From Halovenus salina (GTDB taxonomy: Archaea; Halobacteriota; Halobacteria; Halobacteriales; Haloarculaceae), in contig NZ_CP112972.1 of NCBI RefSeq assembly GCF_026410925.1, forward strand, positions 1,550,001 to 1,614,000: a stretch of DNA of 64,000 nt. Reading direction: 5' to 3'. Positions within the stretch are counted from its first letter, which is position 1; every line of letters begins with the position of its first letter. The position numbers and the translations under genes are program-made. The notes beneath the pieces are model-generated. The model was not told the origin of the DNA, searched no databases, and worked only from the letters and a program-made list of their open reading frames with translations. Of the stretch, positions 1 to 64,000 are shown piece after piece.

Positions 1-1098
1 GTCCTTCTGGATTTCCGAGGTTCCCTCGTAGATGGTCGTAATCTTGGCGTCGCGGTAGTAGCGTTCCACGTCGAAGTCCTTGGTGAAGCCGTAGCCGCCG
101 TGTATCTGGACGGCCTCCTCGGCCACGTCGACGGCGGTCTCGCTGGCGAAATACTTCGCCATTGAGGCGGCCTGGGCAGCGATGCCGTCTTCGTTCTGGC
201 GGGCGGCGTCCCGGGTGAGCAGGCGGGCAGCCTGGACGTTCGTCTGCATGTCGGCGAGCTTGTGGGCGATAGCTTGGTGGTCGGCAATCTGTGTGCCGAA
301 CTGCTCGCGCTCGTGGGCGTACTCGACGGAGTCGTCGAGGGCCGCCTGTGCGAGGCCGACGGCCTGGCTGGCGATGGCGATGCGGCCGCCGGTGAGAATC
401 GAGAACGCGGCCTTTAGTCCCCGCCCAACCTCAGTCAGGCGGTACTCCTCGGGGATGCGGGCGTCGTCGAAGATGAGCGTCGTCGTGTCGCTGGCCCGGA
501 GTCCCAGCTTGTCCTCCTTTTTGCCGACCTCGACGCCCTCTGTATCCATCGGAACCAGAAACTGCGTCACCGTGTCGGGGTCGTCGCGGTCGGTCTTGGC
601 AAAGAGGATGACGACGCCGGCGCGGGTTCCGTTGGTTATCCACTGTTTTTTTCCGTCGATGACGTACTCGTCCCCCTCGTGACGGGCCTCGGTCGTCATC
701 GCGGCGGGGTTCGAGCCGGCGTGGGGCTCCGAGAGCGCAAAGGCCCCGACAGGGCGTCCCTCGTTCATCTCGGGCAGCCATTCCTCTCTGTGTTCCTCGG
801 AGCCAAACTCCGCGATACAGGAGGTGGCGAGACAATGGACCGAGAGCGCGGTCGCGAGCGAGAGATGCCCACGGGCGAGTTCTTCGTTGATGATGCTGTA
901 GGTGACCTCGTCGGCGTCGAAGCCGTCGTACTCCTCGGGGACGGTCAGCCCGGCGAAGCCGAGTTTCGCGAGTTCGTCCCAGACGCCCTCGGGGAAGGTT
1001 TGGGTCTCGTCAGCCTCGTCGACCACATCGGCGACCTCCGCCGCGACGAAGTCGCGAATCGTCTCCTGAATCATCTCCTGTTCGGCTGTCAGTTCCAT
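1..1098 (-). CDS. Acyl-CoA dehydrogenase (C-terminus beyond window)
   Basis: FAD-dependent acyl-CoA dehydrogenase, oxidising acyl-CoA to enoyl-CoA in fatty-acid or branched-acid breakdown and passing electrons to ETF. The 366 visible residues start at ATG 1098 (MELTAEQEMIQ) and run in one open frame off the left edge. All family landmarks are present: the helical N-domain, the central FAD-binding barrel (GKKQWITNG near residue 150) and the C-terminal helical domain (YGFTKDFDVERYYRDAKI). The motif IYEGTSEIQ near residues 356-364 carries the glutamate expected to be the catalytic base. Only a short C-terminal tail should be missing. Substrate chain length cannot be told from the sequence. Confidence 0.95.
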   Translation of the reverse strand, partial: MELTAEQEMIQETIRDFVAAEVADVVDEADETQTFPEGVWDELAKLGFAGLTVPEEYDGFDADEVTYSIINEELARGHLSLATALSVHCLATSCIAEFGSEEHREEWLPEMNEGRPVGAFALSEPHAGSNPAAMTTEARHEGDEYVIDGKKQWITNGTRAGVVILFAKTDRDDPDTVTQFLVPMDTEGVEVGKKEDKLGLRASDTTTLIFDDARIPEEYRLTEVGRGLKAAFSILTGGRIAIASQAVGLAQAALDDSVEYAHEREQFGTQIADHQAIAHKLADMQTNVQAARLLTRDAARQNEDGIAAQAASMAKYFASETAVDVAEEAVQIHGGYGFTKDFDVERYYRDAKITTIYEGTSEIQKD

Positions 1099-1160
1099 AG
1101 TTGAGAGTAGGACGCCCGGGTAGTAAACGCTGTTACTTGTCGCTCACTGCCGTCCTTGTG

Positions 1161-1484
1161 TCAGTCCTCGTCAAGGCCGAAGACGTCCCTGAGTTCGCCC
1201 TCGATTTCCTCGACGTACCGGTCGAGGGTGGTGTCGAGTTTCTCCTCGTCGACGACGACGCCCTGGAGTCGACCGGCTGGGTCCTCGGGCAGTTCGATAC
1301 GGAACTGCCCCTCTCCCTCGTAGAAGGGCTCGCTCTCGGCGAGAATTCCCTGGTCGATGGCGTGGATTAGTTCCGAGTCGTAAGCGTCGTTCATCGTCTC
1401 GAAGGCCTGCTTGTAGGCCCGCTGGAGTTCGGTGAAGTAGTTCGCGTACTTGTCCTCGAATTTCTCGGGGTCGAAATCGGTCAT
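1161..1484 (-). CDS. Small acidic haloarchaeal protein (DUF5783-like)
   Basis: A 107-residue, very acidic cytoplasmic protein starting MTDFDPEKFEDKYANYF. It has no signal peptide or membrane segment and is mostly predicted helix, with a C-terminal EEIEGELRDVFGLDED. It resembles the uncharacterised haloarchaeal family DUF5783; this is family recall, not a search. It lies immediately upstream of the acyl-CoA dehydrogenase on the same strand (63-bp gap), so the two may be co-transcribed. Function is unknown. Confidence 0.8.
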   Translation of the reverse strand: MTDFDPEKFEDKYANYFTELQRAYKQAFETMNDAYDSELIHAIDQGILAESEPFYEGEGQFRIELPEDPAGRLQGVVVDEEKLDTTLDRYVEEIEGELRDVFGLDED

Positions 1485-1637
1485 CGGGAGAGGATAGCGG
1501 ACCGACGTTCAAATTCCTGCCGTTTGGGCGAACGTATTACGTGACGGTTCCGCGGCTGTCGCTGAACCATCTGCTCGATTGGCGTGGGGACTGACCGCTG
1601 CCGAAACTACTTGATTGAAATGATATTGGATCTGGTA

Positions 1638-1664
1638 TGCAAGATGGAGTGCGCGTATCTTGCA
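1638..1664. promoter_or_regulatory. Inverted repeat TGCAAGAT-N11-ATCTTGCA
   Basis: A perfect 8-bp inverted repeat with an 11-base spacer sits in the 295-bp gene-free gap 1485-1779, about 115 bp upstream of the decarboxylase start. It has the size and symmetry of an operator for a dimeric regulator. No other structure or gene is seen in this gap. Confidence 0.35.
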
Positions 1665-1779
1665 CGGCAACCGACTCAGTTTTGCTAGCTTATCTCCCTA
1701 ATACGCAGGTATCATAGTGACTCGATCTTGTCGGCCCGATGTGCCATACATTCAAACTCACTGCGAATCAAGCCTACAT

Positions 1780-3218
1780 ATGAATCAATCCAATACGCCT
1801 CAAGCGGGGTTTATTGACCCGGACGGGGGCAACGCTGCGGCTGTTCGGGACCTTGCTGAGGGAGTCCTCGATCAACTCATAGGGCAACTCGAGTGGCAAA
1901 CGACCGGTCACCGTTACCGGAGAATTCATCGGCTCCATCGGGTGCGATTCCAGACTCTTCGCGGTCCCAGAGTGATCTACTGGACGATATAGAGACAATA
2001 GTTCGGGGATCGATGAATCCTGCCTATCCCGGGTACATCGGTCATATGGATACGATACCGACGACGGTCTCCGTGTTGGGCGACCTCGTGGCATCGGCAG
2101 TCAACAACAATATGCTGAGCGTGGAAATGTCTCCAGTGTTTTCTGAACTTGAGGTTCGATTGACCGAGAAAATTGCTGACGAATTCGGCCTCGGGCCTGA
2201 CGCTGGCGGCGTACTTTGTAGCGGTGGCAGTTTGGCAAATCTCCACGCACTCACGGTCGCCCGTAACCAAGCGTTCAACGTTCACAAAGAAGGCCTCGTT
2301 GGTGTAGGTCGCAAACCAGTGTTGTTCGCATCGGAGGTGGCACACACGTCGCTGCAGAAGGCCGCTATGTTGGTCGGACTCGGTACTGACGCTGTCATCC
2401 CTATCGAGACGGACGACAACTCTCGAATGGACCCCAATGCGCTGGAGCAGGCAATCGAGAAGGCTGAACGAGAAGATCGAGCACCCTTTTGTGTCATTGC
2501 GACAGCCGGGACGACGACGACGGGGAATATCGATCCACTCCCAGCTATCCGAGATGTCGCCGACGAACACGACCTGTGGTTCCACGTTGACGCGGCCTAT
2601 GGCGGGGCGCTCGTGTTCTCGGAGGCCGAATGCGGGCGGCTCGATGGAATCGAGTCTGCCGATTCAGTGACGTTCAACCCTCAGAAATGGTGTTATGTCG
2701 CCAAGACCTGTGCAATGGCTCTGTTCGCCGACGAAGACATCTTACAGGAAGATTTCCGGATTGGGGCTCCATATATGCGCGGCAACGATGCGATTCCGAA
2801 TCTCGGCGAGCTGAGTGTTCAGGGTACCAGACGAGCAGATATCCTGAAGCTCTGGCTTACCTTTCAACATCTCGGTCGCGACGGACTCGAACAACTAATC
2901 GACGAAAGCTACCGATTGACCGCTCTGATTCGTGACCGCGTTGTCAAACACGACGCGCTGGAACTCGCCAGCAGGCCGGAAATGAATATCATCTGTTTCC
3001 GGGCGGTACCAGAGTGGTGTCCCTCAGAGAAACAGGACGACCTGAATAACCGACTCCAACAGACGTTGCTCTCTGAACACGACATCTTCGTCTCGTTACC
3101 CACCTATCGTGACAATAGATGGCTGCGAGTTGTCCTCCTCAACCCATTCACCGGAGAGGAGACCCTTCAGCGGCTGTTCGGTGGGATTGACGGTTTCTTG
3201 AATGCAGAACAGGGCTGA
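1780..3218 (+). pseudogene. PLP-dependent decarboxylase, frameshifted near the N-terminus
   Basis: Group II pyridoxal-phosphate decarboxylase (aspartate/glutamate/aromatic amino-acid or 2,4-diaminobutyrate decarboxylase type). The N-terminus starts at ATG 1780 (MNQSNTPQAGFIDPDGG) and reads to QLEW at 1896, where the frame breaks. The rest continues in the next frame from about 1893 (ANDRSPLPEN) to 3218. One lost G, in a run that would have read tgggca, restores QLEWANDRSPLPE and so one continuous protein of about 479 residues. The cofactor region HVDAAYGG and the Schiff-base lysine in NPQKW (codon at 2685) are intact, as is the rest of the catalytic domain. It could be a recent pseudogene or a sequencing indel. 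Internal initiation at GTG 1893 would give a shortened protein. The substrate is not determinable. Confidence 0.75.
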
Positions 3219-3275
3219 CTGGAAGTACGCTATTGTACTCTCGGTACTCCCTCTGATTCGATAACCCAAACTCAA

Positions 3276-3307
3276 GGTGGTTATTTACGGCAAACCTGGT
3301 CACATTC
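3276..3307 (+). promoter_or_regulatory. Bipartite 32-bp motif upstream of doxX
   Basis: GGTGGTTA, ten bases, then ACCTGGTCACATTC. The same two blocks with the same ten-base spacing recur at 6861-6830 in front of the VOC/GST pair. Here it directly precedes the AT-rich TATA region at 3309-3328, as expected for an archaeal upstream activator or BRE-proximal operator. Confidence 0.55.
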
Positions 3308-3308
3308 A

Positions 3309-3328
3309 TATAAGATAAATTATATATC
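3309..3328 (+). promoter_or_regulatory. TATA-box region for the doxX transcript
   Basis: An almost pure A/T block (tataagataaattatatat) lies 29-48 bp upstream of the ATG at 3357. The spacing suits a transcript starting near that ATG. It lies immediately downstream of the 32-bp motif. Confidence 0.5.
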
Positions 3329-3356
3329 CTCATCGGACAAACAATCGGATGTCGTG

Positions 3357-3413
3357 ATGAACACAATTTCCAACCGAATCGGAACAGATAGCCCACCCGA
3401 GGTGCTGAACTGA
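3357..3413 (+). CDS. 18-codon upstream ORF coupled to doxX
   Basis: ATG 3357 opens an 18-residue frame (MNTISNRIGTDSPPEVLN) whose TGA stop overlaps the doxX ATG in the sequence TGATG. The promoter sits about 30 bp before this small frame rather than before doxX. The transcript would therefore begin at or near it, and doxX would be reached by termination-reinitiation. It may be a leader peptide or chance; no homology is recognised. Confidence 0.3.
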   Translation: MNTISNRIGTDSPPEVLN

Positions 3414-3820
3414 TGGTGGTCGAGACCTCCCCGACTGCCGAGTTCTTCCTCGTTGGTCGAGTGTTGCTCGGTGGTGTCCTTGCATACCTGGGGATCAGTA
3501 ACATGCTCGATGCCGGGAACAAAATCGAATACGCTCGCTCAATGGGCGTCCCCATTGCTGGTATCGCCGTTCCAGTGTCGTTCGTGATGCTGATTCTCGG
3601 CGGACTCGGGATCCTCCTCGGCATCTACCCGATGGTCGCGAGCATCGGAGTCATCGCATTCTTTGTCGGAGTCACGCCCGCGATGCACGCCTTCTGGCGT
3701 ATCGACGACCCAGACGAGCGAAGCCAGGAGAAGACGCAATTCCTGGTCAACCTCGCGTTGCTCGGGAGCGCTGTTATCGTGCTCGCACTCGGGACCGCAC
3801 CGTGGCCATACACCCTGTAA
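3413..3820 (+). CDS. DoxX family membrane protein
   Basis: A 135-residue integral membrane protein with about four hydrophobic helices, the DoxX fold: residues around 11-28, 48-68, 70-90 and 112-130. DoxX proteins are linked to quinone and thiol redox chemistry. In Bacillus subtilis the DoxX protein CatD is paired with a VOC dioxygenase under HxlR-type regulators. Here it is followed by an AhpD-like protein, then a convergent HxlR regulator, and a VOC protein lies 3 kb away behind the same promoter motif. A role in quinone or electrophile resistance is therefore a reasonable inference. The start follows directly from the overlapping upstream frame. Confidence 0.85.
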   Translation: MVVETSPTAEFFLVGRVLLGGVLAYLGISNMLDAGNKIEYARSMGVPIAGIAVPVSFVMLILGGLGILLGIYPMVASIGVIAFFVGVTPAMHAFWRIDDPDERSQEKTQFLVNLALLGSAVIVLALGTAPWPYTL

Positions 3821-3855
3821 CCGCAATCAGTACTACACCACTCCACTCGATTCAT

Positions 3856-4203
3856 ATGACTACAGACGACTCAACAGAGCCATTCGCTGGATTGTTCGCA
3901 GACACCGACGCTGAACCGGAGTTCCTGACGAAACTTCGTGCGCACGACCCGGACTTCGCAGACTACGTGGCTGCAATCGCACGGAACGCCGGGAGTGACA
4001 AGACGCTCTCCGCACAGACGAAGACGCTCATCACACTGGCACTCGATGCAGCCGACGGAAACACGACCGGCGTGAAAGACCTCGCTGCAGTCGCCCGGTC
4101 ACAGGGCGTTTCCGAGCAGGAACTCGTCGAGACGGTGAAAGTCATCGCCAATCAAAGTGGCCTCGGAAAACTCGCAGTTGCCGCCCACGCCCTTGAGGAG
4201 TAG
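3856..4203 (+). CDS. Carboxymuconolactone decarboxylase/AhpD-like protein
   Basis: A 115-residue soluble all-helical protein of the CMD/AhpD family; the core helix pair is LSAQTKTLITLALDAADGN and VARSQGVSEQELVETVKVIA. The usual redox CxxC and histidine of AhpD are absent: the corresponding stretch reads AADGNTTGVKDLAAVAR, with no cysteine anywhere. A thiol peroxidase-coupling role is therefore unlikely, and it may act as a lactone-type decarboxylase or a small-molecule binder. ATG 3856 is preferred to the in-frame ATG at 3802, which would overlap doxX. It lies 35 bp downstream of doxX and is probably co-transcribed. Confidence 0.85.
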   Translation: MTTDDSTEPFAGLFADTDAEPEFLTKLRAHDPDFADYVAAIARNAGSDKTLSAQTKTLITLALDAADGNTTGVKDLAAVARSQGVSEQELVETVKVIANQSGLGKLAVAAHALEE

Positions 4204-4204
4204 A

Positions 4205-4597
4205 CTAAACGTCAGGCGTCTCAGTGGATTGGTTGGCCGTTTCGTCAACCCACTCTGCATTCCACTCGTCGATTGCGTCGAATACTGGCTCGAGTGCCGC
4301 TCCCTTCTCGGTCAGACTGTAGTGCGTCTCGACGGGTGGGCCTTCCTCGACATTGCGGTCGACAATCCCATCCTCTTCGAGTGATTCGAGGACGCGCGAG
4401 AGCGTGTACGAACTCGCGCCAGATGCTCGCTTCAGTTCGTTGAATCGGTGGTCGCCATCGAACAGGTTGTAGAGAATCCGAAGTCGCCACTTGGTACCGA
4501 ACTGATCGAGTGACTGGACGCCTGCACACGCGTCCGGCGTGAGTTCTCGGACCTCGCGGAGATTCTCGTCGATCTCCTCGTCGGGCGCTGGAACCAT
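4205..4597 (-). CDS. HxlR family transcriptional regulator
   Basis: A 130-residue winged-helix regulator with the full HxlR/DUF24 signature: FGTKWRLRILYNLFDGDHRFNELKRASG, then SSYTLSRVLESLEEDGIVDR and the wing VETHYSLTEKG. Cys24 sits just before the DNA-binding domain, at the place used by redox/quinone-sensing members (YodB, CatR, HypR) of Bacillus. It converges on the AhpD-like gene, with stop codons one base apart. It is the best candidate for the regulator that reads the 32-bp motif shared by the doxX and VOC promoters. That link is inference. Confidence 0.92.
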   Translation of the reverse strand: MVPAPDEEIDENLREVRELTPDACAGVQSLDQFGTKWRLRILYNLFDGDHRFNELKRASGASSYTLSRVLESLEEDGIVDRNVEEGPPVETHYSLTEKGAALEPVFDAIDEWNAEWVDETANQSTETPDV

Positions 4598-4773
4598 ATC
4601 AGCGCATACGCAGTCCCAGGTGTTAGTGTTTGTCTTGCGAACTCTGCCAAAAATTGTCGATACTGCTGAGCAGTAGCTGTCGAGTCAAAACGGAGAACAG
4701 CTATCTGATGGGCCTGAAGAGGAGTAATTCGCCAACGGAAAAACTCTATTACAGTTCCTTCGTTGGCCTGTTC

Positions 4774-5209
4774 ATGAGTGACGTTACAATCCGCGAGTTG
4801 GAGTCACAGGCTGAGTGGATAGACGCATTTCCGTTGATGAAACAACTGCGGACGCACCTGGACGAAAACCAGTACCTGGACTACCTCGAACAGATGAGTG
4901 CTGACGGATATCGACTGTTCGGGCTGTTCTCGGGAGACGAACTTGCCGCTCTCGCGGGTGTCGATATTTTGACCAACATGTACTACGGGCGGCACCTTTG
5001 GGTGTTCGAGGTTGGTGACCGACGCTGACCACCGCTCGAAAGGCTTTGGGAAACAACTGTTCCAGTATCTTGTGGACTGGGCTGAAGACAAAGGGTGTGA
5101 GAAGGTCGCTCTTTCGTCGGGCGTACAGAGAGACCAGGCACACCGATTTTACGAAGACCACGTCGAAATGGACCGAGCCAGTTACGTTTATACTCTAGAT
5201 TTGAGCTGA
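4774..5209 (+). pseudogene. GNAT N-acetyltransferase, frameshifted mid-gene
   Basis: The N-terminal part (MSDVTIRELESQAEWIDAF onwards, ATG 4774) ends in WVFE at 5010. The C-terminal part (LVTDADHRSKGFGKQLFQYL) lies in the next frame from 5012 to TGA 5209. Removing one G at 5010-5011 joins them as WVFELVTDADHRSKGFG, the standard GNAT strand 4 and acetyl-CoA loop (consensus Q/RxxGxG/A, here RSKGFG). The restored protein would be about 144 residues, a normal length. Either a pseudogene or a one-base sequencing error. It is the second such break within 3.2 kb. Confidence 0.75.
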
Positions 5210-5398
5210 GTGTGGCAGAGAATGGAGTCAGAAGCCAAACTCACCGCAGACGATGGCGACGAAGCCGACGAAGTCGGTAGGTCGGTGCTGCACGGATGAT
5301 GGGACTACCGTGCTCGTCGGGGCCAATGGTCGCGACTCCAGCGGGAAAATGCCGGCCGTGCGTACATCTTTGTCCTACGTGACCGTTGACGGGCACCG
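5210..5398. other. Gap without a convincing gene
   Basis: These 189 bp lie between convergent genes. Short frames exist on both strands, but none has recognisable protein character. It could be debris of a decayed gene, in keeping with the frameshifted neighbours. Confidence 0.4.
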
Positions 5399-6337
5399 TC
5401 ACTCCCGCTCGTGAGTGGCTGTGAAATCAATATCAGGGCCGACTGGAACGAACCCGGTCGGGTTGATATCCGTGTGGCTCCGGTAGTAGTGCTTCTTGAT
5501 GTGGTCGACATTGACCGTCTCTGCGACCCCGTCATGTTGGTAGATGTCGCGCGTGTATCCCCACAGGTTCGGATAGTCGACGAGTCGCCGGACGTTACAC
5601 TTGAAATGCGTATAGTAGACTGGATCGAACCGGACGAGCGCAGGGAAGAGTCGGAGATCGGCGATGGTGAGCGAATCACCGACGAGGAATCGCTGGTCGC
5701 CGAGTACCGCCTCCCAGTGGTCGAGCGCCTCGAACATGGTCTCGACTGCCCGCTCGTAGGTGTCCTGAGAGTCTGCGAACCCGGCGGTGTACGCCCCCTG
5801 GAGAATTGGTTCGTACAGCTCGTCGACAACCGCATCGATGCGATCACGCTTCCCGGCCGGGTACAGATCGTATTCGTCACTGTGGTCGGCGAAGGCCGTC
5901 GCAAGCATCTCCATGATCTCGATGGATTCGTTGTTGACGACCGTCTCTTCGACCCGGTCCCAGAGGACTGGCGTAGTGACGCTGCCAGTATACGTCGGAT
6001 CAGCTGCAGTGTACACCTCGTGGAGGAACTCCGAGTCGTGGAGAGAATCCGACGTACACCCCGGTTTGTCGGGGCTGAATTGCCAGCCACCAGTCCCGCG
6101 ATACGGGTCGACGATATTCATTGAGATGACATCCTCAAGGCCAAGGAGTTTCCGCACCAGGACAGCGCCGTGAGCCCATGGACAGGCGCGGGCAATGTAG
6201 AGGTGATATCGCCCGGATTCTGGTGGGAATCGGGAGCCGGCGGAGATGCGTTCTCGGAACGAGTCTTGGCTTCGGTTCTGATCGCTTTCGGTCAATTCGT
6301 CAGTCGTCTTCCAGTGGCCGTCGATGAGGTATCCCAT
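5399..6337 (-). CDS. Glutathionyl-hydroquinone reductase-like GST (YqjG/ECM4 family)
   Basis: A 312-residue cytoplasmic protein with the omega/Xi-class glutathione-transferase layout. The N-terminal thioredoxin-like domain carries the active-site CPWAH (Cys52) followed by GLEDVISMNIVDP. The C-terminal helical domain contains FLVGDSLTIADLRLFPALVRFD and CNVRRLVDYPNLW. Bacterial and yeast relatives reduce glutathionyl-hydroquinones through the active cysteine. Haloarchaea use gamma-glutamylcysteine rather than glutathione, so the in vivo thiol is probably that one (inference). It follows the VOC gene by 39 bp on the same strand, suggesting one transcript. Its chemistry fits the DoxX/HxlR neighbours. 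Confidence 0.9.
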   Translation of the reverse strand: MGYLIDGHWKTTDELTESDQNRSQDSFRERISAGSRFPPESGRYHLYIARACPWAHGAVLVRKLLGLEDVISMNIVDPYRGTGGWQFSPDKPGCTSDSLHDSEFLHEVYTAADPTYTGSVTTPVLWDRVEETVVNNESIEIMEMLATAFADHSDEYDLYPAGKRDRIDAVVDELYEPILQGAYTAGFADSQDTYERAVETMFEALDHWEAVLGDQRFLVGDSLTIADLRLFPALVRFDPVYYTHFKCNVRRLVDYPNLWGYTRDIYQHDGVAETVNVDHIKKHYYRSHTDINPTGFVPVGPDIDFTATHERE

Positions 6338-6376
6338 GTGTGATAATCTGGTTTTGCAGTTGTGTCTGAGATTCGT

Positions 6377-6781
6377 CTATGCCGTCTCCGAGACGGGTTC
6401 TTTGAGCTCGATGAGGTAGCCGAAGGGATCTCGGACGTAGATTGCGGGGGCTTTACCTGTCGCCCCGTCAGGAGTCCCTTCTCGTTCGATGATGACTCCT
6501 GCATCCTCGAGTTCCTGCTTGACATCGTCGATATCCTCGTTCAGAATGATTGCGAGGTGGTCGAAGTTCTCCCGTTTGGGATGGACGAACTCGTCGGTCG
6601 GTCTAACGTGGATGATCGTATCTGCTGTGAGCCGGAAGTGGAAAATCGGTGTATCGCCCTGTTCGTACTCTTCGAATCCCTCGAGTGGGAATCCGAGGAG
6701 GCCCTGGTAGAATTCGATTGCATGCTCGATCTCGTCATCTGGAATTCGGAGGTGAATGTGATCAATTCGTTGTGCGTCCAT
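6377..6781 (-). CDS. VOC (glyoxalase/dioxygenase fold) protein
   Basis: A 134-residue protein with the two-module VOC fold: IDHIHLRIPDDEIEHAIEFY at the start, and FDHLAIILN and DPFGYLIELKEP in the second half. Metal-ligand candidates are the histidine of the IDHIHL strand, the histidine of DHLAI and the glutamate of LIELK. Start ATG 6781 (MDAQRIDHIH) is chosen over an upstream in-frame codon at 6826 because family members begin here and the upstream residues are not VOC-like. The exact reaction is unknown. Its place ahead of the GST-like gene and behind the shared 32-bp motif suggests handling of aromatic or electrophilic compounds. Confidence 0.88.
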   Translation of the reverse strand: MDAQRIDHIHLRIPDDEIEHAIEFYQGLLGFPLEGFEEYEQGDTPIFHFRLTADTIIHVRPTDEFVHPKRENFDHLAIILNEDIDDVKQELEDAGVIIEREGTPDGATGKAPAIYVRDPFGYLIELKEPVSETA

Positions 6782-6829
6782 CGTTCGTAGTGAGATAGAA
6801 CCGTCTATCGCATATAGCTCAGGCAATCC

Positions 6830-6861
6830 GAATCTGATCAGGTCACACTAGACTAACCACC
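6830..6861 (-). promoter_or_regulatory. Bipartite 32-bp motif upstream of VOC-GST
   Basis: Read on the minus strand: GGTGGTTA, ten bases, ACCTGATCAGATTC. It matches the motif at 3276-3307 in both blocks and in spacing. A TATA-like ctatatgc follows about 15 bp downstream, and the VOC start codon lies 49 bp from the motif. Confidence 0.55.
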
Positions 6862-7176
6862 GAAAGAACGATGAGAAAAATGGTTTTCCAATGGAAAATA
6901 GCGAATATTCTCCCGATAGCTTTGACTTGATCACGCCGGATACTTTTTCCGTACCGGTCCGTTCTTCATCCTAAGATTGACACCCTTGAGAGAACTCTGA
7001 GGACGATACTTGAACTTCCATTACTACCGTAAAATTTACTTGCTGAATAGATTCTCTGCATGTTTCACCGGTTTTCTGATGAATTTCAGATATCTTCTAC
7101 CCGCCTCGGTACGTAAACCACCTGTACTGACCGATTCTGCGCGACCAGCACTGGTATCCATAACCGCGTTGACTAG
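6862..7176. other. AT-richer intergenic stretch, no gene seen
   Basis: Beyond the VOC promoter this stretch is visibly richer in A/T than the surrounding genes. A plus-strand open frame from 7010 encodes a Phe/Tyr/Leu/Arg-rich peptide unlike any haloarchaeal protein and was not accepted. No transposase remnant or terminal repeat was recognised. It marks the right edge of the accessory segment. Confidence 0.5.
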
Positions 7177-7401
7177 CTACGAGCCCTGTTTCTGTGGGAG
7201 ATAGAGCGTGATGTAGCTCACGAAGAGAACACCGAAGACGCCACCAACGATGAGATAGTAGACCGGATCCATCCCGGTGGCTGTGTCGACGAATTTCTCG
7301 ACGGTCACAGTACGAGCGGAACTGCCTGTGAAAAACTCACGAGCAAGCGCAATGGCGACTAGCACGACAAGGACGATATCGAAGCCATCGCGCTCGTTCA
7401 T
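7177..7401 (-). CDS. Small two-helix membrane protein
   Basis: 74 residues with two hydrophobic segments (FDIVLVVLVAIALAREFF, and YYLIVGGVFGVLFVSYITLYL) separated by a short polar loop, ending in a basic LPQKQGS tail. The composition suits a real haloarchaeal small membrane protein. It lies 40 bp downstream of the mutase gene on the same strand. The function is not recognised. Confidence 0.6.
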   Translation of the reverse strand: MNERDGFDIVLVVLVAIALAREFFTGSSARTVTVEKFVDTATGMDPVYYLIVGGVFGVLFVSYITLYLPQKQGS

Positions 7402-7441
7402 TGCTCGAAGACTGTCGCCGGCGCGTATTAGCTTTGCTGCC

Positions 7442-9142
7442 TCAGGCGACGCTGAGAGTCTCCTGATAGGAGCCGAACTGGTCCTCGAAGACGCCCATAA
7501 TCTCGCCCATCGTCGCGTAGGCCTTCACAGCGTCGATAATCGGCGGGACGACGTTGTCGCCGTTACGGACAGCCTCTTCGAGCGCATCGAGGGTGTCCTC
7601 GACGGCCTCCTCGTCGCGTTCGTCTTTGACGTTTGCGAGGCGGTCTTTCTGGCGGCGCCCTGTCTCTTTGTCGACCTGGAGCAGTTCCGGCTCTGTATCC
7701 TCCTCGATTTCGTACTTGTTGACGCCGACGACGGTCTCCTCGCCGCGTTCGACCCGTTCCTGGTACTCGTAGGCCGACTCCTGGATTTCGCGCTGGAAGT
7801 AGCCGTCTTGGATTCCCCGAAGGACGCCTTCCTTCATCGAGCCGTCGCCCATCTCTTTGATTTCCTCGATGTACTCCATCGCCTCCTCCTCGACCTCGTT
7901 GGTGAGTGACTCGACGGCAAAGGAGCCACCCATCGGGTCGACGATGTCGGCTGCGCCGGACTCCTCGGCGATAATCTGCTGGGTGCGCAACGCCACGCGG
8001 ACGGCCTCCTCGCTGGGGAGTGCCAGCGCCTCGTCGTAGCTGTTGGTGTGGAGGCTCTGTGTCCCGCCCAGGACGGCAGCGAGTGCCTGGATGGTCACGC
8101 GGGAGATGTTGTTCAGGGGCTGTTGTGCGGTCAGGGACTGACCGGCGGTCTGGGTGTGGAACTTGAGCTTGCGGGCGGCCTCGGACTCGGCGTCGTACCA
8201 CTCCTCGGTGACCCGGCCCCAGATGCGGCGGGCGGCCCGGAACTTGGCAATCTCTTCGAAGAAGGAGTTGTGTGAGTTAAAGAAAAAGGAGAGCGTCGGC
8301 CCGAACTCGTCGATGTCCATCCCACGGTCGAGACAGTCCTCGACGTAGGCCATCCCGTCGGCGAGCGTAAAGGCGAGTTCCTCGACGGCCGTCGAGCCAG
8401 CCTCGCGGATGTGATACCCCGAGATGGAGACCGGCTTGAACTTTGGCGTGTTCTCGGCTGAGAACTCGATGATATCCGTGACGACACGCAGCGAGGGCTC
8501 CGGGGGAACGACCCACTCTTTCTGGGCGATGAACTCCTTGAGCATATCGTTCTGGAGGGTGCCACGAATCTCCTCTCGTGGGACGCCCTGCTGGTCGGCC
8601 AGCGCGATGTACATGGCGTAGATGACGGCCGCGCTGGGGTTGATAGTGAACGACGTCGAAACCTCCCCGAGGTCGATGCCGTCGAACAGAATCTCCATAT
8701 CCCGGAGTGTGTCGACGGCCACGCCCTCCTTGCCGACCTCGCCGCGGCTCATCTTGTGGTCCGAGTCAATGCCCATCAGCGTGGGCATGTCAAAGGCCGT
8801 CGAGAGACCTGTCTGGCCCTCATCGATGAGGTAGTGAAAGCGCTCATTGGTCTCTTCTGCGGTGCCGAAACCGGCGAACTGGCGCATCGTCCAACTCCGG
8901 CCGCGGTGCATCGTCGGGTAGACGCCACGCGTGTACGGCGGCTCACCCGGGAAGCCGATATCTTCCTCGAAGTCGGTGTCTTCGAGATTATCTGGCGTGT
9001 ACAGGCGGTCGACCTCCAGGTTCGATACCGTGGCAAAGCGGTCCTGGCGTTCCCCGTAGGCATCAAGCACCGGGTCGCGCCGCTCTGTTTCCCAGTCGGC
9101 GGCCGACTCGCGGATTGTTTCGAGTTCGTCCTCATCGAACAT
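7442..9142 (-). CDS. mcmA: Methylmalonyl-CoA mutase large (catalytic) subunit
   Basis: The catalytic TIM-barrel part of B12-dependent methylmalonyl-CoA mutase, interconverting methylmalonyl-CoA and succinyl-CoA in propionate or branched-acid metabolism. Diagnostic stretches are PYTRGVYPTMHRGRSWTMRQFAGFG, STAFDMPTLMG, NDMLKEF and the QSLHTNSYDEALALP loop. The B12-binding domain is not on this chain; in archaea it is a separate small subunit, not seen in this window. Start MFDEDELETIRE (ATG 9142, 566 aa) matches the usual archaeal N-terminus. In-frame ATGs at 9169 and 9187 would add 9 or 15 residues. A 2-methyl-branched mutase subtype cannot be excluded. Confidence 0.93.
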   Translation of the reverse strand: MFDEDELETIRESAADWETERRDPVLDAYGERQDRFATVSNLEVDRLYTPDNLEDTDFEEDIGFPGEPPYTRGVYPTMHRGRSWTMRQFAGFGTAEETNERFHYLIDEGQTGLSTAFDMPTLMGIDSDHKMSRGEVGKEGVAVDTLRDMEILFDGIDLGEVSTSFTINPSAAVIYAMYIALADQQGVPREEIRGTLQNDMLKEFIAQKEWVVPPEPSLRVVTDIIEFSAENTPKFKPVSISGYHIREAGSTAVEELAFTLADGMAYVEDCLDRGMDIDEFGPTLSFFFNSHNSFFEEIAKFRAARRIWGRVTEEWYDAESEAARKLKFHTQTAGQSLTAQQPLNNISRVTIQALAAVLGGTQSLHTNSYDEALALPSEEAVRVALRTQQIIAEESGAADIVDPMGGSFAVESLTNEVEEEAMEYIEEIKEMGDGSMKEGVLRGIQDGYFQREIQESAYEYQERVERGEETVVGVNKYEIEEDTEPELLQVDKETGRRQKDRLANVKDERDEEAVEDTLDALEEAVRNGDNVVPPIIDAVKAYATMGEIMGVFEDQFGSYQETLSVA

Positions 9143-9203
9143 ATCTCCCTGTACGTGGGGCACCCGCATGAAAATTCCGGATAACATACACACCCTACCG
9201 TTG

Positions 9204-9995
9204 CTACTCCTGGAGGCGCTGTGTGGTCTCGACAAGCGGGTGGTGGGCGTAGTCGACGGCCTCAATGTCGGCGACTTCTTCGAGATTCTCTTTCTCTGCG
9301 GTCTTTGCCATGCCGATGTCGACGGCCTCGTCGATGACGATGAGGTAGGCATCCATCGTCTCGATGCCGAGGTCGCTTGCGGCCTTGACGCGGTGGTGGC
9401 CGTCCGCGAGCAGGCAGTCAGTTGGTGTCTCGACGACGACAAGCGGCTCGGCCAGGCCGCGTTGGAGTTCGTACTTGCGGCCTTCAAGTTCGTCGGCATA
9501 CACTTTCCCTTGCGTGGGTGTCAGCTCCGTGAGGTCGACCTCGCGGCGATCCTGGCGGACACCGACATCGTGGATGTTTTCGAGGGTTTGCATGAGCTTG
9601 TCGACCTTTCCGGGGGTGGCCCGCTCGATCTGGCTGCGTATCACGTCGGCGTTTGAGATGATGCCCACGAGGTTGCCGGCGTCGTCGACAACGGGCAGGC
9701 GCTGGATGCCCGAACGGAGGATAACCCGGGCGGCGTCGTCGAGTTTCATCTCCGGGTGGGCAACAAGCAAGTCACGCGTCATAATCTTGAATATCGGCTC
9801 GTCGTCGTCATGTAACAGGAGGTCGCGGGCGGCGACAAAGCCCTCGACGTGGCGGCCCTCACAGACTGGGAACCCGCTATGTCCATCACTGTCGGCGATA
9901 CGCCGGGCGACATCCCCGACAGTTGTATCCGGCGACACTGTCGCCACGTCCCGCGTCATATAGTCTTCGACACTGGGTTTTCGGTCCGCTGTCAT
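9204..9995 (-). CDS. CBS-pair protein with C-terminal ParB/Srx-like domain
   Basis: 263 residues. Residues about 10-125 form two CBS motifs (VEDYMTRDVATVSPDTTVGD, and FKIMTRDLLVAHPEMKLDDA ending in LPVVDDAGNLVGIISNADV). This is a Bateman module that usually binds adenine nucleotides. Residues about 150-263 are a ParB/sulfiredoxin-like domain with the nucleotide-binding signature LLADGHHRVKAA (DGHHR at 198-202). The archaeal free-serine kinase SerK belongs to the same fold with a similar motif, so small-molecule phosphotransfer controlled by adenylate state is possible. A DNA-partition role is less likely without ParA or a helix-turn-helix. The start is ATG 9995. Confidence 0.85.
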   Translation of the reverse strand: MTADRKPSVEDYMTRDVATVSPDTTVGDVARRIADSDGHSGFPVCEGRHVEGFVAARDLLLHDDDEPIFKIMTRDLLVAHPEMKLDDAARVILRSGIQRLPVVDDAGNLVGIISNADVIRSQIERATPGKVDKLMQTLENIHDVGVRQDRREVDLTELTPTQGKVYADELEGRKYELQRGLAEPLVVVETPTDCLLADGHHRVKAASDLGIETMDAYLIVIDEAVDIGMAKTAEKENLEEVADIEAVDYAHHPLVETTQRLQE

Positions 9996-10040
9996 CACAC
10001 ACATCGACGGGGAGGAGCGTCAAAAGCCTCTCGCCTGCCC

Positions 10041-11552
10041 CTACTCGCTGTCGTTGTTGGTCCGCGTGAACGCGCCCGACTCGATGGTGTGTTCGTCTGT
10101 CTGGACGAGATACCGGTCGCCCTCGAACTCGTCGTGTACCGACTGGGTTCGAAGCGTCGTCGTGGCCGCGATAGCATCCAGAAATCGCTCCTCGATGATG
10201 TCCTCGATGACCGCCGTAAGCGACGCCTCCTGTTCCTCGACAGCGTCGAGGATGCCGAGTGGAATCTGTGCCCCGGCCATATCAACGTGGCCGCCTGCAC
10301 TGCCGATCTGGTCGAACGCCTCGCGGACGGTCTCGCCGATGTCGACATCGACCCCGTGGGAGCGAGCAGAGGCGTATATCGTCCCGTCTTTGACCCCATA
10401 GACCAGCGTCGCCGTGACGTCATCGATGGTGAGCAGACGGTCTGCGGCCTGGGCGAGTGCGTCGCGCTCGGCGAGGTCGCCGACACAGCTCATCAACACC
10501 TGGCCGTCGACACGGCGGTCCTGGATGGCACGTGCGGTGATTTCGAGCGTCGTCGCGCTCACGGAGGGCGATTCGATGCGTTCGAGAACGCCGAGGTCGG
10601 CCGCCGGCAGGACCGCCGATGCCGCCTCGAAGTCCGCCGGCGAGACTTCGCGGCTGAACCCCTTCGTATCGACGTGGATACCGAACAGCAGTGCAGTGGC
10701 GACGGTTGTGTCGACCTCGACCCCGAACAGGTCGAGATAGTCCACTAGGAGCGTACTCGTCGCGCCGACGCCGCTTCGCAGGTCGACGAAGCGGGCGTCG
10801 ACCGGTGCCCGGGGCGGGTGGTGGTCGATGACGATATCGATATCGTGGTTAGCTGGGAGTTGATTGTTGACGCTCGGGCGCGCGTGGTCGACCAACGCGA
10901 TGCCGTCGAACTCCGCGAATCCCTCGTCGGGGTCGAGCTGTCGCAGCTCCAGGTCGAGGACGTTGACAAATGCCCGGTTCTCCTGGTGGGTAATCTCGCC
11001 GTGATAACACACCTGGGCCGTACAGCCCGCCGACTCGGCGAGCCTGGCGAGTGCGGTGCCGCTCGCGATGGCGTCGGGGTCGGGATTGTCGTGTGACACC
11101 ACCGCCAGGCGGTCGATGCTCCGAAACACACGCTTGAGCTGGTGGAGTCGCTGTCCTGCCCCGCCCGTGCGGTCGAGCACGTACGACGCCGCCTGGCGGT
11201 AGGGGTTTGCTACCCTGTCGGCGACCGTGCGCAGCACCTCGTCTGCAGTTGGCGCGTCTCCGGCGGCGTAGGCGAGTAGATAGGTCTCCGGAAACGCCCT
11301 TCGGGCTGCGCGAACCGTCTCGACGGTCGCGGCGTGTGTCTCTTCGATGACGACGACCATCTCGGCCGACAGTCCATCGAGGGCACTGGCGTCTGCCGGG
11401 TCGCGTGCCTCAACGACGGTCCCCTCGTTCCGGAGCGCCGTCGCCAAGCTCTCGTCGTCGGTCACGACTCGGACCGAGCCGGACTGGTCTCGAAGCGCCC
11501 CGACCACCCGCTGGAGAAGGGTCCCGCTTCCGAGGACCAGTCGGTCTACCAT
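10041..11552 (-). CDS. DHH family phosphoesterase with N-terminal Rossmann-like domain
   Basis: 503 residues. An N-terminal TrkA-N-like domain (LVLGSGTLLQRVVGALRD, VRVVTDDESLATALRNEG) is followed by a DHH/DHHA1 phosphoesterase. Metal-binding motifs are HDNPDPDA (154-161), the VDHARP region, and the family DHH motif in IVIDHHP. The DHHA1 end carries GSAGGHVDMAGAQIP. Relatives hydrolyse oligonucleotides or cyclic dinucleotides such as c-di-AMP. The Rossmann-like domain suggests nucleotide sensing, but the substrate is unknown. It sits 45 bp upstream of the CBS-ParB gene on the same strand. Confidence 0.88.
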   Translation of the reverse strand: MVDRLVLGSGTLLQRVVGALRDQSGSVRVVTDDESLATALRNEGTVVEARDPADASALDGLSAEMVVVIEETHAATVETVRAARRAFPETYLLAYAAGDAPTADEVLRTVADRVANPYRQAASYVLDRTGGAGQRLHQLKRVFRSIDRLAVVSHDNPDPDAIASGTALARLAESAGCTAQVCYHGEITHQENRAFVNVLDLELRQLDPDEGFAEFDGIALVDHARPSVNNQLPANHDIDIVIDHHPPRAPVDARFVDLRSGVGATSTLLVDYLDLFGVEVDTTVATALLFGIHVDTKGFSREVSPADFEAASAVLPAADLGVLERIESPSVSATTLEITARAIQDRRVDGQVLMSCVGDLAERDALAQAADRLLTIDDVTATLVYGVKDGTIYASARSHGVDVDIGETVREAFDQIGSAGGHVDMAGAQIPLGILDAVEEQEASLTAVIEDIIEERFLDAIAATTTLRTQSVHDEFEGDRYLVQTDEHTIESGAFTRTNNDSE

Positions 11553-11616
11553 AGCTGCTATTGTGTGACACTCCCTCTAAAAGCCCGTGTTTCGGTACAG
11601 ACCGGTCGACGAGACC

Positions 11617-11796
11617 TCAATCCATCGTTGCTGCCAGGAATCCGCCGAGTCCGAGCGTCGCAAGCGCGAGCGGCCACGGTTCTCCGGACGTGCCTGCATG
11701 GTACGCCGCGAGAACGACACACAGACTCCCGACTGCGAGTCCTGCAAGCCTCATGCTCTCGGGGACCGTTCGTGCTGTTGCGGTTTGTGAATCCAT
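11617..11796 (-). CDS. 59-residue small membrane protein
   Basis: Reading ATG 11796 to TGA 11617 gives a 59-residue protein starting MDSQTATARTVPESMRLAG. It has two hydrophobic helices (LAGLAVGSLCVVLAAYHA and PLALATLGLGGFLAA) around a short polar turn. Codon use and the helix-loop-helix character look native. It fills the gap between the DHH gene and the Lrp regulator. Function unknown. Confidence 0.6.
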   Translation of the reverse strand: MDSQTATARTVPESMRLAGLAVGSLCVVLAAYHAGTSGEPWPLALATLGLGGFLAATMD

Positions 11797-11873
11797 ATTT
11801 GCCTGCAGTACACAGACGATAATAAATCAAGGGACACAGACGCTCGACGAGAAACAGCGACCGAGAGGGGTGG

Positions 11874-12302
11874 TCACTTCAGGCGTTCCTGGAGGAAAGA
11901 AGGGTGTGCAGCACTGACGCCGTCGAGTTCGAGGATGTCCTCGTTGATTATCTTCCCCAACGCGTCGCCGTCGGGAGCACGGATCTCGGCCATCAGGGTG
12001 TGGTCGCCACTGGAGGTGTACAGCGCCTCGATTGAGTCGAACTGCTTGAGCTCGCGGGTCACGTCGACGTAGCGTTCGCTCTCGACATCGACCCCGACGA
12101 GTGCGATAGACTGGCTGGAGAGTTTTTTCGGGTCGACATCGGCAGAGTAGCCCACGATAACCCCCTCCTCTTCGAGCTTCTGGATGTACTTGCGGACGGT
12201 GGGTTTCGAGACATCCGCTCGGTCGGCTATCTCGGCGTACGACGCCTGTGCGTCCTCTTCCAACACGGATAAGATTCGCTGCTCGGTCGCCTCGGCGCTC
12301 AT
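11874..12302 (-). CDS. Lrp/AsnC family transcriptional regulator
   Basis: 142 residues: an N-terminal winged helix-turn-helix (YAEIADRADVSKPTVRKYIQKLEEEGVIVGY, residues about 20-50) and a C-terminal RAM ligand-binding domain (ALVGVDVESERYVDVTREL to the end). Such proteins sense amino acids or related metabolites and bind as dimers or octamers. It lies directly downstream of the 2-oxoacid:ferredoxin oxidoreductase genes on the same strand, a pairing seen in haloarchaea, and may regulate them. A palindrome at its own start suggests autoregulation. Confidence 0.93.
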   Translation of the reverse strand: MSAEATEQRILSVLEEDAQASYAEIADRADVSKPTVRKYIQKLEEEGVIVGYSADVDPKKLSSQSIALVGVDVESERYVDVTRELKQFDSIEALYTSSGDHTLMAEIRAPDGDALGKIINEDILELDGVSAAHPSFLQERLK

Positions 12303-12307
12303 ATAGT

Positions 12308-12324
12308 TATAGCTTTACACTATA
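12308..12324 (-). promoter_or_regulatory. Palindrome at the lrp start (TATAG-N7-CTATA)
   Basis: An inverted repeat TATAG / CTATA separated by seven bases lies 6 bp upstream of the Lrp ATG. A T-rich TATA-like block (gatattttt) lies about 30 bp upstream. The palindrome would cover the transcription start, a classic autoregulatory position. Confidence 0.35.
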
Positions 12325-12406
12325 CAAAAAAATATCTTCCGAACTGGAAAAGTATCCTTGAATCGCTCTGAGACAGCAATAAGAGGGGGTGAGCAGCCGA
12401 TTTCGT

Positions 12407-13339
12407 CTACTTGTGGCGGTCGATAAGGTGGTCGGCGACCCGTTCGAACTCAGGGTCGTCCTCAAAGTACCGCTCGGCCAGTGGCTCCTCGGGCATCTCG
12501 CCGGTCGAGCGTTTCTCCTGGCCGTAGGAGGGACGCTGTTCGTCGCGGTAGAACCGCCCGGTCAGCACCTCACCCTCGTACAGCTTCGTCTCGGCCTCGT
12601 ACATCATGTCAGCGGCCTCGCGGCGGTCAGTGCGGTCGAAGTCGTACTCCTCTTGGACGTCGGTGTAGGGGACGTACTCCTTTGCATCCTTATTCCAGGT
12701 GGGACACTGGGTGAGGAAGTCGATGTGAGCGAAGCCGTCGTGTTCGACAGCCTCGGCGATGATCTGCTGGGCCTGACGCGGGTTCGTTGCTGCCGTCCGG
12801 GCGATATACGACGCTCCGGAGGCAAGCGAGAGCGTCAGCGGCCGGACTGGGTCTTTCGCGCTGCCGGACGGCTGAGTCTTCGATTTGTGACCCTTCGGGC
12901 TCGTCGGGGAGGTCTGGCCCTTGGTCAGCCCGAATATCTCGTTGTTGAACACGATGTAGGTCATGTCGTGGTTCTCCCGGGCGGTATGCATGAAGTGGTT
13001 GCCGCCGATACCGTAGCCGTCGCCGTCGCCGCCGGCCGCGACGACTTCGAGACCTGGGTTGGCGACTTTCGCGGCCCGAGCGACCGGCAGTGCACGTCCG
13101 TGGATGGAGTGATAGCCGTAGCTCTCGAAGTAACTGGAGAGCTTGCCCGAACAGCCGATGCCCGTCACGAGCATGACTTCCTCGGGCGAGCGCCCGAGTT
13201 CGGGCATCGCGCCCTTGAGCGCCTTCAGGACCGCGAAGTCTCCACAGCCCGGACACCATGTGGGCTGGGGTTCGACGCCGGGCGTGAAGTCTTCCTTGTC
13301 CGATTCGTGTTCCTCGTGGATTGCTGAGAATGCTGTCAT
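12407..13339 (-). CDS. korB: 2-oxoacid:ferredoxin oxidoreductase, beta subunit
   Basis: A 310-residue thiamine-diphosphate subunit. WCPGCGDF (Cys29, Cys32) contributes to the Fe-S site, GIGCSGKL follows, and the TPP/Mg motif lies in GGDGDGYGIGGNHFMHTARE through NNEIFGLTKGQTSPTSP. With the alpha subunit it decarboxylates a 2-oxoacid to acyl-CoA using ferredoxin. It begins 27 bp after the alpha gene, so this is one operon. The sequence alone does not let me separate 2-oxoglutarate (KorB) from pyruvate (PorB) specificity; the symbol is a best guess. Confidence 0.85.
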   Translation of the reverse strand: MTAFSAIHEEHESDKEDFTPGVEPQPTWCPGCGDFAVLKALKGAMPELGRSPEEVMLVTGIGCSGKLSSYFESYGYHSIHGRALPVARAAKVANPGLEVVAAGGDGDGYGIGGNHFMHTARENHDMTYIVFNNEIFGLTKGQTSPTSPKGHKSKTQPSGSAKDPVRPLTLSLASGASYIARTAATNPRQAQQIIAEAVEHDGFAHIDFLTQCPTWNKDAKEYVPYTDVQEEYDFDRTDRREAADMMYEAETKLYEGEVLTGRFYRDEQRPSYGQEKRSTGEMPEEPLAERYFEDDPEFERVADHLIDRHK

Positions 13340-13366
13340 CGTGTGTCACCTCGTGTGTCCGTCACG

Positions 13367-15262
13367 TCAGTCACCTGCCGTGGGGACGAGCCGCATGTTG
13401 TTGCCGGAGAGGCCGGTCTCCTCGACACTCGCTTCGAACCCCTCGACGATTTCGCGGGGCTCGAACGGTTCGCCGTCGTACTTGAGCAGACTCGTCAGCT
13501 TCGGCCCGAACCGACCGAGTTCCTTCTGGGTGAGGCCACGGAACTGCGCGGTCGCGTTCATCTCGACGACGAGACACTCCTCAACGCTCTCGAGGAATGC
13601 CGTCACCTCGCTCTCGGGGTAGGGCATCATGTCGCTGACACCCAGGGCCTTGACAGAGCTGCCGCGGTCGTTGAGACGGTCGACGGCCTCGAAGACGGTG
13701 TCCTGCTGGCTTCCCCAGACGAGGATACCGTAGTCGGCGTCGGCAGGGCCGTGGTACGCCTGGTTCGACTCCTCGCTCTCGTTGAGGTCCTCGCGGATAG
13801 CAGTCAGCTTTCCAAGCCGTCGGTCCATCTGGGCGGTCCGGATGTCCGGGTCCTCGTTGATGTGACCGACTTCCTGGGACTCGTTGCCCGTCGCGAGGAA
13901 GCGTCCCCCCTCTTGGCCGGGGACAGAGCGCGGATTGACGACGTCGTCGCCGTCGTAGGCAAAGCGCTCGAATTTGCCTGCGGCGTCGTGGGCCGCCTCT
14001 GACAGCTCCTCCTCACTGAGCACCGCACCCGGGTCGGGGTCGGGCTCGCGGTCGAAGAACTCCGCGGGGACGTTGCGCATCTCCCCGCTCAGCTTCTGGT
14101 CGTACACGACGATGGCGGGCAGGTGGTAGTCGTAGGCGTACTCGAAGGCCTGCCGGGTCTGCTCGTAGGCCTCCTGTACGTTTCCTGGTGCGAACACGAC
14201 ACGGCAGGAGTCACCCTGGCTCGTGTAGAGGACGTGTTCGAGGTCTGCCTGCTCGGATTTCGTCGGCATTCCCGTCGATGGGCCGGCACGCATCGCTTCG
14301 ACCAGCACGACAGGTGTTTCGGTCATCTCTGCCAGCCCCAGGGGTTCGGACATGAGTGCGAACCCACCGCCGGAGGAGCCGGACATCGACTTGACGCCGG
14401 TGTGTGAGGCACCGATAGCGAGCGAGGCGGCGGCGATTTCGTCCTCGACCTGCTCGGAGATGCCGCCAAAGCGGGGCAGGTTCTGGGACATGATAGTGAA
14501 TACGTCGGTCCAGGGGGTCATCGGGTACCCCGAGATGAACCGACAGCCAGCGTCGAGTGCGCCGTAGGCGATGGCGTCACTCCCGGTGACCATCGCCTGC
14601 TCGCCGTCGTGGTCGCCCTCGGGGACTTCGAGGTCGTGAGTGTGTTCGAACTCCTGGGCGTGGTCGTAGGCAGCCTGGAGCGTCTCGATGTTTGCCTCGG
14701 CGATGTCGCCGCCCATTACTTCCCGCATCAGCTCCTCGAAGTAGCTCGTGTCGACACCGAGCAGTGCTGCGCTAACGCCGACACCGGCCGTGTTTCGCAT
14801 TACTTCCCGGCCGTGTTCGCGGGCGATACCGCGCAGGTCGACCGGGTAGACGTGCCAGTTGTTCTCCTCGGCGCGCTCGTAGAGGTCGATTGCCTCGACG
14901 GCCTCGTCGTCGATGACGCCGCTGTCGTAGACGATGACACCGCCCTCGTTGAGGTCGTCGAAGTGCTCGTAGAGCGGCTTCAGCTCCTCCTCGCCGTAGT
15001 ACGCCTCGTCGTCGGGGTTACGCGCGAAGCTGTCACCCAGCGAGAGCAGGAAGTCGAATCCGTCACCTCGCGAGCGGACATCGTCCGGCTGTGCACGGAC
15101 TTCGACGTACGTGTGGCCGCCGCGAATCCGCGAGGGATAGTGTCGGTGTGTGAATACGTCGAGCCCGGCGCGCATCAGCGCCTTCGCGAAGTTTTGGCTC
15201 GTCGAGTCGATACCGTCGCCGGATCCGCCGGCGATACGCCACTGGAGTTCGTGGACAGTCAT
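13367..15262 (-). CDS. korA: 2-oxoacid:ferredoxin oxidoreductase, fused gamma-alpha subunit
   Basis: A 631-residue chain beginning MTVHELQWRIAGGSGDGID. It is the haloarchaeal form in which the gamma domain (residues about 5-190, with SQNFAKALMRAGLDVFTHRHYPSRIRGGH) is fused in front of the alpha/pyrimidine-binding domain. The latter includes SGYPMTPWTDVFTIM, EDEIAAASLAIGASHTGVKSMSGSSGGG and the C-terminal SVKALGVSDMMPYPE. ATG 15262 is chosen because it begins the conserved gamma domain; an upstream in-frame start would add 14 non-conserved residues. Pyruvate specificity is the alternative to 2-oxoglutarate. A near-palindrome and TATA box lie about 65 bp upstream. Confidence 0.88.
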   Translation of the reverse strand: MTVHELQWRIAGGSGDGIDSTSQNFAKALMRAGLDVFTHRHYPSRIRGGHTYVEVRAQPDDVRSRGDGFDFLLSLGDSFARNPDDEAYYGEEELKPLYEHFDDLNEGGVIVYDSGVIDDEAVEAIDLYERAEENNWHVYPVDLRGIAREHGREVMRNTAGVGVSAALLGVDTSYFEELMREVMGGDIAEANIETLQAAYDHAQEFEHTHDLEVPEGDHDGEQAMVTGSDAIAYGALDAGCRFISGYPMTPWTDVFTIMSQNLPRFGGISEQVEDEIAAASLAIGASHTGVKSMSGSSGGGFALMSEPLGLAEMTETPVVLVEAMRAGPSTGMPTKSEQADLEHVLYTSQGDSCRVVFAPGNVQEAYEQTRQAFEYAYDYHLPAIVVYDQKLSGEMRNVPAEFFDREPDPDPGAVLSEEELSEAAHDAAGKFERFAYDGDDVVNPRSVPGQEGGRFLATGNESQEVGHINEDPDIRTAQMDRRLGKLTAIREDLNESEESNQAYHGPADADYGILVWGSQQDTVFEAVDRLNDRGSSVKALGVSDMMPYPESEVTAFLESVEECLVVEMNATAQFRGLTQKELGRFGPKLTSLLKYDGEPFEPREIVEGFEASVEETGLSGNNMRLVPTAGD

Positions 15263-15326
15263 CGGTACCACCTCGGCTCTGGTCTGTCTCCCATGACTAG
15301 GCAAACGACCTTCTCCACTAAATACT

Positions 15327-15341
15327 TGTCACACTGTAACA
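15327..15341 (-). promoter_or_regulatory. Near-palindrome upstream of korA
   Basis: TGTCACACTGTAACA is symmetric under the degenerate pattern TGTYACASTGTRACA. It adjoins a TATA-like block (tatttag on the minus strand, about 15319-15325), so it would overlap the BRE or upstream edge of the korAB promoter. It is a candidate site for the Lrp protein encoded downstream. Confidence 0.35.
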
Positions 15342-15394
15342 ATCAACATGAATTATTACTAGGGATGGGGCGAGACCGACAGACGAGAGACGGA

Positions 15395-16000
15395 TTAGGG
15401 TTCGATTTCCTGCATGAGGCTGACCAGTTCCTGGAGTTGCGGGAACGTGTAGACAGTGACGTTGATGTCTTCTTCGAGCGCCTGCACGCGAGAGTCGAAC
15501 ATCAGGGCCATCTCGTCGTCGCGCTCGCTGACGAGGTCGTTAACCATACTGGAGCCGGGACCGTACGTGAACGTCGGCGTCGACATGTCGATTGTCGTCT
15601 CCAGAACGTTCGCCCAGCCGTCGATGAATCCGCTGGTCATGATGTTGCCGATCTCCTGGATAGCCGACCGTTCCATGTCAGAGAAGCCATCTTCGGACTC
15701 CTCGGCACCGGCCATATCACCCATCATGCCGTGAGCAAGTTTCTTCGCATCCGGCGCGTTGAACAGAAAGAGAATGTGCCCGTAGGGTCGCTCGACCATC
15801 TCGATGCTGATGCCGATCTGTTTGTCGTCACCGACGTGAGCGCGGATATCCGGAATATCGATGAAGTTTATCTTCGTGATCTCCATCTCCGTCTCCATCC
15901 CCGTCATCTGGCTCAGGTGGTCCGCGACGGTGTTACCCCCCTCTTTTGCCATCTTGTTGAACAATCCGAGCTTTCGGATATCTATCATCAGCGAGCTCAT
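15395..16000 (-). CDS. cheC: CheC-type chemotaxis phosphatase
   Basis: 201 residues with two copies of the CheC/CheX active-site pattern. The N-terminal one is NKMAKEGGNTVADHLSQMTG. The second is SDMERSAIQEIGNIMTSGFIDGWAN, with the expected Glu and Asn followed downstream by a proline. CheC proteins dephosphorylate CheY-P and bind CheD, tuning archaeal taxis. No che operon surrounds it; the nearest related gene is the transducer at 19.5-21.8 kb. Haloarchaea carry several CheC paralogues. A second ATG five codons in (MIDIRKLG) is an alternative start. Confidence 0.87.
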   Translation of the reverse strand: MSSLMIDIRKLGLFNKMAKEGGNTVADHLSQMTGMETEMEITKINFIDIPDIRAHVGDDKQIGISIEMVERPYGHILFLFNAPDAKKLAHGMMGDMAGAEESEDGFSDMERSAIQEIGNIMTSGFIDGWANVLETTIDMSTPTFTYGPGSSMVNDLVSERDDEMALMFDSRVQALEEDINVTVYTFPQLQELVSLMQEIEP

Positions 16001-16050
16001 GAGTGCGCGTTACAGAGGTGTTGAGCCCGCGCCTATATAATACGTGTCCC

Positions 16051-16836
16051 TCAACCCAGCAGGAACGACACAGACAGGAACAGTCCAAAAGCGAGCGCCA
16101 CCAGCCCACCGACGACAAACAGCAACGGTCGTTTGCTCAGTCGCCAGGCAGTTCCGCGCTCGGAGGTGTCCGAGACCACCATCGTCTCTGTCTGGCCGTG
16201 AGTGAGGACTGCGTCGACGAGGGTACTCCCCCACTCGCCGGCGGACGCGCGTTCGACATCGCCGTACACGTAGACAGACTCCTCGACGTCGAGACGGCGC
16301 TCGACAAATCGCTGGTCGTTACCGACCGAAATCTCGGTCACGACGAGGTTGACGGTCTCGTCGTGCTGTGTCTCGATATCCTCCGTGCGGTTGATGTATT
16401 TGGCTATCGACGCCGGCGGCTCCTCGCCGCCCGGGACGGTGACGACCTGTTCGTCGAACTTCAGCGTGGCCCCGGTCGGGTCGACTCTCGCAGAGCCAGT
16501 CTCATCCTCGACGAGAAACGGGACCGCGACGGCCCCCTCGTCCAGCGTCTTCCAGTAGCTGTTTTTTCCACTGGAGCGGAGCTCCTCCGCCTCGTACGTG
16601 CAAGCCAGACACTCGATGTCGGAGAACGGAGCGGTGACCGTACTATCCTCGTCTGTCGGGCGCGCCTGGCCTTCGACCTCCGCCGGCCCGGTGTGCATGA
16701 CCAGGTCACGAACCGCGATGGGGTCGTTCGTGAGGATATGAAGGACCGGCCGCAGGTGCCACAGGCCGTATCCGAGAGTGAGGCCGCCGACGAGGACGAA
16801 CACAAGCCCGTACCAGACTGGCGTTGGCAGACTCAT
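16051..16836 (-). CDS. Membrane protein with GIDE-like domain
   Basis: 261 residues: one N-terminal helix (VWYGLVFVLVGGLTLGYGLW), a soluble middle, and one or two C-terminal helices (RPLLFVVGGLVALAFGLFLSVSFLL). The middle (GPAEVEGQARPTDEDSTVTAPFSDIECLACTYEAEELR, then AVPFLVEDETGSARVDP) matches the pattern of the GIDE domain found in mitochondrial MUL1/GIDE E3 ligases and many prokaryotic membrane proteins. No RING domain is present. The prokaryotic role is unknown. Confidence 0.75.
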   Translation of the reverse strand: MSLPTPVWYGLVFVLVGGLTLGYGLWHLRPVLHILTNDPIAVRDLVMHTGPAEVEGQARPTDEDSTVTAPFSDIECLACTYEAEELRSSGKNSYWKTLDEGAVAVPFLVEDETGSARVDPTGATLKFDEQVVTVPGGEEPPASIAKYINRTEDIETQHDETVNLVVTEISVGNDQRFVERRLDVEESVYVYGDVERASAGEWGSTLVDAVLTHGQTETMVVSDTSERGTAWRLSKRPLLFVVGGLVALAFGLFLSVSFLLG

Positions 16837-16934
16837 AGCTGACCGCAGGAGCGGCCGACGATAAATTCTGTCGGTGGCTCTCCCACAACACAGAATGAGT
16901 GAGTTTTTTGATTCTCGACGACGAGCGAACTGTC

Positions 16935-17258
16935 ATGAGTACACATAGCAGTCGAAACGCAGACAGTCTCCATCTTCCTGAGATTGTTCCCTTCGAACTC
17001 GCACACGCAACGCGTCTGAGCTGGGAGCTAGGGTCGCGGGTTGTCGACGACGAGGAGGCGACGCTCCACAGCAGCTGGGAGCATGGAACCACCCCGTGGA
17101 CCCTGACAGTCCATCGCGTGACGAGTAACACGGTCGTGCTGTGTCTCCAGACCCCGGTGGCCCGCGAGCGGTTCTACGGCGCAACCCGGGCCGAGAGCGA
17201 GTCCGCAGTCAATGCACTCGCCGCGGCCCCCTCCTGGCGGCGAGTGGACTGCTCGTGA
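16935..17258 (+). CDS. Conserved-looking haloarchaeal protein, function unknown
   Basis: 107 residues from ATG 16935 (MSTHSSRNADSLHLPEIV). A soluble mixed alpha/beta protein (WTLTVHRVTSNTVVLCLQTPVARERFYGATRAESESAVNALA) with no cysteine motif, signal or membrane segment. The in-frame ATG at 16899 is less likely because a TTTTTT tract and the promoter region fall there. It lies 82 bp upstream of rtcB on the same strand. No family is recognised. Confidence 0.55.
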   Translation: MSTHSSRNADSLHLPEIVPFELAHATRLSWELGSRVVDDEEATLHSSWEHGTTPWTLTVHRVTSNTVVLCLQTPVARERFYGATRAESESAVNALAAAPSWRRVDCS

Positions 17259-17340
17259 TTACTGCGGAACGACTCACAAGAACCACGACGACCGACCCTC
17301 GCACGGAAGCATTTTCAGCGTTCGCCGCAGACGCTTCTGT

Positions 17341-18801
17341 ATGACCGAAAAGACGTTCGACGCCGGCGATTTCACCCTCAAACAGGTCCGAGAGTACGTC
17401 TGGGAACTTCCACAGGAAGACGACATGCGCGTTCCCGGGCGCGTGCTCGCGAGCGAGACACTGCTTGAAGAGATTACAGACGACAAGAGTCTGCAACAGC
17501 TCCGTGACACCACCCATCTGCCGGGCATCCAGAAGTACGCTATCGCCATGCCCGACGCCCACCAGGGGTATGGCTTCCCCGTCGGCGGCGTCGCCGGCCT
17601 CGATGCCGAAAACGGCTGTATCAGCCCCGGAGCGGTCGGCTATGATATTAATTGCGGCGTAAGAATGTTAAAAACAAATTTGAAATATGATGAAATAAAG
17701 GGGCATGAGGCGGAACTCGTCAACAGCCTGTTCGCGAACGTCCCGACCGGACTCGGCGGCGGGGCCGTCGTCGACAACGCACCCGTCGAGGAGATTCTCG
17801 AACGCGGCGTCCAGTGGGCCGTCGAGGAGGGGTACGGCGTCGAATCGGATCTCGCTCACTGCGAAGACGAAGGATTCCGGCCCGAGGCCGACCCAGCGAA
17901 AGTCTCACAGAAGGCCAAAGACCGCGGGCGCAACCAGGCGGGCAGTCTCGGCAGCGGCAATCACTTTCTCGAAGTCCAGCGCGTGACCGACATCTACCAC
18001 GACGACGTGGCCCGGGAGTTCGGGCTCTCGGACGACCAGATTGTCGTCCTCATCCACTGTGGGTCGCGAGGGTTTGGCCATCAGGTCTGTACCGACTACC
18101 TCCGGGAGATTGAACAGACCCACCAGGGGCTGCTCGACGAGTTGCCGAGCAAGGAACTCGCCGCGGCCCCAGCCGGCTCGCAGCTCGCAGAGGACTACTA
18201 CGGCGCGATGTGTGCGGCCATCAACTTCGCGTGGACGAACCGCCAGCTCATCACACACCAGACTCGACAGGTCTTCGAGCGCGTCTTCGACCGCCCCTGG
18301 GAGGAGATGGAAATGGAGCTGCTGTACGATGTCTCTCACAACATCGCAAAGAGAGAGGTCCACGATGTCGACGGCGAAGACAAAGAGCTGTTCGTCCACC
18401 GGAAGGGAGCAACCCGGGCGTTCCCCGCCGGACGGCAGGAGCTGCCGCCGGCCTACCGTGACGTAGGCCAGCCCGTCATCATCCCCGGGAGCATGGGTGC
18501 AGGCAGCTACGTCCTCCGGGGCGGCGAGAACTCGCTGTCGGAGACCTTCGGCTCGACGGCCCACGGTGCCGGTAGACTCATGTCACGAACCCAGGCGAAA
18601 AACGAGTACTGGGGCGAGGACGTGATGGACGACCTGCGCGAGGACAACGAAATATACGTCAAGGCCGAAAGTGGCGCGACTGTCGCCGAGGAGGCGCCTG
18701 GCGTCTACAAGGATGTCGACGAAGTCGTGGCCGTCTCGGATGCGCTGGGTATCGGCGACACCGTCGCTCGCACGTATCCCGTCTGTAATATCAAAGGGTA
18801 G
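17341..18801 (+). CDS. rtcB: RtcB family RNA ligase
   Basis: A 486-residue GTP- and Mn-dependent RNA ligase that joins 2',3'-cyclic-phosphate ends, needed for archaeal tRNA intron splicing. Metal and active-site motifs are all present: DINCGVR (Cys105), SLGSGNHFLEV, IHCGSRGFGHQV, SHNIAKREVH, HRKGATRAF, and the guanylylated histidine in TAHGAGRLMSR. The start ATG 17341 (MTEKTFDAGDF) begins the conserved domain; a longer open frame upstream is not RtcB-like. The 60 bases 17641-17700 around Cys105 contain only 14 G/C in a gene otherwise dominated by G/C-ending codons; see findings. Confidence 0.95.
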   Translation: MTEKTFDAGDFTLKQVREYVWELPQEDDMRVPGRVLASETLLEEITDDKSLQQLRDTTHLPGIQKYAIAMPDAHQGYGFPVGGVAGLDAENGCISPGAVGYDINCGVRMLKTNLKYDEIKGHEAELVNSLFANVPTGLGGGAVVDNAPVEEILERGVQWAVEEGYGVESDLAHCEDEGFRPEADPAKVSQKAKDRGRNQAGSLGSGNHFLEVQRVTDIYHDDVAREFGLSDDQIVVLIHCGSRGFGHQVCTDYLREIEQTHQGLLDELPSKELAAAPAGSQLAEDYYGAMCAAINFAWTNRQLITHQTRQVFERVFDRPWEEMEMELLYDVSHNIAKREVHDVDGEDKELFVHRKGATRAFPAGRQELPPAYRDVGQPVIIPGSMGAGSYVLRGGENSLSETFGSTAHGAGRLMSRTQAKNEYWGEDVMDDLREDNEIYVKAESGATVAEEAPGVYKDVDEVVAVSDALGIGDTVARTYPVCNIKG

Positions 18802-18802
18802 T

Positions 18803-19306
18803 TCAGGACTCCGGTGCCTGGATGGGACCGTCCTCCTCTTCCGTGGGCTCGTTCCACGTCGCCAGAACAATTCCATCGGCCTCTGCGAACGGGTCTTCGC
18901 TATCTTCGTTGCGCTGTCTCTCCGGATAGTAGCGAATTTCGATGAAGTCCTCCTCGTTGACCTTAGCACCGTATGCGTTGCCCGGGGTCAGTCGCGTCGG
19001 AAGGTTGTTCGGTTCGACCGTCGCGTTGGGTGCGACACCCTCGATTTGTGCCCACGTCACCTCGTTCTGTGGTCCGGAGACGACGAGGTTGCCAGCACGC
19101 AACGAGTCGCCCTCGTCGTAGAAGATGAGCAGATGTTTGAGTTCCTCGGCGTGGTCGAAGCTGAAGTCGGCACCGTACTCGTTGCTTTCCTCGTCGTCGA
19201 GTAGGGTCACTGTCATCCCGACAGAGGCCGTCGCGACGACGGTCAACACGACGAGGACGGCGACGCCGGTACCCTCGGAGATACCACGGGGTCCGATCTG
19301 ACGCAT
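18803..19306 (-). CDS. Archaeal type IV pilin-like secreted protein
   Basis: 167 residues starting MRQIGPRGISEGTGVAVLVVLTVVATASVGMTVTLL. The short basic leader with GISEG followed by a long hydrophobic helix is the class III (PibD-processed) signal of haloarchaeal pilins and pilin-like proteins. The mature domain is acidic and beta-rich (SLRAGNLVVSGPQNEVTW, GIVLATWNEP). It lies convergent to rtcB with only one base between the stops. A structural role in a pilus or the cell surface is inferred from the signal type. Confidence 0.8.
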   Translation of the reverse strand: MRQIGPRGISEGTGVAVLVVLTVVATASVGMTVTLLDDEESNEYGADFSFDHAEELKHLLIFYDEGDSLRAGNLVVSGPQNEVTWAQIEGVAPNATVEPNNLPTRLTPGNAYGAKVNEEDFIEIRYYPERQRNEDSEDPFAEADGIVLATWNEPTEEEDGPIQAPES

Positions 19307-19349
19307 CGAGTGAGGCTACTCGACGGACGGATAAATGTGGTTCGACTGC

Positions 19350-19484
19350 TCAAAGCGTTAGGAAAAGCCCGTAGGGAACGAGAAAGAGAAGCGCTGTCAT
19401 GACAGCGAGAATCAACAGATAGCCGGAGATAGTTCCCAGCGCGGTCGCAAACGACGGGTGGTCGAACGGTTCTGGGACGTTCAT
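19350..19484 (-). CDS. 44-residue single-helix membrane protein
   Basis: ATG 19484 to TGA 19350 encodes MNVPEPFDHPSFATALGT followed by a long hydrophobic helix (SGYLLILAVMTALLFLVPYGLFLTL). It fills the gap between the pilin and the transducer and shares their strand. Small size and lack of homology make this a modest call. Confidence 0.5.
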   Translation of the reverse strand: MNVPEPFDHPSFATALGTISGYLLILAVMTALLFLVPYGLFLTL

Positions 19485-19523
19485 ACAGTTGTTTTGCGGT
19501 GGCGTTTGAAAATAGTATCGGGG

Positions 19524-21785
19524 TCAGTTCGTTTCGAATCCCTCGAGCGTTTCCGAGAGTTGTGCCGCCTGCTCGGCGAGGTCAGTGACATTCTTTGAGA
19601 CCGAGCTCATCGAGGCGGCCTGTTGCTCGGCGGTTGCGGCGGTGTTTTCTGCCTGGGTTGTCGTCCGCTCAGCAATCGAGGCCACCTCATCGACCATGGC
19701 GACGACCCGCTCGGTCGAGGTTGCCTGCTCGTCTGCTGCGGCTGATATTTCGGCGATACCGTCGCTGGTCTCGGCGGCATACTCCGCGACCTCCGAGAAG
19801 GCGGCAGCGGCGTTTTCGACGGATTCGGTGTGCTCGTCGACGTGGCCGCTGGCTGTCTGGACGGCTTCTGCGGACTCCTGTGTCTGGCCGCGAATCGATT
19901 CGAGGCGGCGCTCGACCTCGTCTGCAGCTTCTTTAGCGTCCTCAGAGAGTGCCTTGACCTCGTTTGCGACGACACCGAATCCGTCGCCGCCGTCACCGCT
20001 TGCGCGAGCGGCCTCGATATTCGCGTTCAGCGCCAGGATGCTGGTCTGCTCGGCGATATCGGCCATCCTGGCAATTAGGTCATCGACCTGCTGGACCTGG
20101 TCTTCGAGCTGTGCAATCTCCTCGACAGCGCGCTGTGACTCGGCGCGAATCGTCTCCATCCCGTCGATTGCGGCCTGTGCATCCTCGCGTCCCTTTCGGC
20201 CCGTCTCGGCGGTCTCCTCTGCAACCGAGGCAACCTGGTCCGAGGACGCTGCAATCTCCTCGATGGTGGCCGACAGGTCGTTCATCTCGGCAGTAACCGC
20301 CTGGAGCTCGTCGCTTTGTTCCATCGCCCCATCCGAAATCTCCTGAATCGCCTGGCTCACGTCCTCGCTGGCGACGCGAATCTCCTCGCTGGAGTTGGTG
20401 ACGTCTTCGCTCTCGGTCGCGACCTCGGTGGCGAATGTGGTAATCTCCTGAATCGTGGCCTCGAACTCCTTGAGCATCGCGTTGAAGTCGCGTGCAATCG
20501 CCGCCATCGCCTCGTTGTCGTTATCCGGTTCCATCCGGACAGTGAGGTTGCCGTTGGCCGCCTTGCGCATCACGTCGCTGTAGCTATCGGCCGAGGCCTC
20601 GATCTGTTCGTTTATCGTTTCGGCCTCCTCGCGGGCATTGGCCGCCTGCTCGCGGGCACCCTCGGCTCGTTCCCGGGCGTCGTTGGCCTCTGACAGGGCC
20701 TCCTCGGCCTCGGTAATCCGTTCACGAAGTGAGTCGCGCATGCTGGCGAAGCCGGCGTACAGCTCGCCAATCTCGTCGGTCCGAGCGGTCTCGAATTCGA
20801 CCGACAGGTTTCCGTTTTCCATCTCTGTTGCACGGTCGTTGAGCGCCGTAATCGAGTTGGTGATAGAGCGACCCCCGACCACGCCGACGACAATCAACAC
20901 CCCGAACGCCAGCGCCAGCATGATAACGAAACTCTCGATGACACTGTCTCTGATTGCGAAGGCTTCGCCCTCGGGGCTGCTCGTGACGACGGTCAACCCC
21001 GTGTCGCCGATAGGTTGGCTGCCGTGAATCTCGCCGCCGGTCTGGGTCACCGTCGCGTTCCCGCTGCTCGACCCTTCGCGCTGGACAACGGCGGGATCAA
21101 CATCCTCCTGTCCGAACACAGCCTCGCCGTCCTGGTTGGCGATAATCGTCCGCGAGTTCGCTATCGTCTGGCCGAACGCTGGGCCGCCATCTGCGGGCAC
21201 CTCACCGATGAGGACGTGAGACGGTTCCAGCAGGCGCTGGCGGCCGAAACCGACGACCGTCTCACCGGTCGGCGAGGTGTACCGGGATGGAGCAATGAAC
21301 TCACTCGATTCCGTGACGAGTGTCTCGTTGACACGCTCGAAGAGATTTTCCCCGACTGCTTGCTCGGCAGAGCTCGCAAGCACCTCTCCGCTTTCCCTGT
21401 CGACGAGATGAATCTGTGCGAAGTACTCCGAGTCGTCACGCCCCCGCGTAAGCAGGTCACTCCGGACCCGCTCGTTGTCGACATCGAGCCCTTCGTCCCC
21501 AGCAACCCCTGCCAGGTGGCTGAACCGATTGCCCTGCCAGGCGGTATAGATATCCGCATGAAGGCCCGCCGTCTCCTCGACCTGTGTCGAGACCTGTGAA
21601 TCAAGCTCGTCGGCGATACTCGTCTGGAAAAACAGTGCAATCGCCCCGATAAGAAAGACGATGAGAAGGATCCCAACGACGAACTTTGCCAGTAAGTTGT
21701 CCGAGATCATAGATGGAATGAGACGCCCCATCCCTGTATCAGACTGCCCCAACCGATCATCCTCGGTTGACGTTCCATCTTCCAT
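19524..21785 (-). CDS. Methyl-accepting chemotaxis protein (halobacterial transducer)
   Basis: 753 residues. TM1 near 34-55 is followed by an extracellular sensor of about 230 residues with Cache-like features, including GRDDSEYFAQIHLVDRESGEV and SPTGETVVGFGRQ. TM2 is near 289-312, and HAMP regions follow (SITALNDRATEMENGNLSV, then a second NGNLTVRMEPDNDNEA). The long cytoplasmic coiled coil has the conserved hairpin tip (AEQTSILALNANIEAARA). It signals to CheA/CheW. It is transcribed divergently from the livHMGF transporter, which hints that the ligand may be an amino acid. The start MEDGTSTEDD is placed about 25 bp after a TATA-like block. Confidence 0.93.
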   Translation of the reverse strand: MEDGTSTEDDRLGQSDTGMGRLIPSMISDNLLAKFVVGILLIVFLIGAIALFFQTSIADELDSQVSTQVEETAGLHADIYTAWQGNRFSHLAGVAGDEGLDVDNERVRSDLLTRGRDDSEYFAQIHLVDRESGEVLASSAEQAVGENLFERVNETLVTESSEFIAPSRYTSPTGETVVGFGRQRLLEPSHVLIGEVPADGGPAFGQTIANSRTIIANQDGEAVFGQEDVDPAVVQREGSSSGNATVTQTGGEIHGSQPIGDTGLTVVTSSPEGEAFAIRDSVIESFVIMLALAFGVLIVVGVVGGRSITNSITALNDRATEMENGNLSVEFETARTDEIGELYAGFASMRDSLRERITEAEEALSEANDARERAEGAREQAANAREEAETINEQIEASADSYSDVMRKAANGNLTVRMEPDNDNEAMAAIARDFNAMLKEFEATIQEITTFATEVATESEDVTNSSEEIRVASEDVSQAIQEISDGAMEQSDELQAVTAEMNDLSATIEEIAASSDQVASVAEETAETGRKGREDAQAAIDGMETIRAESQRAVEEIAQLEDQVQQVDDLIARMADIAEQTSILALNANIEAARASGDGGDGFGVVANEVKALSEDAKEAADEVERRLESIRGQTQESAEAVQTASGHVDEHTESVENAAAAFSEVAEYAAETSDGIAEISAAADEQATSTERVVAMVDEVASIAERTTTQAENTAATAEQQAASMSSVSKNVTDLAEQAAQLSETLEGFETN

Positions 21786-21802
21786 GGAAGTTGATTGGTA
21801 CC

Positions 21803-21826
21803 ATGCAACTTTAATTTAACCTGCAT
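21803..21826. promoter_or_regulatory. 24-bp palindrome over the transducer promoter
   Basis: ATGCA, two bases, TT.AATT.AA, two bases, TGCAT: 18 of 24 positions are symmetric. It lies 18-41 bp upstream of the transducer start and contains its probable TATA box (ttaaattaaag on the minus strand). It also lies about 97 bp upstream of livH. A protein bound here would block the transducer promoter. Confidence 0.45.
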
Positions 21827-21922
21827 TCCCACCGATAGTGATTTGCGAAGAGAAAATGAAGCAAGGTAACTCCACACAACAACGTGAACTATTTACAGGA
21901 TGAACATGATGTAGCAAACAGC

Positions 21923-23080
21923 ATGGCACGCTACCAGTTGTTCTCCGAGGATTCTGAGACGCCACTGGTCGACGCAATCCGGGGGCGGGTGCTGCTAACG
22001 CTCGCACTCGGAGCGGCCGCACTGTTGTTGTTCGACCTGCTCGCCGGCCTAGTGGGCGTCGAGCTTGTCGAGTTTGGCGGCAGAACACTCGGGGGGGATA
22101 TCGCGTTGGGTACCGTTGGTGAGCGCATCTGGACGGGAACCATAGTCGGCCTGATATTCGGACTCGCGGGTATCGGGCTCTCGATGACGTACAGTATTCT
22201 CAGCTTCGCGAACTTCTCACACGGTGACCTGTTCACGACCGGGGCCTTCACCGGATGGGGGGTTGCACTCCTGATTGCCGGGTGGGGCGTCGGCGATACG
22301 GGCTATCTGTTGCTCGTACGGTCGGGAACCGGCGCCAGTCCGACCGACATCGGTGCCTCGATTGTCGCCTCGCCGCTCGCAATCCTCATCGGCGTCATCG
22401 TCGCAGCGGTCGCGACGACTGCAATCGCCTTACTTGCCGACCGCGTTGTTTACAAACCGATGCGCGACAGAGGTGGGATTCCGCTACTCATCTCCTCGAT
22501 TGGTGTCGCGCTGGCGCTTCGGTCGACGGTTCAGTTCGTCTATGGCTCCCAGACCCGAGGAGTCACGGGGACCGAGGGCGTCCAGCGGAGTGACTTCCTT
22601 GGAACGGGTATCACGGTCGATCTCCACCAACTGACGCTGCTGGTCGTCGCACTGGGATTGATGATCGGGATGCATCTCCTCCTCCAGCGGACCAAGCTCG
22701 GGAAGGCGATGCGGGCGATGGCCGACAACAAAGACCTCGCACTCGTCACCGGTATTCCGACAGAGCGCATCGTCCGTGCGACCTGGATACTCGGTGCCAG
22801 CCTCGCCGGCATCGCCGGCTTCCTGTACGTGCTCGAACGTGGCACGATGAGCTACAACGTCGGCTGGTTCCTGTTGCTTTTCATCTTCGCGGGGGTCATC
22901 CTCGGTGGTATCGGCTCCATCTACGGCGCGATTGCCGGGGGCCTCGTCATCGGCTTCGTCCACGAGGTCTCGCTCATCTGGATTTCCTCTGACTTCAACG
23001 CCGCCGCCGCGTTCCTGATTATGATTCTCGTCTTGCTGTACCGGCCAGAGGGCATCTTCGGCGGGGTGACAACCGCATGA
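21923..23080 (+). CDS. livH: Branched-chain amino-acid-type ABC transporter permease (LivH)
   Basis: 385 residues, eight or more membrane helices, with the LivH signature (GLIFGLAGIGLSMTYSILSFANFSHGDLFTTGAFTGW, and the cytoplasmic loop MRAMADNKDLALVTGIPTERIV). It forms the transmembrane channel with LivM for uptake of branched-chain amino acids or related compounds such as urea or short acids. ATG 21923 (MARYQLF) is chosen because a TATA-like ctatttaca sits about 30 bp upstream; the longer frame from 21884 would overlap that promoter. The next gene overlaps its stop by 4 bp. Confidence 0.92.
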   Translation: MARYQLFSEDSETPLVDAIRGRVLLTLALGAAALLLFDLLAGLVGVELVEFGGRTLGGDIALGTVGERIWTGTIVGLIFGLAGIGLSMTYSILSFANFSHGDLFTTGAFTGWGVALLIAGWGVGDTGYLLLVRSGTGASPTDIGASIVASPLAILIGVIVAAVATTAIALLADRVVYKPMRDRGGIPLLISSIGVALALRSTVQFVYGSQTRGVTGTEGVQRSDFLGTGITVDLHQLTLLVVALGLMIGMHLLLQRTKLGKAMRAMADNKDLALVTGIPTERIVRATWILGASLAGIAGFLYVLERGTMSYNVGWFLLLFIFAGVILGGIGSIYGAIAGGLVIGFVHEVSLIWISSDFNAAAAFLIMILVLLYRPEGIFGGVTTA

Positions 23081-24420
23081 CCGCCAGCCAGACGGAGTCG
23101 GTCGGCCTTCGCGACCGGTTTGTCGGCTGGATAGAACAGAGCGACCGCCGTATCGTGCTCGCGACGGTCGCGTTCGTGTACGGCCTGTTCGCGGTGCTCG
23201 TCGTGCTCGAACAGGGGCTTGGACTTGGAACAGTCAACTCCATTTTCGGCGCCTGGCGGACTATCACATTCCTCTTTGCCGCCTACGCGTTGCTCACGCT
23301 GGCGTTGAACCTCCAGTGGGGATACACCGGCATGTTCAACATCGGTGTTGCGGGCTTTATGGCGGTTGGTATCTACACGATGGGGATGCTCAGTACGTCG
23401 CCAAACGCCCTCTCGGGACAGGGACTCGGCCTCCCGTTGCCGATTGGCATCCTTGGAGGCATGATTGCGGCGGCACTTGTCGGCCTCCTCGCCGCGGTTC
23501 CAGCACTCCGGGTGAACGCGGACTACCTGGCGATTATCACGCTGGGACTCTCTGAGATTATTCGGCTCTCGGCCGGCTCCCGGACGCTGTCGCAGTGGAC
23601 AACGAATACGTTCGGGGCCGGCACTGGCGGCGGGAGCGGAATGGACCTCCCCGACCGGCCAACGGACGCGATTTTCAACAGCTCGTTTGGCGAGTCACTC
23701 GTCGACCTGTTCACGGTCGATGTTCCCAGAATCGATATGTTGTTGTTCGAGTTCGGCAACAAAGAGGTGACACTCATCAGTGGCTCAATCCTCAATGACT
23801 TCATCTGGTCGTTGGTGATGTTGCTGGTGTTAGTCGGTGTCTATTGGATGATTCGTCGTGTCGGCCAGTCCCCGTTCGGACGGGTTCTCAAGGCCATCCG
23901 TGAGGACGAACTCGTCGCGCAGTCACTCGGCAAGGACACCCGCCGTTTCAAAATCAAGGTGTTCATGCTCGGCTGTGCGTTGATGGGGCTTGCCGGTATC
24001 CTCTGGCAGGGGAGTCAGGGCTTTGCAAACCCCAACTCCTTCCGGCCGGTTATCACGTTCTACGCGTTCATCGCGCTGATTATCGGCGGCTCCGGCTCGA
24101 ATACGGGCAGTGTTGTCGGCTCGATTCTGTTCGTGGGCCTCCTCTTCGAGGGGCCCCGGCAGGTGGGTGCGATTATCAGCGCACGGCTCGATATCGCCAA
24201 TGCGCCTAATACCTTCGACGGTGCAATCGCGCCGCTGGCACAGCTCGATGTCGTCCCGTTCCTGGCGTACGCCGTCAACAACATCGCACCACTGCAGTTC
24301 GTGTTACTCGGCGTCGTGCTGATTATCATCGTCCAGAAACGCCCCAACGGCGTGCTCGGTGACCGGAGCGAAACCGCTGCCGCAATCAACCTCAACAAAG
24401 GAGAGGATACCAATGAGTGA
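23077..24420 (+). CDS. livM: Branched-chain amino-acid-type ABC transporter permease (LivM)
   Basis: 447 residues. The hydrophobic core has the LivM hallmarks: ALLTLALNLQWGYTGMFNIG, the EAA-like loop FGRVLKAIREDELVAQSLGKDTRRFKIKVF, and a last helix PNGVLGDRSE. The first 30 residues are a polar cytoplasmic lead. Its ATG overlaps the livH stop (ATGA), and the livG ATG overlaps its own end by 8 bp, so translation is likely coupled through the operon. Confidence 0.92.
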   Translation: MTASQTESVGLRDRFVGWIEQSDRRIVLATVAFVYGLFAVLVVLEQGLGLGTVNSIFGAWRTITFLFAAYALLTLALNLQWGYTGMFNIGVAGFMAVGIYTMGMLSTSPNALSGQGLGLPLPIGILGGMIAAALVGLLAAVPALRVNADYLAIITLGLSEIIRLSAGSRTLSQWTTNTFGAGTGGGSGMDLPDRPTDAIFNSSFGESLVDLFTVDVPRIDMLLFEFGNKEVTLISGSILNDFIWSLVMLLVLVGVYWMIRRVGQSPFGRVLKAIREDELVAQSLGKDTRRFKIKVFMLGCALMGLAGILWQGSQGFANPNSFRPVITFYAFIALIIGGSGSNTGSVVGSILFVGLLFEGPRQVGAIISARLDIANAPNTFDGAIAPLAQLDVVPFLAYAVNNIAPLQFVLLGVVLIIIVQKRPNGVLGDRSETAAAINLNKGEDTNE

Positions 24421-25243
24421 AGCAACCACGACACCCCCCGAAGAGGACGCCTCGGGGGCGGCCGACGACGAGGCGGCAACGCCGCTCCGGGTGGAAGGGC
24501 TCGAAAAACGGTTTGGCGGCATCGTCGCCGTCGACGACGCGAGTTTCGATGTCAAGACCGGAACCCTCACCGGACTCATCGGTCCCAACGGCGCGGGCAA
24601 GTCGACGACGTTTAACTGCATCACCGGCGCGCTTACGCCGACCGACGGTGAAGTGTACTTCCAGGGCAGGAAGGTAACCGGGATGCGCCCCGAACAAATT
24701 GCAAACCGCGGGCTCGTCCGTACCTTCCAGATTGCGCGGGCACTCTCGGAGATGACGGTCTTGGAGAATCTGATGCTCGCGCCCAAGGCACAGCAAGGCG
24801 AGAAGCTGTGGCGTTCGGTGACCCCGGGTGTCCGTAAGGGAGTCATCGAACAGGAGACCGAGATACGCGAACAGGTCTGGGAGACACTGGAGTTCTTCGA
24901 GATCGACCACCTCGCCCACGAGGAGGCGGGGAACCTCTCGGGCGGCCAACAGAAGCTGCTCGAGCTGTCGCGGGCGATGATGACCGACCCGGACATGCTG
25001 TTGCTCGACGAGCCGATGGCCGGCGTCAATCCGACCCTCGAAGACAAACTCCTCGACCGCATCCACTCCTTGCGGGAGGACGGATACACCTTCCTGCTGG
25101 TCGAACACGACATGGATGTCATTATGGAGGAGTGTGAACGAGTCATCGTCATGCACCAGGGGTCGATTCTTGCCGACGGCAACCCCGAGGAGATTCGCGA
25201 CAACGAACAGGTCATTGAGGCGTATCTGGGTGAGGACATATGA
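24413..25243 (+). CDS. livG: ABC transporter ATP-binding protein (LivG)
   Basis: 276 residues with Walker A GPNGAGKST, the LivG-type insertion region (ANRGLVRTFQIARALSEMTVLENLM), signature LSGGQQKLLELSR, Walker B MLLLDEP and the H-loop LLVEHDMDVIM. About 25 acidic, low-complexity residues precede the domain. The start ATG 24413 overlaps the end of livM. It energises uptake together with LivF. Confidence 0.93.
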   Translation: MSEATTTPPEEDASGAADDEAATPLRVEGLEKRFGGIVAVDDASFDVKTGTLTGLIGPNGAGKSTTFNCITGALTPTDGEVYFQGRKVTGMRPEQIANRGLVRTFQIARALSEMTVLENLMLAPKAQQGEKLWRSVTPGVRKGVIEQETEIREQVWETLEFFEIDHLAHEEAGNLSGGQQKLLELSRAMMTDPDMLLLDEPMAGVNPTLEDKLLDRIHSLREDGYTFLLVEHDMDVIMEECERVIVMHQGSILADGNPEEIRDNEQVIEAYLGEDI

Positions 25244-26040
25244 GCGAACAGGAGACACCGACGGCAGAAGAGTCGACCGCAGACGAACACGGAGACGTTT
25301 CAGCCAAGACCGACCCGCTCGCGGCTGCGCCCGAGGAGTCACTGCTCGAGGTGCGTGACCTCGATGCCGGCTACGGCGACCTCCAGATTCTCGAAGACGT
25401 CGACCTCGATGTCGGCGACGGCGAGTACGTTACCGTCGTCGGCCCCAACGGTGCGGGCAAATCGACCGTGATGAAATCGGTCTTCGGGCTGACGACGTAC
25501 ATGGGCGGGACAGTCGTCTTCGACGACGAGGACATTCACGGTCTGCGCCCCGAGGAAATCATCTACAAGGGAATCAGCTACGTCCCCCAGAACGACAACA
25601 TCTTCCCGACGCTGTCGGTCCAGGAGAACCTGGAGATGGGCGCGTACATCCTCGACAAGGTGCCACAGGACCGCCTCCAGGATGTCTACGACCGGTTCCC
25701 GATTCTCGAAGAGCGGAAATCCCAGAAAGCCGGCTCGATGTCCGGCGGTCAGCGCCAGATGGTGGCGATGGGTCGGGCGCTGATGCTCGACCCGGATCTG
25801 CTGTTACTCGATGAGCCCTCTGCCGGACTCGCGCCGGACCTGGTCGAGGAGATGTTCGACCGCATCGACCGCATCAACGACGACGGCACGGCGATACTGA
25901 TGGTCGAACAGAACGCGAAAGAGGCTCTGCGGCGGTGTGACCGGGGGTACGTCCTCGCGCAGGGCCAGAACGGCTACGTCGATACGGGCGACCGTCTGCT
26001 GGCCGACGAGGAAGTCCGCCAGCAGTTCCTGGGCGGCTGA
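25240..26040 (+). CDS. livF: ABC transporter ATP-binding protein (LivF)
   Basis: 266 residues with an acidic N-terminal extension of about 30 residues, Walker A GPNGAGKST, the LivF-type GISYVPQNDNIFPTLSVQENLEMG, signature MSGGQRQMVAMGR, Walker B LLLLDEPSAGLAPDL and a MVEQNAKEAL switch region. It overlaps livG by 4 bp. It is the last gene of the livHMGF operon and converges with livJ. Confidence 0.93.
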   Translation: MSEQETPTAEESTADEHGDVSAKTDPLAAAPEESLLEVRDLDAGYGDLQILEDVDLDVGDGEYVTVVGPNGAGKSTVMKSVFGLTTYMGGTVVFDDEDIHGLRPEEIIYKGISYVPQNDNIFPTLSVQENLEMGAYILDKVPQDRLQDVYDRFPILEERKSQKAGSMSGGQRQMVAMGRALMLDPDLLLLDEPSAGLAPDLVEEMFDRIDRINDDGTAILMVEQNAKEALRRCDRGYVLAQGQNGYVDTGDRLLADEEVRQQFLGG

Positions 26041-26098
26041 CTCCGTTTCCGGCGAGAACGCTACTTCTACAGCCGCTGTCGACTCGTTCGCACAGTGT

Positions 26099-26107
26099 AA
26101 AAAAAAA
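26099..26107 (-). terminator. Oligo-T terminator after livJ
   Basis: Nine consecutive A on the plus strand (T on the minus strand) lie 11 bp beyond the livJ stop. T-tracts are the usual archaeal intrinsic termination signal. The tract is in the 77-bp gap between convergent livF and livJ. Confidence 0.5.
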
Positions 26108-26117
26108 GGTGGTCGGT

Positions 26118-27473
26118 CTAGCTGAAGTCGATGGTCCGCTGGACCTGAGCCTCGCCGTCCTGATATCGGAGGACATCGTAGGAGACTGCTTTCATGTCGC
26201 CGTTGTCGTCGAAGTCCACGGCCGAGGACGCGCCCGTGTACTGGATTTCTTCGCCGGCGGCGGCCATCTCGAGCCCCTCGGCGAGGTTGTCTGCGGTGAT
26301 CTCCGTTCCCGGTGGGTTTGCGACGTTACGCATGTTGTCGCGGATGGCGGTGCCGTCGTTCTCGCCGGCCATCGCGTTGGCGAGGACGACACACGCGGCG
26401 GCGTCGTAGGCGTGGGCGTTGAAGACGCCCGGTTCGCGGTCCCACTCCTCCTGGTAGAGTTCGGCGAAGCGCTCTGCGCCGGCACCGCCAGCCGCCGGGG
26501 CAGTACCCCAGACGTTGGTCATCGGATTGCCGACCTCGCCTGGGAGCGTGTCGTCGATGAGGCCGTCGGGAACGATAATCGGGAAGTCCTCACTGAATCC
26601 GTTATAGAAGTCACGGAACAGCTGGATACCCGACTGTGGGAATCCGACAATCCACAGGAAGTCGGGGTCGGCATTCATGGCCGTATCGAGCTGTGAGGAG
26701 TACGACGGCTGCTCTGGCTCGAAGGAGACCCGTTCGAGGGCCTCGCCGTCGTGTTCGTTTCGGAATGCCTCGACGAACGCCTCTTCGAGTGCCTGCCCGT
26801 AGTTGTCGTTGAGGAACATCGTCGAGACGGTGCTGGCGTCGAACTCCTCGACTGCGACCTGGGCGATGACCGGGCCCTGGAGCGCGTCCGACGGCGCCGT
26901 CCTGAAGATGTAGCCGTTGTCGTCGAGGTTGCTGACTGCCGGCGCGGTCGAGGACGGCGAGATGCCGACGACCTCGTTCGGGATGAACGACTGGCGGGTC
27001 ACCTGGAGGTTGACGTTCGAAGAGGCCGAGCCGACCACGGCAGGGTATCCAGCGTCGACCAGCGAGTTGGCCTCGCTGATACCGGTCTGGGGGTCGGTCT
27101 GGGTGTCGCTGGTACCGACATCGAAGCTGAAGTCGGTCTCGCTTCCGAGCTGTCGGCCGACGAGTTCGGCACCGTCACCGATCGGCGTACCGAGTGAGCC
27201 GAGGTCGCCGGTTTCTGGCATCAACACGCCGTACCTGATTTCGCGGGCCTCAACCTCGCCTCCGCCGTCGCCACCGTCTCCACCATCGCCGCCGTCACCG
27301 CCGTCGCCACCGTCGCCGCCGTCGCCGCCGTCACCGCCGTCGCCGCCGTCGCCGCCGTCCTCTCCATCGTCGCCGTCGTCGCCGTCGTCGCCGCCGCCGA
27401 TACAGCCTGCCAAGCCGATAGCTCCTGTCGCCCCGATGCCTTTGAGTATGTCACGTCTTCGTTTTTTGCGCAT
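26118..27473 (-). CDS. livJ: Amino-acid-type ABC substrate-binding lipoprotein (LivJ)
   Basis: 451 residues. It begins MRKKRRRDILKGIGATGAIGLAGC: twin arginines, a hydrophobic stretch and a lipobox cysteine, so a Tat-exported membrane-anchored lipoprotein. A Gly/Asp linker of about 45 residues follows, then a type I periplasmic-binding fold (IRYGVLMPETGDLGSLGTPIGDGAELV, GISEANSLVDAGYPAVVGSASS). It delivers the substrate to LivHMGF. It is transcribed opposite to the transporter genes and converges with livF, with its own promoter at 27497-27510, so its dose can be set independently. Substrate: branched-chain amino acids or similar, unproven. Confidence 0.92.
   Translation of the reverse strand: MRKKRRRDILKGIGATGAIGLAGCIGGGDDGDDGDDGEDGGDGGDGGDGGDGGDGGDGGDGGDGGDGGDGGGEVEAREIRYGVLMPETGDLGSLGTPIGDGAELVGRQLGSETDFSFDVGTSDTQTDPQTGISEANSLVDAGYPAVVGSASSNVNLQVTRQSFIPNEVVGISPSSTAPAVSNLDDNGYIFRTAPSDALQGPVIAQVAVEEFDASTVSTMFLNDNYGQALEEAFVEAFRNEHDGEALERVSFEPEQPSYSSQLDTAMNADPDFLWIVGFPQSGIQLFRDFYNGFSEDFPIIVPDGLIDDTLPGEVGNPMTNVWGTAPAAGGAGAERFAELYQEEWDREPGVFNAHAYDAAACVVLANAMAGENDGTAIRDNMRNVANPPGTEITADNLAEGLEMAAAGEEIQYTGASSAVDFDDNGDMKAVSYDVLRYQDGEAQVQRTIDFS
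27259..27393 (-). repeat. Tandem Gly-Gly-Asp codon repeat in livJ
   Basis: About 34 codons of (GGN GGN GAC) and related DDG/EDG triplets follow the lipobox, giving a near-perfect 9-bp tandem repeat (ccgccgtcg on the plus strand). It encodes a flexible acidic tether between lipid anchor and binding domain. Such tracts can vary in copy number by slippage in steps of three residues without loss of frame. Confidence 0.8.
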
Positions 27474-27496
27474 GCCTGAAAGGGTATAGCACACCG

Positions 27497-27510
27497 GGTT
27501 TAATAAAACC
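27497..27510 (-). promoter_or_regulatory. TATA box of livJ within a small palindrome
   Basis: GGTTT-AATA-AAACC is a 5-bp inverted repeat around an A/T core, 24-37 bp upstream of the livJ ATG. That is the normal distance for an archaeal TATA box and a transcript with a very short leader. Confidence 0.5.
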
Positions 27511-27665
27511 TATTGTAAAATCGACCGGAATTCAATCGTTCGCGTCAGAACCATACTGGCTGAAGGGACCACTACCCCGGACAGGGAGTGTAACAAATAT
27601 GGTGATTTTGACACAGCAGCGCCTGATAGAACAGCTGATATCGGAGGCAACAGCGCAAAGTGTCG

Positions 27666-27785
27666 TCAGCGCCCTTGTTCCATTCCTTCTTTGAACCCCT
27701 GTGCACTCCGCCGTATCAGAAGGAAGACGAAAAAGACGAACAGGAGAATGAGCGCGAGAACCGAGACGACGATGACCGTGTTCAT
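27666..27785 (-). CDS. 39-residue single-helix membrane protein
   Basis: ATG 27785 to TGA 27666 gives MNTVIVVSVLALILLFVFF and further hydrophobic residues, then RRSAQGFKEGMEQGR, a charged cytoplasmic tail. One transmembrane helix, N-out. Small proteins of this build are common in haloarchaea, but no function is known. It is divergent from the pseudokinase-propeller gene. Confidence 0.55.
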   Translation of the reverse strand: MNTVIVVSVLALILLFVFFVFLLIRRSAQGFKEGMEQGR

Positions 27786-27893
27786 ACACGCACATTTACT
27801 GGCAGGGCAAAAGAGCTTTCGGGGACACCTGCCAGACAGCCTGAGGTCAGTGTGTCCTGTCGTATTTGTATGCCCGGCCAGTACTACCGAGCG

Positions 27894-29831
27894 ATGGCAG
27901 ACGATGCCACCGACTTCCCCCGCAGTGCGCCGGGCGTCGAGAGCGCCGACCTCCGCGGCGAAACCGGCGCTGTACAGGTTTACACCGCACGCCTCGTGGA
28001 TGGTCCCGAGAACGTCCGTCTCATCACCACGGTGTCGGATGCCGCGCCACAGGACCAGACGGCAGTCCGCGACCGCCTCGATACCTGGGAAGCACTCGAC
28101 ACACACCACGGTATCAGCACCGTCTACGAGCAGGGAGACGAGCCACGGCCGTGGCTCGCGGCCACCACGGCAGGAACTCCCCTCTCTGAGGCCGCCCCGC
28201 TGTCAGTCGAACAGACGCGGGCAGTCCTCAGCGACCTGGCCGAAGCCCTCCGGCACGCAGCCGCCGGCCACACTCCGGGTACTATCGCGCCAGCCAACGT
28301 GCGCGTTACCGAAGACGGCGCGACACTCGACTGGCCAACAGGAGCCACCGACAGCGACCCGGTTGTTCAGCTCGGCCGGCTGGCGTACTACGCGGTGACG
28401 GCACAGTCGTCAGACGGCGGAATCGAATCGCTCGCCGACAGCGCACCTCCGGAGTTTGTCAGCGTCGTCGAGACTGCGCTCGCTACGGACCCAGAGGACC
28501 GGTATGACTCACCGTACGCGTTCAAACGCGCGCTCCTATTCGAGAGCCACGAGTCGCCCAAGCCGCCGAGCGACGACAGCGACAGCACCGGCGCGCCACT
28601 CAACGGGGAGCCGCTGACAGACGCCGGCAACGAGGGCGGCCCGAGGGTCGGCCGGCGTGCCCTCCTCGCTGGGGTCGGAGTTGGGGCTGCTGCCGTCGCA
28701 AGCGGTGCCTGGGCCACGACGGCGTATCTGGGAGCGTCCGGAGGCGGAGCGTTCCCCCAGTTCCGGTTCGACGCCGCGAACACGGGGTACGCAGCCCAAA
28801 ACGCCGGCCCGACCGACGGCGTGACAGAAGCCTGGTCGGTCAACCTCGGCGAACGGATACAGTCATCGCCGGTCGTCGCAGACCAGGCGGTCCTCATCAG
28901 CGACGGCCGCGAGTTGTCGTATGCCCTGTCGACCCAGGACGGCAGCGAGCGCTGGCGCACATCGCTCAGTGCCTTCGGTGCGATTACGGCCACAGTCGAC
29001 GGCGGCAGTGTGTACTTTGCCGATAACGCCCGGGGGGAGTCGGCGGCTATTACGGCACAGTCGCTCTCTGAGGGGACCGAGCGCTGGCGGGATAACACGA
29101 TTGATACGTCTGTCAGAACGCCGACTGTCCACGACGACCGCCTGTATGTCTTTGGCAACCAAGGGGTGCACGCCCTCGACACCGGCGGCGAACTCAGATG
29201 GGAGACCGATACCGTCTCGATGACTGGCCTTGCCGGTGCCGCCGCCGGGGAGACGCTGTACGCCAGCGTACTTACCCGTTCCTCCCCCGAGACGGGCTGG
29301 GAAGAGCGGACTACCGGAATCGTCGCCCTCGACGCAACCGACGGGAGCACCCGCTGGCTGTTCGAGAGCGACGCGACGGTCAACTCTTCACCGGCCATCG
29401 ACGGCGACAGCGTCTACGCTGGCAACGCCAACGGCGAATTACTGGCAGTCGACAGTCAAGAAGGCGAACAACGGTGGCGCTTCGAGGCAGACGAGCCGAT
29501 TATCTCCTCGCCCGCTGTCACAGACCACGCAGGCGGGACCGTCTACGTTGGCTGTAACGACGGCTACGTCTACGCCGTCGACAGCGAGCAGGGCGAGCAA
29601 CGGTGGGAGTACGATACCGGCGGGGTGGTCGTCTCCTCGCCCGCGGTTGCCTCGGATACCGTCTACGTCGGCAGCACTAACGGGACCGTCTACGCGCTGG
29701 ACGCGACGGAGGGGACCGTTCGCTGGCGCTTCGAGACCGGTGACGAGGTTGTCTCCTCGCCAGCAGTCGTCTCGAACAGGGTGTTCGTCGGGAGCAACGA
29801 CGGGAACCTCTATGCGCTGACAGAGCCCTGA
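27894..29831 (+). CDS. Pseudokinase-like / PQQ beta-propeller fusion membrane protein
   Basis: 645 residues from ATG 27894 (MADDATDFPRS). Residues about 10-215 look like a degenerate protein-kinase domain. A C-lobe pattern (LSVEQTRAVLSDLAEALRHAAAGHTPGTIAPANVRVTEDG) is present but no HRD or DFG. An RR-hydrophobic stretch at 253-280 resembles an internal Tat-type or stop-transfer segment. Residues about 285-645 are a PQQ-like beta-propeller with repeated VYVGSxNGxVYALDxxxGxxRWRF blades, probably outside the cell. Bacterial kinase-propeller fusions exist; here the kinase lacks catalytic residues, so a scaffold or sensor role is inferred. An upstream ATG at 27870 is possible. Confidence 0.8.
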   Translation: MADDATDFPRSAPGVESADLRGETGAVQVYTARLVDGPENVRLITTVSDAAPQDQTAVRDRLDTWEALDTHHGISTVYEQGDEPRPWLAATTAGTPLSEAAPLSVEQTRAVLSDLAEALRHAAAGHTPGTIAPANVRVTEDGATLDWPTGATDSDPVVQLGRLAYYAVTAQSSDGGIESLADSAPPEFVSVVETALATDPEDRYDSPYAFKRALLFESHESPKPPSDDSDSTGAPLNGEPLTDAGNEGGPRVGRRALLAGVGVGAAAVASGAWATTAYLGASGGGAFPQFRFDAANTGYAAQNAGPTDGVTEAWSVNLGERIQSSPVVADQAVLISDGRELSYALSTQDGSERWRTSLSAFGAITATVDGGSVYFADNARGESAAITAQSLSEGTERWRDNTIDTSVRTPTVHDDRLYVFGNQGVHALDTGGELRWETDTVSMTGLAGAAAGETLYASVLTRSSPETGWEERTTGIVALDATDGSTRWLFESDATVNSSPAIDGDSVYAGNANGELLAVDSQEGEQRWRFEADEPIISSPAVTDHAGGTVYVGCNDGYVYAVDSEQGEQRWEYDTGGVVVSSPAVASDTVYVGSTNGTVYALDATEGTVRWRFETGDEVVSSPAVVSNRVFVGSNDGNLYALTEP

Positions 29832-29880
29832 CCCGGGACAATCGATTCTCCTTTAATCCCGGCGAACTGTTAGCACACAT

Positions 29881-32800
29881 ATGAGCGAGGATACAGCGGA
29901 CGAACGCCGGTTCGGCGAGGTCGGCAACCAGTACGACCCCGACGCGGTCGAGAACCGTGTTTTCGACCACTGGGACGCCGTCGACGCCTACGAACGGACG
30001 AGAGAGCACCGTGCCGACGAGGAGCCATACTACTTCCTCGATGGTCCCCCCTACACCTCCGGTTCGGCGCACATGGGCCACGCCCTGAACAAGAGTCTCA
30101 AGGACTGTTACATCCGGTTCAAGCGGATGCAGGGTCACGATGTCTACGACCGGCCGGGCTACGATATGCACGGCCTGCCAATCGAGACAAAGGTCGAGGA
30201 GGAACTCGACTTCGAGAACAAGAAAGACATCGAAAACTACGGCGTCGACAACTTCGTCGACGACTGCCGCGAGTTCGCCCAGGACAGCCTGGAGCAGCTC
30301 ACGGAGGATTTCAAGTCGATGGGTGTCTGGATGGACTGGGAGGACCCGTACCGGACAATCGACCCCGAGTACATGGAGGCCGCCTGGTGGGGGTTCGCCG
30401 AGGCAAACGACCGCGGGCTCGTCGAACAGGGTCAGCGCTCGATTACGCAGTGTCCCCGGTGTGAGACCGCCATCGCGAACAACGAAGTCGAGTACGAGGA
30501 CGTTCACGACCCCTCGATCTACGTGAAATTCGACCTCTCCGAGCGAGAGGGGTCACTCGTCATCTGGACGACGACGCCGTGGACGATTCCCGCGAACACG
30601 TTCGTCGCGGTCGATGGTGAACTGACGTATCAGGCTGTTCGCGCAAGCACGCCAGATGGGACCGAGGAGGTCCTGTGGGTCGCCGAGGCTTGCGTCGAGG
30701 AGGTCATCGAGCAGGGCGGCTACGAGGACTACGAAATCGTCGAGGAGGCGACCGGCGAGGAGATGGTCGGCTGGGCGTACGACCACCCACTCGCCGAAGA
30801 GGTTCCAGACCACCCTGACTTTGAGGGAGCCTGTCAGGTCTACGCCGCCGACTACGTCGAGGCAGACCGGACAGGGCTGGTCCACTCCGCGCCCGGCCAC
30901 GGTGAAGAGGACTTCGCCCGCGGCCAGGAACTCGGCCTGGAAGCGTTCTGTCCGGTCGGAAGCGATGGCGTCTACACCGAGGCCGCCGGCAGATACGCGG
31001 GACAGTTCGTCCGCGACGCAAACGACGACATCATCGCCGACCTCGAAGCTGAGGGTCGGATGCTCCACGCGGACGAAACCCAGCACAGCTACGGCCACTG
31101 CTGGCGGTGTGACACCGGCATCGTCCAGATGGTCACAGACCAGTGGTTCATCACCGTCACCGACGTGAAAGCGGACCTGCTGGACAACATCGAGGACAGC
31201 AACTGGTACCCGGAGTGGGCACGGGACAACCGCTTCCGGGATTTCGTCGAGGAGGCCCCGGACTGGAACGTCTCCCGCCAGCGCTACTGGGGCATTCCCA
31301 TCCCAATCTGGCTACCGACGGAGACCACAGACGGCGAGAGTCTGACCTGGAGCGGCGAGATGGACGACGCCATTGTCGTCCCCACCCGCGAGGAACTCAC
31401 CGAGCGCGTCGACCAGGATATCGATCCCGAGACGGTCGACCTCCACAAGGGCACCGTCGACGACCTCACCATCACGGAAGAGGGCGTCGTCTACGAACGA
31501 GTTCCCGACGTATTCGACGTCTGGCTCGACTCCTCGGTCGCCTCCTGGGGAACGCTTGGCTACCCCAGCGACAAGAGCCAGCACGACGAGCTCTGGCCGG
31601 CCGACCTCGTCATCGAGGCACACGACCAGACCCGTGGCTGGTTCTGGTCACAGCTCGGGATGGGAACGGTCTCAGTCGACCAGGTTCCTTATAATAACCT
31701 CCTGATGCACGGCCACGCGCTGATGCCAGATGGCCGCGCAATGTCGAAATCAAAGGACATCCGCATCGACCCCCACGACGTCATCGACAAACACGGGGTC
31801 GACCCGCTCCGGCTGTTCCTGCTGTCGGTTAACCCCCGCGGCGAGGACATGCAGTTCTCGTGGGAGGGGACTGAGAAGATGCAACGCCAGCTCAACATCC
31901 TCTGGAACGTCGTCCGCTTCCCGCTGCCGTATATGGAGGCAGACGGCTTCAGTCCGGCCGAGACGAGCGTCGAAGCGGTCGAAGACGACCTCGAACTGGT
32001 CGACGAGTGGATTCTCTCGCGGCTCGCGACGACCGCCGAGACGGTCACCGAGGAGTTGGAAGAGTTTGCCAACGACCATGCCGTCGAGGCGCTGCTTGAG
32101 TTCATCGTCGAGGACGTGTCTCGGTTCTACGTCCAGGTTGTCCGCGAGCGCATGTGGGACGAGGCCGACTCCCCCTCGAAACGTGCAGCCTACGCGACGC
32201 TGTACCGCGTCCTCGAGGAGACGGTGACGATGATGGCCCCGTTCGCGCCGCTGGTCGCCGAGGAACTGTACGGCGCACTCACCGGTGACGCGGGCCATCC
32301 GACGGTACACATGGCCGACTGGCCAGATCCCGAGGAGAAACTCCAGGACAGCGAGCTCGAAGCTGAGATTACGGCCGTCCGCGCGGTCGAGGAGGCCGGC
32401 TCGAACGCTCGCCAACAGGCCGAACGTAAGCTGCGCTGGCCCGTTCCGGAGGTCGTCATCGACACGGGCAGCGAGCGGCTGGCCGAGGCAGTCGAGGCAC
32501 AGACCGACCTTGTTTCCGAGCGGCTCAACACGCGTGACGTGCGGGTGCTCGGCCCTGACGACGAGTGGGGCGAGATTCGTTACTCCGCGACCGCGGACAT
32601 GTCGAAGCTCGGCCCCGCCTTCGGCGAGGACGCTGGCCCCGTAATGAACGCGCTCAACGGGGCACGCGTCGACGAGCCGACACTCGACGCGCTCGAAGCG
32701 GCCGTCGAAGCCGAGACGGGGATGGACGTAGAGCTGACAGACGAGATGGTGGAGGTCGTCACCGAGACCCCTGAGGGTGTCTCCGCGACCGAGTTCGAGG

Positions 32801-33123
32801 TACTCGACGGGACTGGCGTTGTCTACGTCGACACCGACCTCACCGAAGATATCGAGAGCGAGGGGTACGCCCGCGAGGTCATCCGCCGGGTCCAGGAGAT
32901 GCGCAAGGACCTCGACCTCGACATCGAGGAGGAGATTCAGGTCGACCTCGACGTAAAAGACGACCGTGTGGCCGCGCTGGTCCGGAACCACGAGGGCCTC
33001 ATCGGCGAGGAGGTCAGAGCCGCTTCGTTCGGCACAATCGAGGACGGCCACCGCGAGAGCTGGACCGTCGAAGGCGTCGAGATGGAAATCGCAATCCGGC
33101 CGCTGAGCGAGCAGACGGCCTGA
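29881..33123 (+). CDS. ileS: Isoleucyl-tRNA synthetase
   Basis: A 1080-residue class I synthetase charging tRNA-Ile. The HIGH motif reads HMGH (near residue 64, in PPYTSGSAHMGHALNK). The editing domain lies near 190-400, YWGIPIPIW follows, and the KMSKS motif reads AMSKSKD near residue 620. The C-terminal anticodon-binding and archaeal/eukaryal-type extension completes the full length. A TATA-like tttaatc lies about 30 bp upstream of ATG 29881. It is transcribed in the same direction as the fusion gene before it, but has its own promoter. Confidence 0.96.
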   Translation: MSEDTADERRFGEVGNQYDPDAVENRVFDHWDAVDAYERTREHRADEEPYYFLDGPPYTSGSAHMGHALNKSLKDCYIRFKRMQGHDVYDRPGYDMHGLPIETKVEEELDFENKKDIENYGVDNFVDDCREFAQDSLEQLTEDFKSMGVWMDWEDPYRTIDPEYMEAAWWGFAEANDRGLVEQGQRSITQCPRCETAIANNEVEYEDVHDPSIYVKFDLSEREGSLVIWTTTPWTIPANTFVAVDGELTYQAVRASTPDGTEEVLWVAEACVEEVIEQGGYEDYEIVEEATGEEMVGWAYDHPLAEEVPDHPDFEGACQVYAADYVEADRTGLVHSAPGHGEEDFARGQELGLEAFCPVGSDGVYTEAAGRYAGQFVRDANDDIIADLEAEGRMLHADETQHSYGHCWRCDTGIVQMVTDQWFITVTDVKADLLDNIEDSNWYPEWARDNRFRDFVEEAPDWNVSRQRYWGIPIPIWLPTETTDGESLTWSGEMDDAIVVPTREELTERVDQDIDPETVDLHKGTVDDLTITEEGVVYERVPDVFDVWLDSSVASWGTLGYPSDKSQHDELWPADLVIEAHDQTRGWFWSQLGMGTVSVDQVPYNNLLMHGHALMPDGRAMSKSKDIRIDPHDVIDKHGVDPLRLFLLSVNPRGEDMQFSWEGTEKMQRQLNILWNVVRFPLPYMEADGFSPAETSVEAVEDDLELVDEWILSRLATTAETVTEELEEFANDHAVEALLEFIVEDVSRFYVQVVRERMWDEADSPSKRAAYATLYRVLEETVTMMAPFAPLVAEELYGALTGDAGHPTVHMADWPDPEEKLQDSELEAEITAVRAVEEAGSNARQQAERKLRWPVPEVVIDTGSERLAEAVEAQTDLVSERLNTRDVRVLGPDDEWGEIRYSATADMSKLGPAFGEDAGPVMNALNGARVDEPTLDALEAAVEAETGMDVELTDEMVEVVTETPEGVSATEFEVLDGTGVVYVDTDLTEDIESEGYAREVIRRVQEMRKDLDLDIEEEIQVDLDVKDDRVAALVRNHEGLIGEEVRAASFGTIEDGHRESWTVEGVEMEIAIRPLSEQTA

Positions 33124-33170
33124 AACCGGGAGGGGAGCACTTATGCCACGCCGTACCGTAAGCCTGCAGT

Positions 33171-33386
33171 ATGACAAATCCGGTCGAAGCGAACGTCGTT
33201 ACCCGATTCGTCCTCGGACTCGGCGTGATTCTCGCGATGATGGTCGGCGGCGGTGCCGCCGGGCAAGCGGTCGGCGGTACTGGACTCCCCTACGCTGAGG
33301 GCGCAGGAGTCGCACTGGGAGCGCTCGCAGTCTTTCTTGGCTTCGTCGTTGTCTATCGCCGATACGACGCCTCCTTTAGCGAATAA
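33171..33386 (+). CDS. Small two-helix membrane protein
   Basis: 71 residues (MTNPVEANVVTRFVLGLGVI). Two hydrophobic segments (FVLGLGVILAMMVGGGAAGQ, and AGVALGALAVFLGFVVVYRRY) with a Gly-rich turn. It follows ileS by 47 bp. No family recognised; small size limits certainty. Confidence 0.6.
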   Translation: MTNPVEANVVTRFVLGLGVILAMMVGGGAAGQAVGGTGLPYAEGAGVALGALAVFLGFVVVYRRYDASFSE

Positions 33387-33462
33387 CACGACACCGCAGA
33401 CGCAGTTTCTCGCAGTGAAACAGGGACGAGGCCTGTAAGTGAGATCTCCAGATATCTGGGGT

Positions 33463-34677
33463 ATGGAGTGGACGCGCAGACGGACGTTGGCCTGTGCCGT
33501 CGGCATCGGGACGACAGCACTGGCCGGCTGTCTCGACGACGGGCCGGGCCGGTCGCTTTCGGAGACGCCGACTGGCAGCTGGCAGCAGGTCGCACACGAC
33601 GCCGCCAACACCGGCGTCTCCGCGGTCACAGTCCCCGACCGCGGGACACCAGCCTGGGAAAACGGCGACGCCTGGGAGATACCCCCACTCGTGGCCGACG
33701 ACACCGTCTTCTCGGTTGCAACGCAGGTGGACGCACTCGACGCTCGGACCGGCGAGACGCGCTGGAGCGTCGACCTCGATGCCGAAACCGGAGACGCCAC
33801 CGCCCCCGCGGTGACCGACGACGCCCTGATACTCGGCGTGACCGGGCGCGTGGTCGCATTCGCACGCGAAGACGGTGAGAAGCTGTGGGAAACGAACATC
33901 GACGGGGTCGCAGCCGGGCCAGCGACGGCCGACCCTGACGACGAGGTCGTGCTTGTCCCGTTCCGGCGCCGTGAACAGGGCGGTCTCGTGGCCCTCGACG
34001 TAGCGACGGGTGACACCGAGTGGACGGCACAGTTGCGCGTCTCGTTGTACTCGGTGCCGGCGGCGATACGAGAGGGACGCGTCTACGCAGCTGGCTACCG
34101 CGAGGACGAAACGTCTGTGCTCCGGCGATACAGCCTCGACGGTGGGACACAGGACTGGGAGACCGAACTCACCGAGGCCGAGACACCGCCCGTCGTCACG
34201 TCGGCTGGTGTCTTCATCAGCGACGGCGGGAAACTCAAACGGTACGACCACGCGGGCGCGAACCCTGAGGTGCTACTCGACCTCACAGGAGAGGAGCGGA
34301 CGCTACGCGGGATACGGGCGCTCGCGGTCGCCGAGGAGACCGCGTTTGTTCTCTCCCCTGACGGGTTATTCGCCATCTCCGTGGCCGACGGGAGCCGCCG
34401 GTGGCAGGCGTCGGTCGAGCCGCTTGCGACTGCCGACAGCATCTGTATCGGCAACAAGACCGTCGTCGTCTCCGTCACCTCCGACGAATTCGACACCAGA
34501 TGGCCCTGTGTCGCCGCGTTCGACCGCGCCGACGGCTCGACGCGGTGGTATCACTCCGTCGGCAAGTCCTTCGACCCGACACTGGGGCCAACGGCTATCG
34601 CCGACGGCGCGGTGTATTTTCTGAGTAACACGGTCGACGGTGTCGCCGCGCTCGGTGATTTGCCGCCGAAGAGCTGA
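33463..34677 (+). CDS. PQQ-like beta-propeller lipoprotein
   Basis: 404 residues from ATG 33463 (MEWTRRRTLACAVGIGTTALAGCLDD). Twin arginines and the lipobox ALAGC mark a Tat-exported lipoprotein. The mature part is made of PQQ-like propeller blades (VDALDARTGETRWSVDL, VVAFAREDGEKLWETN, GLVALDVATGDTEWT, VAAFDRADGSTRWY). It is related in fold to the C-terminal half of the fusion protein 3.6 kb upstream. Blade proteins of this type often act in envelope assembly or as redox-enzyme partners; no specific role is visible. Confidence 0.85.
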   Translation: MEWTRRRTLACAVGIGTTALAGCLDDGPGRSLSETPTGSWQQVAHDAANTGVSAVTVPDRGTPAWENGDAWEIPPLVADDTVFSVATQVDALDARTGETRWSVDLDAETGDATAPAVTDDALILGVTGRVVAFAREDGEKLWETNIDGVAAGPATADPDDEVVLVPFRRREQGGLVALDVATGDTEWTAQLRVSLYSVPAAIREGRVYAAGYREDETSVLRRYSLDGGTQDWETELTEAETPPVVTSAGVFISDGGKLKRYDHAGANPEVLLDLTGEERTLRGIRALAVAEETAFVLSPDGLFAISVADGSRRWQASVEPLATADSICIGNKTVVVSVTSDEFDTRWPCVAAFDRADGSTRWYHSVGKSFDPTLGPTAIADGAVYFLSNTVDGVAALGDLPPKS

Positions 34678-34754
34678 ACGGCGACAGACACCGTCGGCAA
34701 TCTGCGCTACTTCACAACACAAACGTTATATCCCTCTACGCAGAGTGTATAGAT

Positions 34755-34868
34755 ATGAACTCGCCGGGCCACCGTCTCACCGCGCCCAGCGCACAGGCAG
34801 TGAGTGTCTTCTCCATTCGTCCCACTATTTTCACATTTTTTAAACGTTTTACACGCTTTACAGCGTAA
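34755..34868 (+). CDS. 37-residue leaderless small ORF
   Basis: ATG 34755 encodes MNSPGHRLTAPSAQAVSVFS followed by IRPTIFTFFKRFTRFTA. A clear TATA-like cgttatatc at 34725-34731 sits about 27 bp upstream, the classic haloarchaeal leaderless spacing. The C-terminal half is hydrophobic and basic, unlike typical acidic haloarchaeal proteins. It lies in the 299-bp gap 34678-34976, which otherwise holds only A/T-rich sequence. It could be a leader peptide or small membrane-active protein; homology unknown. Confidence 0.35.
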   Translation: MNSPGHRLTAPSAQAVSVFSIRPTIFTFFKRFTRFTA

Positions 34869-34976
34869 TCGCGCCAGTTTCGGGACACAGTTCCCGCGGC
34901 GTACGGTAATCGGGCTGCCAGGGTAACCCGGCCGCTCGTCTGCATTGTCTCACTACTGTCTTTCGACCCCCCACAG

Positions 34977-35231
34977 ATGTCTGCACATAACCCACCAGCG
35001 AACCGACGCACCGACCGCACCGCAAACGAACACCACGTCGACGCCGAGCGCGGCTACGTATCGACGCGCGTCCTACTCGACTCGGGCACGCGCCCGACCT
35101 GTGATGCGTGTGGCGACAGCATCGAACTGAAGTCGCGGCACAAATGCCTCACTGTTCCGGATGAGGGCAGCCTCGAAGAGTACACTTTCTGTGACGACGC
35201 CTGCCTCGCGCGACGCGTCGACCCCCAGTAG
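34977..35231 (+). CDS. Small zinc-binding protein (treble-clef-like)
   Basis: 84 residues. Cysteines are arranged as CDACGDS ... KC ... FCDDACLARR: two CxxC-type pairs (CDAC; CDDAC) that would hold one zinc. The N-terminal 30 residues are polar and disordered. It resembles a widespread haloarchaeal zinc-finger family (DUF7576-like, from memory). The start ATG 34977 is preferred because it gives the full conserved region; RNA or protein binding is the usual guess for this type. Confidence 0.7.
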   Translation: MSAHNPPANRRTDRTANEHHVDAERGYVSTRVLLDSGTRPTCDACGDSIELKSRHKCLTVPDEGSLEEYTFCDDACLARRVDPQ

Positions 35232-35238
35232 CGTTTCG

Positions 35239-35766
35239 TTAGTTCCACTCGTCTGCGAGGACGCTGTACCAGTAGACATCCTGATACTCGCCGTCGATGA
35301 AGGCCGCCTCGCGGTGAGTGCCCTCGCGGGTAAACCCAACTGATTCGAGTAGCGCCTGAGAGGCGTCGTTGAACTCGAAGACGCGAGCAGAGATGCGGTG
35401 GAGGCCGCGCTGGGCGAAGGCGTAGTCGGTCACCAGCTTGACGGCCTCGCTACAGTATCCTTGCCGGCGGTAGTCGGCGTCCATCCAGTACCCAAGCTCC
35501 TCGGCGTGTGTCTGTGTTTCCTTTGGCGTCAGACCCACCAACCCCGCGGCCTCGCCGTCGACAGCCACGAGGAGGTTCACCTGGCCCTCCTCCGAGACGA
35601 TATTCTCGAAAAAGGCCTCTTCCTGTGGGCCGTTGACCGGCGTCGACGCCCCGATTGCCCGCCACACGGAGGGGTCGTTGACGGCCTCCTGCATGAAATC
35701 GAGGTCCTCGCGCTCTATCGTTCGCAACGCGACTCGGTCGCCGGAGAGAAAGACTGGTCCTGGCAT
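35239..35766 (-). CDS. GNAT N-acetyltransferase (RimJ/RimL-like)
   Basis: A complete 175-residue GNAT protein: VALRTIEREDLDFMQEAVND at the N-terminus, the acetyl-CoA loop YRRQGYCSEAV, and the C-terminal FEFNDASQALLESVGFTREGTHREAAF. This RimJ/RimL subclass acetylates protein N-termini or small amines such as antibiotics; the substrate is unknown. It stands downstream of the thiolase on the same strand with an inverted repeat between them. Confidence 0.9.
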   Translation of the reverse strand: MPGPVFLSGDRVALRTIEREDLDFMQEAVNDPSVWRAIGASTPVNGPQEEAFFENIVSEEGQVNLLVAVDGEAAGLVGLTPKETQTHAEELGYWMDADYRRQGYCSEAVKLVTDYAFAQRGLHRISARVFEFNDASQALLESVGFTREGTHREAAFIDGEYQDVYWYSVLADEWN

Positions 35767-35802
35767 ATCCCGGATTTCATGCCAGACTACAAAAACGATT
35801 TG

Positions 35803-35825
35803 CTGGGTATGCTAGATATACCCAG
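35803..35825. promoter_or_regulatory. Inverted repeat CTGGGTAT-N7-ATACCCAG
   Basis: A perfect 8-bp inverted repeat lies 37 bp upstream of the GNAT start and 27 bp past the thiolase stop. Its core gctagatata contains a TATA-like stretch for the GNAT gene. It could be an operator over that promoter or a hairpin at the thiolase 3' end. Confidence 0.4.
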
Positions 35826-35851
35826 CCATATACGTAGACTCTGTGCGGCAG

Positions 35852-36991
35852 TCAGGCCGAGTGGAGTTCGATGGCCGCGCCCTGACCGAAGCCGATACAT
35901 TCGGTCGCCAGTCCGAGGTCCGCGCCGCGGCGGTTCATCTCGTGGGCGAGTGTGACCGGCAGGCGCGCGCCAGACGCGCCGAGCGGGTGGCCGATGGCGA
36001 TTGCGCCGCCGTTGACGTTGAACATATCGTCCTCGAAGCCGAGTTCGTCCTGACAGTACAGCGTCTGGCTGGCGAAGGCCTCGTTCAACTCGACGAGGTC
36101 GTACTCCTCGATGTCGCGGCCGGTCCGCTCGGCCAGCTCCCGGACGGCTGGAACCGGGCCGACGCCCATGACCGTCGGGTCGACGCCAGCGACGTTGTGG
36201 TCGCCAATTTCGGCCAGCACGTCGAAGCCACGCTCGTCGGCGAACTCCCGGCTGGTAATCAGGAGGCCAGAGGCCCCGTCAGAAACCTGTGACGCGTTGC
36301 CCGGCGTGACGCTGCCGTCGGCTTTGAATACAGACGGAAGCCCGGACAGTGCCTCCATCGACGTGTCCGGCCGGATGCCCTCGTCTTTCTCGACGACACC
36401 GTCGTCCGTTTCGATGGGGACAATCTCCTCGGCAAAACGGCCCTCATCGGTGGCCGCTGCGGCGCGTTGCTGGCTCTGGAGCGCGTACTCGTCTTGTTCC
36501 TGGCGGCTGATGTCGAACTCCTCGGCGACCTTCTCGGCGGTCATCCCCATGCCGAGTTCGGCGACGTTGTACTCCTCGTTCAGGCCGGGGTGGACGTTGT
36601 GGGTGTTCTGTCCCATCTCGACGCGGCTCATCGACTCGACGCCGCCGGCGATGAGGACGTCACGCTGGCCCGCCGCGATGGCGTCGGCGGCCCGCATCAC
36701 AGACTCGGCCGAAGATGCACACCAGCGGTTGAGCGTACTCGCCGGCGTGGCCTCTCCCAGTTCCGAGAGGAGTGCGATGACGCGAGCGAGGTTGTTACCC
36801 TGCTCGTCGCGTTGCTGGGCACACCCCCAGAGTAGGTCGTCGACGTCGTCGCCCGATAACCCGGTTCGAGCGAGCATCTCGTCGATGAGCGGCACCGAGA
36901 GGTCCTCGCTACGCACGTCGGCGAAGACGCCGTCTTCCTTGCCCTGTGGTGTTCGTACTGCTTCGACGATAACTGGGGTATTTGCTGACAT
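35852..36991 (-). CDS. Thiolase (acetyl-CoA C-acyltransferase)
   Basis: A 379-residue thiolase with all three catalytic regions: the nucleophile cysteine in [11 protein letters not shown] (near residue 89), the histidine in [16 protein letters not shown], and the C-terminal cysteine in [12 protein letters not shown] (usual CxG, here CIG). It condenses or cleaves acyl-CoA in beta-oxidation or acetoacetyl-CoA formation. Start ATG 36991 ([15 protein letters not shown]) is the conserved N-terminus. The stand-alone position gives no pathway clue, though an acyl-CoA dehydrogenase and methylmalonyl-CoA mutase lie in the same window. Confidence 0.94.
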
Positions 36992-37175
36992 ACACCTCGT
37001 TTCGGCGGTAGGCATGTTAAACACACGGGAACCCTGACCCAGTGGTGAATCGTTGTTTCGGCGGCGAGAGCGGTCGACAGCCGTCGGAAACGACAAACCG
37101 TGGACCCAAAGGCTCAATTGTGTTATGATCTAACGTCGGAGTATCCCACGACATCCCGCGTAGGCGGTAGATACC

Positions 37176-39425
37176 ATGAGTCTCACAGACGTACTCCGTT
37201 CGCGGTACGCGTTCAAGCTGTTCGCAATCGCGGTACTCATCGTCGCTATCATCGGTACCGTCGGGACGGTGATGGCCCTCCAGGTGTCCGACCAGGTGAC
37301 AGGCGAGCAACTCCAGTCACTGGAGAACAACGCCGAACTCGAAGCCGACCAGCTTGCGCGCTGGTTCGAGGGCGAACAAGAGTCGATTCGCGTCCTCTCA
37401 GCACACCAGGGAATCGACGCCGACGACCCGGCACAGACCCGGGAGACGCTGTACTCGGAGCTCGAACAGCGCTCGGACGAGGTTGTCAGTTTCCACGTCG
37501 CCGAGCGCGCCCCTGTCCAGCCCTCGAACGGCACGACCGAACCGCTCGTCGTGAGCACGAACCGGTCCCTCGAGGGTGCGCCACTTGCCGCGACGAACAT
37601 CGACTGGGGCGAGAACACAGACGGCGAGGAGATACAGTACGACTTCGAGGGGCCGAACGACATTCTCGTCTCGTGGGTGTATCTCGACGACGGCCACATG
37701 TCCGTCGCAATCGCCTCGCCAACGCCTGACGGCAAGCACGTCCTCGTCGGGGAGTACCAGCCGAGCGTCCGCATCGGCGAGTCGACACACGTCATCGAGG
37801 GGACCGAAACCATCGTCCTCGGCGGCGTGAGCGCGTACGTGATGTTCGAGGAGGACGGCCCCAACGAGTTCCGGCCCTACAAGGGCAGGCAGAACCGAAC
37901 GGAGGTGGGGCAGCGGATTCTCGCCCGGGAGGACCAGTTTGCGCCGCTCAACGGCTCTAAAATCGCCAGCGGCGAGGTTCGAGGCTACCACAGCGTGCCG
38001 GGAGATGGCGTCAACTGGGTCGTGGTCAAAGAGGCACCGCGGTCGAACGCGCTGGCGCTGACAAACCGGGTACAGACCGACCTGACCGTGTTGATCGGGA
38101 CGATGTTCCTCGGATTCTTGCTCGTCGGGGTCGTCATCCAGTACGGTCCGATTCGGTCTATCAAGCGCCTGGCGGGACAGGCCGACGCCATCGCGGACGG
38201 CGACCTGAGCGTCGAGGTCGAGACAGCGGGGCGAATCGACGAAATTGGCCGCCTCAGGCGGAGTTTCCGGAACACAAAACAGTACATCGAGACGATAGCG
38301 CGCCAGTCCGAGGCGCTCTCACGTCAGGAGTTCGACGCCGACGTATTAGACGAAGAGATTCCCGGCCGCGTTGGTGAGGCGATGACAGCGATGCAGACCG
38401 ACTTGGAGCGGTTCATCGGCGAGATCGAACGCGAGCGCGAGCGGTACATAACACTGGTCGAACAGAGCAGCGACGGCGTCGTCGTCGTCCAGGACGGCAG
38501 GTGTGTGTTCGCAAACGAGCAGTTCGCAGAGATTACCGGCTACGACCACGACACGCTTCAGGAGTCACATCTCATCGACCTCGTCGTCCCGGCTGACCGT
38601 GAATTCGTGGGCGAACGCTACGACCGACAGCTGGAAGATGCCGACCCAACCCAGTTCGAGGCCGACATCGAGACCCGGGACGGCACACGCCGAACAGTTG
38701 AACTCTCGATGGCGCCCATCGAACGCGACGGCGAGCCCGCGGTGCTGGTGAACGTCCGTGACGTGACCGACCGAAAACACCGCGAGCAACGGCTCGAAGT
38801 GTTTAACCGCGTCCTTCGGCACAACATCCGCAACCAAGCCGACGTTGTCAAAAGCCACGCCGAGGTGTTGAGCGATCGGTCGGCGGACCGACACGTGAGT
38901 CAGATTCTGGACTCGGCCGACCGGCTCGCAGTCATCGGCAACCGGGCTCGAACCATCGACCGCATCATCTCACGGGAGGTCCAGCCCTCGACGGTCGACC
39001 TCACAGAGCTGTTCGAACGGGTCCGAAACGGCGTCGACGAGCGAGGAGAGAGCGTCACGGTGACGACACAGGTCGCGGGCGTCGACGAGCTCGTCACCGA
39101 CGAGTGGATCCTCGAAGCGATTCTAGAGAGCCTGGTGGCGAACTCGTTGCGGTACGCGGAATCGGAGGTGACGATAGCCGCCGAGCAGACAGACGAGGGG
39201 TGTGTTCTCACGGTCGAAGACGACGGCCCCGGAATCCCGGCCGACGAGATTGCGGCACTTGATGCCGGCACCGAGACCCGGCTCCAGCACAGTCGAGGGC
39301 TGCTCGGCTTGTGGCAGCTCAAGTGGGGCGTCGAGAAGCTTGCAGGATCGCTTACCTTCGACACGGAGGAGAGGACGACTGTCCGGGTCGTCCTCCCCGA
39401 CTGGGGCGGGAACGACGATATCTGA
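37176..39425 (+). CDS. Membrane sensor histidine kinase (HAMP-PAS-HK)
   Basis: 749 residues. TM1 about 12-33, an extracellular sensor of about 270 residues, TM2 about 305-325, then HAMP (GPIRSIKRLAGQADAIADGDLSV). A PAS domain follows (VEQSSDGVVVVQDGRCVFANEQFAEITGYD to VRDVTDRKHREQRL), then the H-box VLRHNIRNQADVV and an ATPase domain with N-box ESLVANSLRYAES and G-box VEDDGPGIPADE. The H-box is the haloarchaeal type. No response regulator is adjacent, so partners are elsewhere. The signal is unknown. Confidence 0.92.
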   Translation: MSLTDVLRSRYAFKLFAIAVLIVAIIGTVGTVMALQVSDQVTGEQLQSLENNAELEADQLARWFEGEQESIRVLSAHQGIDADDPAQTRETLYSELEQRSDEVVSFHVAERAPVQPSNGTTEPLVVSTNRSLEGAPLAATNIDWGENTDGEEIQYDFEGPNDILVSWVYLDDGHMSVAIASPTPDGKHVLVGEYQPSVRIGESTHVIEGTETIVLGGVSAYVMFEEDGPNEFRPYKGRQNRTEVGQRILAREDQFAPLNGSKIASGEVRGYHSVPGDGVNWVVVKEAPRSNALALTNRVQTDLTVLIGTMFLGFLLVGVVIQYGPIRSIKRLAGQADAIADGDLSVEVETAGRIDEIGRLRRSFRNTKQYIETIARQSEALSRQEFDADVLDEEIPGRVGEAMTAMQTDLERFIGEIERERERYITLVEQSSDGVVVVQDGRCVFANEQFAEITGYDHDTLQESHLIDLVVPADREFVGERYDRQLEDADPTQFEADIETRDGTRRTVELSMAPIERDGEPAVLVNVRDVTDRKHREQRLEVFNRVLRHNIRNQADVVKSHAEVLSDRSADRHVSQILDSADRLAVIGNRARTIDRIISREVQPSTVDLTELFERVRNGVDERGESVTVTTQVAGVDELVTDEWILEAILESLVANSLRYAESEVTIAAEQTDEGCVLTVEDDGPGIPADEIAALDAGTETRLQHSRGLLGLWQLKWGVEKLAGSLTFDTEERTTVRVVLPDWGGNDDI

Positions 39426-39464
39426 GCACCACAGGTATTCGGTAGTGTAGCCCGTAGATGCGGT

Positions 39465-40091
39465 ATGACAGACGAAACCGACGCCGAGATACCTGTCACA
39501 GCAGCACCGCCCGAGAGTCCGTTCCGAACGCTCGGCACCGACCACATCACCATCTGGGGGTCGAACGCCGAAGCCACAATCGAGTACTACCGCGACCTGC
39601 TGGGAATGTCGCTCGTGCTTCGCCAGCCCAACCTCGACGATCCCGCACAGGAACACCTGTTTTTCGACACCGGCGACGGAACGATTCTGACCTTCTTCGT
39701 CAGTGACGACCGAACGGAAAATCCCCGACCCCAGCGCAACGGCGTCGGCGGCGTCCACCACCTCTGTTTTAATATCGACCCCGACCGCTTCGAGGAGGTG
39801 GCAACAGCCCTCAACGACGCCGGACGGTCGTACAACGTCTTCGACCGTGGAATCTTTTTCTCGCTGTACACCCGCGACCACGACGGCCTCATCATCGAAC
39901 TCACCGCCGACAAGTTCGACATCCCCGACGACAGGAAAGGTGAGGTCCTCGCGAAGGCACAGGAGCTACGCGTTGCTGACGGTGCAGAGTACGCACAGAC
40001 AGAACACCTGGCGGCTGCACTCGACGAGTTGGGTGTCGAGGCCGAGGCCTACGACCTCCCGGACGCAGAAAGCGGTGTCGGCGGCGTCTAG
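39465..40091 (+). CDS. VOC family protein (glyoxalase/dioxygenase-like)
   Basis: 208 residues. Two VOC modules: TLGTDHITIWGSNAEATIEYYRDLLG (spaced as usual) and VGGVHHLCFNIDPDRFEEV with LIIELTADKFD. Candidate metal ligands are His of TDHITI, His of VHHLCF and Glu of IIELT. About 50 polar residues follow the fold. It follows the kinase by 39 bp in the same direction, and its TAG stop overlaps that of the convergent carboxypeptidase. The substrate is not deducible. Confidence 0.87.
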   Translation: MTDETDAEIPVTAAPPESPFRTLGTDHITIWGSNAEATIEYYRDLLGMSLVLRQPNLDDPAQEHLFFDTGDGTILTFFVSDDRTENPRPQRNGVGGVHHLCFNIDPDRFEEVATALNDAGRSYNVFDRGIFFSLYTRDHDGLIIELTADKFDIPDDRKGEVLAKAQELRVADGAEYAQTEHLAAALDELGVEAEAYDLPDAESGVGGV

Positions 40092-41584
40092 AGGTCGTAG
40101 AGGTCGCCGTACTTCTCGGTCGCGTAGTCGAGGAAGTAGTCAGCGGTGAACTCCTCGCCAGTCGCCTCCCGAATCAGGTCGGGCGTGGTGTACCGGCAGC
40201 CGTGTTCGTGGACGTTCTCGTTGAGCCAGCCGTAGAGACGGTCGAACTCGCCGGACTCGATGTCGTCGTCGAGGTCGCCCAGCTCGCGCTCGGCGGCGGC
40301 AAACAGCTGGGAGGCAAGGACCGACCCCAGCGAGTAGGTGGGGAAGTAGCCGAAGTTGCCGTGTGACCAGTGGATATCCTGGAGACAGCCCTCCGCGTCG
40401 TTCTCGGGACGGACGCCGAGGTACTCCTCGTACTTGTCGTTCCAGACGCCGGGCACCTCGCTCACGTCGAGGTCGCCCCGAATCAGGTCGCGTTCAATCT
40501 CGAACCGGACGATGATGTGCATGTGGTAGGTCAGCTCGTCCGCCTCGACCCGAATGAGGTTGTCATCGTAGACCTCGTTTGAATGTTCATACAGCGCACG
40601 CGGCGACGTGTCGACGCCGAGGTGGTCCTCGACCGCAGACGTGAACAGCCGCCAGAAAGGCAGCGAGCGCCCGACGTGGTTCTCCCAGAGCCGGGACTGG
40701 GACTCGTGGACGGTCATATCGCGGCTATCGCCCAGTGGCGTGCCGTAGTGTTCGTCGGGGAGTCCAAGCGTGTAGCTGGCGTGGCCGAACTCGTGAATCG
40801 TCGACCCGACGGCTCCCATCGGGTCCTCGGGGCTGAACCGTGTCGTGACGCGGGCGTCGAACTGTGTTCCTGTCGAGAACGGGTGGGCGGCCGTATCGAG
40901 ACGGCCCCGGTCCCAGTCGTAGCCAAGCGTGTCGAGCGCCTCTCTGACGAGGTCTTCCTGACGGTCCGGGTCGTACTCGCCCTCGAAGGGGTCGGCCGGC
41001 TCGACATCGCTTTCGGCGACGGCGTCGATGAGGTCTGGAAGCTCCTCGCGAAGTTCGGTCAGAATCTCCTCGGCCGTCTCGATGTCGATGTACGGCTCGA
41101 AGTTCTCGAACAGCACCTCGTAGGGGTCGCGGTCGGGGTCGATTGCCTCGGCGTACTCCCGGCGGAGTTGGACCAGTTCTTCGAGTGTCTCCTCGAACTG
41201 TGAGAAGTCGGCGTCGGCTTTCGCCCCCTCCCAGACCGGCAGGGCGTTCGAACTTGCCTCGGAAATGCGTTTGACGAGATCTTCCGGTACCGCACTTGCG
41301 CGCTCGTGGGCACGCCCGACCTCCCGGACGACTGCCCCTCGCTCGCCGTCGAGATCGTCGAGTTCGTCGAGCCACGCAGCGAGGTCGTCGTCGGTGAGCA
41401 GGTCGTGACGCAGTGTCGACAGGGCAGAGCTCTGTTTCGACCGGGCGGGTGTCCCCTCCTCGGGCATCGTCACCTGCTGGTCCCAGCCCAGTACGCCGGC
41501 CGCGTCGCCGACGTAGTTGTACGTCTGCACGTGGTCGAGAAACTCCTCGTAGGTCTCGTCGGTCTGCCGTGCCTCCTGTGACAT
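40088..41584 (-). CDS. M32 family metallocarboxypeptidase
   Basis: A 498-residue, all-helical zinc carboxypeptidase of the Thermus Taq type, removing C-terminal residues in the cytoplasm. The zinc motif HEFGH is in STIHEFGHASYTLGL, with a later glutamate ligand in the HESQSRLWEN region. RVTTRFSPEDPMGAV and YHMHIIVRFEIERDLIRGDL are typical. Start ATG 41584 (MSQEARQTDETYEEFLDHV) begins the conserved domain; the longer open frame upstream belongs to another gene's shadow. Confidence 0.94.
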   Translation of the reverse strand: MSQEARQTDETYEEFLDHVQTYNYVGDAAGVLGWDQQVTMPEEGTPARSKQSSALSTLRHDLLTDDDLAAWLDELDDLDGERGAVVREVGRAHERASAVPEDLVKRISEASSNALPVWEGAKADADFSQFEETLEELVQLRREYAEAIDPDRDPYEVLFENFEPYIDIETAEEILTELREELPDLIDAVAESDVEPADPFEGEYDPDRQEDLVREALDTLGYDWDRGRLDTAAHPFSTGTQFDARVTTRFSPEDPMGAVGSTIHEFGHASYTLGLPDEHYGTPLGDSRDMTVHESQSRLWENHVGRSLPFWRLFTSAVEDHLGVDTSPRALYEHSNEVYDDNLIRVEADELTYHMHIIVRFEIERDLIRGDLDVSEVPGVWNDKYEEYLGVRPENDAEGCLQDIHWSHGNFGYFPTYSLGSVLASQLFAAAERELGDLDDDIESGEFDRLYGWLNENVHEHGCRYTTPDLIREATGEEFTADYFLDYATEKYGDLYDL

Positions 41585-41651
41585 AGCCCCAGATAGCGCC
41601 AGCAGCCCCAAGAACGCATCGCTCCAGCTAGAGGTGGCCACAATCAGACGG

Positions 41652-42734
41652 CTACCCCGACAGCTCGAACTCCTCGGCACACCGGCGGTAGATGTCGTAA
41701 CACCGGTCGAGCGCTGCCATGGAGACGCTCTCGTCTTTAGTGTGTGCCTCGCCGGGTTCGGCGGCCCCACAGACGACACAGGTCGTCCCCGCCTCGGCAA
41801 GCCAGCCGGCGTCGGTGGCGTGGGGTTTGAGCACCTGCTCGGGGTCGCCCTCCTGGACGGCGGTCGCCGCCTCGAAGACGAAATCGCCGAAGGCCGGCTC
41901 GTCACACGCCATCGGCGGGAGGTCCTGGTCGATTTTGAGGGTCACGCCCGGAATCTCCTCAACGTGGGAGAGCGGTGCGCGCCCGTCGGGGACCGTCCGC
42001 TCGTCGACGGTGACGGTACAGGCGTCAGGAATCACGTTCCAGGCGGTCCCACCCTCGATTTCGGTGACAGCGACCGACCCTCGTATCTCGTGGCCGAGCA
42101 CCGTCGTCTCGGGGAACTCAAGGTTCCGGACTGTCTCGATTGCGTCGGTCGCTCGGTAGATGGCGTTCTCGCCGGCCTCGGGCTCGCTGGCGTGGGCGGC
42201 GGCCCCCTCGACGTGGATGGTACTGCCTCGCCTGCCCCGGTGGGCGATAACGACGTCGGTGACGCCGTCTTTCGAGTAGTTTGTCGAGCCCTCGCCGACG
42301 ATAGCGTAATCCGGCGAGAAGCCGTCCTCGATTGCGCCGCGGGCACCCGTGCCGCCGACCTCCTCGCCGACGAAAGAGGCGAAGACGAGTTCGCAGTCGG
42401 GGTCTGCGTCCCGGAAGGCACACATCGCCGCCGCGACCGCGCCTTTCATATCGGCCGCGCCGCGTCCGTAGATGCGCCCGTCGCGCTCCTCGACACGGAA
42501 GCCGTCGTCGCCGACCTGTGACGCCTCGGGCGGGACCACGTCGTGGTGGCCGACCAGAGCGAGCGAGTCCTCGCCGCTTCCCTTCCGGGCGATGACGTTG
42601 CCGTGGCGGTCGCGCTCGACGGCAGCGCCGGTCTCCTCGCGGAGCCAGTCCTCGATATAGTCGCCCGCCGCGGTCTCGTCCTCGTGGCTCGGTATCGCGA
42701 CCAGTTCCGTCGTCAGCGCTGGAACGCCTGTCAT
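41652..42734 (-). CDS. M20 family metallopeptidase/deacylase
   Basis: A 360-residue binuclear-zinc hydrolase of the ArgE/DapE/CPG2 group. Metal ligands lie in LVGHHDVVP, YGRGAADMKG and SFVGEEVGGTGA (general-base glutamate in the EE pair), with the late histidine in GEAHTKDESVSM. The dimerisation domain is in the middle (GSTIHVEGAAAHASEPEAGENAI). Succinyl-diaminopimelate desuccinylase, acetylornithine deacetylase or a peptidase are all possible; neighbours do not decide. Confidence 0.9.
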   Translation of the reverse strand: MTGVPALTTELVAIPSHEDETAAGDYIEDWLREETGAAVERDRHGNVIARKGSGEDSLALVGHHDVVPPEASQVGDDGFRVEERDGRIYGRGAADMKGAVAAAMCAFRDADPDCELVFASFVGEEVGGTGARGAIEDGFSPDYAIVGEGSTNYSKDGVTDVVIAHRGRRGSTIHVEGAAAHASEPEAGENAIYRATDAIETVRNLEFPETTVLGHEIRGSVAVTEIEGGTAWNVIPDACTVTVDERTVPDGRAPLSHVEEIPGVTLKIDQDLPPMACDEPAFGDFVFEAATAVQEGDPEQVLKPHATDAGWLAEAGTTCVVCGAAEPGEAHTKDESVSMAALDRCYDIYRRCAEEFELSG

Positions 42735-42815
42735 TACCGGAAGGGAGAGGCCGTGGCGGAAAAATCTTCGTTCGACAGGTAGTCTTTATCAAAGAAAGTT
42801 CGGTGAGAAAGGGCA

Positions 42816-42970
42816 AAACAGCAAGAAAGTCCCGCCGACATTCGCTTTTTAAGCCGGGCGGGACTGAAAGGGGCGAGTCGTTCGACGAGCGAGACGACGC
42901 AAGGACCGCAACGGAGTGAGGACCGCAGCGAGTCACAGCCGTCGAACGACTCGGGGCTTTCTTGCTGTTT
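42816..42970 (+). ncRNA. Nested foldback element, possible structured RNA (copy 1)
   Basis: Outer arms AAACAGCAAGAAAG (42816-42829) and its exact complement (42957-42970) extend through CCCG/CGGG to 19 pairs with one G-U. Inside, CGAGTCGTTCGAC (42874-42886) pairs exactly with 42941-42953. AGTCCCGCC (42828-42836) can pair instead with GGCGGGACT (42857-42865), so two folds compete. GAAAG (42866-42870) can also pair with CTTTC (42957-42961) around a GGG/GGG loop. The element lies 82-236 bp beyond the M20 start and ends 88 bp upstream of the Trm112-like start in the same orientation. The flanks 42735-42815 and 42971-43058 hold no gene. Confidence 0.55.
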
Positions 42971-43058
42971 CATATTCCACCGCTAACCGACACGCGAAAC
43001 AAAACACCGTCGTCCGACAAGCACAAACGCTTTTGCCGGGCCGTCCGTCGGGGTGAGT

Positions 43059-43253
43059 ATGAACGAGGACCTGATGGACATCCTGTGCTGTCCGCTCGAC
43101 AAACACGAACTCGAACTGGCTGTCGACGACCGCGATGACGAGGAGATCCTCGCGGGAACGCTGACCTGCACCGAGTGTGGCGAGGTCTACCCTATCGAGG
43201 ACGGGATTCCGAACATGTTGCCCCCGGACATGCGCGAAGAGGCACCGGCCTGA
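43059..43253 (+). CDS. Trm112-family zinc protein
   Basis: 64 residues. LCCPLDKHELEL and LTCTECGEVYPIEDGIPNMLPP are the Trm112/YcaR pattern, with zinc cysteines in CCP and CTEC. Archaeal Trm112 binds and activates several RNA and protein methyltransferases; the fold is a small zinc ribbon. ATG 43059 is chosen over GTG 43053, two codons earlier. A possible TATA-like cgcttttgc lies about 30 bp upstream, and a T7 tract follows the stop. Confidence 0.85.
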   Translation: MNEDLMDILCCPLDKHELELAVDDRDDEEILAGTLTCTECGEVYPIEDGIPNMLPPDMREEAPA

Positions 43254-43256
43254 AGC

Positions 43257-43263
43257 TTTTTTT
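43257..43263 (+). terminator. T-tract after the Trm112 gene
   Basis: Seven consecutive T start 4 bp after the stop codon, the usual archaeal termination signal. The next gene starts 24 bp downstream, so termination may be partial. Confidence 0.4.
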
Positions 43264-43286
43264 ACCAGCCCACCCCACACTGTATC

Positions 43287-43853
43287 GTGACAGACGAGTT
43301 GCCCGTGCACATCAGCCGGGAGGAACTCCACGCCCTCGAAGTGCCGGCGTCGTTCGAAGCCACGGGCTCGTTCGATATCCGCCTCATCAACCACGGCGAG
43401 GCGCTCCATCTCCACCTCCATCTGGACGACCCCCTGTCCGAGGTGGCTGCTATCGACGCGGGCAACCACTACGTCGAGGGTGACTCCGAGCGCCTCGTCC
43501 GAGTCACCGTCGACCGCGACAGGGTGACCGAGGAGGGACTGCTCGGCAAACTCAAGGTTGTCTCGGCCTACGGCGCACAGACCCGCTGGATAGATATTGA
43601 GCTGGCCGAACCCGCCCCGGAAGAGCAGTCGGTCCAGGTCGACGAATCACTCGCCCAGCCACAGCACACCACCCAGGAGAGCGATCCGGTCGTCGAGAAT
43701 CCGACGGCGCTCGTCCTCGGCCTGGGTCTCGTTGCGGTGCTGATCGCGGCCGTGGCGGCTGTCTCTATCGCCGACCTTCTGGTCGTTGGCGGGGCGCTGG
43801 TCGTCGTCGGCGGCGTACTCGTCGCGTTGTTTTTCCTCCTGCAAGAGGGCTGA
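43287..43853 (+). CDS. Haloarchaeal membrane-anchored protein (DUF7524-like)
   Basis: 188 residues. A soluble beta-rich N-terminal domain of about 115 residues (FDIRLINHGEALHLHLHLDDPL, LKVVSAYGAQTRWIDIELA), a polar linker, and two adjacent transmembrane helices at the C-terminus (NPTALVLGLGLVAVLIAAVA and DLLVVGGALVVVGGVLVALFFLL). The soluble part resembles immunoglobulin-like or CARDB-like folds. Known only as a haloarchaeal conserved family, from memory. It follows the Trm112 gene in the same direction. Confidence 0.75.
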   Translation: MTDELPVHISREELHALEVPASFEATGSFDIRLINHGEALHLHLHLDDPLSEVAAIDAGNHYVEGDSERLVRVTVDRDRVTEEGLLGKLKVVSAYGAQTRWIDIELAEPAPEEQSVQVDESLAQPQHTTQESDPVVENPTALVLGLGLVAVLIAAVAAVSIADLLVVGGALVVVGGVLVALFFLLQEG

Positions 43854-43858
43854 GAGGG

Positions 43859-44725
43859 CTATTCGGGCCGGCTGTATTCAGGGTCGGCCATCTGTGCGGA
43901 CATCGGGGCCGGGTCCCCAGGCGTGAGATTGTACGCCGAGAAGTCCTCGACGCCGGCCTCTCGGAGGAGTTCCTCGTCGTAGACGGCGTTGCCAGTGAAC
44001 TCCGCGGGGTCGCGGCTGAGAATCTCCAAGACGGTATCCGAGACGATATCTGGCGTGCGCCAGTCGTCCTCGGTTCCGAGCCCGAAATACCGGGTCGCCC
44101 GGGTGTCGATGGCCGTCACGGGCCAGAAGGAGTTACAGCCGATGTCGTACGCGTCGAGTTCGTCGGCAAGCGAGAGCGTGACGAATGACATGCCGAGCTT
44201 GGACCACGTGTAGGGAGCGCTGCCCGGCTTGCGGTCGACGGTCACCGGCGGGGCGTTTGCCAGAATCCAGGCGTCGTCGACCTCCTTGAGGTGGTCGATA
44301 AAGGCACGGGCGGTCAGGTATGTTCCCCGGACGTTCACGTCGGTCATCAAATCGAAGCGCTTGGGTGGAAGCTCCTCGACGGTCTGGAGCTGTATCGCGC
44401 TCGCGTTGTTGATGACGATGTCGACTTCGCCGAAGTGTTCGATGGCCTCCTGTGCAGCCGCCTCGACGGCCTCGGCATCTCGAACGTCGACCTGAATCGG
44501 TAGGGCCTCTGGACCTCGCTGTTCGACCTCGCGTGCGGTCTGTTCGATGGTCCCCTCGACCTCTTTGTCCTCGCTGTACTCGTCGCCCTCCTCGCTCGTT
44601 TTGCCCGTCGAGACGATGTTACAGCCCCGGTCAGCCAGGTCCAGCGCAAGCTGCTTGCCGATGCCGCGTGTCGTCCCCGTAATGAAGGCGGTACTTCCTG
44701 TCAGGTCGGGTCTATCAAGACTCAT
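43859..44725 (-). CDS. Short-chain dehydrogenase/reductase
   Basis: A 288-residue Rossmann oxidoreductase. Cofactor motif TGTTRGIGKQLA, NNAS in DIVINNASAIQL, and the active site YTWSKLGMS (Tyr-x-x-x-Lys) with an upstream catalytic serine region. The long insert after the first strand (SEEGDEYSEDKEVEGTIEQTAREVE) and LTPGDPAPMSAQ resemble the HSDL2-like subgroup. NAD(P)-dependent oxidation of a hydroxy-acyl or steroid-like substrate is typical; the substrate is unknown. Confidence 0.9.
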   Translation of the reverse strand: MSLDRPDLTGSTAFITGTTRGIGKQLALDLADRGCNIVSTGKTSEEGDEYSEDKEVEGTIEQTAREVEQRGPEALPIQVDVRDAEAVEAAAQEAIEHFGEVDIVINNASAIQLQTVEELPPKRFDLMTDVNVRGTYLTARAFIDHLKEVDDAWILANAPPVTVDRKPGSAPYTWSKLGMSFVTLSLADELDAYDIGCNSFWPVTAIDTRATRYFGLGTEDDWRTPDIVSDTVLEILSRDPAEFTGNAVYDEELLREAGVEDFSAYNLTPGDPAPMSAQMADPEYSRPE

Positions 44726-44778
44726 AGGCGGGCTTTGACGGCCACAGACATAAGAGTGGCAGCCACCTCACAGAACGC

Positions 44779-45084
44779 TCACAGTTCATCCGCCCGAGCC
44801 CTGACGTACAGTCCGGCGAGTTTTGGGGTCGAGACAACAGCTACGACCACGAGCCCCCCGAACGCCAGCCACACGGGTTCGGGGACGGGGAGTATCTCGT
44901 CGAGGAGGCCAAGTACTGCCAGCACACCACCGACGGCGAGAAGCAGGTCGCCGATGAATTCGGTGGCGAGTTCCGGTGCAATCAGTGGCTGTATCCCGCT
45001 GACGAGCCACGGCAGACCGGACAGACGCATGGCAACGCCAAGGCCGATGACGACTCCGGCGACGGCGATAGATTCGACGCTCAT
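44779..45084 (-). CDS. Small polytopic membrane protein
   Basis: 101 residues from ATG 45084 (MSVESIAVAGVVIGLGVAMR). Three hydrophobic segments: near 5-22, 45-65 (LLLAVGGVLAVLGLLDEI) and 70-90 (VWLAFGGLVVVAVVST), ending in a charged tail. Haloarchaeal in composition; no family recognised. The codon at 45123 is an alternative but gives a non-hydrophobic lead. Confidence 0.65.
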   Translation of the reverse strand: MSVESIAVAGVVIGLGVAMRLSGLPWLVSGIQPLIAPELATEFIGDLLLAVGGVLAVLGLLDEILPVPEPVWLAFGGLVVVAVVSTPKLAGLYVRARADEL

Positions 45085-45153
45085 ATCGGTTTCTCGACTG
45101 GTGAGGGATATAAACACCGGCACTTTGTTCCAGTGACAGCAACCCGATGACTG

Positions 45154-46578
45154 TCAGCCGAGTTGCTCGCCCACGAGTGCGTCGGCCTCCTCGACGAACG
45201 CCTCTTCGGCCCCCGCGGGCACGGTCGCACCAGCGGCGATATCGTGACCGCCGCCGTCGCCGCCGACCGCCCGCGAGGCTGTTGTCATCACGGCAGAGAG
45301 GTCGAGCCCGCGTGCGACCAGCCGACCGGTTCCCCGTGCCGAGACTTTCGTCTCCTCGTCGTTCTTCCGGGCGAAGGCGATAATCGGCCGGTCAGGGTTG
45401 ACCCCGTCGATGCCGAGTGCCATCCCAGCGACGATGCCGACGATGGTCTCGCGAATCTCCTCACCGGCGTCGAAGTACTGGACGTGTTCGGCCTCCTCGA
45501 CGCCCTGTTGGCTGACGGTCTCCAACCCCTCCGAGAGGTTCCGGCGGTGGTTTTCGAGCAGGCGTCGCGCCCGGTCGAGAGCCTCCGTACGGTCGCCGAG
45601 ACAGACGGCCAGCCCCACGTCGGCCCGTTCGTATCGGGCTGTCGCGTTCAACAGGGTCGAGAACTCGCTGGCGTCCCGCAACTCGGAGCCCTCGGGCTCG
45701 TCGAGCAGGCGGTAGGCCGTCCCGACGAGACGCTGGGCTTTCTCTGAGGGGACGCCGCGTTCGAGTGCGCGCTGGAGCAAGGCGCTTGTGACGGTCTGTT
45801 TCTCCTCGGCGGTCAAATCCACCCAGCGTCGCCAGCTCCCCTCCACCTGGAGGTCGACATCCAAGTCCTGGAGGAAGGCGACCGCCCCCTGTTCGTCGTT
45901 CGAGATACCCGGAATCCGTACGTCGTTGCCGTATTCGAGTAGCTTCGGCAGGGGGCGAGTCTGCGTGCCGTACAGCGTGAGGTCGGTCGCCTCCTCGATG
46001 ACACCTGCCTCGGCACCTTCGGCGACGATGGCCTCGTTGGCCCCCGTGAGTTCGCCCTCGACGGTCTGCATATCACCGACTGCACCGACAACTGCAAGCG
46101 CCGCGAGGTCGCGGTTGTTCGCGGGGACGCTCCCGTCGTCGGTTTCTGCGAGCGCGCGAGCGAGCAGATAGCTTGCTCCGGCCCCCGAGAGTTCTGATGC
46201 GCCGTCGATGCCCTCCAGCAGCGGGTTGAGGTGGTACTCGGTCGTCTCGTCGGCGGGCTGGTGGTGGTCGGCGATGACGGGCTCGAAATCGCCGGCTCGT
46301 TCGTGTTCGGCGATGTCGTCGAGCTGGCCGCTCCCGAAGTCGGTAAACAGCACCGTCTCGTACTCGGTGGCTGCAATCGAGGCGATTTCGGTCTCGTCGA
46401 GCTGTTTCTTGAAGACGACCTCGTGGGGGAGCGAGGCGCGTTCGAGCGCCGTCGAGGCGATTGCGGCGCTCGTCAGCCCGTCGGCGTCGATATGCGAGGC
46501 GAGCAACACCCGGTCAGCCTCGTGGAGTCGGCGGGCACAGGCCGTCGCACGTTCGTCGAGGGCGGGTACTGGTCCCAT
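45154..46578 (-). CDS. RecJ-like DHH exonuclease/phosphoesterase
   Basis: 474 residues with DHH domain motifs (SHIDADGLTSAAIA, FTDFGSG, the DHH signature in IADHHQPADET, and ALAVVGAVGDMQ) and the DHHA1 substrate-binding end (RGLDLSAVMTTASRAVGGDGGGHDIAAGATVP). Archaeal RecJ/GAN homologues degrade single-stranded DNA or RNA and associate with GINS. A GTG one codon earlier (46581) is also possible. A promoter-like cttaag lies about 30 bp upstream, and the second foldback element lies beyond it. Confidence 0.87.
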   Translation of the reverse strand: MGPVPALDERATACARRLHEADRVLLASHIDADGLTSAAIASTALERASLPHEVVFKKQLDETEIASIAATEYETVLFTDFGSGQLDDIAEHERAGDFEPVIADHHQPADETTEYHLNPLLEGIDGASELSGAGASYLLARALAETDDGSVPANNRDLAALAVVGAVGDMQTVEGELTGANEAIVAEGAEAGVIEEATDLTLYGTQTRPLPKLLEYGNDVRIPGISNDEQGAVAFLQDLDVDLQVEGSWRRWVDLTAEEKQTVTSALLQRALERGVPSEKAQRLVGTAYRLLDEPEGSELRDASEFSTLLNATARYERADVGLAVCLGDRTEALDRARRLLENHRRNLSEGLETVSQQGVEEAEHVQYFDAGEEIRETIVGIVAGMALGIDGVNPDRPIIAFARKNDEETKVSARGTGRLVARGLDLSAVMTTASRAVGGDGGGHDIAAGATVPAGAEEAFVEEADALVGEQLG

Positions 46579-46664
46579 CACGACTGGGTTGGTCCGGCTT
46601 CGGACTTAAGCTTGCGGTCGTCTTTGGAGGTAGTATTCAGATATGGAGTCACAGCAGTGATCGA

Positions 46665-46778
46665 GACAGAGAAAGCCCTCGGGACTCTCGCCCTTTCAGC
46701 CCGCCAGGGTTCAGTAGGTTGGGTTGGCCGAAACAGGCTGTTTGTCCGATGCGTATTTGAGTAGCTCCTCTCTCTGCC
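46665..46778 (-). ncRNA. Foldback element, possible structured RNA (copy 2)
   Basis: Read on the minus strand, the core GGCGGGCTGAAAGGGCGAG (46705 downward) and GAGGGCTTTC match the core of copy 1. The outer arms GGCAGAGAGAG (46778-46768) and CTTTCTCTGTC (46675-46665) pair over 11 bases with two G-U. Their sequence differs from copy 1, but their layout is the same. It ends 86 bp upstream of the RecJ-like start codon in the same orientation. The rest of the 265-bp gap holds only promoters. Confidence 0.45.
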
Positions 46779-46843
46779 CCTATCTCACAACGCAGGGAAG
46801 CGCATAGAAAGCGATTTAGCCCGCCTGGAGCAAGAAGCCGATA

Positions 46844-48991
46844 ATGCCACTGGCCGATTCGGACCACGAACTCGTCGTCGCGGAGCTCGGCCGCGAGCCG
46901 ACGCCCGCGGAGGCGGCGCTGTTCGAGAATCTCTGGAGCGAACACTGTGCCTACCGCTCCTCGCGACCCCTGCTGTCGGCCTTTGACTCCGAGGGCGAGC
47001 AGGTCGTCGTGGGACCGGGAGACGACGCCGCCGTCGTCGCACTGCCGGGAGAGGAGGAGACCTACATCACGATGGGTATCGAGAGCCACAACCACCCCTC
47101 GTATGTCGACCCCTTCGACGGGGCGGCGACCGGTGTCGGCGGCATTGTCCGTGATACGCTCTCGATGGGTGCCTACCCCATCGCGCTCGCGGACTCGCTG
47201 TATTTCGGTGCTTTCGACCGCGAACACGCCCGGTATCTCTTCGAGGGCGTCGTCGAGGGTATCAGCCACTACGGCAACTGTATCGGCGTCCCGACGGTGA
47301 CCGGGAGCGTCGCCTTCCACAACGATTACGAGGGGAATCCGCTGGTCAATGTGGCCTGTATCGGCCTCGTCGAGGACCCCGAGCGGATGGTCACCGCCCA
47401 GGCACAGGAGCCCGGCAACGCGCTTGTTCTCGTTGGCAACGCCACCGGACGAGACGGACTCGGTGGGGCATCCTTCGCCAGTGAGGACCTCTCCGAGGAC
47501 GCCGAGACCGAGGACCGCCCAGCCGTCCAGGTCGGAGACCCCTACACGGAGAAACTGCTCATCGAGGCCAACGAACACCTCCTCGACGAGAGTCTTGTCG
47601 AATCCGCCCGTGACCTGGGCGCGGCCGGCCTCGGCGGCGCGAGCAGCGAGATGGTTGCCAAGGCCGGTCTCGGCGCGCGTATCGAACTCGACGAGGTCCA
47701 CCAGCGCGAGCCGAACATGAGCGGCCTCGAAATCCTCCTCTCGGAGTCCCAAGAACGGATGTGTTACGAGGTCGAACCAGAGAACGTCGACCGCGTCGCC
47801 GAAATCGCCGAGCGGTACGACCTCGGCTGTTCGGTTATCGGCGAAGTGACCGAGGGGAACTACGTCTGTACCGACAACGGGGAGACACTCGTCGACGTCG
47901 ACGCAGAGTTCCTCGGCGAGGGTGCACCGATGAACGACCTGGCGATGGACGACCCCGCCGAGCCAGCCCGCGAGTTGCCCGACCTCGACACGAAATCAGG
48001 GGTCGAAGCAGTCCTGAGCAGCCCGAACACCGCCTCGAAACAGTGGGTCTACCGTCAGTACGACCACGAGGTCCAGACCCGGACCGCCCGCCGCCCCGGC
48101 GACGACGCCGCGATACTCGCGGTCCGGGAGGCCGGCGTCGGCCTGGCGTTTTCGTCCGGCGCAGACCCCAACTGGACCGACGCCGCACCCTACGAGGGAG
48201 CGCGTGCGGTCGCCCTGGAGAACGCGACCAACATCGCAGCCAAGGGCGCGACTCCGCTCGCAGCGGTCAACTGCCTCAACGGCGGCAATCCCGAGAAATC
48301 CGATGTCTACGGCGGCTTCGGTGGCATCGTCGACGGGCTGGCCGATATGTGTAGCGACCTGGAGACGCCGGTCGTCGGCGGCAACGTCTCGCTGTACAAC
48401 GACTCACCGAGCGGTCCGATTCCGCCGACGCCGACGCTTGCAGTCGTCGGGACCAAAGCGGGCTACGACTCGCCGCCGCTGGAGCTGTCGGGCGATGGTG
48501 AACTCCTGCTTGTCGGCGACAAGGCACTCGTTGGGGAGGCGACGCCAGGGCTTGGCGGGTCGGAGCTGCTTGCACAGTTCGGCGGCACAGACACGTTCCC
48601 GACGCTGCCCGAGGACCCGGGTGTGCTCATCGAGACAATCGCCGAGGTGGCAAACGACGATGCGACGCTCGCCACCCACGACGTGAGCCACGGCGGACTC
48701 GCGGTTGCGCTTGCGGAGATGGTGACCGGCGAGGCAGGCGCAACCGTCGAGGTGAGCGGCGAGGGGAGCCCCGCGGAGTTGCTCTTTCACGAACAGCCCG
48801 GCCGCGTCGTCATCGAGACGACCGACCCCGAAGCCGTCGAGGAGGCCTTCGATGGTGTCGCACCTGTTTCCCGCCTCGGGAATGCCACAGCGGACGGAAC
48901 ACTCTCGCTGTCGGCCGGGGAGATGACCGTCCATCTCGACGCCGACACCGTCGCCGACTACCGCTCAACCATTGAGGACGCCCTCTCGTAG
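46844..48991 (+). CDS. purL: Phosphoribosylformylglycinamidine synthase subunit PurL
   Basis: A 715-residue ATP-dependent enzyme of the fourth step of purine synthesis, the archaeal small form working with PurQ and PurS. Landmarks are [15 protein letters not shown], the ATP/Mg region [36 protein letters not shown], and the AIRS-like second half with [17 protein letters not shown] 46844 gives the full conserved N-terminus. No other pur genes are adjacent. Confidence 0.95.
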
Positions 48992-49045
48992 AAGGACAGA
49001 GCGAGTACCCGCGGATTTATATTCTCAGGGCGGAACATCCACAGC

Positions 49046-50167
49046 ATGGAGATACCGGACCCTATCGCACAGCAACTCGGCGACGAGGAGCTGGAATCCG
49101 CCGTCAACCTCGGGGACGAGGACCTCATCTGCTTCACTCCGTCCCGGACACTCCTCTATCACGGAGAAGGGCTGTTGAGCGACGAGTCTCTCGAAGTGTT
49201 CGACCACGATGTCGAGCGCCTGGGCATCTCGGAGGGCCGACGGAAGACTTCGTTTACACTCACGTACGTCGACAACGAGAGTCGGTTCACGATTCCGCGT
49301 GACCGGACGGACCCGGTCCTAGAGCGGCTGCTCTCGGGCGTGCTCGAAACCGCTGGCGTGATAGAGAGCGACGAGCAAATCGAGGGCGTCTTCCGGTTCA
49401 GTGAGCTGGCGCTTGTCGTCACCGACCGGCGCATCGTCAAACACATCGGTGCCTATCTGTGGGACCCCGACTACGAGGAGTACCCCTACTCACAGGTCAC
49501 TGGCCTGGAGTTCGAGGAGGGTAGCGTCGCAACCTCCGTCGTCATCTCGGTCGACGGCAGGCCACAGCGTATCAAAGCGCCAAGCGGTGAGGCGGAAGTC
49601 CTCCGCCGTGCACTTACGACTGCGCTCTTTTCGTACTACGAGGTCGACTCTCTCGAAGAGCTAAACGCGACACTCGCCGAGAGTAAGCCCGAAACGAGCG
49701 AATCGACCGAATCGAGCGGGTCGCTCTCCTCGGACATCGAACTCGACGACACGATTGACCCGCTGGTCACGCCGGACGACAACGCGGCCGACGACATCTC
49801 GGAGCCACCTACCGAGGCCACCAAACCCGAAAGCGGGAGTACATCGGAGTCGCCAGGAAACACAACCGAGCCGCTGGTCGAGAAAACAGAACCGTCGGCC
49901 AGGACCACAGAGAGTTCGACGGCGGCCGCCGACACTGAACCGGGCGACCGAAACCGCACCCACACAGCCGCGGGTGATACGGGAGCACAGACAACCGCCG
50001 ACCAATCAGCCGATACCGGAACGCCGGATATTGACCCGGACGATATCGAGGCGATGAAGTCGCGGCTCGACACGCTGACCGAGGTCGCCAAGCGCCAGAA
50101 CACGCTGCTCAAACAGCAACAGGAGACGATAACCCAGCTCGTCGACGAGCTGAAACGACAGCGGTAG
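49046..50167 (+). CDS. PH-like domain protein with disordered acidic tail and coiled coil
   Basis: 373 residues. Residues about 1-215 are two PH/bPH2-like beta domains (EDLICFTPSRTLLYHGEG, VVTDRRIVKHIGAYLWDPDYEEYPYSQVTGLEFEEG). Residues about 218-330 are a Ser/Thr/Glu/Pro-rich disordered segment, and 335-373 form a coiled coil (MKSRLDTLTEVAKRQNTLLKQQQETITQLVDELKRQR). This matches a haloarchaeal conserved family (DUF7115-like, from memory). A scaffold or membrane-associated role is only a guess. Its stop abuts that of the next convergent gene. Confidence 0.75.
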   Translation: MEIPDPIAQQLGDEELESAVNLGDEDLICFTPSRTLLYHGEGLLSDESLEVFDHDVERLGISEGRRKTSFTLTYVDNESRFTIPRDRTDPVLERLLSGVLETAGVIESDEQIEGVFRFSELALVVTDRRIVKHIGAYLWDPDYEEYPYSQVTGLEFEEGSVATSVVISVDGRPQRIKAPSGEAEVLRRALTTALFSYYEVDSLEELNATLAESKPETSESTESSGSLSSDIELDDTIDPLVTPDDNAADDISEPPTEATKPESGSTSESPGNTTEPLVEKTEPSARTTESSTAAADTEPGDRNRTHTAAGDTGAQTTADQSADTGTPDIDPDDIEAMKSRLDTLTEVAKRQNTLLKQQQETITQLVDELKRQR

Positions 50168-50542
50168 TCATTCTCGGCCGGTCACCTTGCGAATACACGA
50201 AGAGCCGAAGGGACCGTGTTCGCCGGCATCAAAGACCATGAAGTAGCCGGTGGTGATAGTCGTCCCACAGCGCCGACAAGAGAACTCGCCCTCCCGGGAT
50301 ACCACGTCGGCCTCGAAGCTCACGAACTGGCCCCGCTGGGGGCGGATGACGCCATCCTCGCGCTCGATGACGCCACGCATCTCCGCGGTGTCGAGTATCC
50401 TGCGCGTCACCGCCGGGTCCGTCGTGACGGTCTCGACCCGGTCGATTGCCTCCTTCAACGAGAGTTCTCCGTCTTCGAGGTGGGCGAGCAGCGCAACGCC
50501 GAGTTCGACGGTTTCGGCAATCGGGTCGTCGTTTCCGGACAC
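50168..50542 (-). CDS. Haloarchaeal MarR-like/zinc protein (DUF5830-like)
   Basis: 124 residues from GTG 50542. An N-terminal helical, winged-helix-like part (VELGVALLAHLEDGELSLKEAIDRVETVTTDPAVTRRILDTAEMRGVIERED) is followed by a treble-clef-like zinc site (CRRCGTTITTGYF ... GPFGSSCIRKVTGRE). The GTG start is chosen because a TATA-like taaacattttacc lies about 25 bp upstream, giving a leaderless transcript. The longer frame from 50593 would overlap it. The family is uncharacterised. Confidence 0.75.
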   Translation of the reverse strand: MSGNDDPIAETVELGVALLAHLEDGELSLKEAIDRVETVTTDPAVTRRILDTAEMRGVIEREDGVIRPQRGQFVSFEADVVSREGEFSCRRCGTTITTGYFMVFDAGEHGPFGSSCIRKVTGRE

Positions 50543-50626
50543 GGCCGGGCGTTGGGTCGCCCTGGTAAAATGTTTACCCCGACACAACCACAAAGCGTTT
50601 GACTCCAGGGTAATGTTATATCCACC

Positions 50627-51286
50627 ATGAAACGAGCGACGGTCCGCCAGCTCATCGGTCTCGGCGGACTGGGTGGAGTCGCGGCGGCCGCCGCATTCCT
50701 CTTTTCGCCCGGGACCGTCGTCGCCGAGCTCGAAGCGCTGGCATCGAGACCGCTGTTGTTCGCGGTCGCGCTCGTCGCCGTCTATCTCGTCCGGCCGTTC
50801 CTGCTGTGGCCGGTCTCGTCGGTCGCGCTCGTGCTCGGATTCCTGTACGGGACGGCTGTCGCCCTGCCGCTTGCCCTGGCTGGGGCGGCGTTGACGGCGC
50901 TGCCGCCGTATCTGGTCGGGCGATACGCCAAGACAGATATCGGACTGTTCGGGACGCTCGGCAGCTCCGGCGAGCAGTTTGTCGAGACCGTCGGCGAGTT
51001 CCGGGGTGTCGTCGCCGCGCGGTTCTCGCCGGTGCCGGGTGACCCGATCTCGTACGGCTCCGGGCTGTCAGGAGTCTCGCTGAAGCCGTTTCTGGCCGGA
51101 ACCGTGGTCGGCGAGATACCGTGGGCGCTCGTGACCGTCCTGACGGGCGCGTCGATGCGGACGCTCTCGGTGTCGTCGTTCTCGCTGAGTCCCGAACTCG
51201 TCGTGGCGCTGGCGGGGCTGGCTGTCATTCTTTTGGCCGGTCCGCTCTATCGGGCACTCAATCAGCCACAGGCCGTCGGGGAGTAG
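50627..51286 (+). CDS. TVP38/TMEM64 (DedA-like) membrane protein
   Basis: 219 residues with five or six membrane helices and the VTT-domain landmarks: RPFLLWPVSSVALVLGFLYG, the F/YxxxxG re-entrant region, and FRGVVAARFSPVPGDPISYGSGLSGV. Family members are lipid scramblases or transporters. Start ATG 50627 is followed by a basic residue and a first helix. It ends one base before the convergent BNR-repeat gene. Confidence 0.88.
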   Translation: MKRATVRQLIGLGGLGGVAAAAAFLFSPGTVVAELEALASRPLLFAVALVAVYLVRPFLLWPVSSVALVLGFLYGTAVALPLALAGAALTALPPYLVGRYAKTDIGLFGTLGSSGEQFVETVGEFRGVVAARFSPVPGDPISYGSGLSGVSLKPFLAGTVVGEIPWALVTVLTGASMRTLSVSSFSLSPELVVALAGLAVILLAGPLYRALNQPQAVGE

Positions 51287-51287
51287 T

Positions 51288-52235
51288 TCACGGCTCAACG
51301 TGGGCGACCGGCGTGTACCTGCCGGTCACCTCACCCGGGACCGGGAACGTGCCGACGACTTGCCAGCCGTTGTCTCGCTCCATCACCGTCCCCCGGTGTG
51401 TCGCCGCGACCAGTGTCCCGTCGACGGCGGTCATCCCCGTGACCGTCTCGTCCGGCCGGGGGTGGGAAACCGGCTGTAGCTCTCTCAGGTCCTCCGAGAC
51501 GAACAGCTCGGGGTCGGCGCTCCCGTCGTTCCACGTCGAAGAGTTTCGAAGCGCGCCGGCTGCATAGACCGTGTCTCCGACCGCCGAAACCGCGCGGAAG
51601 TACCGCTGTGGGAACTCCTCGTCGAGCCGCCGCCAGTCACGCCCCGCGTTGTCGGTCGAGAACAAACCGAACCCCGTCGCGACGACGAAGGTCTCGGGGT
51701 CGAGAACACACAGCTCGTGGACGTCGCCGTCACCCCCCTCGCGGGCCTCCCACGTCGCGCCGCCGTCGTCGCTGACGTGGACGCCGCCGACCTCGACTCC
51801 GGCGACGACTCGTTCTGAGTCTCCGGGGGCGACGTGTACGTCTCGGACCTGTGCGCGGTCGTCGTGACGGGATACCTGCCACTCCTCGCCCGAGGGTCGG
51901 TCACGGAAGGGGTCGACTTCGTGCCACCCCGCGTCGTCGTCGACTGTCGTTTCGAAAAGGTGTGCCGGGCGCGTTCCGGCAAACAGCGTCCTGTCCTCGG
52001 CGCGGGCACCGACTGCGTAGACGTTCTCGACTGGAACCGCCAGGTCTTCCCAGTGAGTGCCATCGAGCGACCGATACAACCCGGTCTCGGTGGCGGCGAA
52101 GACGCCATCTATCCCGTCGAACGTCTGAATGCGTCTGACCCGGCCGGTTTCGTGGACCTGCGTCGCGGTCGTGTCACCGTCGCGTTCGAGCTGTCGAAGC
52201 CTGTACAGACCGTCGTCGCTTCCAATCAGCAACAT
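51288..52235 (-). CDS. BNR/WD40-like beta-propeller protein
   Basis: 315 residues with recurrent Asp-box style repeats: SDDGGATWEAREGG, STDNAGRDWRRLDE, RSLDGTHWEDLAV. This is the Ycf48/sialidase-type propeller, read here as cytoplasmic because no signal peptide is present. Function is not recognised; related haloarchaeal proteins are annotated only as WD40/YVTN/BNR-like. A 129-bp gap upstream carries A/T-rich TATA-like sequence. Confidence 0.8.
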   Translation of the reverse strand: MLLIGSDDGLYRLRQLERDGDTTATQVHETGRVRRIQTFDGIDGVFAATETGLYRSLDGTHWEDLAVPVENVYAVGARAEDRTLFAGTRPAHLFETTVDDDAGWHEVDPFRDRPSGEEWQVSRHDDRAQVRDVHVAPGDSERVVAGVEVGGVHVSDDGGATWEAREGGDGDVHELCVLDPETFVVATGFGLFSTDNAGRDWRRLDEEFPQRYFRAVSAVGDTVYAAGALRNSSTWNDGSADPELFVSEDLRELQPVSHPRPDETVTGMTAVDGTLVAATHRGTVMERDNGWQVVGTFPVPGEVTGRYTPVAHVEP

Positions 52236-52364
52236 ACCAACCCCCAGGGCCGGCAGGGACTAAAGCGCTCCCGAAAGCCCAGTTTAGTAATATACGCTAT
52301 AGTTACTGGAACCACACGACTGGAATCGATTAGATGGCTGTTTAGGCTGAAAAGGTAGTATATA

Positions 52365-53366
52365 TTATATATCGTCGTCGGCAGGCGACGCAGAGACGCT
52401 ATGGTCGAGAATCGAAAGCTCCTCGTCAACGACCAGTTCGAGAGTTACTCCGTCGACGGGGACTTCGAGGACGATTTCCCAGGGGTCGGTCGACCGGACG
52501 GTGAGGTATCTGTCTGTGGCTGCGAAGGGAATCTCCCAGCGCGGCGTCGTCGTCACGTCGAGCCCCTGTTCGTAACAGAAGCCGATGACCGCCGGGTGAT
52601 GGAGAAACAGAGAGCCAAGAGAGAGATAGGAGTGGTTCCCGCAGTAGCCACAGGACTGGTAGACGTAGAGGTCTCGCTCGACAACATCGGTGAAGCCGGT
52701 CTCCGAGGGATCGAGGAGCTCGGTTTCGAGCGGATTAAGACAGGTCGGGCAGACACCCTGTGCGAAGGCCTGTCGGAGGTGGTAATTATACCCCTCGACA
52801 CGAGACTGGAGGTTCTCGTCGGTCCGGACCGCAGACGGCGGGGCGAGAATCAGATCATAGAGCGTCTCACAGCCGTGACACTGGACGGTGAACATCCCGT
52901 CGTCGTAGGCGAGTTTTAGCTGGTCGTCACAGTAGTAACAGTCCTGGTCGATGGCGACCGGAGAGAGCGACTCACGCTCGGTGAACGTGCCTGCACGAAT
53001 CGTCCGGTACAGCATCTTTCCCTCCGGGCGGAGTCGATACCCTTCGTCGGTCTTCTCGACGTAGTGGCCGACGAGTTTCTGGAGATGATAGTTGAACTGG
53101 CTGCTGACGACATCGGTTTCGGCGGCCGCTCTGAGGTCGGCGAACCCGAGCGTCGATTCCCCGGTGGCGTCGGCGTCGTGAGCGCCGAGCGTCCGGATGA
53201 TCTCTGCCCGAATCTCGTTGCCGACGAGCGCGAACGCATCCTCCGAGGTCGACTGATTCGGCGTCTCCCCGGCGGGCTTGCCAGCCTCGTTCAACCCGGA
53301 GTGGGTGCTCTCGACGCTGCTCAGGATTCCCGGCAGATCACTCGCCGGCTGGTCGTCGTCAGTCAT
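52365..53366 (-). CDS. Winged-helix regulator with zinc-ribbon domain (DUF7351-like)
   Basis: 333 residues from ATG 53366 (MTDDDQPASDLPG); ATG 53381 is an alternative. Residues about 45-130 form an ArsR-like winged helix (FALVGNEIRAEIIRTLGAH, VSSQFNYHLQKLVGHYVEKTDEGYRL). Zinc pairs CYYCDD and CHGC, then CPTC and CGYC, follow at about 155-235. The C-terminal part is beta-rich. This is the build of a haloarchaeal regulator family of unknown signal. Confidence 0.85.
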   Translation of the reverse strand: MTDDDQPASDLPGILSSVESTHSGLNEAGKPAGETPNQSTSEDAFALVGNEIRAEIIRTLGAHDADATGESTLGFADLRAAAETDVVSSQFNYHLQKLVGHYVEKTDEGYRLRPEGKMLYRTIRAGTFTERESLSPVAIDQDCYYCDDQLKLAYDDGMFTVQCHGCETLYDLILAPPSAVRTDENLQSRVEGYNYHLRQAFAQGVCPTCLNPLETELLDPSETGFTDVVERDLYVYQSCGYCGNHSYLSLGSLFLHHPAVIGFCYEQGLDVTTTPRWEIPFAATDRYLTVRSTDPWEIVLEVPVDGVTLELVVDEELSILDHSVSASPADDDI

Positions 53367-53409
53367 GCTAGCAGCTACCATCGAGAGGCACGAATCGTTT
53401 GGGGTCGGC

Positions 53410-53982
53410 TCACTCCGGGGTCGCCAGCGACGGCACGTCCTCGGGAGTGTCGAAGTCGTGGAAATGCTCGCCTTCCTCTTTCGAGAGGATGTTCAACGCG
53501 GCGGCCCCGCCGTCGCCGGCAGAGATAATCGCCTCGTACTCCCCGGTCCGGACCATCGCACCCGTGGCGTAGGCGTTCTCGACGCTGGTCTCCATCGTCA
53601 CGTCGACCTCGACCACATCCTCGTCGAACGCACATCCCAACTCCTCGGCCAGCGTTGTATCGTCGCCGGTCGCGAGGACGACGTAGTCGGCGGTCAGTTC
53701 CTCGTCTTCGGTCGTGACGAGAAAGCCGTCGTCGGTCGTCTCGGCGGCTGTCACCTCCTCGTCGTCTCGGAGCGTGACGCCGCGGTCTCTGACCTGCCCG
53801 CGGGCGACGGCCATGAACTCGTCCCCGCCGATAGAGCGGATACCGAGATAGTTGAACAGGTGGGCGTGGCTCATCCAGGAGTCGCCCGTATCGAAGACCG
53901 TCGTGTCGAGGCCGTTTTTCTCTGTGAACAGTGCTGCGCTCAGGCCGGCGGGACCGCCGCCGACGACGAGTACGTCAGACAT
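53410..53982 (-). CDS. Short FAD-dependent pyridine-nucleotide-like oxidoreductase
   Basis: 190 residues from ATG 53982. FAD-binding DVLVVGGGPAGLSAALFTEKNGLDTTVFD and the C-terminal ENAYATGAMVRTGEYEAIISAGDGGAAALNI match thioredoxin-reductase-like flavoproteins. The middle NADPH-binding domain and the CxxC are absent, so only the FAD half remains. The reading frame is clean and both ends are conserved, so it looks like a naturally minimal family rather than a fragment. Electron donor and acceptor are unknown. Confidence 0.8.
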   Translation of the reverse strand: MSDVLVVGGGPAGLSAALFTEKNGLDTTVFDTGDSWMSHAHLFNYLGIRSIGGDEFMAVARGQVRDRGVTLRDDEEVTAAETTDDGFLVTTEDEELTADYVVLATGDDTTLAEELGCAFDEDVVEVDVTMETSVENAYATGAMVRTGEYEAIISAGDGGAAALNILSKEEGEHFHDFDTPEDVPSLATPE

Positions 53983-54064
53983 CGTAGGCAGTACTGGGTC
54001 AAGGCTGTACGTAAAGCCCTCCGAAATTGCAGTTTTGTAAAAACGCCTACAGTTCGGTAGGCTG

Positions 54065-54181
54065 TCAGTAAAAGGTGTCCGAACAGTCGTAGACAACGCC
54101 GTGTTCTGGACAGACGTACTTGCAGTGACGGTGGGTCATCGGACGCTCGCAAATCGGACACGGACGGCCACCGTCGTTCAT
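54065..54181 (-). CDS. 38-residue zinc-finger microprotein (HVO_2523-like)
   Basis: MNDGGRPCPICERPMTHRHC continues with KYVCPEHGVVYDCSDTFY. Four cysteines as CPIC ... HCKYVCPEHGVVYDC form one or more zinc knuckles. Haloarchaea carry several families of such microproteins; this one fits the HVO_2523 type as I remember it. It starts 13 bp after the ribonucleotide reductase stop on the same strand and is probably co-transcribed. Confidence 0.75.
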   Translation of the reverse strand: MNDGGRPCPICERPMTHRHCKYVCPEHGVVYDCSDTFY

Positions 54182-54194
54182 GGCTCCGTAGTGT

Positions 54195-57100
54195 TTAGCA
54201 CTCGCTCCAGCCACAGGACTCGCAGGTCTTGCAGCCCTCGGCGTAGTACAGCGAGAGCGAGCCACACTCGGGGCACTCAGGACTCTCGCCGGCGTCGAGT
54301 ATCGACTGCTGGTCTGTCTCGACCGTCTCGGCGCTGACTGCGCCGCCGTCGGGTTCGGGCTCGTTGGGGTCGACACGTGTCTCGGCCGAACGCGACTCGG
54401 CGGCCGTCTCTTCGAGGGTGGCCTGGTCCGGGTAGGCCTTGTCGACCTCGTCGTCGAGGTAGCGACGCAGCGCCGTTCCGAAGGCGTCGGGGATGGAATT
54501 GATCTGTTCGCCCTTGTCCCAGGCAACTTTCGGCGAGCGGATGCCCTGTAGTTTGTCGACAATCTCGTCAGGGTCGACGCCCGAACGGAGCGCCACGGAG
54601 ATCGTCTTCGCCAGCGCGTCGGTGAAGGAGTTTGTGAAGCCACCAGAGTGGCCCGTGTTGGCGAACAGCTCGAACGGCTCGCCCGTGTTGGGGTCCTCAT
54701 TGATCGTGACATACAGCTTGCCGTAGCCGGTGTCGATACGCTGGGTGACACCGTGGAGCTGGTCGGGCCGGGGTTTCTTCTCGGCGTAGCGTGCCCCGGA
54801 GTCGAAGATATCGTCCAGGTCGGCTTCGAGTTCGGCACGCACATCTTCGTTCTCCAGGAAGCCCTCGATACCGCCGAAGGTCTCCTGAATCTGCTCGACG
54901 ATGGCCGCCGCGGCCTCGTCTTCGTCGGCGAACTCGGTGTTCTGGGCGCGCGTCGTCAGCACCTGCTTCGAGCGCGTCCCGTCGCGGTAGTAGGTGACAC
55001 CCTTGCCGCCGTTCTCGTAGATGTACTCGAAGACCTCTTTGGCGTCTTCGACGGTCGAGTCGTTGGGGGCGTTGACCGTCTTCGAGATGGCCGAGTCGAC
55101 GCCGTACTGACAGGCGGTCTGGACGCCGGCGTGTTGTTTCGCCGAGAGGTCACCTGTCGTCACGAACAGCTCACCGACCGCATCTGGAACCGTATCCAGG
55201 CCGTCGACCCCGTCGAACTCGTTGTTGGCCATCTGCTCTGTGGCCTCCTTCTTGACGGTCTCGATGTCGATGTCGTTGTCCTCCAGGGTCCGCAGGAAGT
55301 AGTCGTCGAACTCGACGAGCATCTCGTCGCCCTGAACGTCGTCGGAGACGTTCTTGTAGTAGGCGACGTTGTAGATTGGCTCACAGCCGCCGGTGGTGTT
55401 GCCGACCATGCTGGTCGTCCCGGTCGGCGCGATTGTCGTCGTGTTGTGATTCCGGATGGGGAAGCCATCGGCCCACTCGTCGGCGTTGAGGCCGGTCTGT
55501 TTCTCGAACCACTCGCGGTACTCAGTCGGGTTGGCGAACTTCGAGTTCTCCCACTCGGCGAAGACACCGCGCTCCTGAGCGAGTTCGTGGCTCGCCTGCT
55601 TCGAGCCGTGGTTGATGTGGGTCATCAGCTGGCGGGCGACCTCGTTTGCAGGGTCGCTGCCGTATTTCAGGCCGAGCTGGATGTACAGCTGGGCCAGTCC
55701 CATGATACCCAGCCCGATTTTTCGCATCTCCCGGACCTTCTGTTCGATTTTCTCGACCGGGAAGTCGGACATCGTGACGACGTTTTCGAGGAATCGCGTC
55801 CCCATCTCGATGCGGCGGTCGAACTCCTCGAAGTCGACGGCCTCTTCCAGGAACGCTCCGATGGCGTCGGCCTGGCTGTCGAACTCGTCGGCGTGTTCCT
55901 CCGCCCAGACCCGCCAGTCGGGCGCGTCCTCCGCGGCAAGTGTCGAGAGGTTGATGTGGCCGAGGTTACAGGCCTCGTACTCTTCGAGCGGCTGCTCGCC
56001 GCAGGGGTTCGTGGCGAGAATCTGGTGGTCGGGGTGTTTCTCGACGTCAAAGGAGTGTTCCTTGTTGACGCGTTCGAGATAGATAACGCCGGGTTCGCCG
56101 TTCTCGTGGGCACCTTCCACGATACGGTCCCAGACCTCGCGTGCCGGGACCGAGAGTATCTCGCCGACCTCGACGTGGTCGCCGAGGCCGAACATCTCGT
56201 ACAGTTCCGCTGTCTCCTCGGTGGCGATGTGGGGCTCCTCGGTGCGAGGATTGGTGAACGTGTACTCCTCGTCGTTTTTGACCGCCTCCATGAATCGGTC
56301 GGTGATGCCGACCGAGATGTTGAAGTTCGAGAGGTGGCCTTCGACGGCGTTGCGGAGGTGTTCTGGCACGCGACCCTCGTCGTCGATGAGTTCGCGGGCC
56401 TCATCGAGGGCAGCGGTGAAGGAGTTGTGCGTGAAGTCGTCGGGGTCGTTGAGCCGGAGCGTGTGAGCCAGCGAGACATCCTTGTTCTTCGCGTGGAGGA
56501 ACTGGATGACGTCGGGGTGTGAGACACGCATCACGCCCATCTGTGCCCCGCGTCGTGCCCCACCCTGGGCGATGGTCTCACACATCTGGTCGTACGTGCG
56601 CATGAACGTGATTGGGCCGGAGGCGATGCCGCCGGTCGAGCCAACAGCGTCACCGTAGGGCCGGAGCTGCCAGAAGGCATACCCCATGCCGCCGCCGCTC
56701 TGGAACACCTGGGCGGCCTCCTTCGCAGTCTGGTGGATGTCGTCGATGTCGTCGGCCGGTGAGTCGACAAAACACGCCGAGAGCTGCTGGAGTTCGTCGC
56801 CCGCGTTCATCAGCGTCGGGCTGTTGGGCATAAAGGAGAGTTTCTCCATGCTCTCCTGAAACTCGGTCGCGACATCTTCGACGTGGTCGCGAATCTCGTC
56901 GGACAGTTCGGGGACGACCGTCTCGTAGGCGAACTTGTTGACGTTGTACTCCGAGAGCGTAGTCTCGACATCGTCGTCGGTCGTCGTCCCCTTCCCGAAG
57001 ACCTCGGCGGCGAGTTCGTCCCGACGCGGGTGGTCGGGCTTGAGCTGGTCGGGCGTGACCGTCACCTCGACGTCGCGCTTACGAGCCTCGAACACAGCCT

Positions 57101-57299
57101 CGGCCAGCGCGATGTTCTTGGCGACCCGGTCGAAGAGGTCTTCCTGGTCCTCGTCGACGTTACCGTCGGCGTCCTTGCGGAGGTACCGGGCTGGGAGAAT
57201 ATTGTGATAGGCATTACCGGTGAGTCGCTCTTCGAGTGTGTCTCCGTCGGTTCGTTTGATTGGGAGCGTGAGTTCGTCGGCCGCGAGTTCTTTACTCAT
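54195..57299 (-). CDS. nrdJ: Adenosylcobalamin-dependent ribonucleotide reductase
   Basis: A 1034-residue class II RNR making deoxyribonucleotides with B12. Landmarks are SPTLMNAGDELQQLSACFV (redox cysteine), NPCGEQPLEEYEACNLGHINL (active-site Cys and Glu), APTGTTSMVGNTTGGCEPIYNVAYY and MGVMRVSHPDVIQFL. The C-terminal zinc ribbon CPECGSLSLYYAEGCKTCESCGW carries the redox cysteines that re-reduce the active site. The full length and start ATG 57299 are typical. Upstream, 57300-57440 would hold the promoter (TATA-like tcttattgag near 57400). Confidence 0.95.
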   Translation of the reverse strand: MSKELAADELTLPIKRTDGDTLEERLTGNAYHNILPARYLRKDADGNVDEDQEDLFDRVAKNIALAEAVFEARKRDVEVTVTPDQLKPDHPRRDELAAEVFGKGTTTDDDVETTLSEYNVNKFAYETVVPELSDEIRDHVEDVATEFQESMEKLSFMPNSPTLMNAGDELQQLSACFVDSPADDIDDIHQTAKEAAQVFQSGGGMGYAFWQLRPYGDAVGSTGGIASGPITFMRTYDQMCETIAQGGARRGAQMGVMRVSHPDVIQFLHAKNKDVSLAHTLRLNDPDDFTHNSFTAALDEARELIDDEGRVPEHLRNAVEGHLSNFNISVGITDRFMEAVKNDEEYTFTNPRTEEPHIATEETAELYEMFGLGDHVEVGEILSVPAREVWDRIVEGAHENGEPGVIYLERVNKEHSFDVEKHPDHQILATNPCGEQPLEEYEACNLGHINLSTLAAEDAPDWRVWAEEHADEFDSQADAIGAFLEEAVDFEEFDRRIEMGTRFLENVVTMSDFPVEKIEQKVREMRKIGLGIMGLAQLYIQLGLKYGSDPANEVARQLMTHINHGSKQASHELAQERGVFAEWENSKFANPTEYREWFEKQTGLNADEWADGFPIRNHNTTTIAPTGTTSMVGNTTGGCEPIYNVAYYKNVSDDVQGDEMLVEFDDYFLRTLEDNDIDIETVKKEATEQMANNEFDGVDGLDTVPDAVGELFVTTGDLSAKQHAGVQTACQYGVDSAISKTVNAPNDSTVEDAKEVFEYIYENGGKGVTYYRDGTRSKQVLTTRAQNTEFADEDEAAAAIVEQIQETFGGIEGFLENEDVRAELEADLDDIFDSGARYAEKKPRPDQLHGVTQRIDTGYGKLYVTINEDPNTGEPFELFANTGHSGGFTNSFTDALAKTISVALRSGVDPDEIVDKLQGIRSPKVAWDKGEQINSIPDAFGTALRRYLDDEVDKAYPDQATLEETAAESRSAETRVDPNEPEPDGGAVSAETVETDQQSILDAGESPECPECGSLSLYYAEGCKTCESCGWSEC

Positions 57300-57544
57300 G
57301 CCGAGTCACCTCGCTGTGGTGTCTGATGGGCGATTCCCCCTACGTGTGTGGGCTGGTGCGCTCTCATTTGTAACGAAAGTCGTGTTCGCGTCGGGACTCA
57401 ATAAGACTTCTGTCCTGCGTTTCGTCTGTATTTTCTGATAGTTGTGACTATCCCTATACTGCGCCGCGAGACGCTCCGTTAGGTGGCGTACGCTCGCTTG
57501 TGTATAGTGAAGCGTGACTACCTATTAATCCTAGCCAGACCGGA

Positions 57545-57680
57545 GTGAAAGTGAACATCGACAGCCGTATTCACCGGATAGCAGTGGTCTATCCAGACGA
57601 ACAGATGGGGGGTTCGTCTGGAGATGCTGAGACGACAGTGGGGCGTCTCGTTGCAGATGTGAGTTCCTACCGTGGGTAGG
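57545..57680 (+). other. Stretch of four consecutive hairpins, or a 44-codon ORF
   Basis: Within the 425-bp gap 57300-57724 four inverted repeats follow each other: GGATAG/CTATCC (57576-57594), CCAGACGAAC/GTTCGTCTGG (57593-57621), GAGACG/CGTCTC (57629-57649) and CCTACC/GGTAGG (57666-57680). The same bases also read as a plus-strand frame GTG 57545 to TAG 57679 (VKVNIDSRIHRIAVVYPDEQ...). A structured RNA, a processed 3' region of the trp transcript, or a small protein are all possible. Outside this and the nrdJ promoter nothing else is seen in the gap. Confidence 0.4.
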
Positions 57681-57724
57681 CTATCCCAGTGGAAGAATCA
57701 GTTCGACCGCCGGTGTATCAGAAA

Positions 57725-58321
57725 TTATATATTTCTGAGAAAGTTCCGGATAACGTCGTGCCCGACGGCGGTTAGCACCGACTCGGGATGGAACTGCACA
57801 CACGAAATCGGATGCTCGCGGTGGCGGATGCCCATAACGAGTTCCTCGCCGTCTGCCGTCGTGGTCGCGACCACCTCGAAGCAGTCGGGTACCGCGGTCG
57901 CGACCAGCGAGTGATAGCGCCCGGCCTGGAACCCCTGGTCGAGTCCCTGATAGACCCCCTCGTCGTCGTGGTCGACGGGGAAGGCTTTACCGTGAATCGG
58001 CTCGGGAGCGTGGCCGACCTCGCCGCCGTAGGCGTACACCGCGGCTTCGAGCCCGAGACAGACCCCGAGCGTCGGCACGTCGGGACTGAGCTCCTGGAGA
58101 ACGGCCGTGCTGACGCCAACGTCGCGTTCGTTTTTGGGGTGGCCAGGACCTGGTGAGATGACGATGGCATCGGGGTCGGCCGCGCGCACGTCGTTGAGTG
58201 TGGCCGTGTTGCGGACGACCTCGGTGTCGGCGTGTTCGCTGACGTACTCCACGAGGTTGTATGTAAAGGAGTCGAAGTTGTCGATGAACAGGACGCGCTT
58301 TTCGGTAGCGGTGGTACTCAT
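57725..58321 (-). CDS. trpG: Anthranilate synthase glutamine amidotransferase
   Basis: A 198-residue class I amidotransferase supplying ammonia to TrpE. DNFDSFTYNLVEYV, the nucleophile in LGVCLGLEA, GRYHSLVATAVP and the catalytic HPES in VQFHPESVLT are present. Its ATG overlaps the trpE stop by 4 bp. It is the last gene of trpDFEG, the order first described in Haloferax. Confidence 0.94.
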   Translation of the reverse strand: MSTTATEKRVLFIDNFDSFTYNLVEYVSEHADTEVVRNTATLNDVRAADPDAIVISPGPGHPKNERDVGVSTAVLQELSPDVPTLGVCLGLEAAVYAYGGEVGHAPEPIHGKAFPVDHDDEGVYQGLDQGFQAGRYHSLVATAVPDCFEVVATTTADGEELVMGIRHREHPISCVQFHPESVLTAVGHDVIRNFLRNI

Positions 58322-59907
58322 CGTTGTGCCTCCTGAATGGGATCGGCTGTCTCGATACGGTCGAGTGCGGAGAGGACGCCGTCCATCTTCTTTTCTGTCT
58401 CGTCGTACTCCGCGGTCGGCTCGCTGTCGGCGACGATCCCAGCTCCTGCTCTGACGGTCACGCAGTCAGCTCCGTCGGCAGGCTCAACCGTCGCCGACCG
58501 AATGACGATTGCGAAATCCGCATCACCCTGCCAGGAGACGTAGCCGACGCCGCCGCCGTAGACGCCACGGGGCGAGGCCTCGAGTTCGTCGATGAGTTCC
58601 ATCGCCCGCATCTTCGGTGCACCAGACAGTGTCCCGGCAGGGAAGGAGGCCCGAACCGCGTCGAAGGCGTCGCTATCGGCGGCCAGCCTCCCGGTTACCG
58701 TCGATTCGATGTGCTGGACGTGGGAGTACTTGAGGACGTTCATGAACTCCTGGACACGGACGCTCCCAGGTTCGGCGACCCGGCGAACGTCGTTGCGCGC
58801 CAGGTCGACCAGCATGGTGTGTTCGGCCCGCTCTTTGTCGTCTGCGAGCATCTCGCCGGCCAGTCGGCGGTCCTCGACCGGGCTGGACCCGCGCGGACAG
58901 GTGCCCGCAATCGGGTTCGAGACCACCTGTTCGTTGCCGACGGAGACGAGTGTCTCCGGGCTCGCGCCGACGATCGTCCGGTCGCCATAGGAGAGGACGT
59001 ACATGTACGGCGAGGGGTTGATTTCGCGAAGCGCCTCGTACAGTCCGAGTGAGTCGACCTCGCCGTACAGCTCCCGGGTACGCGAGATGACCCCCTGGTA
59101 GATTTCCCCGTCGAAGACCGCCTCCTTCGCGGTCTCGACCGCGGATTCGTAGCGGCCCTGCTCGCCCGCGACTTCGCGCTCGGGTCGGAAGCCGCCGGTC
59201 GAGAGCGCCCTCGCGTCGGCGAGCAACGTCGTCACGCGGTCGAGTTCGGCGGTGAGGTCGTCGTAGCGATCGTCCGCGTCCTCGTCGGGACGAACGACGG
59301 GCGTACAGACCAGCGAGACCGTGCCCTCGGCGTGGTCGAACGCGAGCGTCCGCGTGGTGAGGACGAACTGGGCGTCGGGTGTGGGCGACTCGGGCGCCTC
59401 GACCCCGACCTCGGAAAGATGGAGGTCGTAGACGGCGTCGTAGGCGAGAAAGCCCACGAGCCCGCCGTCGAGGTGCTGGCGGTCTCGGTCGGCCATTCCG
59501 CGATGGGCGACATCCGGCAGAGCCTCCCGGAGCGTGTCCAGCGTGTCGCCGCCGTTCGTGGCTACCAGTCCCTCGTACCGGTCGTCGAGCACGTCAACAC
59601 TCCCCTCGCCGCCGTCGACTGTGATAACGGCAGCGGGGTCGTACCCCACGAAGGAGAACCGAGCGTGGCGTTCCTCGGGCGCGGGCGCAAATGCACCGTC
59701 GGGGTCACTCGACGGCACCTTCTCTGCGCTTTCGAGCAGGAAGCCGTACTCGGCGGCGTCGGTGTCGGTCGTCCGACCAGTCAGTGCCGCGTACGCGTCC
59801 AGCGGGTCCACATCGAGGTCGAGTGTTGCCTCGGTCCGGACGACGGCCGGCCGGTCGGCGTCACCGAGGTCGACGAACTCCTCGCGGTTGAGGTCGAAGC
59901 CAGTCAC
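58318..59907 (-). CDS. trpE: Anthranilate synthase component I
   Basis: A 529-residue chorismate-using enzyme making anthranilate. The tryptophan feedback-site motif LLES is in AEYGFLLESAEK. The chorismate-binding domain carries VFDGEIYQGVISRT, NPSPYMYVLSYG, ASPETLV, NPIAGTCPRG, DLARNDVRRVAEPGSV and SFPAGTLSGAPKMRAME. The ATG overlaps the trpF stop. Feedback inhibition by tryptophan is expected from the intact LLES. Confidence 0.94.
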   Translation of the reverse strand: MTGFDLNREEFVDLGDADRPAVVRTEATLDLDVDPLDAYAALTGRTTDTDAAEYGFLLESAEKVPSSDPDGAFAPAPEERHARFSFVGYDPAAVITVDGGEGSVDVLDDRYEGLVATNGGDTLDTLREALPDVAHRGMADRDRQHLDGGLVGFLAYDAVYDLHLSEVGVEAPESPTPDAQFVLTTRTLAFDHAEGTVSLVCTPVVRPDEDADDRYDDLTAELDRVTTLLADARALSTGGFRPEREVAGEQGRYESAVETAKEAVFDGEIYQGVISRTRELYGEVDSLGLYEALREINPSPYMYVLSYGDRTIVGASPETLVSVGNEQVVSNPIAGTCPRGSSPVEDRRLAGEMLADDKERAEHTMLVDLARNDVRRVAEPGSVRVQEFMNVLKYSHVQHIESTVTGRLAADSDAFDAVRASFPAGTLSGAPKMRAMELIDELEASPRGVYGGGVGYVSWQGDADFAIVIRSATVEPADGADCVTVRAGAGIVADSEPTAEYDETEKKMDGVLSALDRIETADPIQEAQR

Positions 59908-60563
59908 GGGACCGACACCCCGGTTGCGCCGGCGACGAAGGCGGCAACGGCGTCGTGGTCCTTGCGGCCACCCTTGCGTTCGACGCCAGAGGCAGTATCG
60001 ACGGCGAAGGGGCCGACCGCGTCGACAGCGGCCGCAACGTTCTCGGGCGTCAGACCGCCGGCCAAGACGACTGGTGTCTCGACGCGCTCGACGAGCCGGC
60101 GTGTCTGCTCCCAGTTGTGTGTCTCGCCGGTGCCACCAGCCCCCTGCTCATCGGTCGAGTCGACCAACACTGCGTCGGCAGCCTCGGCGTAGGCTGTGAT
60201 GTTCTCGTCTGTTACGTCGACGGTGCCGACCACGTTCGCATCGACGCGTTCGCGCAGTTGCTCTAACTCCGCGGGCGCGAGTCCGCTGTGGATCTGAACG
60301 GCGTCGGCACTGACGCGTTCCTGGAGCGCGACAGCGTCGCCAACGGAATCAGGCATCGTGACCAGAACCGTCGTCACGAAGGGTGGTGCACCCGAAACGA
60401 GGGTGCTGGCACGGTCGACGGAGACCTCTCGGGAAGTCTCGACAGGCACGTCGGTGATGAAACCGAGCGCGTCGGCTCCAGCTCTGACGGCGGCGTCGCG
60501 GTCGGCCTCGTCGGTCAGCCCACAGATTTTGACCCGCGGTCGGCTGGCGGTCCCGTCGTTCAT
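59904..60563 (-). CDS. trpF: Phosphoribosylanthranilate isomerase
   Basis: A 219-residue TIM barrel. It begins with the typical VKICGLTDEADRDAAV (catalytic cysteine) and ends with VLAGGLTPENVAAAV and FAVDTASGVERKGGRKDHD (catalytic aspartate in VDTASGVE). ATG 60563 is preferred to GTG 60566. It sits 3 bp after the trpD stop and overlaps trpE by 4 bp, so the operon is tightly coupled. It converts PRA to CdRP in tryptophan synthesis. Confidence 0.93.
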   Translation of the reverse strand: MNDGTASRPRVKICGLTDEADRDAAVRAGADALGFITDVPVETSREVSVDRASTLVSGAPPFVTTVLVTMPDSVGDAVALQERVSADAVQIHSGLAPAELEQLRERVDANVVGTVDVTDENITAYAEAADAVLVDSTDEQGAGGTGETHNWEQTRRLVERVETPVVLAGGLTPENVAAAVDAVGPFAVDTASGVERKGGRKDHDAVAAFVAGATGVSVP

Positions 60564-60566
60564 CAC

Positions 60567-61565
60567 TCAGGCCGCCCCACAGAGCTCGTCGAGTTTCTCG
60601 GCGGCCCGCCCGGAGTCGATGATCTCGCGGGCGCGGTCAACCCCGTCTGCAATCGACTCGGCGGCATCAGCGATATACAGCGCCGCCCCGGCGTTGGCGA
60701 GAATGATGTCCCGCTTTGGCCCAGTAAGGTCGCCGGTGACGATACCCCGGAGGTCGGCTGCGTTCGACTCGGGAGAGCCGCCCGCAATTGCCTCTACTGG
60801 CGCACGCTCCAGTCCCAGGTCGGCAGGCGTCAGCGTGTACTCGGTAACTGCGTCGCCCTCAACCTCGGCGACTGCCGTCTCGTCGTGGACCGCAATCTCG
60901 TCGAGACCAGAGCCGTGGACGACCAGCGCGCGCTCGACATCCATCTGTGCGAGCGCGTGAGAAACCAACGGGACCAGGTCGGGGTTGTAGACGCCGACGA
61001 CCTGGGCCTCTGCTCCCGCAGGGTTCGTGAGCGGACCAAGCGCGTTGAAGATAGTCCGCATCCCCAACTCCCGGCGCGGGCCGATGACCGCCTTCATCGC
61101 CGGATGGAAGACTGGCGCGAGCATGAATCCGATACCGTCGGACTCGATGGCGTCCTTGACGGCTGGAGGTTCAGCGTCGACAGTGACGCCGACTTCCTCT
61201 AGGACATCTGCACTCCCCGAGGAGGACGACACCGAGTAGTTACCGTGTTTGGCGACCGGGACGCCGCCGCCGGCGACGACCAGAGCGCTCGTCGTCGAGA
61301 CGTTGATAGTGTCGTAATCGTCGCCGCCAGTCCCGCAGGTGTCGACCAGCCCGTCTCGCTCGGGCGTTATCGTCCGGGCGACCTCCCGCATCCCCTCGGC
61401 GAAGCCCGCGATCTCTGTCTCTGTCTCGCCTTTGGCCCGCAATGCACTCAGCAATGCGCCAATCTGTGCCTCCGTCGCCTCCTCGAAGACCAGTCGCGAG
61501 GCTTCCCGTGCCTCGGCCTGTGTCAGGTCCTCGCCGTCGGTGACACGCTCGATGTATTCCTTCAT
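60567..61565 (-). CDS. trpD: Anthranilate phosphoribosyltransferase
   Basis: A 332-residue enzyme of tryptophan synthesis. PRPP-binding DTCGTGGDDYDTINVST and KHGNYSVSSSSGSADVLEEVGV (KHGN-type) are followed by FHPAMKAVIGPRRELGMRTIFNALGPLTNPA. It is the first gene of the operon, starting MKEYIERVTDGEDL with a promoter just upstream. Confidence 0.95.
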   Translation of the reverse strand: MKEYIERVTDGEDLTQAEAREASRLVFEEATEAQIGALLSALRAKGETETEIAGFAEGMREVARTITPERDGLVDTCGTGGDDYDTINVSTTSALVVAGGGVPVAKHGNYSVSSSSGSADVLEEVGVTVDAEPPAVKDAIESDGIGFMLAPVFHPAMKAVIGPRRELGMRTIFNALGPLTNPAGAEAQVVGVYNPDLVPLVSHALAQMDVERALVVHGSGLDEIAVHDETAVAEVEGDAVTEYTLTPADLGLERAPVEAIAGGSPESNAADLRGIVTGDLTGPKRDIILANAGAALYIADAAESIADGVDRAREIIDSGRAAEKLDELCGAA

Positions 61566-61582
61566 TATTTCTCACCAATGTA

Positions 61583-61612
61583 CGTTTTCGGTATGTAATG
61601 AACAAATGAATA
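61583..61612 (-). promoter_or_regulatory. Promoter region of trpDFEG
   Basis: On the minus strand a direct repeat TTCATTTGTTCATT runs into a TATA-like cattacatac at 61591-61600, about 30 bp upstream of the trpD ATG. The position suits a transcript with little or no leader. No leader-peptide attenuator with Trp codons is visible. Confidence 0.4.
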
Positions 61613-61657
61613 CAACGACATAAGCGTGTCGTCTGTGGGGGCAGTCGTTCGTCGCGG

Positions 61658-62923
61658 CTACGTATCGACCGCCTCAAATGCCTCGTTCAGTTGTGTGTGA
61701 ATCTGTCGTCGCTGCTGTCTGTCGCGGTCGTTGAACAGCGCGACAACCCAGCCATCGGAACGGCGGCCAGCGTAGCCGAACGAGTCATACACCGAGCCGA
61801 ACCATGGGAGACTCGACCGGTCGCTCCCTTCGAGGAACTGGTCGAGAGAGCGGTAGGACTGGCCGTTTATCCAAAAGTACTGTAGCTCCGACAGCGCGCG
61901 GGCGAGGTCGGGGGCACTTGCGACAAAGCCGCCGGCACCGCTGAATGCGCTGACGACCATCCCGTAGTCGGCACACGCGTCCGACTCGCTCTCGTCCTGT
62001 GCGAAGACATTCTCGCATTGCTCGGAATCGTCGTACCAGATTTCGTCGGAATGTCGGTTCTCCGGCCGAGTCGACCCGAGATGGATGTCCGTTGCGTCGG
62101 CGGGCTCGAAAAGATTCGCCGAGACGACCGACTCGAAGGAGTCGCCCGTGACGCCTTCGACGACCAGCGAGAGCATGACGTAGCCGATGTTCGAGTAGAC
62201 GTTGTCACTGCCGGGGTCGAACTGCAGGGGCTGTCCGAGCACGTACTGAACGAAGTCGTCGCGTTCGGGCGTGCCGGCGAGCCCGAGCGATTCGGTGACA
62301 ACCAGGGGATTGAACAGCGGGTTCGCGTGTTCGCTCCTGTCCCAGCCGCCACCGTGCTTCAGGAGGTGCTCGACTGTGACCTCACGGAGCCGCTCGTCTT
62401 CCAGTTCACCACCCGGCGGGTCGACGTCTATCAGCGGATAGAACTCGTCGTCGAGCGCAACCTCCCCGGCGTCGACGAGTCGGAGGACAGCGTCGGCCGT
62501 GAACAGCTTGGAGATGCTGCCGATGCGGAACATCGCCTCGGGGTCCACCGGCTCGGTTCGCTCGCGGTCGGCCCAGCCATAGCCACGGGACAGTTCGATT
62601 GCTCCGTCGCGATAGAACGAGAGCGAGCCCGCACCGTAATCCAGCTCCATCATGTGCTTGACAGTCGCCTCGTCAAGCGGGCGCAGCTCGGGAACGGCTT
62701 CGCCAGTCACCGGAATCTCGTAGGTCGGCGTCGTCGGCGTCTCCGTCGCCGTAGCGGTCGGCATGTCTGTTTGCGCTGGCGTTGCCGTCTTCGTCGGTGT
62801 GGTCGTCGGTGATTCGCCGTCGTCGCCGCCGAGACAGCCCGCGAGTGTTGCCGCGCCCGCGGTCAGTCCCGCGCGAAGGAGCGTCCGTCGGTCGATGCGT
62901 TTCGTCGGTGTGTTCTCTGTCAT
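61658..62923 (-). CDS. Serine hydrolase (class C beta-lactamase-like) lipoprotein
   Basis: 421 residues. Tat signal with lipobox (RRTLLRAGLTAGAATLAGC), a Thr/Pro-rich linker to about residue 70, then a beta-lactamase/transpeptidase-like fold. SISK in RIGSISKLFTADAVL is the SxxK nucleophile, and YSNIGYVMLSLVVEGVTG holds the YxN. Relatives are esterases or D-peptidases; haloarchaea lack murein, so peptide or ester substrates are likely. The start overlaps the XRE stop by 4 bp (ATGA), the third gene of one operon. Confidence 0.87.
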   Translation of the reverse strand: MTENTPTKRIDRRTLLRAGLTAGAATLAGCLGGDDGESPTTTPTKTATPAQTDMPTATATETPTTPTYEIPVTGEAVPELRPLDEATVKHMMELDYGAGSLSFYRDGAIELSRGYGWADRERTEPVDPEAMFRIGSISKLFTADAVLRLVDAGEVALDDEFYPLIDVDPPGGELEDERLREVTVEHLLKHGGGWDRSEHANPLFNPLVVTESLGLAGTPERDDFVQYVLGQPLQFDPGSDNVYSNIGYVMLSLVVEGVTGDSFESVVSANLFEPADATDIHLGSTRPENRHSDEIWYDDSEQCENVFAQDESESDACADYGMVVSAFSGAGGFVASAPDLARALSELQYFWINGQSYRSLDQFLEGSDRSSLPWFGSVYDSFGYAGRRSDGWVVALFNDRDRQQRRQIHTQLNEAFEAVDT

Positions 62924-63120
62924 TGGTCCAGTTCGGGGTCGAAGATATCCTCGATGTGGCAGTCCAAAAACTGTGCGAGCTTGAGTGCCAGTTCGAGCGA
63001 CGGGTCGTAGCGCTCGCGCTCGATGGCGTTTATCGTCTGCCGGGAAACCTCCACGGCGGCTGCGAGGTCACCCTGTGAGAGGTCGTGGCGGTCCCGGAGA
63101 TCTGGGAGGCTGTTTTGCAT
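62920..63120 (-). CDS. XRE-family helix-turn-helix regulator
   Basis: 66 residues from ATG 63120 (MQNSLPDLRDRHDLSQGDLAAAV): a minimal lambda-repressor-like HTH, with the recognition helix in VSRQTINAIERERYDPSLELALKLAQFL and a short acidic end. It sits 2 bp after the DUF2178 gene. Pairs of this regulator type with small membrane proteins are common in archaea. The tandem palindromes in front of the operon are its probable operators. Confidence 0.92.
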   Translation of the reverse strand: MQNSLPDLRDRHDLSQGDLAAAVEVSRQTINAIERERYDPSLELALKLAQFLDCHIEDIFDPELDQ

Positions 63121-63122
63121 GG

Positions 63123-63578
63123 TCAGTACTGTCGTTTGGTGTACCAGTGAGAGACAGCAAAAATGCCGAAAAGCAGCGCATATCCCCACATCATGCCACT
63201 GAACCACGACGGTGCCGTGTACACGCCGGTCTGTTCAAGCGTGGCCGAACCCGGAGCACCGAGTATCAGTATCAGCGCGGCGATACCTATCGTTCGTCCG
63301 GACGCCTCTGCGTTTATCTCCTGTTCGCGTTCGTCCTCGATTTCGCTCGGGCCAAAGTGCAAGATAGCAAGTCCCAGCACGAACGCGCCCCAGTAGACGC
63401 CGACTGCACCAACCGCCACCGCGTCACCTCCCACGCGGTTCCAGACGCCCAACAGGGCGAGGTAGCCCACGATACCGGCCGTGAGCGTGCCGTAGAACAG
63501 TCGTTTGTACCGCTTGCGCTGCTGTAGCCGCTTCCGTCCTTCGGAGAGGCTTCCGTCCGAAGTCTGTGCTTCGTTCAT
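63123..63578 (-). CDS. DUF2178-like four-helix membrane protein
   Basis: 151 residues from ATG 63578 (MNEAQTSDGSLSEGRKRLQ). A basic helical N-terminus (RKRLQQRKRYKRLFYG) precedes four hydrophobic segments at about 29-48, 55-75, 95-113 and 125-145. DEREQEINAEASGRTIGIAALI between the second and third is the DUF2178 hallmark as remembered. It is the first gene of the three-gene operon; the XRE regulator and the lipoprotein follow at 2 bp and by overlap. Function unknown, possibly a sensor that controls the regulator. Confidence 0.8.
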   Translation of the reverse strand: MNEAQTSDGSLSEGRKRLQQRKRYKRLFYGTLTAGIVGYLALLGVWNRVGGDAVAVGAVGVYWGAFVLGLAILHFGPSEIEDEREQEINAEASGRTIGIAALILILGAPGSATLEQTGVYTAPSWFSGMMWGYALLFGIFAVSHWYTKRQY

Positions 63579-63580
63579 AT

Positions 63581-63613
63581 GTAAAGCACCCTTTACAGTA
63601 AAGTGTACTTTAC
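63581..63613 (-). promoter_or_regulatory. Two tandem operators GTAAAG-N4-CTTTAC
   Basis: GTAAAGcaccCTTTAC (63581-63596) and GTAAAGtgtaCTTTAC (63598-63613) are perfect 6-bp inverted repeats with identical 4-bp spacers, one base apart. They sit 2-35 bp upstream of the DUF2178 start and would cover the TATA/initiation region. This is a typical cooperative repressor arrangement, most likely read by the XRE protein of the same operon. Confidence 0.7.
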
Positions 63614-63697
63614 ACACCTACTTAATCCTGTTGGCGAGGTTCGGGCCAGGAAACACCCGATAGACACGTTTATCGGCCGCTCGGCACAACCACAGGT

Positions 63698-64000
63698 ATG
63701 TTCGAGACACGGCCGGACCGCAGCAGCGAAGTCGTCCTGGTGGGACGGTCGAACGTTGGCAAGTCGACCCTGATGCGCGAGATAACGGGCCACAGCTTCG
63801 ACACGGGCGGACGTCCCGGAGTCACCCGCAAGCCGAACCACTACGACTGGGCCAGCGAGGACTTCGTCATAACGGACCTGCCCGGGTTTGGATTCATGAA
63901 AGGTACACCAGAGGAGGTCCGCGAGCAAATAAAGACCGACGTGGTACAGTATATCGAGCGGTACGCGGACAGTATTCTCGCGGGCGTGCTCGTTCTGGAC
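63698..64000 (+). CDS. engB: GTP-binding protein EngB (C-terminus beyond window)
   Basis: The first 101 residues of a YihA/EngB-type GTPase. G1 GRSNVGKST, the G2 threonine region [15 protein letters not shown] and G3 [20 protein letters not shown] are present. EngB acts in large ribosomal subunit assembly in bacteria. Archaeal members lack detailed study. The start ATG 63698 lies 84 bp from the tandem operators, so the two promoters are close but divergent. Confidence 0.93.

Follow-up and report, generated by a model that had tools for sequence, protein, structure and literature searches.

In the 64,000-nucleotide stretch of the Halovenus salina genome analyzed here (the window), two detoxification-type units, doxX-CMD and VOC-GST, are each preceded by a copy of the same 32-base bipartite element, and a gene for an HxlR-type regulator lies between the two copies, as the initial annotation had proposed. 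This arrangement raises the questions of whether the two copies represent one conserved element, which regulator may recognize it, and whether such a regulator would turn the two units on or off.

The element and the genes of the locus

The element was defined by the pattern GGTGGTTA-N10-ACCTGRTCASATTC (Table 1). Two sites of 32 bp on opposite strands had been described before, and their coordinates and strands proved correct, with 0 mismatches. The blocks of the two copies are identical at 20 of 22 positions, as claimed, and the spacer indeed differs between them; the number of matching spacer positions is 2 of 10 by reading, not about three, and the last three bases of the spacer are constant as GTG in 14/14 VOC promoters. 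In agreement with the earlier observation, a TATA-like block also lies downstream of each copy, and its distance is identical for both: counted from the first base of the element, N-TA-N-A has the offset 44-48.

At up to 3 mismatches, the window contained 2 matches versus 0.00 expected from 100 dinucleotide shuffles, and the whole 3.77-Mb genome contained the same 2 matches only (0 for the backwards pattern), which together rule out a chance origin of the pair. A looser pattern with 1 mismatch added a single match in the same genome (G000:C4:47488), the backwards control also giving 1, so that a scattered motif was ruled out as well. The element has no convincing inverted repeat, its best dyad being no better than those of permuted columns (P 0.167), and no clear direct repeat was found within it (best P 0.324).

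Table 1. Features of the doxX-CMD and VOC-GST locus (positions in the window)
Feature	Position	Strand	Basis and details
Element copy 1, upstream of doxX-CMD	3276..3307	+	Pattern match; blocks 3276-3283 and 3294-3307, spacer 3284-3293
TATA-like box TTATAT, doxX promoter	3320..3325	+	Sequence; offset 44-49 from element start
18-codon open frame	3357..3413	+	By reading; TGA overlaps doxX ATG (TGATG)
doxX	3413..3820	+	PF07681, E 5.8e-8
CMD/AhpD-like (carboxymuconolactone decarboxylase) gene	3856..4203	+	PF02627, E 9.9e-9; 36 bases 3' of doxX
HxlR-family regulator, candidate binder of the element	4205..4597	-	PF01638, E 2.6e-23; single Cys24; Tyr64 in recognition helix
Xi-class-type glutathione transferase (GST)	5399..6337	-	PF13410 and PF13409
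VOC-family (glyoxalase-like) gene, first of VOC-GST unit	6377..6781	-	PF00903, E 8.4e-13; 134 residues
TATA-like box CTATAT, VOC promoter	6812..6817	-	Sequence; offset 44-49 from element start
TTGCCTGA box, immediately 5' of VOC TATA, at the expected BRE position	6819..6826	-	Promoter comparison
Element copy 2, upstream of VOC-GST	6830..6861	-	Pattern match; blocks 6861-6854 and 6843-6830

Among proteins of solved structure, the GST showed a full-length match to 6gzf (E 1.2e-109), in which the catalytic-Cys motif CPWAH is kept, and also matched 4uss, which is named glutathionyl hydroquinone reductase; by sequence, it is a relative of the Xi-class GSTs (glutathionyl-hydroquinone reductases), with a putative activity of this kind. 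Short frames like the one before doxX were seen by eye at the loci L077 and L081-L085, and not at L075. A second HxlR-like gene is present in the same genome (G000:C1:953002).

Conservation across haloarchaeal genomes

The element was found in 14/14 orthologous VOC promoters analyzed (12 of them distinct) and in 3/3 doxX promoters, including those of L075 and L077, and neither the random scatter in the genome nor the absence from orthologous promoters that the initial annotation had envisaged was observed. The upstream flanks of these elements are unconserved and the spacers vary, while the blocks are kept. The TATA offset is constant in all 17 promoters (14/14 VOC and 3/3 doxX). The TTGCCTGA box, at no less than 7 of its 8 bases, occurs in 14/14 VOC promoters, in 22/27 promoters of a second HxlR clade described below, and in 0/3 doxX promoters; it is also present before a TATA at L085, a locus whose HxlR carries Arg64, and is therefore not specific.

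Across 146 genomes, a co-occurrence pattern composed after the sites of both clades had been seen detected the element in 12 of the 14 genomes with a Tyr64 HxlR versus 1 of the 132 others (p 9e-15). This exact pattern is missing in G014 and G016; in addition, no element was detected in the stretch read at the Tyr64 locus L152, and it was present in 0/7 promoters of the HxlR gene itself in the window clade. The element is spread over several genera of haloarchaea and is in part plasmid-borne; a plasmid of Haloferax larsenii, for example, carries VOC-GST-HxlR. The conservation of the element at detoxification promoters together with HxlR orthologs supports the previous reading of a small dedicated regulon.

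With the original pattern at up to 3 mismatches, 14 places were found in the 146 genomes (1 in the backwards control), comprising the 2 sites of the window, 6 from HxlR loci belonging to the two clades, and 6 elsewhere. The last six (G003, G007, G028, G106, G131, and G142) are in genomes of the family without this HxlR and appear chance-like; the open frames around them exceed 350 codons in G003, G007, G028, and G142, and have 112 codons in G106 and at most 49 in G131. Weaker VOC relatives (L121-L126, 47-54% identical) had no HxlR, GST, or DoxX match within 12 kb, and by eye the element was present in 0/5 of the upstream stretches of L121 and L123-L126 (L122 left out).

A second HxlR clade carrying the element

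The second HxlR clade is 44-56% identical to the regulator of the window, and its element lies over the start codon of the HxlR gene itself, opposite a divergent DoxX, SDR, or VOC gene. By pattern, the element was found in 27/30 second-clade loci, 20 of these 27 having a TATA at the window offset and 4 more having YTATTAA there. A matrix trained on the second clade alone ranked the two window sites 1 and 2 of 127,944 positions, and in the reciprocal search the second-clade site was the best one in 26/30 loci. Codon choice beneath the left block is constrained: codon 4 of the second-clade HxlR is CAA in 25/25 cases (13/25 elsewhere in the genes), and codon 5 is CCA in 23/25 (6/51 elsewhere). 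At L086 and L146, which belong to this clade, DoxX is paired with a VOC gene of approximately 280 residues, whose product matched extradiol models far below the cut-off. A further motif, GTTTG-N4-CAAAC, lies between the TATA and the divergent gene in the second clade; by reading, it is absent from the two window promoters.

The regulator and its Arg64-type paralogs

The regulator of the window is a member of the HxlR winged-helix family (PF01638, 82.1 bits versus a cut-off of 20.8). Its Cys24 is invariant in 7/7 window-clade proteins and corresponds in the alignment to residue 14 of both the HypR (4a5m) and the HxlR chain, and a Cys occupies this position in 73 of 74 aligned HxlR rows (1 row unread). 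In the available part of PMC7835342, this Cys is assigned a role in sensing electrophiles or oxidants within the HypR/HxlR family. Two positions downstream of Cys24, 7/7 proteins have Gly or Ser (Cys24-Ala-Gly in the window), and the Cys-X-Lys pair of formaldehyde cross-linking is absent from all seven.

Tyr64 in the recognition helix is found in both element-bearing clades. Haloarchaeal paralogs of the Arg64 type, which are 48-63% identical to the HxlR of the window and have the same Cys, showed the element near the start codon in 0/29 rows. Five such loci (L081-L085) have DoxX and GST genes nearby, like the window, and four of them (L081-L084) contain GGTATACC-type repeats in the intergenic region in place of the element; a search with the L084 HxlR gave matches in 3/382 genomes. 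A reading of GGT-N12-ACC as a dyad common to the window and L081-L085, which would imply the same operator, was rejected because the HxlR proteins of the latter carry Arg64, with Gln or Asn as residue 68.

Possible modes of regulation

The two copies are one conserved element, and we consider it more probable than not that HxlR binds this element and that it activates doxX-CMD and VOC-GST from upstream. Because the element recurs with relatives of HxlR in other species, it is likely where this regulator docks, and the locus would then be a small, dedicated switch for stress. The gene content alone points to a quinone- or catechol-type electrophile as the likely signal. A thiol-reactive compound might modify the single conserved Cys24 of an HxlR that binds the element, thereby changing its activity, and HxlR bound at about -73 to -42 could help TBP/TFB at both detoxification promoters; in the second clade, the same element, placed over the HxlR start codon, would cause repression of the regulator gene. 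The lack of a clear inverted or direct repeat in the element counts against the candidate site, given that related regulators are dimeric when they bind.

The direction of control can be argued both ways. Activation is favored because the element sits upstream at a constant TATA distance and OxsR sites so placed, upstream of BRE/TATA, activate (PMC9426492, available part); it is disfavored because YodB and CatR, which are related to HxlR, act by repression (PMC6212828, available part). It is accordingly possible, although rather unlikely, that HxlR binds the element and represses both units until thiol-reactive compounds release it, in the way that CatR and YodB, two members of its broad family, control catDE, and the second-clade GTTTG-N4-CAAAC does occupy a place suited to repression. 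Its absence from the two window promoters speaks against such a model, as do the location of the element, which precedes the expected BRE and does not cover it, and the constant TATA distance in three promoter classes.

That a different regulator serving the same genes binds the element appears improbable. OxsR, for example, likewise works from sites upstream of BRE/TATA under oxidative stress, but its motif in the available part of PMC9426492, CGGnCGnGCG, is unlike the element and by eye absent from the two window sites; furthermore, the element co-occurs with Tyr64-type HxlR and, in the second clade, sits on the HxlR gene itself. Still less credible is a recently copied core promoter without a dedicated regulator. 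VOC and second-clade promoters also have TTGCCTGA and TATA in common and may therefore be related by descent, yet doxX promoters, which lack TTGCCTGA, have the same two blocks and spacing, variable spacers accompany conserved blocks, and the codons beneath the left block are constrained.

Beyond activation by HxlR in the window, a broader scheme is proposed tentatively: in an archaeal Tyr64 HxlR subclass, a bipartite non-palindromic element at a fixed TATA distance may turn on the thiol-dependent detoxification of electrophiles; where the element lies in the start codon and first codons of the regulator, as in one clade, a single bound regulator may switch the detoxification gene on and itself off; and a change at residue 64 of the recognition helix may have set this circuit apart from the HxlR type that is common in haloarchaea.

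Comparison with known systems

Among the matches listed, no open-licence title or abstract described a haloarchaeal HxlR operator, and PMC5847659 and PMC11665356 name HxlR in the body only. The element offers a concrete candidate operator for an archaeal HxlR regulon, common to two regulator clades, in a compact system for studying how a bacterial-type Cys-sensing regulator works at a TATA/TFB promoter and for asking which recognition-helix residue sets HxlR specificity.

Several parallels and differences exist between this locus and characterized systems. CatD is a DoxX-like protein. The CatR/YodB-catDE system of Bacillus subtilis, in which CatE is a catechol 2,3-dioxygenase, likewise places a few catechol/quinone detoxification genes under HxlR/DUF24-type control (PMC6212828, available part), whereas in the window the VOC protein is short, GST and CMD genes are added, the element has no simple inverted repeat, and the promoters are of the TATA/BRE type. 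Compared with the redox sensors HypR, YodB, and QsrR, the regulator of the window has the N-terminal Cys at the conserved position, and its candidate operator shows no convincing inverted repeat. B. subtilis HxlR belongs to the same Pfam family and has an N-terminal Cys that aligns with Cys24; it is a formaldehyde sensor and activator that needs Cys11 and Lys13 (PMC7835342, available part), the latter pairing having no counterpart in the window protein. The haloarchaeal comparison is OxsR of Haloferax volcanii, which differs in belonging to the TrmB family and in its motif, but is likewise a thiol-based stress regulator whose activating motif lies upstream of BRE/TATA (PMC9426492, available part).

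The element and its gene cluster in the window

The bipartite element GGTGGTTA-N10-ACCTGRTCASATTC occurs twice without mismatch, exactly where the initial annotation had placed it (see table). At up to three mismatches, these two copies are the only matches in the 64-kb window (0.00 expected, 100 shuffles) and in the 3.77-Mb genome. The two copies share 20 of 22 block positions, as had been stated, and two of ten spacer positions instead of the claimed three or so; no clear repeat structure was found in the element.

Features of the window cluster
Feature	Position	Strand	Remark
Site 1	3276-3307	+	element, doxX side
Site 2	6830-6861	-	element, VOC-GST side
PLP-dependent decarboxylase	1781-3218		first ~40 codons in a different frame from the rest
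Short open frame	3357-3413		18 codons; end overlaps doxX start
doxX	3413-3820	+	downstream of site 1
CMD-family gene	3856-4203	+	downstream of site 1, after doxX
HxlR	4205-4597	-	between the two units
GNAT-like frame, apparently broken	4774-5209		between HxlR and GST; named by eye
GST	5399-6337	-	downstream of site 2, after VOC
VOC	6377-6781	-	downstream of site 2

The GST matches 6gzf (E 1.2e-109), the Natrialba magadii enzyme. Further matches are YqjG and enzymes called Xi-class GST or glutathionyl hydroquinone reductase. A paper on the N. magadii enzyme describes a thiol site suited to gamma-glutamylcysteine and reports that benzoquinone activity was not detected, perhaps due to the tag (PMC6345682). 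No Pfam family was found in the open first part of the GNAT-like frame. The overlap between the short frame and doxX is of the TGATG or ATGA type across loci; by eye, short frames of unlike sequence also precede doxX at L077 and L081-L085 (the latter being Arg64 HxlR loci with DoxX and GST nearby), not at L075, and may be translationally coupled leaders.

Orthologous clusters and promoter geometry

A close HxlR gene adjoins a close GST gene in seven of 146 family genomes, own included, with identities of 78-89% (HxlR) and 73-87% (GST) in the six others. A VOC profile gave seven loci in genome contigs, with more in plasmid records, and over 392 order genomes 16 matched (10 strongly, six weakly). 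Fourteen loci were analyzed (the window, L075-L080, L096, L097, L099, L101, L118-L120), all of which have VOC, GST and HxlR; doxX is present in three, and CMD in five at full length and in L078 in part. The PLP decarboxylase lies between GST and HxlR in six of the 14 (six of the 13 other clusters), and in the sequences of L079, L080, L096, L097, L101 and L120 its first codons are in one continuous frame. The cluster region (1801-7000) has a G+C content of 55.4% versus 62.3% for the window, consistent with lateral gain. Plasmids carry several of the orthologous clusters; those of Halostella pelagica, Salinibaculum litoreum, Haloferax larsenii and Haloarcula sp. JP-L23 are among the replicons.

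Both blocks are kept in all 14 VOC promoters (12 distinct 60-mers, L097 duplicating L080 and L118 duplicating L099) and in 3/3 doxX promoters. Variants are GGTAGTT (L076, L119, doxX promoter of L075), GCA replacing TCA (L120) and a weaker first block (doxX promoter of L077). N-TA-N-A follows at offset 44-48 in all 17 promoters; if the TATA is centred near -27, the element would occupy roughly -73 to -42, ahead of where the BRE is expected. Sequence 5' of the element shows no conservation across promoters. TTGCCTGA (at least 7/8 bases) stands at offset 35-42 in 14/14 VOC versus 0/3 doxX promoters; as it also precedes the TATA at the Arg64 locus L085, it lies outside the specific signal.

A second HxlR clade

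The HxlR of genome G118, used as query against 382 order genomes, matched 55 places in 51 genomes, and 30 of these places (L127-L156) were examined. In 27 of the 30 (25 distinct 60-mers), the pattern locates the element across the start of HxlR, opposite a divergent gene; it is absent from the stretch read at L152, L153 carries a variant ending in TGGTAACA, and L156 encodes an Arg64 protein. Of these 27 loci, 20 share the N-TA-N-A offset of the window-clade promoters, L146, L148, L150 and L154 have YTATTAA at the TATA offset, and L141, L145 and L147 have neither there; TTGCCTGA is present in 22. The divergent gene encodes an SDR (PF00106) at L134, with a DoxX-like frame, identified by eye, after it, and DoxX (PF07681) at L146/L086, with a 282-residue VOC-type gene next to it; at L128 it is a similar VOC-type gene. 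These VOC-type proteins scored far below cut-off against HpaD and catechol 2,3-dioxygenase models, and the L086 protein had no PDB match at 1e-10. At L143, 1229-1438(-), an SDR start and a DoxX-like end are, by eye, joined within one short frame, as if the middle of an SDR-DoxX pair had been lost. Many of L127-L155 have a second conserved sequence, of the GTTTGG-N2-4-CAAAC type, between TATA and divergent gene start; it was not seen in the window's promoters.

Under a two-block matrix trained only on second-clade sites, the best of 127,944 window positions are 3276(+) at 27.7 bits and then 6861(-) at 19.1, ahead of a third position at 11.3; with spacer columns included, the sites rank second and third behind 58130(+), all scores being negative. 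Conversely, the window-clade matrix places the expected site best in 26/30 second-clade loci, the remainder being L147, L152, L156 and L153 (same place, outside the pattern set). The left block overlaps second-clade HxlR codons 3-5. In the 25 genes with a readable start (5/30 skipped), codon 4 is CAA in 25/25 versus 13/25 Gln codons elsewhere (Fisher 4e-5), codon 5 is CCA in 23/25 versus 6/51 Pro codons (7e-12), and all 23 genes with Thr at codon 3 use ACC there versus 43/152 elsewhere (1e-11), p values that overstate the case because the genes are related.

Association with Tyr64

Residue 64 in the HxlR recognition helix, where in the alignment HypR has Arg and both YodB and B. subtilis HxlR have Lys, was compared in 74 rows, several repeating one locus: Tyr64 (SSYTLSR) occurs in seven window-clade and 38 second-clade rows, and Arg64 in 29. 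From 300 bases upstream to 120 inside the HxlR start, the strict pattern was found in 31/38 second-clade, 0/29 Arg64 and 0/7 window-clade rows, the last having it in flanking promoters instead. Across 146 genomes, exact GGTDGTTRN10ACYTRNTCA gave 15 sites in 13 genomes (backwards control, three), 14 at two-clade loci and one, in G003, in long open frames. Drafted after sites of both clades had been seen, this pattern occurs in 12 of 14 Tyr64-type genomes (seven per clade) versus 1/132 others (Fisher 9e-15); G014 and G016 have variants instead. The initial annotation's pattern, drawn from the window alone, placed 6/12 foreign hits at two-clade loci. At L081-L084, GGTATACC-type repeats, perfect in L084 (GGTATACCGCGGTATACC), lie between doxX and the divergent Arg64 HxlR gene and are perhaps the operator of that group.

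Proposed mechanism and comparison with known systems

The element is conserved, has a fixed geometry and is associated with Tyr64 HxlR proteins, which would bind it and might activate transcription from upstream of BRE/TATA. The main rival is that HxlR represses the detoxification units in a CatR-like manner; the upstream place and constant TATA distance suit activation, and OxsR sites upstream of BRE/TATA are described as activating (PMC9426492). In the second clade, HxlR on the element over its own start would repress itself. Cys24, the sole Cys of the window HxlR, is invariant (7/7), and its counterpart in the HypR and HxlR chains is residue 14; a paper on HxlR describes this Cys as conserved and as the one that senses electrophiles or oxidants in other family members (PMC7835342). 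Formaldehyde sensing by HxlR of B. subtilis needs a Lys that the window HxlR lacks. As far as sequence can show, the reading first proposed for this cluster, a dedicated HxlR-linked detoxification regulon, is right; the regulon would have an archaeal element of its own.
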